Source: Clostridiales bacterium
GTDB taxonomy: Bacteria > Bacillota > Clostridia > HGM11327
Assembly: GCA_015056475.1 (NCBI GenBank)
Contig: SVGF01000005.1
Span: 1 to 42,823 of the forward strand
Direction of reading: 5' to 3'
DNA length: 42,823 bases
A model generated the notes under the pieces. That model ran no database searches. It was not told where the DNA came from and was given only the letters and a program-made list of their open reading frames with translations. The position numbers and the translations under genes are program-made. Of this stretch, positions 1-42,823 are shown in pieces (position 1 is the stretch's first letter; each line of letters opens with the position of its first letter).

Positions 1-42
1 AGCCGATTTGTTCTCTCTTTCTGCTTGTGTTAAGGGTTTGGG

Positions 43-114
43 CTTAGCCCTTTTGCATTTGTCCAGACAAATGCGATGCTTGCACTTTTGTCAAAGTGTA
101 AATTTTCCGCTAAG
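43..114. repeat. Multi-hairpin intergenic element
   Basis: GCATTTGT-CCAG-ACAAATGC (55-74) and TTGCACTTT-TGTC-AAAGTGTAA (80-101) enclosed by CTTAGC/GCTAAG (43-48/109-114). Confidence 0.65.
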
Positions 115-187
115 GATACCACCCTATATAGCAAGGAGGATCCAGAAGAGCCTATCCACTTTACAAAATTTCACCAAATATAATTTA

Positions 188-1492
188 TCACAATTTACGC
201 ATCTTCATTTTTCGCGCAAGCAGGGTCAGCACCAACATAATAATGTACAGACAACCAATAGTGATAAATATTGCAGGCCAACCAAACGTATCTTTTACAT
301 AACCAAAAATTGATGCTTGAATCGCAGCTCCCATATAAACAGCCCAATCCAAAATTCCCACTACAGTAGAAGAAAACGCTCGCCCACCCATATCACCGGC
401 AACCGCCCAAATAACACCTGTTACCATGCCTGACACACCAACAACAAACAGCATTAACGAAGCAAGCATCTGTGTCTTAATAAATGCTAGACCGATCATG
501 CCTGCGAATGTCACAATAGACGCCAATGCCAACATGGGTTCTCTCTTTCCCTTAAACACTTTGTCTGTAATAAGAGGAAAAACAAACATAGCACACGCCT
601 GACCAACAGGTAACAATATAGAAGAAAAAATACCCTCTTTAATTGATAACCCCATGGATTCAGTAAAATATGTAGGGATCCAGGTCAAAAGACCATAGCG
701 ACCAACACCGGCAATAGCGGATATTAAACAAAACACTATTACCTTTGGCTCAGAAAAAAGCATCTTGTACGGATAAAAAAATCCTTTTTTCTCTACTTCA
801 ATAGCAAGCTCAGCATCACGAGTATCCGTGGTTTTATCTTCCTCCTCAAAAGGCTTAAGACCAATATCCTCAGGTTTTGTCTTAAATAAAAATGCAAAAC
901 CTATAAGCATCAAAACCATAGGAACCATAGGATAGCGGAAGGCTGCACGCCACCCCCATTCGGGATTTATATTCATACAAAGTAGTATTGTCATATAAGT
1001 CACAACCTGCGCTACACCGGAAAAAGCAGTCGCTAAACCCGAAGCAAAGCCACGATGCTTCTTTGGCCACCACTTATTTAACACACCAACACCATTGGAC
1101 CAAACCATGGACTGACAATAACCATTAAGCCCCCACAAAACTGCGATTACAGGAATAGAATGCTGGAATGAAATAATAATATTCAATATAGCAGATGCAG
1201 CAACGCCAAACATCATAAATCTTTTATATCCAAAGTATGCACCCAAGCGTCCGTTGATCAACTGACCAAAAGCATAACACCAAAACAACGCCGAAGACAC
1301 AACACCCATTGCGGCAGTGGTGGACCCTAAGCCCTCCGCCATTTGTGTAAGAACTAAATTAATGTTCTGACGACCATTGTAAAAGAACATATAAGTAAGG
1401 CCAAAACTGAGAAGCATCTTCCATGCAAAGTTTTTGAACTTTACATACTCAGCTTGTGTATAACCATAAGTATACTCGTTTTTTGAAACCAC
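188..1492 (-). CDS. MFS transporter, organophosphate:phosphate antiporter (OPA/GlpT-like) type
   Basis: 434 aa polytopic protein (FFYNGRQNINLVLTQMAEGLG..., WGLNGYCQSMVWSNGVGVLNKWWPKKHRGFASG) resembling the GlpT/UhpT OPA family; GTG start with AGGAGG SD just upstream on the minus strand. Confidence 0.85.
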   Translation of the reverse strand: MVSKNEYTYGYTQAEYVKFKNFAWKMLLSFGLTYMFFYNGRQNINLVLTQMAEGLGSTTAAMGVVSSALFWCYAFGQLINGRLGAYFGYKRFMMFGVAASAILNIIISFQHSIPVIAVLWGLNGYCQSMVWSNGVGVLNKWWPKKHRGFASGLATAFSGVAQVVTYMTILLCMNINPEWGWRAAFRYPMVPMVLMLIGFAFLFKTKPEDIGLKPFEEEDKTTDTRDAELAIEVEKKGFFYPYKMLFSEPKVIVFCLISAIAGVGRYGLLTWIPTYFTESMGLSIKEGIFSSILLPVGQACAMFVFPLITDKVFKGKREPMLALASIVTFAGMIGLAFIKTQMLASLMLFVVGVSGMVTGVIWAVAGDMGGRAFSSTVVGILDWAVYMGAAIQASIFGYVKDTFGWPAIFITIGCLYIIMLVLTLLARKMKMRKL

Positions 1493-1569
1493 GATATATC
1501 TCCTCCTTTTAGAACAAGCAGCCAGTTTATTTTTCTGACTGCTTGTTTCTTTTATACCAATCCATATTC

Positions 1570-2313
1570 TTATTCACCAAAAATTGCCTTATCCTCCTCG
1601 TCAAAAGGAACAATTTCGTTGGACACACGAACATAATCATCCATATTATCTATTTCGTCTACATAATAATCTTCATAGGCGAATGCACGTACGTTCAGCG
1701 CAGGGAATATCTCATTCAATGCATTTTCAGCATAGCACTTGACCTCACCCTTATGGATATATTCAACAACCTTGCCAATCCAGGCAGAAGCTGTAGCTTT
1801 CTCCATCTTATAAAAAGGTTGGAAAGCAAAACAATCTTCATCAAATATCTTAACAGAAACCTCTAAAACTTTTCCATCTTTTACCCTGCCCTTAAAATCC
1901 TTTTCGGGGAGAGCTTTTGTAAAGTTTACAGTTGCAGTGTTTTTATCTTCGCAATTAAGCACGTCTCGTACCAATCTGCGGTTAAACACCAAATCACCGT
2001 GCAAGAAGATCAGATCGTCATCCATATGCTCACGAGCAAGATACATAGAATATATATAATTCGTTCTATCATATATGTCATTACGAACAAAAGTAAAATT
2101 CAGGCCACAGAACTGTGCCGCTTCACTTTTCAGTTGTTCTTCAAAAGGACCTGTTGTCACAAGAAAATCCTTTACTCCCTCTGCACTGAGCAGACGAATC
2201 TGACGATGAAATATTGTTTCACCATTCTTAAGGAGCGTCATAGACTTATGATGAGTCTTTGTTTCGTCACCCATGCGGTGACCAAGACCGGAATTAAAAA
2301 TTACAGCTTTCAT
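1570..2313 (-). CDS. NTP transferase, LicC-like (phosphocholine/phospho-alcohol cytidylyltransferase type)
   Basis: MKAVIFNSGLGHRMGDETKTHHKSMTLL resembles an NTP_transferase signature; start set at MKAVIF with AAAGG upstream rather than the longer ORF start at 2337. Confidence 0.7.
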   Translation of the reverse strand: MKAVIFNSGLGHRMGDETKTHHKSMTLLKNGETIFHRQIRLLSAEGVKDFLVTTGPFEEQLKSEAAQFCGLNFTFVRNDIYDRTNYIYSMYLAREHMDDDLIFLHGDLVFNRRLVRDVLNCEDKNTATVNFTKALPEKDFKGRVKDGKVLEVSVKIFDEDCFAFQPFYKMEKATASAWIGKVVEYIHKGEVKCYAENALNEIFPALNVRAFAYEDYYVDEIDNMDDYVRVSNEIVPFDEEDKAIFGE

Positions 2314-2425
2314 TTTACATATACCTTTCTTTCTCATTAATTTGTTCTATTCATATGATTTAGTGCCTCTACCATATTTGCCGGTATATTCTAAATCACA
2401 TTCATTTCATAATTATGATATTGTA

Positions 2426-2454
2426 ATTATATCACATATTACCCACAAAGTCAA
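2426..2454 (-). promoter_or_regulatory. sigma-A-type promoter for the nucleotidyltransferase gene
   Basis: On the minus strand TTGACT (2454-2449), 17-nt spacer, TATAAT (2431-2426). Confidence 0.7.
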
Positions 2455-2484
2455 TAATTATATGATTATTTTCAATAATTGTTC

Positions 2485-2513
2485 TTGACAATCACATTAT
2501 TATGATTTATAAT
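2485..2513 (+). promoter_or_regulatory. sigma-A-type promoter for the XRE-IspD-like gene
   Basis: TTGACA (2485-2490), 17-nt spacer, TATAAT (2508-2513). Confidence 0.75.
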
Positions 2514-2547
2514 ATATATGTATATGTTTCGCCTTTATGCTCACACT

Positions 2548-2572
2548 TTTTACATTACAACATAATGTAAAA
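2548..2572. repeat. Perfect inverted repeat, candidate operator or leader hairpin
   Basis: TTTTACATTA-CAACA-TAATGTAAAA, 10-bp arms, between the promoter and start of the XRE-IspD-like gene. Confidence 0.6.
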
Positions 2573-2661
2573 TTTCAGTTATAAACCACATATACAGATA
2601 ACTTAACTAAGAACAAATTTACGTTAATAATTCTAATTAATACGTATAGGAGGTCATCATT

Positions 2662-3726
2662 ATGTCAATCGGCACAAATATCAAGAAAAGAAGATACGAA
2701 CTCAGAATGTCGCAAAAAGAACTCGCCAATGCTTTAGGATATAAAACCCACTCAACCATTGCCAAAATAGAAGCCGGCGAGAACGACGTATCTCACAAAA
2801 AGCTTGAACGCTTTGCAGAGGTATTAGACACCACTCCCGAAGCCCTTATTTCAGGAAACTTTACAGACTTTTCTTCCAAATCGGATTTCAAAACAAAAGA
2901 GCCCGACACTTCAATAATTATTCCGGATCCACAAACTGATGAAGGACCAATAACAAAAACCGCCGCTATTATTCTGGCTGGCGGTAAATCCGGAAGAAAC
3001 AACCAAAACATACCCAGCCAATTTATCAATATTAACGAAAAACCAATGCTTGTTTATAGCACCGAAGCCTATCAAGCACACCCTTCAGTTGATGACATTT
3101 ATATTGTATGCCTCAAGGGCTGGGAAAATATTGTTAAGGCATATATCAAGCGATATAATCTCACAAAAGTCAGAGCTCTTATTGCAGGAGGTGCCAGCGG
3201 AATCGAATCCCTAAAAAACGCAATCAATTATATCAAACCTCGGTATACCCCTGAAGACATGATCATTATTCAAGAATCCACCCGTCCAATGGTCAATACT
3301 GAAACTATTTCTAAGCTCCTGCAAGCAAGTTCTGAAGTCGGAAGTGCTACTATATCTCACACAATGAACGAATATGTACAATTTTATGTAAATAATCATT
3401 CCGAGGTTAATACATATAAAAACAAAGTCAATTATGATGATGACTTAAATTCTAACATTAATGCACTCCCTCACAATAAATCATCTAACGTAACATACGT
3501 TAATCGTAATTCCATTGTTGCTTTGCAATCACCCGAGGCCCACCGTCTTTCACTTATACTCGAAGTGTTTGAAACTGCAAAAAAGCAACAACACCAACTC
3601 TCTGAATCTTGTTTTACAATGCTTATGTACAATTTAGGGTACAATATTAATTTTATCGAGGGTGGAATGAATAATATTAAGATTGTCCGTAAAGAAGATC
3701 TAATGATGTTTAGTGCATTAGTATAA
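2662..3726 (+). CDS. XRE-family HTH regulator fused to an IspD/TarI-like cytidylyltransferase domain
   Basis: N-terminal HTH (MSIGTNIKKRRYELRMSQKELANALGYKTHSTIAKIEAGEN) followed by an IspD-like fold: AIILAGGKSGRNNQNIPSQFININEKPMLVYS, IAGGASGIESLKNAI, IQESTRPMV, NNIKIVRKEDL. Confidence 0.8.
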   Translation: MSIGTNIKKRRYELRMSQKELANALGYKTHSTIAKIEAGENDVSHKKLERFAEVLDTTPEALISGNFTDFSSKSDFKTKEPDTSIIIPDPQTDEGPITKTAAIILAGGKSGRNNQNIPSQFININEKPMLVYSTEAYQAHPSVDDIYIVCLKGWENIVKAYIKRYNLTKVRALIAGGASGIESLKNAINYIKPRYTPEDMIIIQESTRPMVNTETISKLLQASSEVGSATISHTMNEYVQFYVNNHSEVNTYKNKVNYDDDLNSNINALPHNKSSNVTYVNRNSIVALQSPEAHRLSLILEVFETAKKQQHQLSESCFTMLMYNLGYNINFIEGGMNNIKIVRKEDLMMFSALV

Positions 3727-3761
3727 AAGCGATGACTTAAATACACATCTTACTAAAAAAC

Positions 3762-3791
3762 AACCGGGGAACGAATTCTCATTCCCCGGTT
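3762..3791 (-). terminator. Hairpin terminator between convergent genes
   Basis: AACCGGGGAA-10 nt-TTCCCCGGTT with A-run on the plus side (T-run on the minus strand) adjoining the potD-like gene end. Confidence 0.75.
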
Positions 3792-3800
3792 ATCTTCAAT

Positions 3801-4859
3801 TCACTGTACCTTAAGCCATCTTACCTGGTACTTCTCAAGGTCCTTGCCCAAATAATGGAATGCTGTGCATCTTGCAAGAATTTCATCGGTTGCCCAGAAG
3901 TCTTCATCACCGCGAAGTGACTCGTCTACGAGCTGGTAACCTGCTTCGTTTGCTGTTGCATAGCCGATGTACTCAGAAATGAGCTTTGCATTTTCTGCGC
4001 GGCATACAAAGTCAATGAACTTTTCTGCAAGCTCCTTATTCTGCGCCGTCTTGGGAATTACCAAGCCGTCATAGAACATGTTGCTGCCCTCCTCGGGAAC
4101 AACGTAATCAAGAGTTCTGCCATTCTGCTGAGCAAGCATCTTTGCGGCAACAGCCTCACCCGACCAAGTTACTGCAATGTCAGCCGTACCCTTTGAGAGC
4201 ATGTTCTTGATATCGTCACCCTCATATGAAAGCACGAGCTCTCTGTCAAGCTGATCAAGAAGGAGCGCCGTTGCTTCGTCGAGCTCAGCTTCGGATCTTG
4301 TGTTGATGCTGTAACCAAGCTTAAGGAGCGGAACAGCCAAGCCGTCACGGATACTGTTGAGCATTACTATTCTGCCCTTGTACTTTTCGTTCCAAAGAAC
4401 GTCCCAGCTCTTTGCATCCTCGGGATCAACAACGTCGGGATTGTAAAGTATACCAAGTGTTCCCCACATATAGGGCACCATGTACTTTTTATCAATACCA
4501 TTACTCATATTAAGCACGGACTGGCTGATGTTTGAATAGTTGGGAACGTTATCAAAATTGATCTCGTGGAGCATATCCTCCATTATGAGTCTTTCGATCA
4601 TGTACTCAGAAGGAATAAGAACGTCGTAACTGCTTGCGGCATTCTTTACCTTAATATACATGTCTTCATTGGTGTCGAAATTCTCTTCAACAACCTTTAC
4701 GTTATACTCTTCTTCAAAAGCTGTGATAACGTCGGGGTCCATATAGTCACCCCAATTGAAAAGATAAAGCTTTTCTTTCTGCTCACAGCCGGAATTAATT
4801 GCCACCATGCCACAACAAAGGGCAATGGTAAGGAAAATAGAAACAAATCTTTTAAACAT
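3801..4859 (-). CDS. potD: ABC transporter substrate-binding lipoprotein, spermidine/putrescine (PotD) family
   Basis: MFKRFVSIFLTIALCCGMVAINSGC lipobox; YLFNWGDYMDPDVITAFEEEYNVKVVEENFDTNEDMYIKV typical of PotD/PotF. Confidence 0.88.
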   Translation of the reverse strand: MFKRFVSIFLTIALCCGMVAINSGCEQKEKLYLFNWGDYMDPDVITAFEEEYNVKVVEENFDTNEDMYIKVKNAASSYDVLIPSEYMIERLIMEDMLHEINFDNVPNYSNISQSVLNMSNGIDKKYMVPYMWGTLGILYNPDVVDPEDAKSWDVLWNEKYKGRIVMLNSIRDGLAVPLLKLGYSINTRSEAELDEATALLLDQLDRELVLSYEGDDIKNMLSKGTADIAVTWSGEAVAAKMLAQQNGRTLDYVVPEEGSNMFYDGLVIPKTAQNKELAEKFIDFVCRAENAKLISEYIGYATANEAGYQLVDESLRGDEDFWATDEILARCTAFHYLGKDLEKYQVRWLKVQ

Positions 4860-4938
4860 AAGGTGTTTACCCCTTTCAAAAAAAACATATTTTTGCGAGT
4901 GCCCGTCAAGCAAGACAGACACTCGCTTGTGTGTTAAA

Positions 4939-6183
4939 TTACTTCTTTTCTATGCGCAGGATCTCCATCTGACCCGGTGCGAGCCAAATTTCTTCGCGGA
5001 TGCAATAAGCATCGTTCTTATTAGAGTAACCATTGGTAGTGCAACCGTTGAGCTGTGCGCCGTTGTAGTAAACATAATGAACGTTCTTTACGGTTTCGTC
5101 AAACTCAAGAGTGATGTTACCCGCGTCCTTACGGTTATTGTTAACAACCGCAACGTATTCATAACCGTCATCGCCGTCAAACACGCTGACAATACCGGGA
5201 ATGGGATCGTAGTCGTAGCATCCAAAGAAATCCGTGTTGCAATAAGCTCTCTTGATGCCTGCATATCCCGCATCAGGGAATGCAGGGAATCCGCCGTAAC
5301 GCTTTGTGATAAAGAACGACTCTTTAATGTGAAGCTTCATCAAAAGCTTTGCGTGATGGATGGTAAATCTCGTCTGTGCACGCTTCATGCCACGGTAATA
5401 CTTGCCGTTTGGCTGACCGTATTCGTCGATAGGTGAGCCGCGATAGTCCATGGCCATGAGCTTATCGTAAAGTCTGAACCAGAAAATACCCGTGCAACCA
5501 AGCGCTGCAGCCGTATTTATCTGCCAGATGTAGTCCACCTCCTCAGGTGCCTGGAATCTGAAGTGTGCGGATGAAAGCAACGTTGCCCAGCAGTCAAGTC
5601 CGTACTTTCTGCAAACGGACGTAGTTGTGTGCATATGCTGGAAGTATTCCTCAATGCCTCTCTCCTCGGGCTCCATCTGTGAATAAGTTCCAACGCCGTG
5701 AACGTGCACGCCTGCACCAGCGATCTTGTCGCCAAGACCGGGGACCTTTCTCGTGTCGCCGGGTTCAAGGAAGGGATTCAGCTCCGGAGCCTCCTCCATC
5801 ATCACCTTGAGCACACCTACAAATGCATCAACTCTGTCGGGTCCGGGTTCTTCACCGGGATAGAAGCCCAAAACTGCGGGATGCTTGCCGTACTTTTCGT
5901 ATCTTGCCTTAAATGCCTTGCGGTATGCTTCCTCACCGTGTCTGTGGTAGTAGCCGTCCTCAACCTCAGGGAATCTCAATATGATCTTCATATTGTTTTT
6001 CTGAAGCTCATCCATAAACTTTGGTAACTCCGCTTCAAGCTCTGCTTCGCTGTTTGCATAAGGCATCATAACAACGTTCATTCCGAGATCCTTCCAACGC
6101 GCTATCTCGGTTCTGCCGTGTTCTTTCAAGTTTCCGTAATTCCAAAAGCTTAAAACAAAGCTTTCTTCTCTATTATAAGCCAT
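4939..6183 (-). CDS. Glycoside-hydrolase-like (TIM-barrel) protein, paralog 3 of 3
   Basis: 414 aa; shares GFYPGEEPG, YGxDCxxTLLSSAHxRFQAP, EVDYIWQINTAAxxGCTGIxWFRLYDKL, YRGSPIDEYGxPNGxYYxGMKRAQTRFxIHHxKLxMKLH with the next two ORFs. Confidence 0.7.
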   Translation of the reverse strand: MAYNREESFVLSFWNYGNLKEHGRTEIARWKDLGMNVVMMPYANSEAELEAELPKFMDELQKNNMKIILRFPEVEDGYYHRHGEEAYRKAFKARYEKYGKHPAVLGFYPGEEPGPDRVDAFVGVLKVMMEEAPELNPFLEPGDTRKVPGLGDKIAGAGVHVHGVGTYSQMEPEERGIEEYFQHMHTTTSVCRKYGLDCWATLLSSAHFRFQAPEEVDYIWQINTAAALGCTGIFWFRLYDKLMAMDYRGSPIDEYGQPNGKYYRGMKRAQTRFTIHHAKLLMKLHIKESFFITKRYGGFPAFPDAGYAGIKRAYCNTDFFGCYDYDPIPGIVSVFDGDDGYEYVAVVNNNRKDAGNITLEFDETVKNVHYVYYNGAQLNGCTTNGYSNKNDAYCIREEIWLAPGQMEILRIEKK

Positions 6184-6195
6184 ATTTATCTCCTG

Positions 6196-7416
6196 TTACT
6201 TAATACGGTAGATCTCCATCTGTGCGGGAGCAAGCCAGATCTCACTCTGGAGGTTTTCTGAGCCATCGATCTTGTCGAGGCGGATCTTACCTGCGCTATC
6301 ACCGTTGTAGTAGATATGCTCTACTGATTTAACTGCCTTATCAAACTCAAGAGTAATGGAGCCTGCATCCGTACGGCTGTTGTTCATTACTGCAACGTAA
6401 TCAAAACCATCCTCACCCTTAAAGAAGCTTACAATGCCTGGAATAGGATCCTTGTCGTAGTAACCAAAGAAAGTATCACAGCTGTATGCTCTCTTAACAA
6501 GACCGTGACCTGCCTCGGGGTATGCAGGGTAACCGCCGTAACGCTTTGTGATGAAATACGTTGTGTCGTGGTGGAGCTTCATGATGAGCTTACCATGATG
6601 GATGTTAAATCTTGTCTGAGCGCGCTTCATGCCGCGGTAATATTCGCCGTTGGGCTCGCCGTATTCATCGATTGGTGATCCACGATAATCGTCTGCAGTG
6701 AGCTTATCGTAAAGCCTGAACCAATAGATACCTGTGCATCCGCAGATAGCAGCTGTGTTGATCTGCCAGATATAGTCAACTTCCTTGGGAGCCTGGAAAC
6801 GGTAATGTGCGGATGAAAGGAGCGTGGGCATACAGTCCATGCCGTACTTTTTACAAGCCTTCATCTGTGCGCACATGAGCTTGAAGTAATCTTCAGTGCC
6901 TCTCTCCTCCGGCTCCATCTGTGAATAGTTGCCGAAGCCGCTTACCGGCACGCCTGTTGAAGCAACCTGCTCCATATGAGAATCATTTGCACCAAGGTCA
7001 ACAAAAGGAACCTTGTCGGGTGCTTCTTCAAGCATAATTCTCAATACCGAAGCAAAATTGTTGATGACGGAGCTACCGGGTTCTTCGCCGGGGTAGAATC
7101 CCAAAACTGCGGGATGCTTGCCGTATTTTTCATAAATTTCGCGGAACTTTGCGCGGAATACCTCCTCGCCGTTTCTTGCATAATAGCCTGCGTCAACCTC
7201 CTCAAAGAATAACACAGTCTTCAATCCGTATTTTTGCAAAAGATCAAGGAACTGAGGGAGATTCTCCTCAACCTGCTTTGTTGAGCAAAACAAAGGAGCC
7301 ATAGCTACGTTCAAGCCGAGGTCCTTCCACATTTTTACATCGTTTTCCGTGCAAGCGCTGTAGCTGTTGTAATTCCAGAAGCCAAGCACAAAACTATCAT
7401 TTCTCTGATATGCCAT
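6196..7416 (-). CDS. Glycoside-hydrolase-like (TIM-barrel) protein, paralog 2 of 3
   Basis: 406 aa; long identical blocks with the 7432..8652 ORF. Confidence 0.7.
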   Translation of the reverse strand: MAYQRNDSFVLGFWNYNSYSACTENDVKMWKDLGLNVAMAPLFCSTKQVEENLPQFLDLLQKYGLKTVLFFEEVDAGYYARNGEEVFRAKFREIYEKYGKHPAVLGFYPGEEPGSSVINNFASVLRIMLEEAPDKVPFVDLGANDSHMEQVASTGVPVSGFGNYSQMEPEERGTEDYFKLMCAQMKACKKYGMDCMPTLLSSAHYRFQAPKEVDYIWQINTAAICGCTGIYWFRLYDKLTADDYRGSPIDEYGEPNGEYYRGMKRAQTRFNIHHGKLIMKLHHDTTYFITKRYGGYPAYPEAGHGLVKRAYSCDTFFGYYDKDPIPGIVSFFKGEDGFDYVAVMNNSRTDAGSITLEFDKAVKSVEHIYYNGDSAGKIRLDKIDGSENLQSEIWLAPAQMEIYRIK

Positions 7417-7431
7417 AGCTAATTACCTCTC

Positions 7432-8652
7432 TTACTGAATTCTCAATATCTCCATCTGTGCAGGAGCAAGCCAGATCTCTTCCTTTAAGTAGTCAAGATC
7501 TCTTGTGCCTTCAAGCAAGAGGCCTCTTGTCTGCTCGCCGTTGTGGTAAACGTATTCAACCTTCTTTGTAGCCTTATCAAACTCAAGCGTAATGGAGCCT
7601 GCCTCTGTACGGCTGTTGTTCATTACTGCAACGTAATCATAGCCATCCTCACCCTTAAAGAAGCTTACAATGCCCGGAATGGGAGCCTTGTCATAGTAAC
7701 CAAAGAAAGTATCACAGCTGTATGCTCTCTTAACAAGACCGTGGCCTGCCTCGGGGTATGCGGGATATCCACCGTAACGCTTTGTGATAAAATATGTTGT
7801 ATCGTGATGGAGCTTCATGATGAGCTTGCCATGATGAATATTGAATCTCGTCTGAGCGCGCTTCATGCCCTGGTAATATTCGCCGTTGGGTTCGCCGTAT
7901 TCGTCGATGGGTGATCCGCGGTAGTCCATAGCAACGAGCTTATCGTAAAGTCTGAACCAATAGATACCTGTGCATCCGCAGATAGCTGCTGTGTTGATCT
8001 GCCAAATATAGTCAACCTCTTTAGGTGCCTGGAAGCGATAATGCGCTGATGAAAGAAGTGTGGGCATACAGTCCATGCCGTACTTTTTGCAAGCCTTCAT
8101 CTGTGCGTTCATAAGCTTGAAGTAATCTTCTGTACCTCTCTCCTCCGGCTCCATCTGTGAATAGTTGCCAAAGCCGCTTACCGGCACGCCTGTTGAAGCA
8201 ACCTGCTCCATGTGAGAAGCATTTGCACCAAGGTCAATAAAAGGAACAAGCTCGGGTGCTTCCTCAAGCATTATCTTGAGAGTTCCTGCAAAGCTGTCTA
8301 TAATATCACCACCGGGTTCTTCACCGGGATAGAAGCCCAAAACTGCGGGATGCTTACCGTACTTTTCATAGATTTCGCGGAACTTTGCTCTGAATGCATC
8401 AGCACCGTAGGAAGCGTAATAACCTGCGCCGATCTCGTTGAACAAAAGCACTACCTTCATGCCATGCTTCTGAAGCTCATCAAGGAAAGCGGGTAATTCT
8501 TTTTCGATCTGCTCGGGTGAGCAGCCCATGGGCATCATGGCTGTGTTCAAGCCAAGATCCTTCCATCTTTCAACTTCGCTTGCGCCACCTGTTTTAAGAT
8601 CGTTATAATTCCAAAAACCCAGCACAAAGCTTTCATTTCTTTTATATGACAT
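7432..8652 (-). CDS. Glycoside-hydrolase-like (TIM-barrel) protein, paralog 1 of 3
   Basis: 406 aa; directly downstream of potC on the same strand. Confidence 0.7.
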   Translation of the reverse strand: MSYKRNESFVLGFWNYNDLKTGGASEVERWKDLGLNTAMMPMGCSPEQIEKELPAFLDELQKHGMKVVLLFNEIGAGYYASYGADAFRAKFREIYEKYGKHPAVLGFYPGEEPGGDIIDSFAGTLKIMLEEAPELVPFIDLGANASHMEQVASTGVPVSGFGNYSQMEPEERGTEDYFKLMNAQMKACKKYGMDCMPTLLSSAHYRFQAPKEVDYIWQINTAAICGCTGIYWFRLYDKLVAMDYRGSPIDEYGEPNGEYYQGMKRAQTRFNIHHGKLIMKLHHDTTYFITKRYGGYPAYPEAGHGLVKRAYSCDTFFGYYDKAPIPGIVSFFKGEDGYDYVAVMNNSRTEAGSITLEFDKATKKVEYVYHNGEQTRGLLLEGTRDLDYLKEEIWLAPAQMEILRIQ

Positions 8653-8677
8653 ATAAAATACCTCCTATAGTCTAACG

Positions 8678-9568
8678 TCAATTTCTTTCGTCATTGACAT
8701 TATAATCAAAATTCTGATTATTTTCCGTTCTCCTCATTTCAAATGCAAGCTCTTCATTCTTTGCCATCTCAATATTTGCATTGCGCTTCTTTTTACCCTT
8801 AGTTTGGTAAGTATTAATGAGTATGAGCAATAACAAAACCGTAACGAACATCAATGTTGAAAGTGCGTTGATAGAAGGATTGATGCCGCGCTTTGTCATG
8901 GAGTAAATGAGTGTTGAAAGGTTCATTACGCCGTTACCCGTTGTAAAGAAGCTTACAACAAAGTCATCGATCGAGAGTGTGAACGAAAGCATAAATCCGC
9001 TTACAATACCCGGCATTATCTCGGGAATAATTACCTTCCAGAGCGCTTGCGTGGGTGTGGCACCAAGATCCTGTGCAGCCTCGTATTTTGAAAAATTAAC
9101 TTGACGAAGCTTTGGCATTACCGAGAATATTACGTACGGTATGCAGAACACCACGTGAGATATAAGCATGGTAACGAAGCCTCGTCTTACGTTTGCAAAC
9201 ATAAAAAGCATCATAAGCGAAAGACCTGTAATGATATCGGGGTTTACCACGGGAACGTATGTGATGTTCATTATAAGGTTCTTTGAGAATTTTCCGTAGC
9301 CGTGAAGACCAACCGCCGTTATTGTACCCACCACGGTTGAAATTGCAGCTGCCAATATAGCCACAACAACCGTATACATGAGTGCGTTCATCATTTTTTC
9401 ATCGCCGAAAAGCTGTTCATACCACTTGAAGGTAAAGCCCGTCCATGAACCAAGCTGTTTAGATTCGTTGAACGAGTATATTATCATTATTATGATAGGA
9501 GCGTACAGGAACAGGAGCATAAGTCCCAGATACAGCTTTTGTATGGGGTGCTTGAAAACGCCTTTCAC
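8678..9568 (-). CDS. potC: ABC transporter permease, PotC family
   Basis: Permease motif EAAQDLGATPTQALWKVIIPEIMPGIVSG; YSFNESKQLGSWTGFTFKWYEQLF. Confidence 0.9.
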   Translation of the reverse strand: MKGVFKHPIQKLYLGLMLLFLYAPIIIMIIYSFNESKQLGSWTGFTFKWYEQLFGDEKMMNALMYTVVVAILAAAISTVVGTITAVGLHGYGKFSKNLIMNITYVPVVNPDIITGLSLMMLFMFANVRRGFVTMLISHVVFCIPYVIFSVMPKLRQVNFSKYEAAQDLGATPTQALWKVIIPEIMPGIVSGFMLSFTLSIDDFVVSFFTTGNGVMNLSTLIYSMTKRGINPSINALSTLMFVTVLLLLILINTYQTKGKKKRNANIEMAKNEELAFEMRRTENNQNFDYNVNDERN

Positions 9569-10395
9569 ATCAACGTACCTCCTTCGTGATCTTTATCAAA
9601 TCTGTTGAGGATGAACATGGACACAAAAATTATAGCGAACAGCACCAATGCAAGTGCCGCACCCTTGTGCCAGCCGTTCAACGCCTCTATGAAGTAATAC
9701 TCTATTATGTTACCTATAAGGTAATACTTACCGCCGCCCAAAAGCTTCGATACAACGAACGTTGATACCGCGGGCATGAATACCATTACAACACCCGAAA
9801 CTACGCCGGGAAGGCTCAACGGGAAAATTACCTTGCTGAATACGTTGACCTTGTTTGCACCCAGATCCTGCGCAGCCTCTATAACTCTGGGGTTTATCTT
9901 TGCAAGAACCGTGTGTATCGGCAATATCATAAACGGCAGGAAATTATATACCATACCAAACATTACCGCAAAGTCCGTAAACAATACCTTTGTAGGTGCA
10001 AGACCAAACCACGCACGGATATTGTTAAGCCAAGTAACGTCTTCAAAAATATATCTCCATGCGTAGGTCCTCAGCAAAAAGTTCATCCACATAGGAATAA
10101 CAAACAAGAAAAGCAACAAGGGCTTTTCGCTGAAATGCTTACCCGAAAGTATGAGTGCAATGGGGTATGCAAGCACAAGACAAATGATCGTGCAAACAAA
10201 CGCCATTTTAAGCGACTTGACTATAAGATCCATATTATCCTTTGTAAACACGTTTTTCATGTTTACCAAAGAAAAAACCACCGTGCCATCATCAAGCGTA
10301 TCGGTAAATGCGTAATACCCTATCAAGAACAAGGGTATCACTATAAAAATACACATCCAGACGATATAAGGTATCGCCAACCATTTTTTCTTCAT
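9565..10395 (-). CDS. potB: ABC transporter permease, PotB family
   Basis: EAAQDLGANKVNVFSKVIFPLSLPGVVSG; 4-nt overlap with potC. Confidence 0.9.
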   Translation of the reverse strand: MKKKWLAIPYIVWMCIFIVIPLFLIGYYAFTDTLDDGTVVFSLVNMKNVFTKDNMDLIVKSLKMAFVCTIICLVLAYPIALILSGKHFSEKPLLLFLFVIPMWMNFLLRTYAWRYIFEDVTWLNNIRAWFGLAPTKVLFTDFAVMFGMVYNFLPFMILPIHTVLAKINPRVIEAAQDLGANKVNVFSKVIFPLSLPGVVSGVVMVFMPAVSTFVVSKLLGGGKYYLIGNIIEYYFIEALNGWHKGAALALVLFAIIFVSMFILNRFDKDHEGGTLM

Positions 10396-10413
10396 TCCGA
10401 CTACCTCCCGTTA

Positions 10414-11457
10414 TTATGACTTTTTCATAATATGGATATTATCGGGAAGGACCTTCATACCGATATTGCTGCCCTCGGGGCTGAGCACCGTGCTGTGGAT
10501 GAGCCACGTATTGCCGCACTCACCGTCAACTATCATTTCGTAATGAACGCCCTTGAATATAGCAGTTCTTACCTTACCGCATATAACGTCGCTAGAAGGC
10601 TGGCAGACCTCAATATCCTCAGGACGGATAACAACGTCAACCGCCTCGTCCTTATCAAATCCGCCGTCAACGCATTTGAATCTGTGACCGCAATATTCCA
10701 CGTCAAAATCGTTATGCATAATACCGTCAACGATATTACTTTCGCCGATGAATTTTGCAACAAAGGCATTCTTGGGTTCGTTGTATATATCAACGGGTGA
10801 GCCGTACTGCTGAACGATACCATCCTTCATAACTGCGATATTGTCGGACATGGTAAGTGCCTCCTCCTGATCGTGTGTTACGTACACGAATGAGATACCC
10901 AACCTCTTTTGCATCGCCTTGAGCTCAAGCTGCATGCTCTGACGCATTTTGAGGTCGAGAGCGCCGAGAGGCTCGTCAAGCAAAAGGAGCGCAGGCTCGT
11001 TTACAACAGCTCTTGCAATTGCTATTCTCTGTTGCTGACCGCCCGAAAGCGCACCGACGTCCCTGTTTTCATATCCAGAAAGATTGACCATTTTCAATGC
11101 ATCAGTTACCCTTGCCTTTATCTCACTTTTTCCTACGCCTTTGATCTTCAAGCCGAATGCGATATTGTCAAACACGTTCATATGTGTAAAAAGCGCATAG
11201 CTCTGGAATACGGTGTTGAGGTTTCTCTTGTGCGGAGGAATATCGTTTATCCTCTTTCCCTCAAAATACACGTTACCCGAAGTAGCATTCTGAAATCCTG
11301 CGATTATCCTCAGAGTCGTTGTTTTACCGCAACCCGAGGGACCCAAAAGTGTAAGAAATTCGTTGTGCTTTACAGAAAGGTTAAGATTATCCAAAACCGT
11401 GAAACCGTCTTCGTAGGTCTTGGTTACGTTTTCTAATCTAATGATGTGGTCATCCAT
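10414..11457 (-). CDS. potA: ABC transporter ATP-binding protein, PotA family
   Basis: Walker [40 protein letters not shown]; start set at [13 protein letters not shown]. Confidence 0.92.
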
Positions 11458-11489
11458 TGTAAAATATCCTCTTATATCAATACTCGCGC

Positions 11490-12023
11490 TCAAAAACTGG
11501 GTGGCGTGGACACCCAAATAAATTTCAAAGGTCTTTTATGTGTGTTCTCTACGTAATGCGGCTTTTCAGCTGCAAAGTAAAAGGACATGTTCTTCTTTAC
11601 GGTGTAGCATCTGTCACCGATGTGTAAATCTGCAATGCCGTCGAGCACGTAGCCCCACTCCTCACCTGCGTGAGGACTCTCCGTGGCGGTTTTTGCGCCC
11701 TCCTCCAGCTCTACAAGTATGGGCTCCATATCGTTTCTTTGCGAATCCGGAACAAGCCACGTAATAGTAACGTCGTCATTTTTGCTGACGAACATATCTC
11801 CTTCGTCAAAAACCACTTGTCTGGCGGATTCGTTTGAAAAAAATTCACCCAAGCTTGTACCCAGGCACTGCAAAATGTCTGCCAAAGTAGCGATGGACGG
11901 AGAAGTTACCTCCGTTTCGAGCTGTGAAATATACCCCTTCGACAGCTCCGTTCTGTCTGCAAGCTCCTGCTGTGTCAATCCGTTCTTAACGCGCAGGTCC
12001 TTGATCTTTGCACCAAGCTCCAT
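11490..12023 (-). CDS. XRE-cupin transcriptional regulator (PuuR-like)
   Basis: [49 protein letters not shown] plus C-terminal cupin ([25 protein letters not shown]); heads the pot operon. Confidence 0.85.
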
Positions 12024-12050
12024 AGTTTACCTCTTCGGTTAAACGGTCAC

Positions 12051-12110
12051 TAAACACGAAGTTTAATATTACCTTTATGTTGAGTCAGCATTGCTAAACT
12101 CAAAGTTTAG
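12051..12110. promoter_or_regulatory. Candidate operator sites for the XRE-cupin regulator
   Basis: TAAAC-ACGAA-GTTTA (12051-12065) and CTAAACT-CAA-AGTTTAG (12094-12110), with a further CTAAACT half-site close by. Confidence 0.5.
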
Positions 12111-12335
12111 TAAATTCTAAACTCAATGTATATTATATATTTTAAACAATATTTTGTCAATAGGTAAATTGCTCAAAATCATTAATTTTTATGTAAAAAA
12201 CATCAATTTTTCGACAAAAAAATACAAAGCTCGGTCATCTTTCAACCGACTTGATATAAGGGTAAAAAAAATGTGATTTCGGCACATTTTTATAACAGTG
12301 AATTACCGGATAGAATAATAAAAAAGCATAAAAAA

Positions 12336-12362
12336 CGCTTCGTTTTGCTGATAAACGAAGCG
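12336..12362 (-). terminator. Intrinsic terminator downstream of the amidase gene
   Basis: GCTTCGTTT-TGCTGAT-AAACGAAGC hairpin followed on the minus strand by T-runs. Confidence 0.7.
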
Positions 12363-12395
12363 AAAAAATAATATTGTTTTTATTGAAGCAGTATA

Positions 12396-13055
12396 TTAAT
12401 AATATTTCACAAGGCAAGGATACCCATCGTTAATTAAAGCCCTCGCGAGCTTTTCAGCTTTCTCTTTGTTGGTAAAAGCCCCCACCTGAATGCGGTAATA
12501 TTTTTGTTGATCTCTTTCTTTATATTTAACATCGAAATATGTCAATATTCCCTTTGCAATGGCAACGGCGATCTCGTACATATTCTCCATTATCCAGCAT
12601 GCACGCTCAAATATATCGTGATATTCAACCTCTACCATTACAGCAGGCACCACAACAGTATTGATTTCAGTCAATATTTCACTTGCAGACATGCCTCTGC
12701 CGCTAAAACCATCAACGTCACGCATTGACGAAAATATTTCTCTGCCGAGTCGCGCTGATTCTTTGTCGTTGATCTTGTAATAAACCTCTGTTCCGCTTTT
12801 AGAAACAGCTGCGTCCATTGGATTATAGTTACTGTGAATTGCTATGTAAGCTTTGATTTCCGATTTATTTGCTATCTCTACCCTTTCCTTTGTGTTGATC
12901 TCGTTGCCCTCACGCTCTGTGAATACTCCGCAACGCTCCAGCTCCGACTCTACGATGTCACAAAGCTGATTCATTCGCTGAGCCTCTGAGCCGTAATCCG
13001 CCGAACCGATATTGTGTAATTGATTTGAAGGTGATAAAAATACCGTTATTGCCAT
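12396..13055 (-). CDS. N-acetylmuramoyl-L-alanine amidase (Amidase_3) with C-terminal SPOR domain
   Basis: KAYIAIHSNYNP, VMVEVEYHD typical of Amidase_3; C-terminal YYRIQVGAFTNKEKAEKLARALINDGYPCLVKYY is SPOR-like. Confidence 0.85.
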   Translation of the reverse strand: MAITVFLSPSNQLHNIGSADYGSEAQRMNQLCDIVESELERCGVFTEREGNEINTKERVEIANKSEIKAYIAIHSNYNPMDAAVSKSGTEVYYKINDKESARLGREIFSSMRDVDGFSGRGMSASEILTEINTVVVPAVMVEVEYHDIFERACWIMENMYEIAVAIAKGILTYFDVKYKERDQQKYYRIQVGAFTNKEKAEKLARALINDGYPCLVKYY

Positions 13056-13170
13056 GTTTATTCTCCTCTTTGGTTTTCTTGCTTATATTGTATACACGCT
13101 TTAAGGCAACGCATTCGGGAAAAATAGATATAATAATAACAACACGATTTTTATATTCATATTAATTAAT

Positions 13171-13209
13171 ATAAAAATACGACTCTCACAATAATTCTGT
13201 GAGAGTCGT
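13171..13209 (-). terminator. Intrinsic terminator of the topoisomerase/ABC-F operon
   Basis: ACGACTCTCACA-ATAATTC-TGTGAGAGTCGT (12-bp stem) with minus-strand T-tract. Confidence 0.8.
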
Positions 13210-13216
13210 TTGATTT

Positions 13217-15121
13217 TTATTCAGACGTTAACAACAGCCATTCCTCGCTGATCTCCTCAAGCAGCTTTACAGTACTTTCGTACTCCGTATTTACTGATCT
13301 TGCAAGGTCGCTGTTTGAGTATACCTCCTCGTCAGCAAGCCGTGCTTCGAGCTGTTGTTTTTTTGATTCAAGCTCATCGATTTGTTTTTCGAGTTCCTTG
13401 ATCTTGTTTTTTTGTTCCTTGATCTTGTTTTGATTTTCCTTTTCTTTTTTGGCGATCTTCTGCAACGCAGTCTTCGTCAGCCCTTGTGATTCTTCGTCTT
13501 CTTCCTCTTGATCGGTTATCTTTTCGATATAATCATCGTAATTACCAATATACTTTGTAATTACGCCATTCTCCATGGCATATACGTGCTCCGCAAAACG
13601 GTTAATGAAATATCTGTCGTGAGAAACCGCAATAAGCGTACCTTCATAATCATCGAGTGCAGCTTCTAGTATCTCCTTAGAAGCCATATCAAGATGGTTT
13701 GTAGGCTCATCAAGAAGCAATAGATTGTCATGATTAAGCATAAGCTTAATGAGCATTACCCTTGCTTTTTCTCCTCCGCTCAGTGAATCGATAGTTTTGA
13801 ATACATCGTCACCCTTAAACAAGAACACCCCTGCGATCTTTCTGATGTACGTGATCTCAAGCTCAGGAAAATCATCATATATCTCATCAAGTATAGTCTT
13901 TGATTGATTTAACGTGCCGATCGACTGATCGTAATAACCGACGCTAACTCTGCTGCCAAATCGTATCTCGCCGGTGTCAGGCTGAACTATACCTTTTATA
14001 ATTTTGAGCAACGTACTTTTTCCGCAACCGTTGTCACCAATTATCGCGATCCTGTCGCCCTTTATAACGTGCATAGAAAAATTTTCAAATAATGTTCTTG
14101 TACCGAACGTCTTTGAAATGTCATCAGCAAAAATAACGTCATTACCGCTTTCGCGATCTATTTCAAACGCCATCCTTATTGTTTCGTTTCTGAATGGTGA
14201 GGTTACAAGTTTAATTTTGTTGAGTTGCTTTTCACGGCTGCGAGCCTGCTTGATGCTTTTTTCTCTGTTATAGCTCTTGAACGTATCTATTATTCCCTGA
14301 AGACGCTTTATCTCCCTTTGCTGAAGATTGTACTGTTTTTCTATCATTTCGTTCAACTTTACTTTTTTCTCGTAATATTCCGAGTAATTTCCGTCAAAGT
14401 AAAGTAGTCCGCCATTCTCCATTTCAGCAATGCCGTCACATACGTTATCCAAAAAATATCTGTCGTGAGATATAACCAGTACTGTTCCGTCGTAATTATT
14501 CAGATGATTTTCAAGCCATCTGACCACCTTTAAGTCGAGATGATTCGTAGGCTCATCAAGAAGCATGATATCTGGCTTTTCAAGCAATATACGCGCAATA
14601 GCGATCCTCGTTCTTTGTCCGCCGCTGCACTCGCTGACCTCTTTATCAAATTCCTCAACCTCAAATCCCAAGCCCTTGAGTACACCCTTGATATCGCTCT
14701 TATAACGGTAGCCGCCTCTATCGTCAAATTTATCAAGCATATCACCGTATAGGCTCATCTCTTTTTCATATTCAGGTGATGCAGTTGGTATAACTGTGAT
14801 TTTTTCCTCCTGAAGACGCAGCTTGTTTTCAAGCTCAATCAGATCATCAAATACGTGCAACAACGTATCCATTATAGATTCATCAGAATCTATTAAAGGA
14901 TGCTGTTCAAGATAGCCTATCGTTGTACCGTTTGGAAAAGTTACGTTTCCCGTCGTTTGTTCAGTTACGCCTGCTATTATTTTGAAAAGGGTGGTTTTAC
15001 CGCTGCCGTTAACACCTACAAAACCGATTTTTGCCCCCTTTTCTACTCTAAGATCTATGTTCTCAAACAATATTTCATCAGCAAACTCTTTTTTAATTGC
15101 GTTTAACTGTAAAATAGTCAT
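13217..15121 (-). CDS. ABC-F family ATP-binding protein
   Basis: Two ABC domains (GVNGSGKTTLF, GDNGCGKSTLL; LSGGEKARVMLIKLM, DEPTNHLD twice) and a C-terminal coiled coil. Confidence 0.92.
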   Translation of the reverse strand: MTILQLNAIKKEFADEILFENIDLRVEKGAKIGFVGVNGSGKTTLFKIIAGVTEQTTGNVTFPNGTTIGYLEQHPLIDSDESIMDTLLHVFDDLIELENKLRLQEEKITVIPTASPEYEKEMSLYGDMLDKFDDRGGYRYKSDIKGVLKGLGFEVEEFDKEVSECSGGQRTRIAIARILLEKPDIMLLDEPTNHLDLKVVRWLENHLNNYDGTVLVISHDRYFLDNVCDGIAEMENGGLLYFDGNYSEYYEKKVKLNEMIEKQYNLQQREIKRLQGIIDTFKSYNREKSIKQARSREKQLNKIKLVTSPFRNETIRMAFEIDRESGNDVIFADDISKTFGTRTLFENFSMHVIKGDRIAIIGDNGCGKSTLLKIIKGIVQPDTGEIRFGSRVSVGYYDQSIGTLNQSKTILDEIYDDFPELEITYIRKIAGVFLFKGDDVFKTIDSLSGGEKARVMLIKLMLNHDNLLLLDEPTNHLDMASKEILEAALDDYEGTLIAVSHDRYFINRFAEHVYAMENGVITKYIGNYDDYIEKITDQEEEDEESQGLTKTALQKIAKKEKENQNKIKEQKNKIKELEKQIDELESKKQQLEARLADEEVYSNSDLARSVNTEYESTVKLLEEISEEWLLLTSE

Positions 15122-15126
15122 TGTAT

Positions 15127-17607
15127 TTATTTTTCTCTGGTGCCTGTTTCATAAAGCACAGCACAGCCTACTATACCTTCATTCCAATCTGTGAGCTGCT
15201 TGCCCGCACTGGTTGTGGGTAGTTCAGATATTTCATTGATTGGTTTGAATATTTGGCTCAGATCCTCCTTAATTAATATTATATTTTCTTCACGCAGTGT
15301 GTTTAATGTATAAGCACCTATCAATATTTTACCGTTGGAGCCGTTCTTATTAAATTTAAATATACTTATACCTACTCCGCCCCTCTTTTGTGATGCAATC
15401 TGCGTGATGGGCACTATCTTTCCGTATGCACCATCAGTAACGGCTACTACCTTAGATTTTGGTTCAACACCACATACAGATACTATACTATCTCCGTCTT
15501 TTAGCTTAATAGCTCTTACACCTTTTGAAGCTCTGCCCATGGTGCTGATCTGCTCCGTTTCACACCTGAGTGACATTCCGTTTTGTGTAACGAATAGCAC
15601 TTCATTTGTATTTGCTATATCTACTTTTATCAATTTGTCATCATCTGCAAGTTCATGTGCAACTATCTTACTTCTTGACGTATTGAATGCTGTCAATTCA
15701 GTAAGCTTGCACATACCATTCTTTGTCACAAACAGTAATTTACCTTGACTATAATCCTTAGTTGCGAGCGCACCTACGATTTTTTCTCCTCTTTCAAACG
15801 TAGGCAATACGTTTGTTATCGGCACACCTCTCTCCTTCCACTTTGTCTGTTTGATAGAGGTGGGACTAATAGTATAATTCATACCGTCAGCTGTGAACAA
15901 CAGTATTTTAGCATCGGTAGACGTATGCATTACGTATTCAACGTAATCGCCACTACCAACGTCCATTTCTTTGTAATCGCCGTTAGATCTGTTAAAATGA
16001 GTTGCATCAATTGACTTTATTTCCTGATTGTGAGTTATCACAACAACTACATCCTCAGCTACTATAAATTCATCCTCACTAAAGGTCTTTTCTTCTTTAG
16101 TCGATACGATTTCGCTTCTTCGTGAATGTCCGTATTTTGCCTTAATTTCCAGCAAATCCTTTTTAATTACAGATTTTAAGACCTTCTCAGAGGCGAGAAT
16201 TTTTTCCAATGCGGCTATCTGCTTGCATAACTCCTCAAATTGCGCCTTAAGCGTTAATATTTCCAGGTTCGTAAGTCTTTGTAATCTCAGATCAAGTATC
16301 GCCTGAGCCTGTTCCCTGCTGAAACCAAAGTTTTTCATGAGGTTTTCTCTTGCATCGGACGGATTTTTTGATCCTCTAATTGTTGCGATCACCTCATCAA
16401 TTATGCTGCAAGCCTTTATCAATCCCTCTTGAATATGCTTTTCTGCCAATGCTTTGTCGAGCTCAAATCGTGTTCTTCTTGTAATTACTTCTTTTCTGAA
16501 GTCTATATAGTAGCTTATGCAGTCCTTAAGATTAAATCTTACAGGTTTGCCATTTGCAACAGCAACCATATTTGCTGCAAAATTATACTGCAGATCGCTG
16601 TATTTGTAAAGATATGCAAGTATCTTGTCAGTATCAGCGTCCTTTTTTACCTCTATAACAGCTCTTGTACCAGATTTGTCTGATTCATCCCTTATTGCAA
16701 CTACGCTTGTCAGAACGCTCTTTTTATCTTCGCAAAGCTGAGCTATTCTCTCAAGACACTTTGCTCGGTTGACTTGATATGGAAATTCATCTATTACTAT
16801 TGCTTTTTTTGTAGCGGTGGTATCCTCTATGTGCGTTTTTGCGCGAATTACTACCTTTCCTTTGCCTGTCGTGTATACCTTTTCAATGTCGCTCAAGTCT
16901 TTCATTATTAATCCGCCCGTAGGAAAATCCGGTGCAGGAATAATTTTCATGAGATCTTTTGCTGTGCATTCAGGGTTGTCAATTTCGTATATACATCCAT
17001 CGATTGTTTCTGCGAGATTATGTGTGGGAATTTCCGTTGCAAAGCCTACTGCGATGCCCGATGCGCCGTTTACCAGCAAATTTGGGAATCCTGCGGGTAA
17101 AAGCTCAGGTTCTTTTAGCGTATCATCAAAATTCAGCTTGAATTGAACTGTATTTTTGTCGATATCTTTAAGCATATCCGTTGCTAAAGTACTCATTCTC
17201 ACCTCAGTATACCTCATAGCTGCAGGCTGATCACCGTCAGGAGAACCAAAATTACCCTGACCGTCAACAAGTACCTCTCCCATATTAAAATCCTGAGCCA
17301 TTCGTGCCATTGCGTCATACACAGAAGTATCGCCGTGCGGATGATATTTACCGAGTGTATCACCGACAACTCTTGCAGATTTTCTGTGAGGCTTGTCAGG
17401 ATCCATTTTAAGTTCCCACATTGTGTATAAAATACGTCTTTGAACGGGTTTTAATCCATCTTCGATCCTTGGTAGTGCACGTTCGAGTATTACGTACTCA
17501 GAATATGGCATCATTGAGCTGTGCATTACGTCCCCAATGGGCTGTTTTATGAGCGTGCCCGATGCTTCGGGATCAATTACAGTAATTTTATTTGTCTTTT
17601 TAGCCAT
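15127..17607 (-). CDS. Type IIA DNA topoisomerase subunit A (GyrA/ParC family)
   Basis: [48 protein letters not shown] (active-site Tyr), degenerate GyrA-box-like QKRGGVG. Confidence 0.9.
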
Positions 17608-17621
17608 TTTATTTACCTCTC

Positions 17622-19598
17622 TTACTTATTCCCCGTTGATTTAGCATCAACCATATCCTCATACGCGTCACGCTTATTAAAATTTGCGTATTTCGTTATA
17701 TAATCGTGTCTTGCGTCGGCTTTATCACCCATAAGCACTTCAATCTTACCCTCAGCTTCCTGAACGTCGCCGATCTGAACTCTTATCATTCTTCGCTTTG
17801 CAGGATCGAGTGTAGTTTCTCTGAGCTGATCAGGATTCATCTCACCAAGACCTTTGTATCTCTGAATCGTATAATTCTTTCCAAATTCCTCAGTCGCCAT
17901 TTTTAATTCTTCATCCGTGTAGGCATAATACATTTTATCGCCCTTTGTTACCTTATATAACGGTGACAGACCAATGTATATGTGACCTTCTTTAATAAGA
18001 TCCGGAAAATATCTGTAAAAGAACGTAACCAGAATTGCTCTTATGTGTGCGCCGTCCTGGTCTGCATCGGACAGAATTATTATCTTGTCGTAATTTAGCT
18101 TAGAAATATCAAACTTATCGCCAACACCTGTTCCCAGCGCATACAATATTGTTTTATATTCTTCGTTCTTCATTACCTGCTCAAAATTGGTCTTTTCTAC
18201 GTTGAGCGGCTTACCTCGCAAGGGTAAAATTGCCTGGAATTCTCTGTTTCTACCTAATTTTGCTGTACCGCCGGCTGAATTACCCTCAACAATGAACAAT
18301 TCATTGATCGCCTTATTATTTCCCGAACAATTTGCAAGCTTTCCAACCAAAACTGAGTTTTCCACACCCTTTTGTTTTGCACCCTCGCGCAGTTTTGTTG
18401 CAGCGTTGCTGATAGCTTTTCTGATTTGAGCCGTTTTGATACATTTTTCCGTAATTTTTTTAGAAACATCATCATTTTGCGGTGCTTCCATAAATTTTGT
18501 GAAGTTTTCTACAATAACACTTTCAACAGCTGCCCTTGCTTCTGTATTATTCAGTTTTTCTTTAGTCTGACCCTCAAACTGAATATCGCGCATTTTGATG
18601 GACACTACCGCAGTCAACCCCTCGCGCACGTCCGCACCTGTAAGCGATTCCTTTTTATCCTTTAACAGATTAAACCTATATGCAAAATCATTGATAGTTC
18701 TTGTAATACCACTTCTGAAACCTGTTTCGTGCGTGCCGCCTTCAGCGGTGTTGATATTGTTTGCGTACGAATACACTATATCACTGTTTGAGTCGTTATA
18801 TTGGAATGCGGCTTCTACCTTTATATTATTTTTTTCGCCGCTGATGTATATAGGCTCTTTGAAAAGTACGTTTTTATCCGCATTGATGTACTTAACGTAA
18901 TCACTCAGTCCACCTTCAAAACAGAATTCTTCTTCCTTTTTATCAGCTCTGTCGTCCTTAAGTTTAATTTTTAACCCGCTATTGAGATACGCAATATCTC
19001 TGATTCGCTTTGATATCAGATCATAATCAAAATTTACCGTGTCAAAAACCCTGTCATCGGGTAAAAATGTGACCATAGTTCCTTTTTTGCGCGTATTACC
19101 AATAACTTCTACGCCTGTTACAGGCTTACCGGACGTAATATTACCCTTCTTATCTGAAACACTTTCAAATCTCTGACAATATTCTTTACCGTCCCTATAA
19201 ACCCTTACTTCAAGCCATCTCGAAAGAGCATTAACTACAGAAGCACCTACACCGTGAAGACCACCGGAGAAAGAATAATTTGTATAGTCAAATTTACCGC
19301 CTGCGTGCAATACCGTAAAAATTACCTGAACAGCAGGTATTTTTAGTTTTGGATGGAGATCAACCGGCATACCGCGACCGTTATCATAAACACTCACGCT
19401 ATTGTCGCTGTTAATTGTTATTTCTATAGCATCGGCATATCCGTTTATAGCTTCATCAACCGCGTTATCCACTATCTCAGTCAACAAATGATGCAGACCT
19501 CTCACAGACGTTGAACCTATATACATCGCGGGTCTTTTTCTTACCGCCTCAAGACCTTCCAATACTACGATATTATCCGCCGTATAATTACTTGACAT
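17622..19598 (-). CDS. Type IIA DNA topoisomerase subunit B (GyrB/ParE family)
   Basis: [83 protein letters not shown]. Confidence 0.92.
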
Positions 19599-19618
19599 TT
19601 ATTATCACCTTTCTTTTG

Positions 19619-19634
19619 TGTTTCACGTGAAACA
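19619..19634. promoter_or_regulatory. parS site (ParB/Spo0J binding site)
   Basis: TGTTTCACGTGAAACA, perfect 16-bp palindrome matching the bacterial parS consensus. Confidence 0.92.
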
Positions 19635-19988
19635 ATATTTACATACTAAAACAGGGAAGACCTATATTGATACACAAAACATTAATTAACCATATCAATA
19701 AGTTCGTACACTATGCGCAATAATTATAGCACAAATTTTCAAAAAAATCAATAGTAATTAATATTGTAAATAAACACTATAAGGTCACACAGAATATTGA
19801 TATATAAAGTACGTAATTTTATTAAATATTAATAATTTACACTTCTCAATATAATTAATATTAATTTCATTTAATTATGTCAATATAATATTATATACGA
19901 TATGTTTCATTTTAAGCTGCAAAATAATGTTTTATAATATATTTTAATAAAAAATAAAGTTTTTTTCACAAAATCAGCGAAAAAGACT

Positions 19989-20017
19989 TGAAATTTTATA
20001 AAAAAAATGGTATCATA
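19989..20017 (+). promoter_or_regulatory. dnaA promoter
   Basis: TTGAAA (19989-19994), 17-nt spacer, TATCAT (20012-20017) upstream of dnaA. Confidence 0.6.
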
Positions 20018-20080
20018 TACAGTGATAAGATAGATGAATTATCCGTATAGGATAATAATACAAAAGGAAAGGTCAACATC

Positions 20081-21427
20081 ATGAGTGAACCTCAAAAAAA
20101 TCTATGGGAAACAGCAAAGATCGCTCTAAAAGGCGTAGTTGCACCGGTAATGTTCAGAGCTTTTATATCAGAAACCGAAGCTGCACTTTTGATACAGGAT
20201 ACGCTTTACGTTAAAGCTAATAACGAATATACCCGAAATTTGTGCAACAATACTTTTGGCGACGTATCATTGAGCGCTGTAAGATCGATCAACAGATCCG
20301 TAGAAAACGTGGTTTTTATGGTACAAAGCGAGATAGATACCCTTATTGCAGCCCAAAAGACCACAAAAGAAGAAGCTGAACCCGTAGTAACGACAAATCT
20401 TAAAACTTTTGAAACTTTTGTCGTGGGTAAAAACAGCCAATTTGCACATGCTGCAGCATCAGCCGTTGCAGAAGCTCCGTCACAATCATTCAACCCTTTA
20501 TTCATTTACGGTAAATCAGGCGTTGGTAAAACACATTTAATGCAGGCTATATGTGCAAGAGTTAACGTTGCACACCCCGAGCTTAAAGTTCTTTACGTAA
20601 CAAGTGAGGAGTTTACAAGCGACTTTGTTGAAGCCGTGCGCTTTAACAAGGACAACAATTTTCAGAAAAAAGACAATTTCAAAAATAAGTACAGATCTGT
20701 TGATATATTACTTATTGATGATATTCAATTTATCGCAGGTAAGAAGGAAACACAGGAAGAATTCTTCAATACGTTCAACACTCTTACCGGTGCAAACAAG
20801 CAGATCGTTATAACGAGCGACAGACATCCTCACGAGATAGAAACTCTTGAAAAGAGGATCCAGTCCCGCTTTGATAACGGTCTTATATGCGATATCCAAC
20901 CTCCGGATTACGAAACCCGACTTGCTATTTTGCAGGAAAAATCCGTTGAAATGCTCATGGATATCGACAATGATTCATTAGCTTTCATCGCAGAATACTA
21001 TACCGAGGGTGACGTAAGACAGCTTGAGGGTATATTAAAAAAGCTTTCATTCACAGCACAGCTTTCAAACTGCACTATCGATCTCCAGTTCACACACCAG
21101 ATACTCGGTATTGAAGAATACGTTCCCACAACTACCAACGTTACTATTTCAAAGATCAAACAAACTATATCCAACTATTTCAATATAAGTCTGCTTGACC
21201 TTGAATCCCAGCAAAGAAAGCATACCGTTGCGTTTCCTCGCCACGTAGCCATTTACATGACAAAAAAGCTTTTAGGTTGGGAATTAAAAAAGATAAGTGA
21301 GGAATTTGGTGGCAGAAACCACTCCACCATCATCAATTCACTCAACGTTGTAGAGAAGGCCCTTGCCACAGACCCTCAAAAAAGGGATATAATAGACAAG
21401 GTAGAGGATATGATAATCAACGGTTGA
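20081..21427 (+). CDS. dnaA: Chromosomal replication initiator protein DnaA
   Basis: FIYGKSGVGKTHLMQAI, DILLIDDIQFIAGKKETQEEFFNTFN, FDNGLICDIQPPDYETRLAIL; domain IV AFPRHVAIYMTKKL...FGGRNHSTI. Confidence 0.95.
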   Translation: MSEPQKNLWETAKIALKGVVAPVMFRAFISETEAALLIQDTLYVKANNEYTRNLCNNTFGDVSLSAVRSINRSVENVVFMVQSEIDTLIAAQKTTKEEAEPVVTTNLKTFETFVVGKNSQFAHAAASAVAEAPSQSFNPLFIYGKSGVGKTHLMQAICARVNVAHPELKVLYVTSEEFTSDFVEAVRFNKDNNFQKKDNFKNKYRSVDILLIDDIQFIAGKKETQEEFFNTFNTLTGANKQIVITSDRHPHEIETLEKRIQSRFDNGLICDIQPPDYETRLAILQEKSVEMLMDIDNDSLAFIAEYYTEGDVRQLEGILKKLSFTAQLSNCTIDLQFTHQILGIEEYVPTTTNVTISKIKQTISNYFNISLLDLESQQRKHTVAFPRHVAIYMTKKLLGWELKKISEEFGGRNHSTIINSLNVVEKALATDPQKRDIIDKVEDMIING

Positions 21428-21556
21428 CGCTTATTATCAAATAATAATCAACACAAAAATTGTCGAATAAAAAGGTAAAAATTATTGTTTTCAACATATG
21501 AACAATTTTTTAGTTCGACTTTTAGACAAATTTTTTTAAGAAAGCAGCTCAAAATT

Positions 21557-22645
21557 ATGAACTTTTCGTGTACACAACAGGATCTTATAAGTGCTCTAAG
21601 CACGGTGCTCAAGTCAACGTCAAAAAAGCCTTCACCGTTTCAGCAGTATATTTATATAGAAGCAACCCAATATAATGTAAGACTTATTTGCTCAACGTCT
21701 GACAATACTCTCATCTGCACTTTACCTGCTCAGATACACGAGCCGGGAACGGTGCTTGTCCCGACGTCAATATTCAGGGATATAATATCAAAACTTCCCG
21801 ACGTTACCGTAAATATCGTAGTAAACGAGAAATGTCTGATGAATGTTAATTATACAAATATGAAATATTCAATTCAATGTATATCAGCATCCTCTTACTC
21901 ATTTTTGGACGATATCGACGGGCAGATATCATTTGACATTAAAACCGAAGATATTCGACGCGCAGTATCTCAAACGTATTTTACCGCATCCTTGCAGGAA
22001 ACACGCCCAATATTGACGGGTATTTTCTTTAAGTGCGACAACGGTTCTCTTGATCTTGTAACCACCGACGGCAGCAGAGTTTCCGTAAAAACGTTAAAGC
22101 TTAATAATAACGTAAGCTTTGAATCAGTCATACCCGCAAGATTTCTTCACGACGCACTCAATTCTTCATTTATTAATGCCGAAATTACAAATATCTCCAT
22201 AAACGATAAATATATGAAGCTTTCAATGGGCAATACGACCGTTATTACAGGCGTCTTAAGTGGAAAATACATCAATTATAAGAGCATTATTCCCACGGAT
22301 GCCTCAACGGTTATGATTTGCAACCGAAATGAATTCCTCAATATTATCGAAAGAGCTTTTTTGCTTGCGGATGAAGATCTTTATACTGTGCGCTTTGACG
22401 TTAATTACAGCAAGCTTTTTGTTTCGTCAAACAGCGTTCAGGGCGAAGCTTTTGAGGAGATATACGTTCAGACAAGCGGAAATCCGGTCACAATCGCCTT
22501 GAATTCAAAGTCATTTATAGAAATTTTAAGAAATATTGACTACGAACAGCTTGTTTTTGAGTTTACAACGGGCACAAGAATATGTAAGATAAAGCCGCTT
22601 GAGGCTGACGACATAATATATCTTATTTCGCCCATAAGAATTTAA
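21557..22645 (+). CDS. dnaN: DNA polymerase III beta subunit (sliding clamp), copy 1, more divergent
   Basis: MNFSCTQQDLISALSTV..., IIPTDAST, YLISPIRI C-terminus; ATG at 21557. Confidence 0.85.
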   Translation: MNFSCTQQDLISALSTVLKSTSKKPSPFQQYIYIEATQYNVRLICSTSDNTLICTLPAQIHEPGTVLVPTSIFRDIISKLPDVTVNIVVNEKCLMNVNYTNMKYSIQCISASSYSFLDDIDGQISFDIKTEDIRRAVSQTYFTASLQETRPILTGIFFKCDNGSLDLVTTDGSRVSVKTLKLNNNVSFESVIPARFLHDALNSSFINAEITNISINDKYMKLSMGNTTVITGVLSGKYINYKSIIPTDASTVMICNRNEFLNIIERAFLLADEDLYTVRFDVNYSKLFVSSNSVQGEAFEEIYVQTSGNPVTIALNSKSFIEILRNIDYEQLVFEFTTGTRICKIKPLEADDIIYLISPIRI

Positions 22646-22789
22646 TTTGAAAACCCTTGATGTTTTCAAACAATCAACAAAAGTATCAACGTTGATTTTT
22701 TCGCATTTAACTGTAACACTTTAAGTTATGAACATTTCAACGCTTTCTAATACCACAAACACTTATTTAAACTAAAGAGGATAACTACT

Positions 22790-23884
22790 ATGAAATTCAC
22801 GTGCTTACAACAGGATCTTATATCGTCTATTCAGACTGTGCAAAAGGCAGCTACTTCCAAAGGTACTTCGCCAATATATCAGTACATTTACGTTGAAACA
22901 CTTAACGACAGTATAAGACTTGTAGCAACTAATCAGACGCAAACCATCGCAAACACTATTCCTGCACAGATAGATGAGCCGGGAAAAATACTTCTTCCCA
23001 CTTCACTTTTCAGAGATATCATATCAAAGATGCCATCCGTCATGATCGAAATGAGATCAAACGACAGAAATCTTATGACAGTTAGCTACGTAAACATGAA
23101 GTATGCTATTCAGGGTATGCCCGTTGGTGAGTTTACGTTCATGGATGACATTGCATACGACGTTCAGTTTGACGTTAAAGCAGAAGAACTCAAAAAATAC
23201 GTTGACAGAACTTTCTTCACAGCTTCAACGGAGGAAACAAAGCCAACGCTCAACGGTATTCTTCTTAAATGCCAGTCGGGCAAGCTTGACGCAGTAACGT
23301 CGGACAGCTTCAGACTTTCTCTTGCAAGGGGGGATATAGGCTGTGACGTCAGCTTTGAAATAATCGTTCCCGCAAGAATACTTCACGAGATACTCATGAA
23401 CGCCAACGATGATGATGAAAATATCAACGTAAGCTTCAATTCAAAATATATTAAGATAGTTATAGGATCAACTACTCTCGTTACGGGGCTTATAAGCGGT
23501 AAATTTATTAATTACGAGGCGATAATTCCTAAGGAATACAAAACGAGAATGACGTGCAGCAGACAGCTTTTGCTTTCAATTCTTGAAAGAGCTGTGATCC
23601 TTTCCGACAGAAATACTCTTTATCCCGTAAGATTTGAGATAGGCTTCAATAAGCTTTTGGTTTCTTCAAACAGCGAAGCGGGCGAGGCTTTCGAGGAAAT
23701 AAACGTAAGCACTGACGGTGACAATCTCACCATAGGCTTCAACTCAAAACAGTTTATTGAGCTTTTGAGAAATGCTGAGCATGAAAATCTGGTATTTGAA
23801 TTCATTTCACCCACAAGGACTTGCGTTATAAGACCGGTTGAGGATGAAAATATGACGTACCTTATAACACCTCTCAGACTTTGA
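22790..23884 (+). CDS. dnaN: DNA polymerase III beta subunit (sliding clamp), copy 2
   Basis: MKFTCLQQDLISSIQTVQKA..., INYEAIIPKEYKT, YLITPLRL C-terminus; clear paralog of copy 1. Confidence 0.92.
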   Translation: MKFTCLQQDLISSIQTVQKAATSKGTSPIYQYIYVETLNDSIRLVATNQTQTIANTIPAQIDEPGKILLPTSLFRDIISKMPSVMIEMRSNDRNLMTVSYVNMKYAIQGMPVGEFTFMDDIAYDVQFDVKAEELKKYVDRTFFTASTEETKPTLNGILLKCQSGKLDAVTSDSFRLSLARGDIGCDVSFEIIVPARILHEILMNANDDDENINVSFNSKYIKIVIGSTTLVTGLISGKFINYEAIIPKEYKTRMTCSRQLLLSILERAVILSDRNTLYPVRFEIGFNKLLVSSNSEAGEAFEEINVSTDGDNLTIGFNSKQFIELLRNAEHENLVFEFISPTRTCVIRPVEDENMTYLITPLRL

Positions 23885-23902
23885 TAACGAAAGGAAAAAC
23901 AT

Positions 23903-24121
23903 ATGGAAAAGGTTTATTTTGTGGATGAATACGTAACGCTGAATCAGTTTCTTAAAATTGCGGGTATTGCTTATACCGGCGGTGAAGGCAAGGAAATGAT
24001 ACAGGAGGGGCTCGTTTTTGTAAACGGCGAGCAGGAATTAAGACGCGGCAAAAAAATACGTAAGGGTGACGAAATAACGATCTCGGGCTCCGATATTGTT
24101 TACGTTGCTGAGAATGAATAA
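23903..24121 (+). CDS. yaaA: S4-domain protein YaaA/RlbA-like
   Basis: 72 aa S4 domain (TLNQFLKIAGIAYTGGEGKEMIQEGLVFVNGEQELRRGKKIRKGDEI) between dnaN and recF, the typical position. Confidence 0.9.
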   Translation: MEKVYFVDEYVTLNQFLKIAGIAYTGGEGKEMIQEGLVFVNGEQELRRGKKIRKGDEITISGSDIVYVAENE

Positions 24122-24150
24122 GAACGAATAATTTCAAAAGGGGATAGGCT

Positions 24151-25251
24151 TTGTATATTTCGGGATTAACTCTCACAAATTTCAGAAATTACGAATACAG
24201 AGAGTTTGAATTTGATTGCAATACAACTGTTATAACAGGTGATAACGGCGTCGGCAAAACAAATATTGTTGAGGCTATTGTATTTTTGTCCTCATTGCGC
24301 TCTCACAGGACGAATCAGGATACTGATATGATCATGTTTGATTCGCCGTATGCGGTGCTCATGGGCGAATTTGTGAGCTCAAACGGCACTCAAAAGCTCA
24401 ATATACTCATCAATGAGGATAACTCAAAAAAGATAAAATACAACAATCAGGATGTAAAAAGGGTTGCAGACGTTGTGGGTAAGCTCAACACCGTAATATT
24501 TTCTCCCGATACGCTTGAAATAATCAAGGAAGGTCCCGACAAGAGAAGAAAATTTCTTGACGTTGCAATATCAAAGATCGACAGACGCTATTTCAGCGCT
24601 CTGCAAATGTATAAAAAGGTCATAAGGCAAAAAAATAAGCACTTGAAGCATTTTGAAGGCGATGATAAATTTTTGGTTCTTGACACATACGATCAGCTAT
24701 TGGCGCAAAACGGCGGCTATATCGAATACAAGAGAAGATTTTTCATAGATAAGCTTAACGAGCTTTTATGTGATATTCATTCAAGACTGACGGGTACAAA
24801 AAATGACGTTTACGTTGAATTTGAATCCCAGGTCGAAACGTCCGACAGATCTCTTGACGAGATAATAAATGATTATGCCGAAATGCTTGCGGATGTACGC
24901 TTTAAGGAGATCGAAAAGCGTTCATCGGTAAAGGGTGCGCACACGGATGATATTGCATTCTACGTAAACAGAAAAAACGCAAAGAAATATTGCTCTCAGG
25001 GTCAGCAGAGAATACTCTTGCTTTCGGTGCTTTTTGCGCAGACTGATATAGCACTTTCCGAAACTGGTGAAAGCCCCGTCGTGCTTTTGGATGACGTTTT
25101 GAGTGAGCTTGATAATAAAAGAAAACAGCTCGTGCTTGATTACATAAGCGACTATCAGACATTTATTACCACAGCGTCAAATGACGATCCGCTTTTGAAT
25201 ATGATAAACGATTACACACTCATAGACCTTTCTGATGAGGATATTATTTGA
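24151..25251 (+). CDS. recF: DNA replication/repair protein RecF
   Basis: TTG start; LTLTNFRNYEYREFEF, GDNGVGKTNIVEAI, CSQGQQRILLLSVLFAQ, LLDDVLSELD. Confidence 0.93.
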   Translation: MYISGLTLTNFRNYEYREFEFDCNTTVITGDNGVGKTNIVEAIVFLSSLRSHRTNQDTDMIMFDSPYAVLMGEFVSSNGTQKLNILINEDNSKKIKYNNQDVKRVADVVGKLNTVIFSPDTLEIIKEGPDKRRKFLDVAISKIDRRYFSALQMYKKVIRQKNKHLKHFEGDDKFLVLDTYDQLLAQNGGYIEYKRRFFIDKLNELLCDIHSRLTGTKNDVYVEFESQVETSDRSLDEIINDYAEMLADVRFKEIEKRSSVKGAHTDDIAFYVNRKNAKKYCSQGQQRILLLSVLFAQTDIALSETGESPVVLLDDVLSELDNKRKQLVLDYISDYQTFITTASNDDPLLNMINDYTLIDLSDEDII

Positions 25252-25265
25252 TCGAGGAGAATAAA

Positions 25266-26768
25266 ATGGATATACTTTCAAAAAAATATATAGAAAATAA
25301 CAATATTCCGTCTGAAATTAAATTGGGCAATACAAACGATATGCCCGTAAAGGTAATGCAATTCGGCGAAGGCAATTTTTTAAGAGCGTTCGTTGATTGG
25401 ATGATAAATAAAATAAATAACGACGGACTTTTTAACGGTAAGGTTGCAGTTATTCAGCCGCTTGACAGAGGCTTGAGCGACATGATAAACGCTCAGGATG
25501 GCTTATACACTCTCTATTTGAGAGGTATCGAAAACGGCGTGGTAAAGGTTTCAAAGGAAATAATTACCTGCATAAAGGAGTGTATAAATCCCTATTCCGA
25601 TTGGGCAAAAACTCTTGAATATGCAACAAGCAGCGATCTTCGCTTCGTTATTTCAAACACAACCGAGGCAGGTATCGAATACAAGGATGAGGAATATACT
25701 CCCGGAATATGCCAGAATACTTTCCCTGCAAAGCTTTGTGCTGTACTTTTTGAGAGATTCAAGGCTTTTTGCGGTGACAAAGCAAAGGGTCTTATCATCA
25801 TTCCTTGCGAATTGATAGACAGAAACGGTGATAATCTCAAAAATTGTGTATTGAAGTACGCAAAGTCTTGGGGCTTGGGTGCTGAATTTGAGGCTTGGAT
25901 AGAAAATGCTTGTCCTTTTATGAATACATTGGTTGACAGGATCGTTCCGGGATATCCAAGGGATGAGATCGAAGCTCTCACAGCTGAGCAGAAATATAAG
26001 GATAATATCGTTGATACGGGTGAAATATTCCATTTCTGGGTTATTGAGGGCGATAAGAAATATTCTGAGGAGATCCCATTCCACAAGGCAGGCCTTAACG
26101 TGCTCTGGACCGATAATATGGAGCCCTACCGCACAAGAAAGGTGAGAATCTTGAACGGTGCTCACACCATGACAGTGCTTGCTGCGCATCTTGCTGGTCT
26201 TGAAACCGTGGGCGATTGCATGAATGATGAGGATATAAGCAATTTTATGAAAAAGGGCATCTTTGAGGAGATCATCCCCACGTTTGATCTTCCCGAGGAA
26301 GAAAAGCTCATGTTTGCCGAGGCAGTTCTTGAGAGATTTGCAAACCCTTTTATCAAGCATTTGCTTTTGAGTATCAGCTTGAACTCTGTTTCAAAGTTCA
26401 AGGTAAGAGTGCTTCCGTCCGTAAAGGAATATATTGCAAGACTCGGTAAGCTCCCCACAAGAACAACGTTTGCGCTTTCCGCACTCATAAGATTCTATAA
26501 GGGAACCGAGATAGAAAACTCAAAGCTTTTGGGTAATATTGACGGTAATAAATACGATATTTGCGACAAGCCCGACGTTATAGAATTCTTTGCAGAAATT
26601 AATTCAAAATATGCAAACGATAACAAAGCACTCGTTCACGCCGTGCTTTCAAACTGCGATTTCTGGGATGAAGATCTTTCTGCAATCGAAGGCTTTGAGG
26701 ATAAGGTGCTTGAATATTACGATATGATAGAGAATAACGGCGTAAGAGTATCCGTTAAAAAACTTTAA
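25266..26768 (+). CDS. uxaB: Tagaturonate reductase (altronate oxidoreductase)
   Basis: Mannitol dehydrogenase-family protein: VMQFGEGNFLRAFVDWMI, RKVRILNGAHTMTVLAAHLAGLETVGDCM; GAGGAG SD before ATG 25266. Confidence 0.85.
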   Translation: MDILSKKYIENNNIPSEIKLGNTNDMPVKVMQFGEGNFLRAFVDWMINKINNDGLFNGKVAVIQPLDRGLSDMINAQDGLYTLYLRGIENGVVKVSKEIITCIKECINPYSDWAKTLEYATSSDLRFVISNTTEAGIEYKDEEYTPGICQNTFPAKLCAVLFERFKAFCGDKAKGLIIIPCELIDRNGDNLKNCVLKYAKSWGLGAEFEAWIENACPFMNTLVDRIVPGYPRDEIEALTAEQKYKDNIVDTGEIFHFWVIEGDKKYSEEIPFHKAGLNVLWTDNMEPYRTRKVRILNGAHTMTVLAAHLAGLETVGDCMNDEDISNFMKKGIFEEIIPTFDLPEEEKLMFAEAVLERFANPFIKHLLLSISLNSVSKFKVRVLPSVKEYIARLGKLPTRTTFALSALIRFYKGTEIENSKLLGNIDGNKYDICDKPDVIEFFAEINSKYANDNKALVHAVLSNCDFWDEDLSAIEGFEDKVLEYYDMIENNGVRVSVKKL

Positions 26769-26805
26769 TTGAAAATTATAAATATTTTATATAAGGAGAA
26801 TTGAT

Positions 26806-27534
26806 ATGAAGATAAAGGTATTTGACAACCCCACACAGATGGGATACATGATAGCAAAGGAAGTTGCAGCTCAGCTCAACACAAAACCCGAAAGTGTGCT
26901 TATATTGCCCACGGGCTCAACACCCATTCCCACGTACAAGAGCATTGTTGAAATGTATAAGAATGGTGAGGTATCGTTCAAGGATGCGGTTACGTTCAAT
27001 CTTGACGAATACATCGGAATTGAAAGTGACCACGAGGAGAGATATTACAATTTTATGCAGAGAAATCTTTTCTCACACGTTGATATAAAGCCCGAAAACA
27101 TAAACATCCCTGACAATCAGACAACTGATTGCGAAAAGGAATGCGTTGATTACGAGGCTAAGTACAGAGCATCCGGATGTGCTGATCTTGCGCTTTTGGG
27201 CATCGGTAACAACGGTCACATAGGCTTTAACGAGCCCGGCACAGCTTTTGACAGCGTTACACACGTTACAAGCATTGCCGAATCCACAATCAAGGCAAAT
27301 GCCAGATTCTTTGCAAGCGAGGATCTTGTTCCCAAGCAGGCAATGACAATGGGTATTTCCACAATACTGTCAGCTAAAAAAATATTTATTCTTATAACCG
27401 GCAAGGGTAAGCACGATATTCTTATGAAGCTTCTTGATACAGCTGTCGCAGATGAAAGCATCCCCGCAACAGCATTAAGACTTCACCCCGACGTGACTAT
27501 CTATGCTGACAGAGAGGCTGCCGGATTGATTTGA
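26806..27534 (+). CDS. nagB: Glucosamine-6-phosphate deaminase
   Basis: LPTGSTPIPTYKSIVEMY, FNLDEYIGI, LGIGNNGHIGFNEPGTAFDS. Confidence 0.93.
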   Translation: MKIKVFDNPTQMGYMIAKEVAAQLNTKPESVLILPTGSTPIPTYKSIVEMYKNGEVSFKDAVTFNLDEYIGIESDHEERYYNFMQRNLFSHVDIKPENINIPDNQTTDCEKECVDYEAKYRASGCADLALLGIGNNGHIGFNEPGTAFDSVTHVTSIAESTIKANARFFASEDLVPKQAMTMGISTILSAKKIFILITGKGKHDILMKLLDTAVADESIPATALRLHPDVTIYADREAAGLI

Positions 27535-27539
27535 TCCAT

Positions 27540-29906
27540 ATGAACAGAAAGACTATAAAGAAATTAGAATATAATAAAATATTAAAAATGGCGTCCAAAT
27601 ACGCCGTATCAGCCGCGGGAAAGGAGCAGATACTTTTGCTTCATCCCGAAACTGAGCAAAGAAAAGTAAAAAGAATGCTCAACGAGCTTGATGAAGCATC
27701 AAGATTTCTTTCATCTGCGGCAAAAAATCCCGTTGAATACTTTACGGACGTAAAAAAGTACGTTGAAAAAGTAAAAATAGGCGGAGTGCTTCGTCCCGAC
27801 GAGCTTCTGGAAGTTATGGGCGTGTGCAAAGCCGCTATAAATGCAAAAAATATTATACTTGAATCGGACGTTATTGACGAGCTTCCTTTTTTGAAGGACC
27901 TTGCATTTAATATATATAATTGCAAGAGCGTCATTGCCGATATATCAAACGCCATTACTCCCGAGGCTGAAATTGCGGATGGCGCAAGCAGCGAATTAAG
28001 GCAGATAAGACGCGAGCTTCGTCAGCAGAATGCAAACGTCAGAGCAGTCCTTGAAAGGCTCATCCGTTCTCAGAGCGTTCAAAAATATCTCCAGGATGCA
28101 GTTGTAACAGAGCGAAACGGAAGATTCGTTATTCCCGTCAAGTCTGAATTCAGAAGCATGGTTCCGGGTATCATTCACGACCAATCATCAACCGGCTCAA
28201 CTGTGTTTATTGAGCCTGCGGGAGTTGTCGAAACAAAGAATGAGATAGCTCGCCTTGAAGCTGCACAAAAGCATGAAGAGGAGAGAATTTTAGCGGAAAT
28301 CTCAAGGAACATAAGAGGAAACGGAGCGGATATTTGCGACAATCAGGATGCCCTTGAAAGGCTCGACGTTTTGTTTGCAAAGGCGGGCTTCTGCAATGCA
28401 TTTGATTGCGTAAAGCCCGATATCTGTGACAAGCTCTGCATAAGGATCTCAAAGGGCAGACATCCGTTATTGAATCCCGAAACCTGCGTGCCGATCGACG
28501 TCACCATAGGTGACGGCTTCAAAACTCTCATAATCACGGGCCCGAATACTGGCGGTAAAACCGTAAGCCTCAAGACTGTGGGATTGTTTATTTTACTGTG
28601 TCAAACGGGCTTTTTCTTACCTGCCTACAGAGTTACAATGGGTATTTTTGACGACGTTGTGTGCGACATTGGTGACGAGCAGGCTATTGAGCAGAATCTG
28701 AGCACGTTCTCATCCCACATGACAAACGTTGTATCTATTATCACGGGCTTGAGAGCCAACACAATGGTGCTGTTTGACGAGCTTTGTACCGGTACTGACC
28801 CCGTTGAGGGTAGTGCGCTTGCAAGAGCGATTTTAACGGAGATATCAAAGAAAAACGTTCTTACATTTGCAACGACTCACTACAGCGAGCTCAAGACTTA
28901 CGCATTTGAAACCGAGGGTATGGAGAACGCCTCCATGGAGTTTGATCTTGAAACCTTAAGGCCCACATACAGGCTTGTTGTTGGTATTCCGGGCAAGAGT
29001 AATGCGCTTGAGATATCAAGAAAGCTTGGACTTCCCGATGCTGTAATAGAATCTGCTCAAAACACCATGAGCAGGGATGAGCTCAACGTCAACAGGCTCA
29101 TTGCGGACATTGAGCACAATAATCTTATGGCTCAAAAAGCAAGGGAAGATGCGGAAAAATCAAGGGAAGAAGCTGAGCAGTTAAAGCGTCATTACGAGGA
29201 AAAGACTGCACAGATAGCCCAAAAGCGTCAGCAAGAGATAGAAAAAGCCAAGGAGAAGGCATCGCAAATTATAAGCGAGGCTGAAGCTGAGGCAAAGGAT
29301 ATTATCAAAGAGCTTCGATACAATACCGAAGGTATGGCAGGCAAGGATAAAAACGAGCTTATCGAAAGCTCAAGAAAGCGCCTTGCCGACAAAAAGAAGC
29401 AGTATGAAACCCAAAAGGTTACCGAGAAAAAGGTTGGGCTTACTGCCGACAAGGTGCGTCCGGGCATGACCGTATGGGTTGGCCATCTTTCAAACAACGG
29501 TACTATTCTTTCCGTTTCGGGCGATGAAGTGCTTTTGCAGGTTGGTATATTAAAGCTCAAGGCAAAGCTTAACGAGCTTGAATTGCCAAAGGAAGAAAAG
29601 GTTGAGGAGAACAAGGGAAGAAATCCCTCCGACCACAAAAAGATAGAGCTTAAGGCAAGCACTATTTCATCAACTCTTGATATGAGAGGTCTTACGGCAG
29701 AGGATGCCTATATCGAAATTGACAGATACATTGATGCCGCACTCATGTCCGGTATGACTGAGGTCACACTTCTTCATGGAAAGGGCACCGGAGCCTTAAG
29801 GTCCGCTGTGCATGAATACCTCAGAAAGCACAGACACTGCGATAAATTCCGTATTGGTAAATACGGCGAGGGTGACACCGGTGTTACTATAGTAACGTTG
29901 AAATGA
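27540..29906 (+). CDS. mutS2: Endonuclease MutS2
   Basis: ITGPNTGGKTVSLKTVGL, LFDELCTGTDPVEGSALARAIL, C-terminal Smr (LDMRGLTAEDAYIEIDRYID...LLHGKGTGALR). Confidence 0.93.
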   Translation: MNRKTIKKLEYNKILKMASKYAVSAAGKEQILLLHPETEQRKVKRMLNELDEASRFLSSAAKNPVEYFTDVKKYVEKVKIGGVLRPDELLEVMGVCKAAINAKNIILESDVIDELPFLKDLAFNIYNCKSVIADISNAITPEAEIADGASSELRQIRRELRQQNANVRAVLERLIRSQSVQKYLQDAVVTERNGRFVIPVKSEFRSMVPGIIHDQSSTGSTVFIEPAGVVETKNEIARLEAAQKHEEERILAEISRNIRGNGADICDNQDALERLDVLFAKAGFCNAFDCVKPDICDKLCIRISKGRHPLLNPETCVPIDVTIGDGFKTLIITGPNTGGKTVSLKTVGLFILLCQTGFFLPAYRVTMGIFDDVVCDIGDEQAIEQNLSTFSSHMTNVVSIITGLRANTMVLFDELCTGTDPVEGSALARAILTEISKKNVLTFATTHYSELKTYAFETEGMENASMEFDLETLRPTYRLVVGIPGKSNALEISRKLGLPDAVIESAQNTMSRDELNVNRLIADIEHNNLMAQKAREDAEKSREEAEQLKRHYEEKTAQIAQKRQQEIEKAKEKASQIISEAEAEAKDIIKELRYNTEGMAGKDKNELIESSRKRLADKKKQYETQKVTEKKVGLTADKVRPGMTVWVGHLSNNGTILSVSGDEVLLQVGILKLKAKLNELELPKEEKVEENKGRNPSDHKKIELKASTISSTLDMRGLTAEDAYIEIDRYIDAALMSGMTEVTLLHGKGTGALRSAVHEYLRKHRHCDKFRIGKYGEGDTGVTIVTLK

Positions 29907-29913
29907 TTTTCAT

Positions 29914-29957
29914 GGGGACTTTTTCAAAAGTGAGGTTTTTTGGGGACTTTTTCAAAA
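29914..29957. repeat. 16-bp direct repeat GGGGACTTTTTCAAAA x2
   Basis: Copies at 29914-29929 and 29942-29957, 28-bp period. Confidence 0.85.
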
Positions 29958-29984
29958 AAGCCCCCAAACCCCAAAAACGGAAGT

Positions 29985-30023
29985 GCAAAATAGATTGGGC
30001 TATGGTAGCCCAATCTATTTTGC
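29985..30023. repeat. Perfect inverted repeat, 18-bp arms, 3-nt loop
   Basis: GCAAAATAGATTGGGCTA-TGG-TAGCCCAATCTATTTTGC. Confidence 0.9.
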
Positions 30024-30180
30024 GGGAAAAATTAGGATCGGCACATATCAAAAGTGAGATTTCTTGGAGAATTATTCAAAAATCCTAAATATAGAGAACA
30101 AAAATACAAAATGTATTATGCTTTGGTATCTAAACATATTTTGGAAATAAAGACCAAGTTATTACGGATAAACCAAAGTC

Positions 30181-30269
30181 TTCTCCAGTGGGAGAACAAG
30201 GTCGCAAGCGACCACCGAGTTTTGCAAGCAAAACATCAAGGTGGCACGCAAAGTGTGATGGATGAGGAG
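30181..30269. repeat. Multi-hairpin intergenic element
   Basis: Serial hairpins TTCTCC/GGAGAA, GGTCGC-AA-GCGACC, GTTTTGC-AA-GCAAAAC, CAC-GCAAA-GTG, CCTGATCAGG. Confidence 0.75.
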
Positions 30270-30361
30270 CCTGATCAGGATATTATTCAAAATCAAAAAA
30301 TATAAAAATATAGAATTGTATAAATAAGTTTATATAAAATTAAATACAAAAGGAAAACATT

Positions 30362-31849
30362 ATGAAGAAATACTTACAGATAGACAAAAACGACAACGTT
30401 GCTGTTGCACTTCACGACATGTCAAAGGGTGAAGTATTTGAGTACGAGGGTAATGAATATACCCTTTGCGAAGATATTTCCTGCGGTCATAAATTTGCAT
30501 TGAAAAACATCAATACAGGTGAAAACGTTATGAAATACGGCTTTGCGATAGGTCATGCAACTGAGGATATCCTTTTGGGTACATGGGTACATACTCACAA
30601 CGTAAAGACTAATCTTGAGGGTTTGCTTGAATACAAGTACGAGCCTGTTGAAGTACCTGCTATAGAGAAGATGGATGCCACGTTTGACGGTTTTGTAAGA
30701 GAAAACGGCGAGGTCGGAATTCGTAACGAGATATGGATAATCAACACAGTTGGTTGTGTTAACAAGACTGCCGAGCTTTTGGCAAAAAAGGCGCAGGAGC
30801 TTTCAAATATTTCTAAGGTTGATGGTGTTTACTGCTACACTCATCCATACGGCTGCTCACAGCTTGGTGACGACCACCTGAACACGCAGAAGATTCTTGC
30901 AGGTCTTATCCGTCATCCAAATGCGGGTGGTGTGCTTGTATTGAGTCTTGGTTGTGAGAACAACAATCTTGATAATTTCAAGCCTGTTTTGGGTGAATAT
31001 GACGAGAACAGAGTAAAATTCCTCGTTACTCAGAACGTTGAGGATGAAATTGAAGAAGGCTTGAAGCTCATAAGCGAGCTTATTGATTATGCGGGCGGAT
31101 TCAAGCGCGTGCCCGTCCCTGCATCAAAGCTCAAGATCGGTCTTAAGTGCGGCGGCTCCGACGGCTTCTCCGGAATTACTGCAAATCCTCTTTTGGGTAA
31201 ATTCTCCGATATGCTCTGCGCTTGCGGCGGTATTACAGTTCTTTCTGAGGTACCCGAAATGTTCGGTGCCGAAACTATTCTTATGAACAGAGCCGAAAAC
31301 GAGGATATATTTGAGAGGATCGTATCCATGATAAATAATTTCAAGCTTTATTTTACAAGATACGAGCAGAATATTTATGAAAATCCCTCTCCCGGAAACA
31401 AAAAGGGCGGCATCACAACTCTTGAGGATAAATCCCTCGGCTGCACACAAAAGGGCGGTCTTGGCGCAGTTGTTGACGTTTTGAACTACGGTGAAACTGC
31501 TCAAAAGCCGGGTCTTAATCTTTTGACAGGTCCGGGTAACGATATAGTTGCTTGTACGGCTCTTGCAGCATCGGGTGTTCACGCTATCCTTTTTACAACG
31601 GGCAGAGGCACACCACTTGGAGCACCCGTGCCGACGGTAAAGGTCGCAACAAATACCGCACTTGCTACAAAAAAATCAAATTGGATAGATTTTAACGCAG
31701 GTCAGCTTGTTGACGGTGTTTCTATGGAAGCAATGAGCAAGGAATTCTTTGAATACGTGCTTGATCTTGCATCGGGTAAGGCGCTTGCAAAGAACGAGAT
31801 AAACGGTTATAAGGAGATATCCATTTTCAAGGATGGAGTAACTTTATAA
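30362..31849 (+). CDS. uxaA: Altronate dehydratase
   Basis: UxaA/GarD-type: N-terminal SAF-like domain; GFVRENGEVGIRNEIWIINTVGCVN, THPYGCSQLGDDHLNTQKILAGLIRHPNAGGVLVLSLGCENN. Confidence 0.9.
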   Translation: MKKYLQIDKNDNVAVALHDMSKGEVFEYEGNEYTLCEDISCGHKFALKNINTGENVMKYGFAIGHATEDILLGTWVHTHNVKTNLEGLLEYKYEPVEVPAIEKMDATFDGFVRENGEVGIRNEIWIINTVGCVNKTAELLAKKAQELSNISKVDGVYCYTHPYGCSQLGDDHLNTQKILAGLIRHPNAGGVLVLSLGCENNNLDNFKPVLGEYDENRVKFLVTQNVEDEIEEGLKLISELIDYAGGFKRVPVPASKLKIGLKCGGSDGFSGITANPLLGKFSDMLCACGGITVLSEVPEMFGAETILMNRAENEDIFERIVSMINNFKLYFTRYEQNIYENPSPGNKKGGITTLEDKSLGCTQKGGLGAVVDVLNYGETAQKPGLNLLTGPGNDIVACTALAASGVHAILFTTGRGTPLGAPVPTVKVATNTALATKKSNWIDFNAGQLVDGVSMEAMSKEFFEYVLDLASGKALAKNEINGYKEISIFKDGVTL

Positions 31850-31950
31850 AAAATTAATAAAAAGTTTACAAATTATGCATATATTTGTTTGCTTTTTTTA
31901 GAGAAAAAAGGTAAAATATATGTAACTACTATTATATACTGGAGGTTAAT

Positions 31951-32301
31951 ATGAACGTAATTCGCGAAAATGACAATGGTACTATTAATATAAACACAGA
32001 CGTAATTGCTACTATTGCCGGAAATGTTGCGCTCAACAGCTACGGTGTGGTTGGTATGTCTGCTCGAAGAATAACAGATGACGTTGCCGAGCTTTTGGGA
32101 AAAGAAAACGTAACGAAGGGTATAACCGTTGACGTTGTTGACAATGAGGTTATAGTTTCGATGCACGTTATAGTAAAGTACGGTATAGCTATCAACACGG
32201 TTGCAGATAATATTATCAGCGCTGTTAACTATACGATAGAGAATTTGACCGGTATTAAGGTCAACTGGATAAAGTTTTTTGTGGAAGGCGTCAGACTTTA
32301 A
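31951..32301 (+). CDS. Asp23/Gls24 family envelope stress response protein
   Basis: 116 aa, INTDVIATIAGNVALNSYGVVGMSA; upstream of a DAK2-domain gene as in many Firmicutes. Confidence 0.85.
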   Translation: MNVIRENDNGTININTDVIATIAGNVALNSYGVVGMSARRITDDVAELLGKENVTKGITVDVVDNEVIVSMHVIVKYGIAINTVADNIISAVNYTIENLTGIKVNWIKFFVEGVRL

Positions 32302-32327
32302 TTGAGATCTGACAAAGGTGTTTTGTT

Positions 32328-33980
32328 TTGAATACTAACATAATAAACGGTGAATTACTCAAGGATATGTTCTTTTGTGCTGCGCACAACCTTGAGGAAA
32401 ACAAGGCGTTCATCAATGAATTGAACGTTTATCCCGTTCCGGACGGCGACACTGGTACAAATATGTCACTTACCATGCAGTCTGCCCTGAAGGAAGCGGC
32501 AAAGACAACCAATATAACCGCAACAGGTATAGCAAGTGCCGTGTCTACAGGCGCACTTAAGGGTGCAAGAGGTAACTCAGGTGTTATTCTTTCTCAGATA
32601 TTCAGAGGCTTTTCTAAGTCCCTTTCAGGAAAGAATGAAATTAAGGTAGCAGATTTTGCAGATGCTTTGCAATCTGCGGCGGACAATGCTTACAAGGCTG
32701 TCATGAAGCCTTCCGAAGGTACTATCCTTACGGTAGTACGTCTTACTGCAAAAAAGGCTGTTGATATCAAGCGCAACGTTAAGGATTTTGATACGTTCTT
32801 TGCTGAAATATGCAAGGCAGCTAAAAAGGCTCTTGATGAAACTCCCGAAATGCTTCCCGTATTGAAGCAGGCTGGCGTTGTTGACTCCGGCGGTATGGGT
32901 TTTTATTGCATAATCAGAGGCTTTGAAATGGCGCTTCAGGAGGATTCAACTCTTGACCTTAAGGAGTACGAAAAGACTACCGAAAAGCAGTTTGAGCAGG
33001 TAAGCTTTAACGATTTCGTTGACGAGCACGATGCAGACAATATCACTTTTACGTATTGTACTGAATTCTTTGTTTACGAGTCCGATAATATATTCCCCTC
33101 CGATATAGAGGATATTTTTAAGGCAGAGTTTGACCCCAAGGGCGATTCAATGCTCGTTATTCATCAGGAAGGCGTTGTAAAGACACACATACATACAAAC
33201 GTTCCCGTTGAGGTTTTGGCGTTTGCAACAAAGTACGGTGTGCTTCAGGACGTTAAGATCGAGAATATGCGCTTACAGAACGAAGAAATGAAAGCTGCAA
33301 AGGGTGAGGTAACACCAAAGAAGGATATAGGTATAGTTGTTATATCCATGGGTGACGGTATCACAGAGATCGTTAAGTCGCTCGGTGCAGATATCATAGT
33401 TGGCGGCGGTCAGACAATGAACCCCAGCATTGAGGATATTGCTCACGCAGTCGAAAAGGCTAATGCAGAGCACGTTATAGTATTCCCGAACAATAAGAAC
33501 ATAATCCTTGCGGCTGAAAAGGCAAAGGATCTTTGTGAGGGTTATGACGTAAGGATCATTCCCACAAAGAGCGTTCAGCAGTGCATCTCCGCTATGATCA
33601 TGTATAATCCCGATGACGGCATTGACGCTACAGAGGAGTCCTTTAAGGAGATAATTTCAAGCGTTGCTTACGGTCAGATCACAAACGCTGTAAGAGATAC
33701 TGTTATTGACGACATTGAGGTTCATGAGGGTGATTTTATTGCACTCATCAAGAACAAGCTCAAGGTTTCCGGCGCAGAGCTTATGGAGGTTTCTAAGGAG
33801 ATGATATCTCAGATGGTAAGCGAGGAAAGCTCGCTCGTTACTATCTACTACGGTGAGGGTACAACACAGGCTTTTGCTGAGGAGCTTGCAGCTTACGTGC
33901 AGGAAACGTACGATTTTGTTGATGCCGAGGTTTATAACGGTGGTCAGCCGGTTTACAATATACTGGTATCAGTTGACTGA
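32328..33980 (+). CDS. DAK2 (DhaL)-domain protein, FakA-like fatty acid kinase subunit
   Basis: TTG start; VYPVPDGDTGTNMSLTMQSAL, GARGNSGVILSQIFRGF, DSGGMGF. Confidence 0.88.
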   Translation: MNTNIINGELLKDMFFCAAHNLEENKAFINELNVYPVPDGDTGTNMSLTMQSALKEAAKTTNITATGIASAVSTGALKGARGNSGVILSQIFRGFSKSLSGKNEIKVADFADALQSAADNAYKAVMKPSEGTILTVVRLTAKKAVDIKRNVKDFDTFFAEICKAAKKALDETPEMLPVLKQAGVVDSGGMGFYCIIRGFEMALQEDSTLDLKEYEKTTEKQFEQVSFNDFVDEHDADNITFTYCTEFFVYESDNIFPSDIEDIFKAEFDPKGDSMLVIHQEGVVKTHIHTNVPVEVLAFATKYGVLQDVKIENMRLQNEEMKAAKGEVTPKKDIGIVVISMGDGITEIVKSLGADIIVGGGQTMNPSIEDIAHAVEKANAEHVIVFPNNKNIILAAEKAKDLCEGYDVRIIPTKSVQQCISAMIMYNPDDGIDATEESFKEIISSVAYGQITNAVRDTVIDDIEVHEGDFIALIKNKLKVSGAELMEVSKEMISQMVSEESSLVTIYYGEGTTQAFAEELAAYVQETYDFVDAEVYNGGQPVYNILVSVD

Positions 33981-33994
33981 TAAAGATATTTTCT

Positions 33995-34021
33995 GGACGG
34001 CTTTTTTGCCGTCCTTTTTTT
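33995..34021 (+). terminator. Intrinsic terminator
   Basis: GGACGGC-TTTTTT-GCCGTCC followed by TTTTTTT. Confidence 0.85.
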
Positions 34022-34031
34022 AGCGAGGAAT

Positions 34032-36071
34032 ATGAATAGTATAAACGATCCCATCAGCGTTATTAAGGGTGTGGGAGAAAAAAAGGCACGGGCGTTTGCT
34101 TTGGCGGGGATCAATACCGTGCGCGACGTTGTGGAATATTATCCCACAAGATATGAATATTACAGATATTACGATTCACCTGCCCATATTTTTGAAAAAG
34201 GCAACGTGGTATTTTATGCTACCTATGATGGTACTGCAACGCGTCAATACGCAAAAACTGTTGGCATGTTCATCCGCTGGAGAATAAAAACGGGCACGAC
34301 CGACGTTATGTTGACTTGGTTTAACCAGCCGTATATATTGAATGCGCTTCAAAAGGGCAAGCGTTACTGTATAAAGTGCTCGGTTGAGTACAAAAAAGGA
34401 CTCTGGCAGGCGGTAAATCCAAAGTTTTCGTCAACCGAGGAGTACAACCAAAGCGTGCTTGAGCCTGTTTACAGAAGCATTAAGGGAATAGGTCAATCGG
34501 AGCTGCAAAAATTCATAAGACTTGGTATTGAGCATATCGGTGGCGGGCAGGAGTGCGACACTCTGCCAAAATTGATACGAGAAAGATATGATGTTCAGGG
34601 CTACGTTGAATCTCTCAGAAGCGTACATTTCCCCACGGGTGAGGATGAGTGCATAAAGGGAAACAAAAGGCTTATATTCGAGGAGTTTTTTGAATTCAGA
34701 ATGCGACAAATGCTTTCCGCCGCAAGGCGTGATGAGGGCAATGCCGCAGTTGAAGTGAGCGACAATGCGGTTGCGGAATATGAAAGTATGCTCCCGTACA
34801 AGCTGACGAATGCGCAGAAAAAGGCAATGGACGACGTTTTGCGCGACTTAAAAAAGCAAAAGCCCATGAACAGAATGATACAGGGTGACGTTGGCTCGGG
34901 TAAGACTGCAGTTGCCTTTGCGGGATGCTGGATGGCAAAAAGTGCAGGTTTTCAATCGATAATTATGGTGCCAACCGAGGTGCTTGCAAGACAGCATCTG
35001 GCTTCGTTTGAAAAAACGTTTGATGGGAAAAGAATTACCGCAAGACTTCTTGTGGGAAGCATGAAGGTCAGCGAAAAAAGAGCTGTGCTTGAGGGCTACA
35101 AAAACGGCACGGTTGACGTTTTGATAGGTACACACGCTGTGCTTGAGGAAAACGTTGAGTCCGAAAACGTTGGGCTTGTTATAACGGACGAGCAGCACAG
35201 ATTTGGTGTTAAGCAGAGATTGAACCTTAAAAACAAGGGCAAACCCGTAAATATGCTGGTTATGACGGCAACACCCATTCCCAGGACACTCTCGATGGTG
35301 GTTTACGGTGATCTTGACGTTTCGGTAATAGATGAGCTTCCGCCGGACAGAGTGCCCATAAGAACTTACGCAGTCAACGGCACTATGAGGGAGAGGATTT
35401 ATAAATTCATAGTTGAGCAGGTAAAGGCAGGCTTTCAGGCTTACGTGATATGCCCGTTAATAGAGGATGAGGATGAAAACAAGGCATCCGTAAAGCAGCA
35501 TTTTACAAGGCTTTCTCAGAATGAGCTCAGCGAGGTAAAAACGGGAATGCTTTTTGGCTCCATGAAGGCAGATCAAAAGGATAAGGTGATGTCTGCATTT
35601 GCAAACGGCGAGATAGACGTGCTGATATCCACAACGGTGATCGAGGTTGGTGTAAACGTGCCAAACGCTACCGTGATCGTCATTGAAGACGCAGAAAAAT
35701 TCGGCCTTGCACAGCTTCATCAGCTGAGGGGCAGAGTAGGTAGGGGAAAAGAGCAGTCACATTGCATACTTATTTCGGACAGTAACCGCGAAATGGCAAA
35801 GGAAAGACTTTCATGCCTCGTTAAAACTACCGACGGCTTTGAAATTGCTTCTTTTGATATGAAGCTGAGAGGTCAGGGAGAATATTTCGGATTAAGACAG
35901 CACGGTAAGGAACAATTCCGTTTTGGTGATCTTATGAGGGATATGGAAATATTTACCCTTGCGGCGGATGCTGTGGAATTTGTAAAAGCACACAAGGATG
36001 AGCTTGGCGATTTTTACCAAACTGCATATGAGCGTGCAAAAAAGCTTAATGATGAGATTGTTTTTAATTGA
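34032..36071 (+). CDS. recG: ATP-dependent DNA helicase RecG
   Basis: MIQGDVGSGKTAVAF, ITDEQHRFGVKQR, MTATPIPRTLSMVVYGDLDVSVIDELPPDR, QLRGRVGRG. Confidence 0.94.
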   Translation: MNSINDPISVIKGVGEKKARAFALAGINTVRDVVEYYPTRYEYYRYYDSPAHIFEKGNVVFYATYDGTATRQYAKTVGMFIRWRIKTGTTDVMLTWFNQPYILNALQKGKRYCIKCSVEYKKGLWQAVNPKFSSTEEYNQSVLEPVYRSIKGIGQSELQKFIRLGIEHIGGGQECDTLPKLIRERYDVQGYVESLRSVHFPTGEDECIKGNKRLIFEEFFEFRMRQMLSAARRDEGNAAVEVSDNAVAEYESMLPYKLTNAQKKAMDDVLRDLKKQKPMNRMIQGDVGSGKTAVAFAGCWMAKSAGFQSIIMVPTEVLARQHLASFEKTFDGKRITARLLVGSMKVSEKRAVLEGYKNGTVDVLIGTHAVLEENVESENVGLVITDEQHRFGVKQRLNLKNKGKPVNMLVMTATPIPRTLSMVVYGDLDVSVIDELPPDRVPIRTYAVNGTMRERIYKFIVEQVKAGFQAYVICPLIEDEDENKASVKQHFTRLSQNELSEVKTGMLFGSMKADQKDKVMSAFANGEIDVLISTTVIEVGVNVPNATVIVIEDAEKFGLAQLHQLRGRVGRGKEQSHCILISDSNREMAKERLSCLVKTTDGFEIASFDMKLRGQGEYFGLRQHGKEQFRFGDLMRDMEIFTLAADAVEFVKAHKDELGDFYQTAYERAKKLNDEIVFN

Positions 36072-36075
36072 TAAA

Positions 36076-36297
36076 TTATCTGAATTCAAATAATTTCCAT
36101 AACTCAATTTCAAGCTTTTCTGCAATAGTCATAAACACGTCAACCGAGGCTGAACATCCGCTTTCGATTTTTTGAATATGGTTTCTGCTGACTTCGCAAA
36201 GCTCTGCAAGCTCAAGCTGTGTTAATGATTTTTCTTTTCTGTAATAGGCTACGTTGAGTCCTATCTTGATCCATTTTTTGTAGTGAGTTTGTTCCAT
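36076..36297 (-). CDS. Small XRE-family HTH regulator
   Basis: 73 aa, GLNVAYYRKEKSLTQLELAELCEVSRNHIQKIESGCSASVDVFMTIAEKL. Confidence 0.8.
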   Translation of the reverse strand: MEQTHYKKWIKIGLNVAYYRKEKSLTQLELAELCEVSRNHIQKIESGCSASVDVFMTIAEKLEIELWKLFEFR

Positions 36298-36462
36298 ATT
36301 AACTCTCCTTTACGAAATTTTGGTGTTTATTCTATAATACTTAGTATATCTCGTAAATGAAAAAATATCGACACACTCACACTATGCAAATACACACTAA
36401 TAGATTGCTTTTTCGTACTGTGTATGATAAAATATACATATACAGGTTGTACGGAGGCAAAA

Positions 36463-36792
36463 ATGAAGCTTGCAGTTATTGGGTCAAGAGGAATAATAGT
36501 GGAGGATATTGAACGGTATTTACCCGATGGGATTGACGAGATAGTTTCCGGCGGTGCAAGGGGTGCGGATCTTTGCGCTAAAGAATACGCTGTTTCAAGA
36601 TCTATAAAATATACGGAGTTTTTGCCCGATTATAACAGATACGGAAGGGCAGCGCCCATAAAAAGAAATGATGAAATAATAAATTATGCAGATGAGATCA
36701 TTGCTTTTTGGGACGGTGCTTCAAAGGGCACTCAATATACTGTAAAAAGAGCGCAAAAGCTCGGTAAAAAGGTGACAGTAATAATTTTATGA
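36463..36792 (+). CDS. SLOG-superfamily (DUF2493/YAcAr-like) protein
   Basis: MKLAVIGSRGI...EIVSGGARGADLCAKEYA...KRNDEIINYADEIIAFWDGASKGTQYTVKRAQKLGKKVTVI; GGAGG SD. Confidence 0.75.
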   Translation: MKLAVIGSRGIIVEDIERYLPDGIDEIVSGGARGADLCAKEYAVSRSIKYTEFLPDYNRYGRAAPIKRNDEIINYADEIIAFWDGASKGTQYTVKRAQKLGKKVTVIIL

Positions 36793-36800
36793 CAAAAATC

Positions 36801-36833
36801 GGCACGATGCGTCAAATTTCGACGTAACGTGCC
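36801..36833. terminator. Hairpin between convergent genes
   Basis: GGCACG ... CGTGCC with an inner GCGTC/GACGT stem. Confidence 0.5.
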
Positions 36834-36842
36834 ATAATTATT

Positions 36843-37976
36843 TTATATACTCAAAAATATTCTGAAAAGAGTTTTTAATCTTTCAATAAACGTGTTTCTG
36901 TTAGTCCCTCTTGTTGTAACAAGGGGGATGCTTTTTATTTTGTCGCCGTTAATAAAAACTGTAAGCACTCCTACCTCGTCACCGATATTTACGGGTGCAG
37001 GATATTCAGTCGAATACATTTGCTTTTTGATATTGACTGTATCGTTTTGGCTTAAAGGATAATAAAATTCATCTTTTACTGCATAATTAAGCCAATCGTC
37101 AAAGCCGTCGGTAACGTTGATGACACCGCTGTGATCGTTTTGAGAAATGATTTTTTTAAGCTCGTAATTTTCAAATCCGTGGTCAAGCATAGCAGAGCAT
37201 TCCTCATACATAGGTCTGCAGCCGAGCACAACTGCAATGAGCGTCATTCCATCCCTTTCGGCAGAAGAAACAAGGCATCTGCCCGCCGCAATGGTGTAAC
37301 CGGTTTTGATGCCGTTTGCACCATCGTAATTGTAAAGCATTTTGTTTTCGTTTATTAAAATGCGATCGTGCTCCATGCCTTCCCAAGGGATAGAGATCTT
37401 TTTTGTGGAAACGATTCTGGCAAAGGTATCGTTTTGCATTGCGGCTCTTGCAATAAGTGCAAGATCAAAAGCTGTTGTGTAATGCTCAGGTGAGGGAAGT
37501 CCACTTGGATTTACAAAATGCGACGACGTGCATCCCAGGGATGATGCTTTTTGATTCATCATTTCTGCAAAACCCGATATTGTGCCGCCGCAATGTAAGG
37601 CAAGCGCTGTGGCGGCGTCGTTACCGGAGCGAAGCATCAAGCCGTATAAAAGCTCAAGAACTGTGAGCTTTTCTCCTTTTTTGAGATATATGGATGAGCC
37701 CTCAACTCCTTGAGCCTCGGCGGGGATGGTTACCGTTTGGGATAGGTCACAGCTTTCTATTACTACCAAAGCGGTAAGTATTTTTGTGGTGCTGGCAGGG
37801 TATCTGATGGCGTGCTCGTTTTTTGAATAAAGCACTCGCCCCTCGCTCATCTCCATTAGCAGGGCACACTCTGCTGTGAGCGTGCTTGTCTGGGCAAAGG
37901 AGCAGCAAGGGGTAATAAAAGAAAGTATAAGAGAAAATATGATGTTAGCTGTTATTATTTTTGTGCTTAGTGACAA
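36843..37976 (-). CDS. D-alanyl-D-alanine carboxypeptidase (DacF/PBP5 family)
   Basis: RYPASTTKILTALVVIE (SxxK), RSGNDAATALA, GIKTGYTIAAGRCLVSSAER (KTG). Confidence 0.9.
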   Translation of the reverse strand: MSLSTKIITANIIFSLILSFITPCCSFAQTSTLTAECALLMEMSEGRVLYSKNEHAIRYPASTTKILTALVVIESCDLSQTVTIPAEAQGVEGSSIYLKKGEKLTVLELLYGLMLRSGNDAATALALHCGGTISGFAEMMNQKASSLGCTSSHFVNPSGLPSPEHYTTAFDLALIARAAMQNDTFARIVSTKKISIPWEGMEHDRILINENKMLYNYDGANGIKTGYTIAAGRCLVSSAERDGMTLIAVVLGCRPMYEECSAMLDHGFENYELKKIISQNDHSGVINVTDGFDDWLNYAVKDEFYYPLSQNDTVNIKKQMYSTEYPAPVNIGDEVGVLTVFINGDKIKSIPLVTTRGTNRNTFIERLKTLFRIFLSI

Positions 37977-38352
37977 TGTTTTTTATCTCCTCTATAAGCC
38001 GTGGTATGCTGTCAATAATTCTGTCTGCATATGAAGCATATTCAGCAGAGAGGAGCTTTATGCCGGCTTCGTCACTCACAATAAATCCGAGTGGCTTTAT
38101 GCTTACACCGGACGACGCTCCGCCTATAAAATTCAGCGGGTCGCAGTCGTCTTGTTGGGGTGAATTTTTGTTCAATACGTTATCGCAAAGCTCACCGCCA
38201 CCGCTTATGAATCCAAAGCTAACCTTTGAAAACGGTATTACCGTGCGGATGGCGTCGATGCTTATGGGCTCGCCGATAACGGTATCAACGTCAACCATGC
38301 TGCGGATCTCCTTTAGTGTGCTTTCCATTGTAGTCTGAATTGGTCTTGTCAT
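37945..38352 (-). CDS. Sporulation protein GerW/YtfJ family
   Basis: TLKEIRSMVDVDTVIGEPISIDAIRTVIPFSKVSFGFISGGGE, FIGGASSGVSIKPLGFIV. Confidence 0.88.
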   Translation of the reverse strand: MTRPIQTTMESTLKEIRSMVDVDTVIGEPISIDAIRTVIPFSKVSFGFISGGGELCDNVLNKNSPQQDDCDPLNFIGGASSGVSIKPLGFIVSDEAGIKLLSAEYASYADRIIDSIPRLIEEIKNIVTKHKNNNS

Positions 38353-38830
38353 TTTTATTCCTCCGTTTGTTTATTATAAGTATTCTTAAAATATCGAGTA
38401 TTTTTATTAAAAACGTGCCGTCAAGCTCAAAAGTGATAATATCTTTATTGTATTCGGGCAAAACTCTCACGTCAAGGGAAGCATTTTTGAAGTTTTTTAT
38501 AAAAGCTGTATATATTTTGCAAAAAAGCGTCCTTATTGCACCCACGGCAATTGCAGTTGCAAATGCGTCGTCCAAGCCAATGACAGAGTGGACGGTAAGC
38601 TTTTTTACGTATATTCTGTCAATATATTCAAACGTGTTTTTGATACGTGTGAGTGGCGAGAGAGCTTTCTTTTTGCGTGTTGAGGTCGGAAGCCTGATTT
38701 TTATACCAAATAAATAAGTGTGTAAATCAAAGCTTGTTGTGGCGGTATTTATATATATTCTCAGCTTCAGCTTGTAATTTATAAGAGCAAGCAATAAAAG
38801 TATAACGACGGGCAGGATCAATAGCTTCAT
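38291..38830 (-). CDS. DUF2953-like membrane-associated protein
   Basis: Position upstream of ytfJ; YVKKLTVHSVIGLDDAFATAIAVGAIRTL, VRVLPEYNKDIITFELDGTFLIKI. Confidence 0.7.
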   Translation of the reverse strand: MKLLILPVVILLLLALINYKLKLRIYINTATTSFDLHTYLFGIKIRLPTSTRKKKALSPLTRIKNTFEYIDRIYVKKLTVHSVIGLDDAFATAIAVGAIRTLFCKIYTAFIKNFKNASLDVRVLPEYNKDIITFELDGTFLIKILDILRILIINKRRNKNDKTNSDYNGKHTKGDPQHG

Positions 38831-38918
38831 AACAATATCCTCTTGCTATGTATTTACAAGTAAAGTATTTCCTAAAATTTGGATATTAAACATATAATTT
38901 TCAAAAAGGGGGATACAA

Positions 38919-40463
38919 ATGGGTAGAGCAAAGGAGTTTATTGTAAATACTGCAATAATGACTGTGACGTCATTGCTTTTGCAGGGGATATCAATGGCGT
39001 TCAACGTGTATATATCAAACAGGATAGGTGGCGAGGGTGTGGGATTATTCAGCGTCATAATGTCGGTAAACGGGCTTATGGTGACGCTTTCAACCGGTGG
39101 GGTACACGTAACGACTGTAAAGCTTGTTTCAAGTGCGGCAGGGCGCGATGCACACAGAGAAATATTCTCAGCAATGGTCAGATGTACTGTGTTTGCGCTG
39201 ATATGCGGTGTGGCTACGGGTATAACCGGCTATCTGAGTGCTCGGTGGATATCAAGCGTGGTATTGGCTGATGAGAGAAGTATACGGTGTATAAAAATAC
39301 TTTCTCTGCTTCAGCCCGTAAACTCGCTTTCGTGCGTGGTTGGGGGATACCTCGGTGCACAAAGAAAGGTCAAGCGCTCGGCGGCTGTGCAGATAGCTGA
39401 TGAAGCTATAACCGTTATTGCTGTGACTCTCGGATTAAGAGTGCTTTTGCCAAAGGGGATAGAATACGCCTGCATTGCCGTTATAGGCGGAAGTGGGGTA
39501 GCACATATAATTACAACTCTGGGTGCTGCTGCAAGCGTTGTGGCGGATTCTGTAAGGTTAAGAGCCAAGGGAGGTGCTGTGCCTGACGGCTTGACTTCAA
39601 ATATGTTAAAAATTGCAGTACCCGTTGCGGTAACGTCCTATGCAAGATCGGGGTTGAGTACAGTAAAAAATCTGTTGATACCTCACAGCTTGAGATTGGG
39701 TGGAGTAAACGCAAAGCTTGCACTTGAGCAATACGGTATTTTGCAGGGAATGGCGTTTCCGGTAATAATGTTTCCGCAGATAGTAACGGGAGCTATGGCG
39801 GGCTTGCTTGTGCCCGAAATAACAAAGAGCAAGGTTCTGGGGTACAAAAACAATACCGCTTACATAATATCGCGGGCTCTGCAGGTGACGGGAATATATT
39901 CGGTTGGTATATCCGTAATAGTATTTGCATTTTCCGATGAAATATGCAGGATGATATATTCAAACGGCGCAGTTGCCCAATATATAAAAATGATGGCATT
40001 TTTAATACCTCTGCTTTACACTGATTCTGTGGTAGACGCCGCACTCAGCGGAGTTGATAAGCAGATAGATGCTATGAAAATAAGTATAACAGACTCAATT
40101 TTAAGCATAATATTGGTAACGGTGCTTTTGCCCCACATGGGAATAAAGGGATATGTGGTTGCAATGTATATTTGCAAGATATTCAATTGTGCCGTGAGCG
40201 TATATATTCTGGTGAGATCGGCAGGGGTAAGGCTGCGTCTTGTGGGCTGGATATTCACACCCGCACTTTGTGCGGCAGGTGCGGTTCTGGTGATAAGGAC
40301 GTTATCAAGCTTTTGGGGCGCGGATAATGTTTACAGAAGTATTCCGGAAATGATACTTTCGGGCTATGCATATGTGGGGCTGTTATGCCTTACAGGGTGC
40401 ATAAAAGGTAGCGATGTGGAGTGGATAAGGGATATTTTCAGACAAAATTCGACAAAAAACTAA
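38919..40463 (+). CDS. MATE/MOP flippase, stage V sporulation protein B (SpoVB)-like
   Basis: NTAIMTVTSLLLQGISMAFNVYISNRIGGEGVGLFSVIMSV; polytopic. Confidence 0.85.
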   Translation: MGRAKEFIVNTAIMTVTSLLLQGISMAFNVYISNRIGGEGVGLFSVIMSVNGLMVTLSTGGVHVTTVKLVSSAAGRDAHREIFSAMVRCTVFALICGVATGITGYLSARWISSVVLADERSIRCIKILSLLQPVNSLSCVVGGYLGAQRKVKRSAAVQIADEAITVIAVTLGLRVLLPKGIEYACIAVIGGSGVAHIITTLGAAASVVADSVRLRAKGGAVPDGLTSNMLKIAVPVAVTSYARSGLSTVKNLLIPHSLRLGGVNAKLALEQYGILQGMAFPVIMFPQIVTGAMAGLLVPEITKSKVLGYKNNTAYIISRALQVTGIYSVGISVIVFAFSDEICRMIYSNGAVAQYIKMMAFLIPLLYTDSVVDAALSGVDKQIDAMKISITDSILSIILVTVLLPHMGIKGYVVAMYICKIFNCAVSVYILVRSAGVRLRLVGWIFTPALCAAGAVLVIRTLSSFWGADNVYRSIPEMILSGYAYVGLLCLTGCIKGSDVEWIRDIFRQNSTKN

Positions 40464-40607
40464 AAAAACCTTAAAAATATACAAATTTTTTTAATTTTGC
40501 TATTGAATTTTATTATTTTATGTGTTATAATTAACATGAATTTGGATTCAGTAACGATATTTGCCGATATTTTGGACTAAATTTATGGATATTTGCGGAG
40601 GGGGCAT

Positions 40608-41030
40608 ATGGAAGACTTTTCTTTTGACGAAAATGAAAACAGAGAATACCCTCAGTATGAGGATGAATACAACAAGAACACCAAGCCGGGTGATCCTGTT
40701 TTGTTCCCCATAACGATGTCCGTAGAAAAAGCAAAAAAGATGGCAAGAGCAATGATGTTCGTTGCAATAGTTACGCTCATTGGCGGTATAATGATGTGCG
40801 TATCATCACAGTTAGCTGTGGGAATAATCACTGTCATTGCGTCATTAAAGCTCAAGAGTGCCGCAGGAATCGTGTTTGACGCGGTCGACGGCAATAACTC
40901 CTACAAGGAAGAGCTTTTGGGTGACGAGCTTTCAAATTTTTACAGACTTTACGGTTGGAGCCTTATAATATCGATGTTAAGCTCGGGTCTTGTGTATTAT
41001 ACAGCTTTGGGATCAGTCTTTTTCGGTTGA
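40608..41030 (+). CDS. Small membrane protein (DUF5362-like topology), paralog A
   Basis: GGAGGGGG SD; ARAMMFVAIVTLIGGIMMCVSSQLAVGIITVIASLKLKSAAGIVFD. Confidence 0.65.
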   Translation: MEDFSFDENENREYPQYEDEYNKNTKPGDPVLFPITMSVEKAKKMARAMMFVAIVTLIGGIMMCVSSQLAVGIITVIASLKLKSAAGIVFDAVDGNNSYKEELLGDELSNFYRLYGWSLIISMLSSGLVYYTALGSVFFG

Positions 41031-41050
41031 TCGTTGTGAGGAGGTAAATA

Positions 41051-41575
41051 ATGTTTTCATATCGTAACGGTGATGAAATAACCTTCTACATCAAGCCTCG
41101 TATGGCGCGAAGCATGATAAGCTGGTCTAAATTGGTTGCAATAATGTTGCTCATAACAGCGGGCACATTGTGTATTACGGTGGTTGGCATTCCGGTTGGT
41201 GTTTTTGGAATAATAAGTGCGGTCAAGCTTCTTCAGGCAGGATCGGAGCTTGATACCTACATGAAAACGGGCAAGCTTGCTTATTCAAGAAACGCCGGTG
41301 ATTGCTTTTACACCCATTTCAGAAAATTTATGGCATATTACATTGCAAGCTTTGTGCTTACAGGCGTGATAATTTTCGCTTGCACTGTGCTTGTGGTGGT
41401 ATTCTGGGAAGATGTTTGGGTCTACGTTCAGGACTTCCTGAAGGACTATGAGGACTTCTTTGAGGAATACTATGGGGATATTCTCCCGACTATGCCTGCG
41501 GGCTCACCTTCACCCACTCCGGGCGGTGTGCCGATGTTAATTTCGCTAATAAGGAATCTTTTTCATGGCGCATGA
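41051..41575 (+). CDS. Small membrane protein (DUF5362-like topology), paralog B
   Basis: GAGGAGG SD; ARSMISWSKLVAIMLLITAGTLCITVVGIPVGVFGIISAVKLLQAGSELD aligns with paralog A. Confidence 0.65.
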   Translation: MFSYRNGDEITFYIKPRMARSMISWSKLVAIMLLITAGTLCITVVGIPVGVFGIISAVKLLQAGSELDTYMKTGKLAYSRNAGDCFYTHFRKFMAYYIASFVLTGVIIFACTVLVVVFWEDVWVYVQDFLKDYEDFFEEYYGDILPTMPAGSPSPTPGGVPMLISLIRNLFHGA

Positions 41576-41794
41576 AACGTAGGGCGCGTACACTCCTTTA
41601 TTTTTTATTTTTTTGTTTTTGTTGAAGGCGGGAATGTCTGTGGGAACACAGGCATTTTCGCTTTTAAAATGTAATTTTTTAGTTTTAGACAAAAACCACT
41701 TGACAAAACGTAAAAAATGACGTAAAATAATTACAGAAAACAAAGAAACAAAGAAACTTTGAAAATTAATTGCATATACTATAAGGGGGACGAG

Positions 41795-42181
41795 ATGAGT
41801 ATATCTACATCAAAAGGAAATTCTGTTATGGAAAAAAAGATAGTCAGTATTTCTTCAAAAAGGCAGATCACAATACCGCAGAAATTTTTTTCTATGCTCG
41901 GCTTTGAAACCGAGGCTGAATGCATTGTCAGAGGGAATGAGCTTGTAATTCGTCCCGCAAAGCAGTATTCGGGTGGCGAATTTGCAGAAATGATACTTGC
42001 AGACCTTATTGGTGAGGGCCTTTCAGGTGAGGAGCTTTTAGAAAAGTTCAAGGAAAAGCAGGCAAGTATTCGACCTGCGGTTGAAGAAATGATAGCACAG
42101 GCTGAAAATGTAGCAAACGGTGACGGAGAATACGCTACTTACGAGGATGTTTTTGGTGACGAGGAGGCTGTGAATGACTGA
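41795..42181 (+). CDS. AbrB/SpoVT-fold antitoxin
   Basis: VSISSKRQITIPQKFFSMLGFETEAECIVRGNELVIRP; AGGGGGA SD. Confidence 0.8.
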   Translation: MSISTSKGNSVMEKKIVSISSKRQITIPQKFFSMLGFETEAECIVRGNELVIRPAKQYSGGEFAEMILADLIGEGLSGEELLEKFKEKQASIRPAVEEMIAQAENVANGDGEYATYEDVFGDEEAVND

Positions 42182-42467
42182 TGTCAGATTTTTGCCTCCT
42201 GCAGCGAAATTTTTAAAAAAGATCAAGGATAAAAAGCTGAAAGCTTTGTATAAAGATGCTGTTGACAAGATCATACAGGATCATACTGTCGGGACATCTA
42301 AAACGGGTGATCTTTTGGGTATATATGGATATGATATTTTTTACAATAAAACTAATTATGAGCTTGCGTACAGAGTGGAGTACGTAGATAATAAGATCAT
42401 TATTGTGATAATGGCAGGAACACGTGAAAATTTTTATGACGAGCTTAAAAAGTATATTAAGGGTTAA
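42174..42467 (+). CDS. RelE/ParE-superfamily toxin
   Basis: RFLPPAAKFLKKIKDKKLKALYKDAVDKI...GIYGYDIFYNKTNYELAYRVEY; overlaps the antitoxin ORF. Confidence 0.75.
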   Translation: MTDVRFLPPAAKFLKKIKDKKLKALYKDAVDKIIQDHTVGTSKTGDLLGIYGYDIFYNKTNYELAYRVEYVDNKIIIVIMAGTRENFYDELKKYIKG

Positions 42468-42567
42468 AACTGTATTCAATAAAATAGTCAAAAAAGCTCT
42501 TGACAAATTCGCATATTTTTAGTATAATATACATTGTAAATTTGCTCAAGAGAGCATCCATACTTTT

Positions 42568-42643
42568 GCGCCCATAGCTTAGCGGATAAAGTGTTCGGCT
42601 ACGAACCGAAAGACCGGGGGTTCGAATCCCTTTGGGCGTGCCA
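42568..42643 (+). tRNA. tRNA-Arg (anticodon ACG), CCA encoded
   Basis: Acceptor GCGCCCA/TGGGCGT, anticodon arm TTCGG-CTACGAA-CCGAA, T-arm GGGGGTTCGAATCCC, terminal GCCA. Confidence 0.95.
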
Positions 42644-42644
42644 G

Positions 42645-42676
42645 AAAAACCGACAAGTCGAAACTTGTCGGTTTTT
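42645..42676 (+). terminator. Intrinsic terminator after tRNA-Arg
   Basis: AAAAACCGACAAGT-CGAA-ACTTGTCGGTTTTT (14-bp stem). Confidence 0.85.
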
Positions 42677-42680
42677 CAAC

Positions 42681-42823
42681 TAAGTGCGCCTTTCGGCGCG
42701 TGAAGTTTGCTCCGCAAGTGAAGTTGTCCTGCGGACAGTGAAGTTTCTGCGGAAGTGAGCGGCGCACTTAACTTCATTTTATGCGCAAGCATAATACTTC
42801 ATTATGCCGTAAGGCATAACTTC
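42681..42823. repeat. Multi-hairpin array with TGAAGTT spacers, truncated at window end
   Basis: Outer stem TAAGTGCGCC/GGCGCACTTA enclosing small hairpins, then TTATGC-GCAA-GCATAA and TTATGCC-GTAA-GGCATAA; TGAAGTT x3, AACTTCA-type inverse copies. Confidence 0.85.

Follow-up and report, generated by a model that had tools for sequence, protein, structure and literature searches.

The bacterial beta clamp, DnaN, is normally a single homodimer common to every polymerase and repair factor, and because all of these partners share the one homodimer, its functions are hard to mutate separately. In archaea, heteromeric PCNAs consist of paralogous clamp subunits that serve different partners within one cell. 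These clamps are trimers and belong to another protein family; their likeness to the bacterial locus described below lies in the use of paralogous clamps.

Precedents for paralogous beta clamps exist. Bacillus anthracis harbours a second chromosomal beta clamp gene, dnaN-2, whose product is about 40% similar to DnaN-1 and has been suggested to replicate yet lack some repair functions (PMC3290774). The review in question presents dnaN-2 simply as a second gene and makes no mention of a tandem arrangement (PMC3290774). The producers of griselimycin and mycoplanecin carry an extra DnaN paralog, GriR or MypR, beside the normal DnaN; the genes lie by transposase genes, with mypR inside the antibiotic cluster (PMC10817943). 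In Escherichia coli, a betaC/beta159 heterodimer in which only one cleft works allows growth if Pol IV is absent (PMC3022782). The two subunits are engineered alleles of one gene in a laboratory construct, whereas the clamps considered here are natural paralogs whose mixing is hypothetical. Neither Bacillus DnaN-2 nor GriR/MypR is described as a pair of tandem sisters at the origin, and in the literature searched we found no description of a tandem dnaN or of a second sliding clamp at the origin.

Here we describe two adjacent dnaN genes at the replication origin of an uncultured genus of gut Clostridia. As in Bacillus (PMC3290774), a second chromosomal beta clamp occurs in a Gram-positive with PolC and DnaE. 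Unlike Bacillus DnaN-2, a protein absent from our tree, the two clamps are sister paralogs that adjoin each other at the origin. Like GriR and MypR they include an extra DnaN paralog, but their origin position is syntenic genus-wide and no antibiotic cluster was noted nearby.

The dnaN pair and its surroundings

The window, which is the whole stretch of DNA analysed (42,823 nucleotides), is one complete contig (G000:C37) from a metagenome-assembled genome of 1.99 Mb and 79% completeness. The replication initiator gene dnaA (448 aa; positions 20081..21427, + strand) scored 427.7 bits with TIGR00362 (cut-off 343.9). A spacer (21428..21556) separates it from dnaN copy 1 (362 aa; 21557..22645, +), which is followed by a second spacer (22646..22789) and by dnaN copy 2 (364 aa; 22790..23884, +). 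Next come yaaA (23903..24121, +), which encodes an S4-domain protein, scored 77.3 bits with TIGR02988, slightly under the cut-off of 84.75, and adjoins recF, and recF itself (24151..25251, +; TIGR00611, 325.4 bits, over the cut-off). Both clamp genes are intact open reading frames, copy 1 running from an ATG at 21557 to a stop codon at 22643-22645 and copy 2 from an ATG at 22790 to a stop codon at 23882-23884. Their products are 49% identical from end to end and each matches all three DNA_pol3_beta Pfam domains, with TIGR00663 (dnaN) scores of 212.8 bits for copy 1 and 237.2 bits for copy 2 (cut-off 137.65). No other dnaN match was found in the focal assembly. A preliminary description of the locus had reported two full-length dnaN paralogs between dnaA and yaaA, and these results bear it out. 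The motifs that it quoted, IIPTDAST and TDGSRVS in copy 1 and IIPKEY and TSDSFRLS in copy 2, are also correct for the focal genome, as is the (S/T)P(I/L)R(I/L) C-terminus in both copies.

The spacers hold several conserved elements. In the dnaA-dnaN1 spacer, TTTTCAACATATGAAC, placed by alignment at about 21488-21503, is conserved in all three species of the genus, with an exact TTTTCAACAT at 21488; the dnaN1-dnaN2 spacer holds TTATGAACATTTCAAC at about 22726-22741, again by alignment. A TTTTCAACATnTnAAC-like element is common to the two spacers in all three species (L041 and L042 included); its enrichment is not an independent test because the motif was chosen after the spacers had been inspected. 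It looks like an operator or a degenerate DnaA box. The leader of copy 2 is strongly conserved from about 22740 on, with a AAAGAGGATAA ribosome-binding site, and contains AAAGAGGATA in all three species. The Shine-Dalgarno sequence of copy 1 is weak in the focal genome, whereas in G001, another genome of the genus, it is good. Judged from these sequences, the spacers fit a segmental duplication that would have included the spacer, and a copy 2 that may be steadily expressed.

Several other features were observed in the window. Type IIA topoisomerase genes (gyrB/gyrA-like; 15127-19598) lie divergently upstream of dnaA, not after recF, and score just under the equivalog cut-offs of the gyrase and topoisomerase IV models alike. 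Between gyrB and dnaA is an exact parS site, TGTTTCACGTGAAACA (19619-19634), for which 0.03 occurrences are expected by chance, allowing up to two mismatches; in G001 and in the third genome, G002, the residues that such a site encodes, FHVKH, occur in a predicted N-terminal extension of gyrB. On the - strand, at 4939-8652, a tandem array of three paralogous genes (406-414 aa; products beginning with MAYNREESF, MAYQRNDSF and MSYKRNESF) adjoins an apparent polyamine-type ABC transporter (8678-11517). A protein of 354 aa encoded at 2662-3726 looks, from sequence only, like a helix-turn-helix domain fused to an IspD-like nucleotidyltransferase, and a Gut-1 RNA (RF01706, 52.2 bits; gathering threshold 50) is found at 42677-42749, directly downstream of a tRNA-Arg.

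Distribution of the pair

The order dnaA-dnaN1-dnaN2 was found in all three assembled genomes of the genus, each of them metagenome-assembled. The two additional genomes are RGIG9120, from water deer rectum, and SRR15057928_bin.10; G001 and G002 were assembled independently. Their dnaA orthologs are 75% (G001) and 85% (G002) identical to that of the focal genome. In G002, dnaN2 is followed by recF, and in G001 the contig ends soon after dnaN2. A sister genus is represented by the family's fourth genome (G003), an assembly with neither dnaA nor dnaN that is thus uninformative on the pair. Since the same pair in the same order is present in independent assemblies, the duplication predates the genus and is no assembly error; the duplication artefact that the preliminary description had allowed for is contradicted by the identical order in the two other genomes.

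Outside the genus, we surveyed 391 genomes of the class and 399 of the phylum, about 770 different genomes, most of which have a single dnaN. Every genome with at least two matches was inspected, and no tandem dnaN pair was present outside the genus among the roughly 770; the matches were on separate contigs, far apart, or fragments of one gene. An unlinked second dnaN occurs in a few to several percent of the surveyed genomes. Two of these unlinked genes, L096 (G683) and L097 (G580), encode an identical protein in two different families, and because of this identity they suggest a mobile element that may carry a clamp gene.

Phylogeny and evolutionary rate

The phylogeny of both copies was examined in a tree of the clamps of the three species, 27 clamps of the class and that of E. 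coli. Copy 1 formed one clade (support 100/99) and copy 2 another (89/85), and the two were sisters with support of 100/100. The sister relationship did not change when 16 unlinked second clamps from the phylum were added. We therefore place the duplication within this lineage and ahead of the split of the three species. The possibility that copy 1 is a clamp of the unlinked DnaN-2 type was ruled out by the tree containing the 16 such clamps and by the tandem position at the origin.

The copies have diverged at different rates. Orthologs of copy 1 are 55-60% identical across species and those of copy 2 73-81%; copy 1 orthologs are thus diverging about twice as fast, and their terminal branches are about 2.5 times longer. 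Values of dN were 0.34-0.41 for copy 1 and 0.15-0.20 for copy 2, against dS values that were high or saturated; by codon position, differences are greatest at the third in both copies (0.59-0.66 and 0.48-0.61, respectively). The codon-position pattern and the comparison of dN with dS indicate purifying selection on both copies, which rules out a pseudogene, and copy 1 has neither stop codons nor frameshifts in the three species. With distant outgroups, Tajima's relative-rate test did not separate the copies (median p 0.29-0.47), so that the evidence for a rate difference comes from the comparison within the genus. Both copies sit on a long stem. In comparisons with the class, DnaA of the lineage gave 40.6% (class median 55.4%) and DnaN 28.9% (38.7%). 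The long stem is therefore lineage-wide, and a clamp-specific acceleration before the duplication was ruled out, since DnaA is equally divergent from the class.

That the pair is an assembly artefact, a pseudogene, or a phage or plasmid insertion might be entertained for a window that is a single contig of an incomplete metagenome-assembled genome. The shared arrangement in two independent assemblies and the intact reading frames under purifying selection leave this explanation a negligible probability. A phage or plasmid origin was further rejected because no relative was found in viral contigs and phage and plasmid clamps are only ~27-30% identical, compared with 49% to copy 2.

The faster divergence of copy 1, together with its weak ribosome-binding site in the focal genome, would also be expected if it were a relaxed back-up clamp that raises dosage or duplicates the same functions and evolves under weaker selection. 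B. anthracis dnaN-2 can be deleted without a phenotype (PMC3290774). We consider redundancy of this kind unlikely, as the cleft changes described below are nearly fixed across species only 55-60% identical, a pattern poorly explained by drift alone, and as the reading frame has stayed open in all three.

The peptide-binding cleft and partner proteins

Pocket residues were taken from PMC11139829 in E. coli numbering and compared with those of the 27 class clamps. At position 175, all 27 have Tyr or Phe (E. coli has His); copy 2 has Phe, Phe and Tyr in the three species, with Phe in the focal genome, and copy 1 has Ser, Ser and Thr. At position 362, Leu in 25 of the 27, copy 1 always has Ser and copy 2 has Thr, Thr and Leu. 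Position 323, Tyr in 25 of the 27, is Ser, Ser and Lys in copy 1 and Gln, Gln and Tyr in copy 2. The focal copy 1 thus carries Ser at all three positions. Among the 16 unlinked second clamps, position 175 is aromatic or His in 13 and never Ser or Thr. At position 177 the copies differ as well, with Val in copy 1 and Leu in copy 2. Cleft residues that are kept include R152 (Lys in copy 2), L155, R176, P363 and R365.

The preliminary description had treated copy 2 as carrying simply the usual motif, and here it needs correction. The usual form in the 27 Clostridia clamps is [LVI]DG[YF]R[LM], with Gly at position 174 in 26 of them; copy 2 has Ser174 in all three species but keeps the aromatic residue, whereas copy 1 has retained the Gly but no aromatic residue. 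Because each departs differently from DG[YF]R[LM], neither is the usual one. The cleft of copy 2, although mostly preserved, is also altered by Thr362 and Gln323 in two of the three species, so that the division between the copies is not clean. The change from KE to TD in copy 1 is not fixed, as G001 has IPKEAST, and neither position is among the published pocket residues (PMC11139829). In each of the three species, both copies have lost the basic residues lining the channel at E. coli positions 73, 80 and 205, Arg or Lys in nearly all class clamps.

The canonical clamp-binding motif is Q-phi-x-[L/M]-F (PMC11139829). The PolC C-terminus of the genus has QIEFF (G001) or QIELF (G002), and DnaE contains QISIF; these motifs are near canonical, and an ordinary cleft should therefore still be needed. 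On the basis of its residues, copy 2 is a better candidate than copy 1 to supply it. PolC, DnaE and full-length HolA were found once each per genome, further matches to the HolA model being weaker and shorter, and a second replisome is thus not supported. With regard to sporulation, Spo0A is present in three of the four genomes of the family, and GerW-like and SpoVB-like genes of the window score slightly below and below their model cut-offs, respectively; a spore-related role of copy 1, suggested in the preliminary description along with one in repair, is possible.

Taking into account that clamp paralogs such as GriR and MypR confer resistance (PMC10817943), and that the changes in copy 1 fall in the pocket occupied by such compounds, the altered cleft might let replication survive a clamp-targeting peptide antibiotic or phage inhibitor. 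We regard this as very improbable. The window genes that were read have housekeeping, sugar and transport functions, and neither a biosynthetic cluster nor a transposase was seen among those read around the pair; the pair is vertically inherited at the origin, while griR and mypR adjoin transposase genes, and the partner motifs are still canonical.

Fold and dimer interface

An AlphaFold2 model of copy 1, built from an alignment of only eight sequences, had a pLDDT of 83 and a pTM of 0.80, and superposed on the Clostridioides difficile clamp 7ybd with a TM-score of 0.93. Failure of copy 1 to fold, which the preliminary description had named as grounds for rejection, is thus not what the prediction indicates. 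Its 49% identity to copy 1 implies that copy 2 would have the clamp fold as well.

Interface contacts were taken from PMC11139829. Every one of the six sequences has Lys 105 and Glu 304, and five of them have Glu 301, with hydrophobic residues at 78, 272 and 273. To judge from these residues, homodimers and heterodimers would be allowed alike. We considered whether the two copies form an obligate or preferred heterodimer, an asymmetric ring with one cleft for the polymerase and one for a different partner, analogous to the heteromeric PCNA of archaea. The genes are adjacent and both are maintained, the polarity of the interface matches in the two copies, and, since E. coli tolerates a heterodimer with a single working cleft (PMC3022782), a mixed ring is mechanistically plausible. 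However, the same residues also permit two homodimers, and Asn301, found in copy 1 of G001 only, and a hydrophobic residue at 298 in copy 1 provide no clear complementarity. A mixed ring modelled as a read-through fusion of both copies gave a pTM of 0.27 from a four-row alignment, too poor to judge ring closure. An exclusive or preferred heterodimer therefore stays a tentative alternative.

Discussion

Our results are best explained by an old tandem duplication, after which copy 2 served as the main replicative clamp and copy 1 became a subfunctionalised second clamp, a reading to which we assign a probability of roughly 60%. The dnaN gene, probably together with its upstream spacer, was duplicated before the known species of the genus diverged. 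Copy 2, with its conserved leader and ribosome-binding site, its slow evolution and the aromatic residue kept in its cleft, would have become the main replicative clamp, this residue anchoring PolC and DnaE by their canonical Qxx(L/I)F motifs. Copy 1 would be a second working clamp, a three-domain half-ring that presumably depends on the one clamp loader used by copy 2 as well, and may build a ring of its own as a homodimer or combine with copy 2 in a ring that has one ordinary and one altered cleft. As copy 1 lacks the aromatic residue at 175 and is polar at 362 and 323, ordinary motifs should be bound less tightly or other partners preferred. The subfunctionalised clamps of the preliminary description stand in that the paralogs are old, selected and full-length, with cleft differences fixed in the lineage, as expected of subfunctionalisation; the expression of copy 1, its ring formation and its weaker canonical binding or altered partner choice are what we infer.

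A tandem pair of sister clamps at the origin, one with an altered cleft, suggests that tasks normally falling to one essential replication protein have been divided. Two origin clamps with different clefts represent a natural separation of function. If the heterodimer were true, the two binding sites of one bacterial clamp ring would be genetically separated. From the pair one would learn which partners depend on the canonical cleft, whether mixed clamps are workable in a bacterium, and whether gene duplication can bypass clamp-targeting antibiotics.
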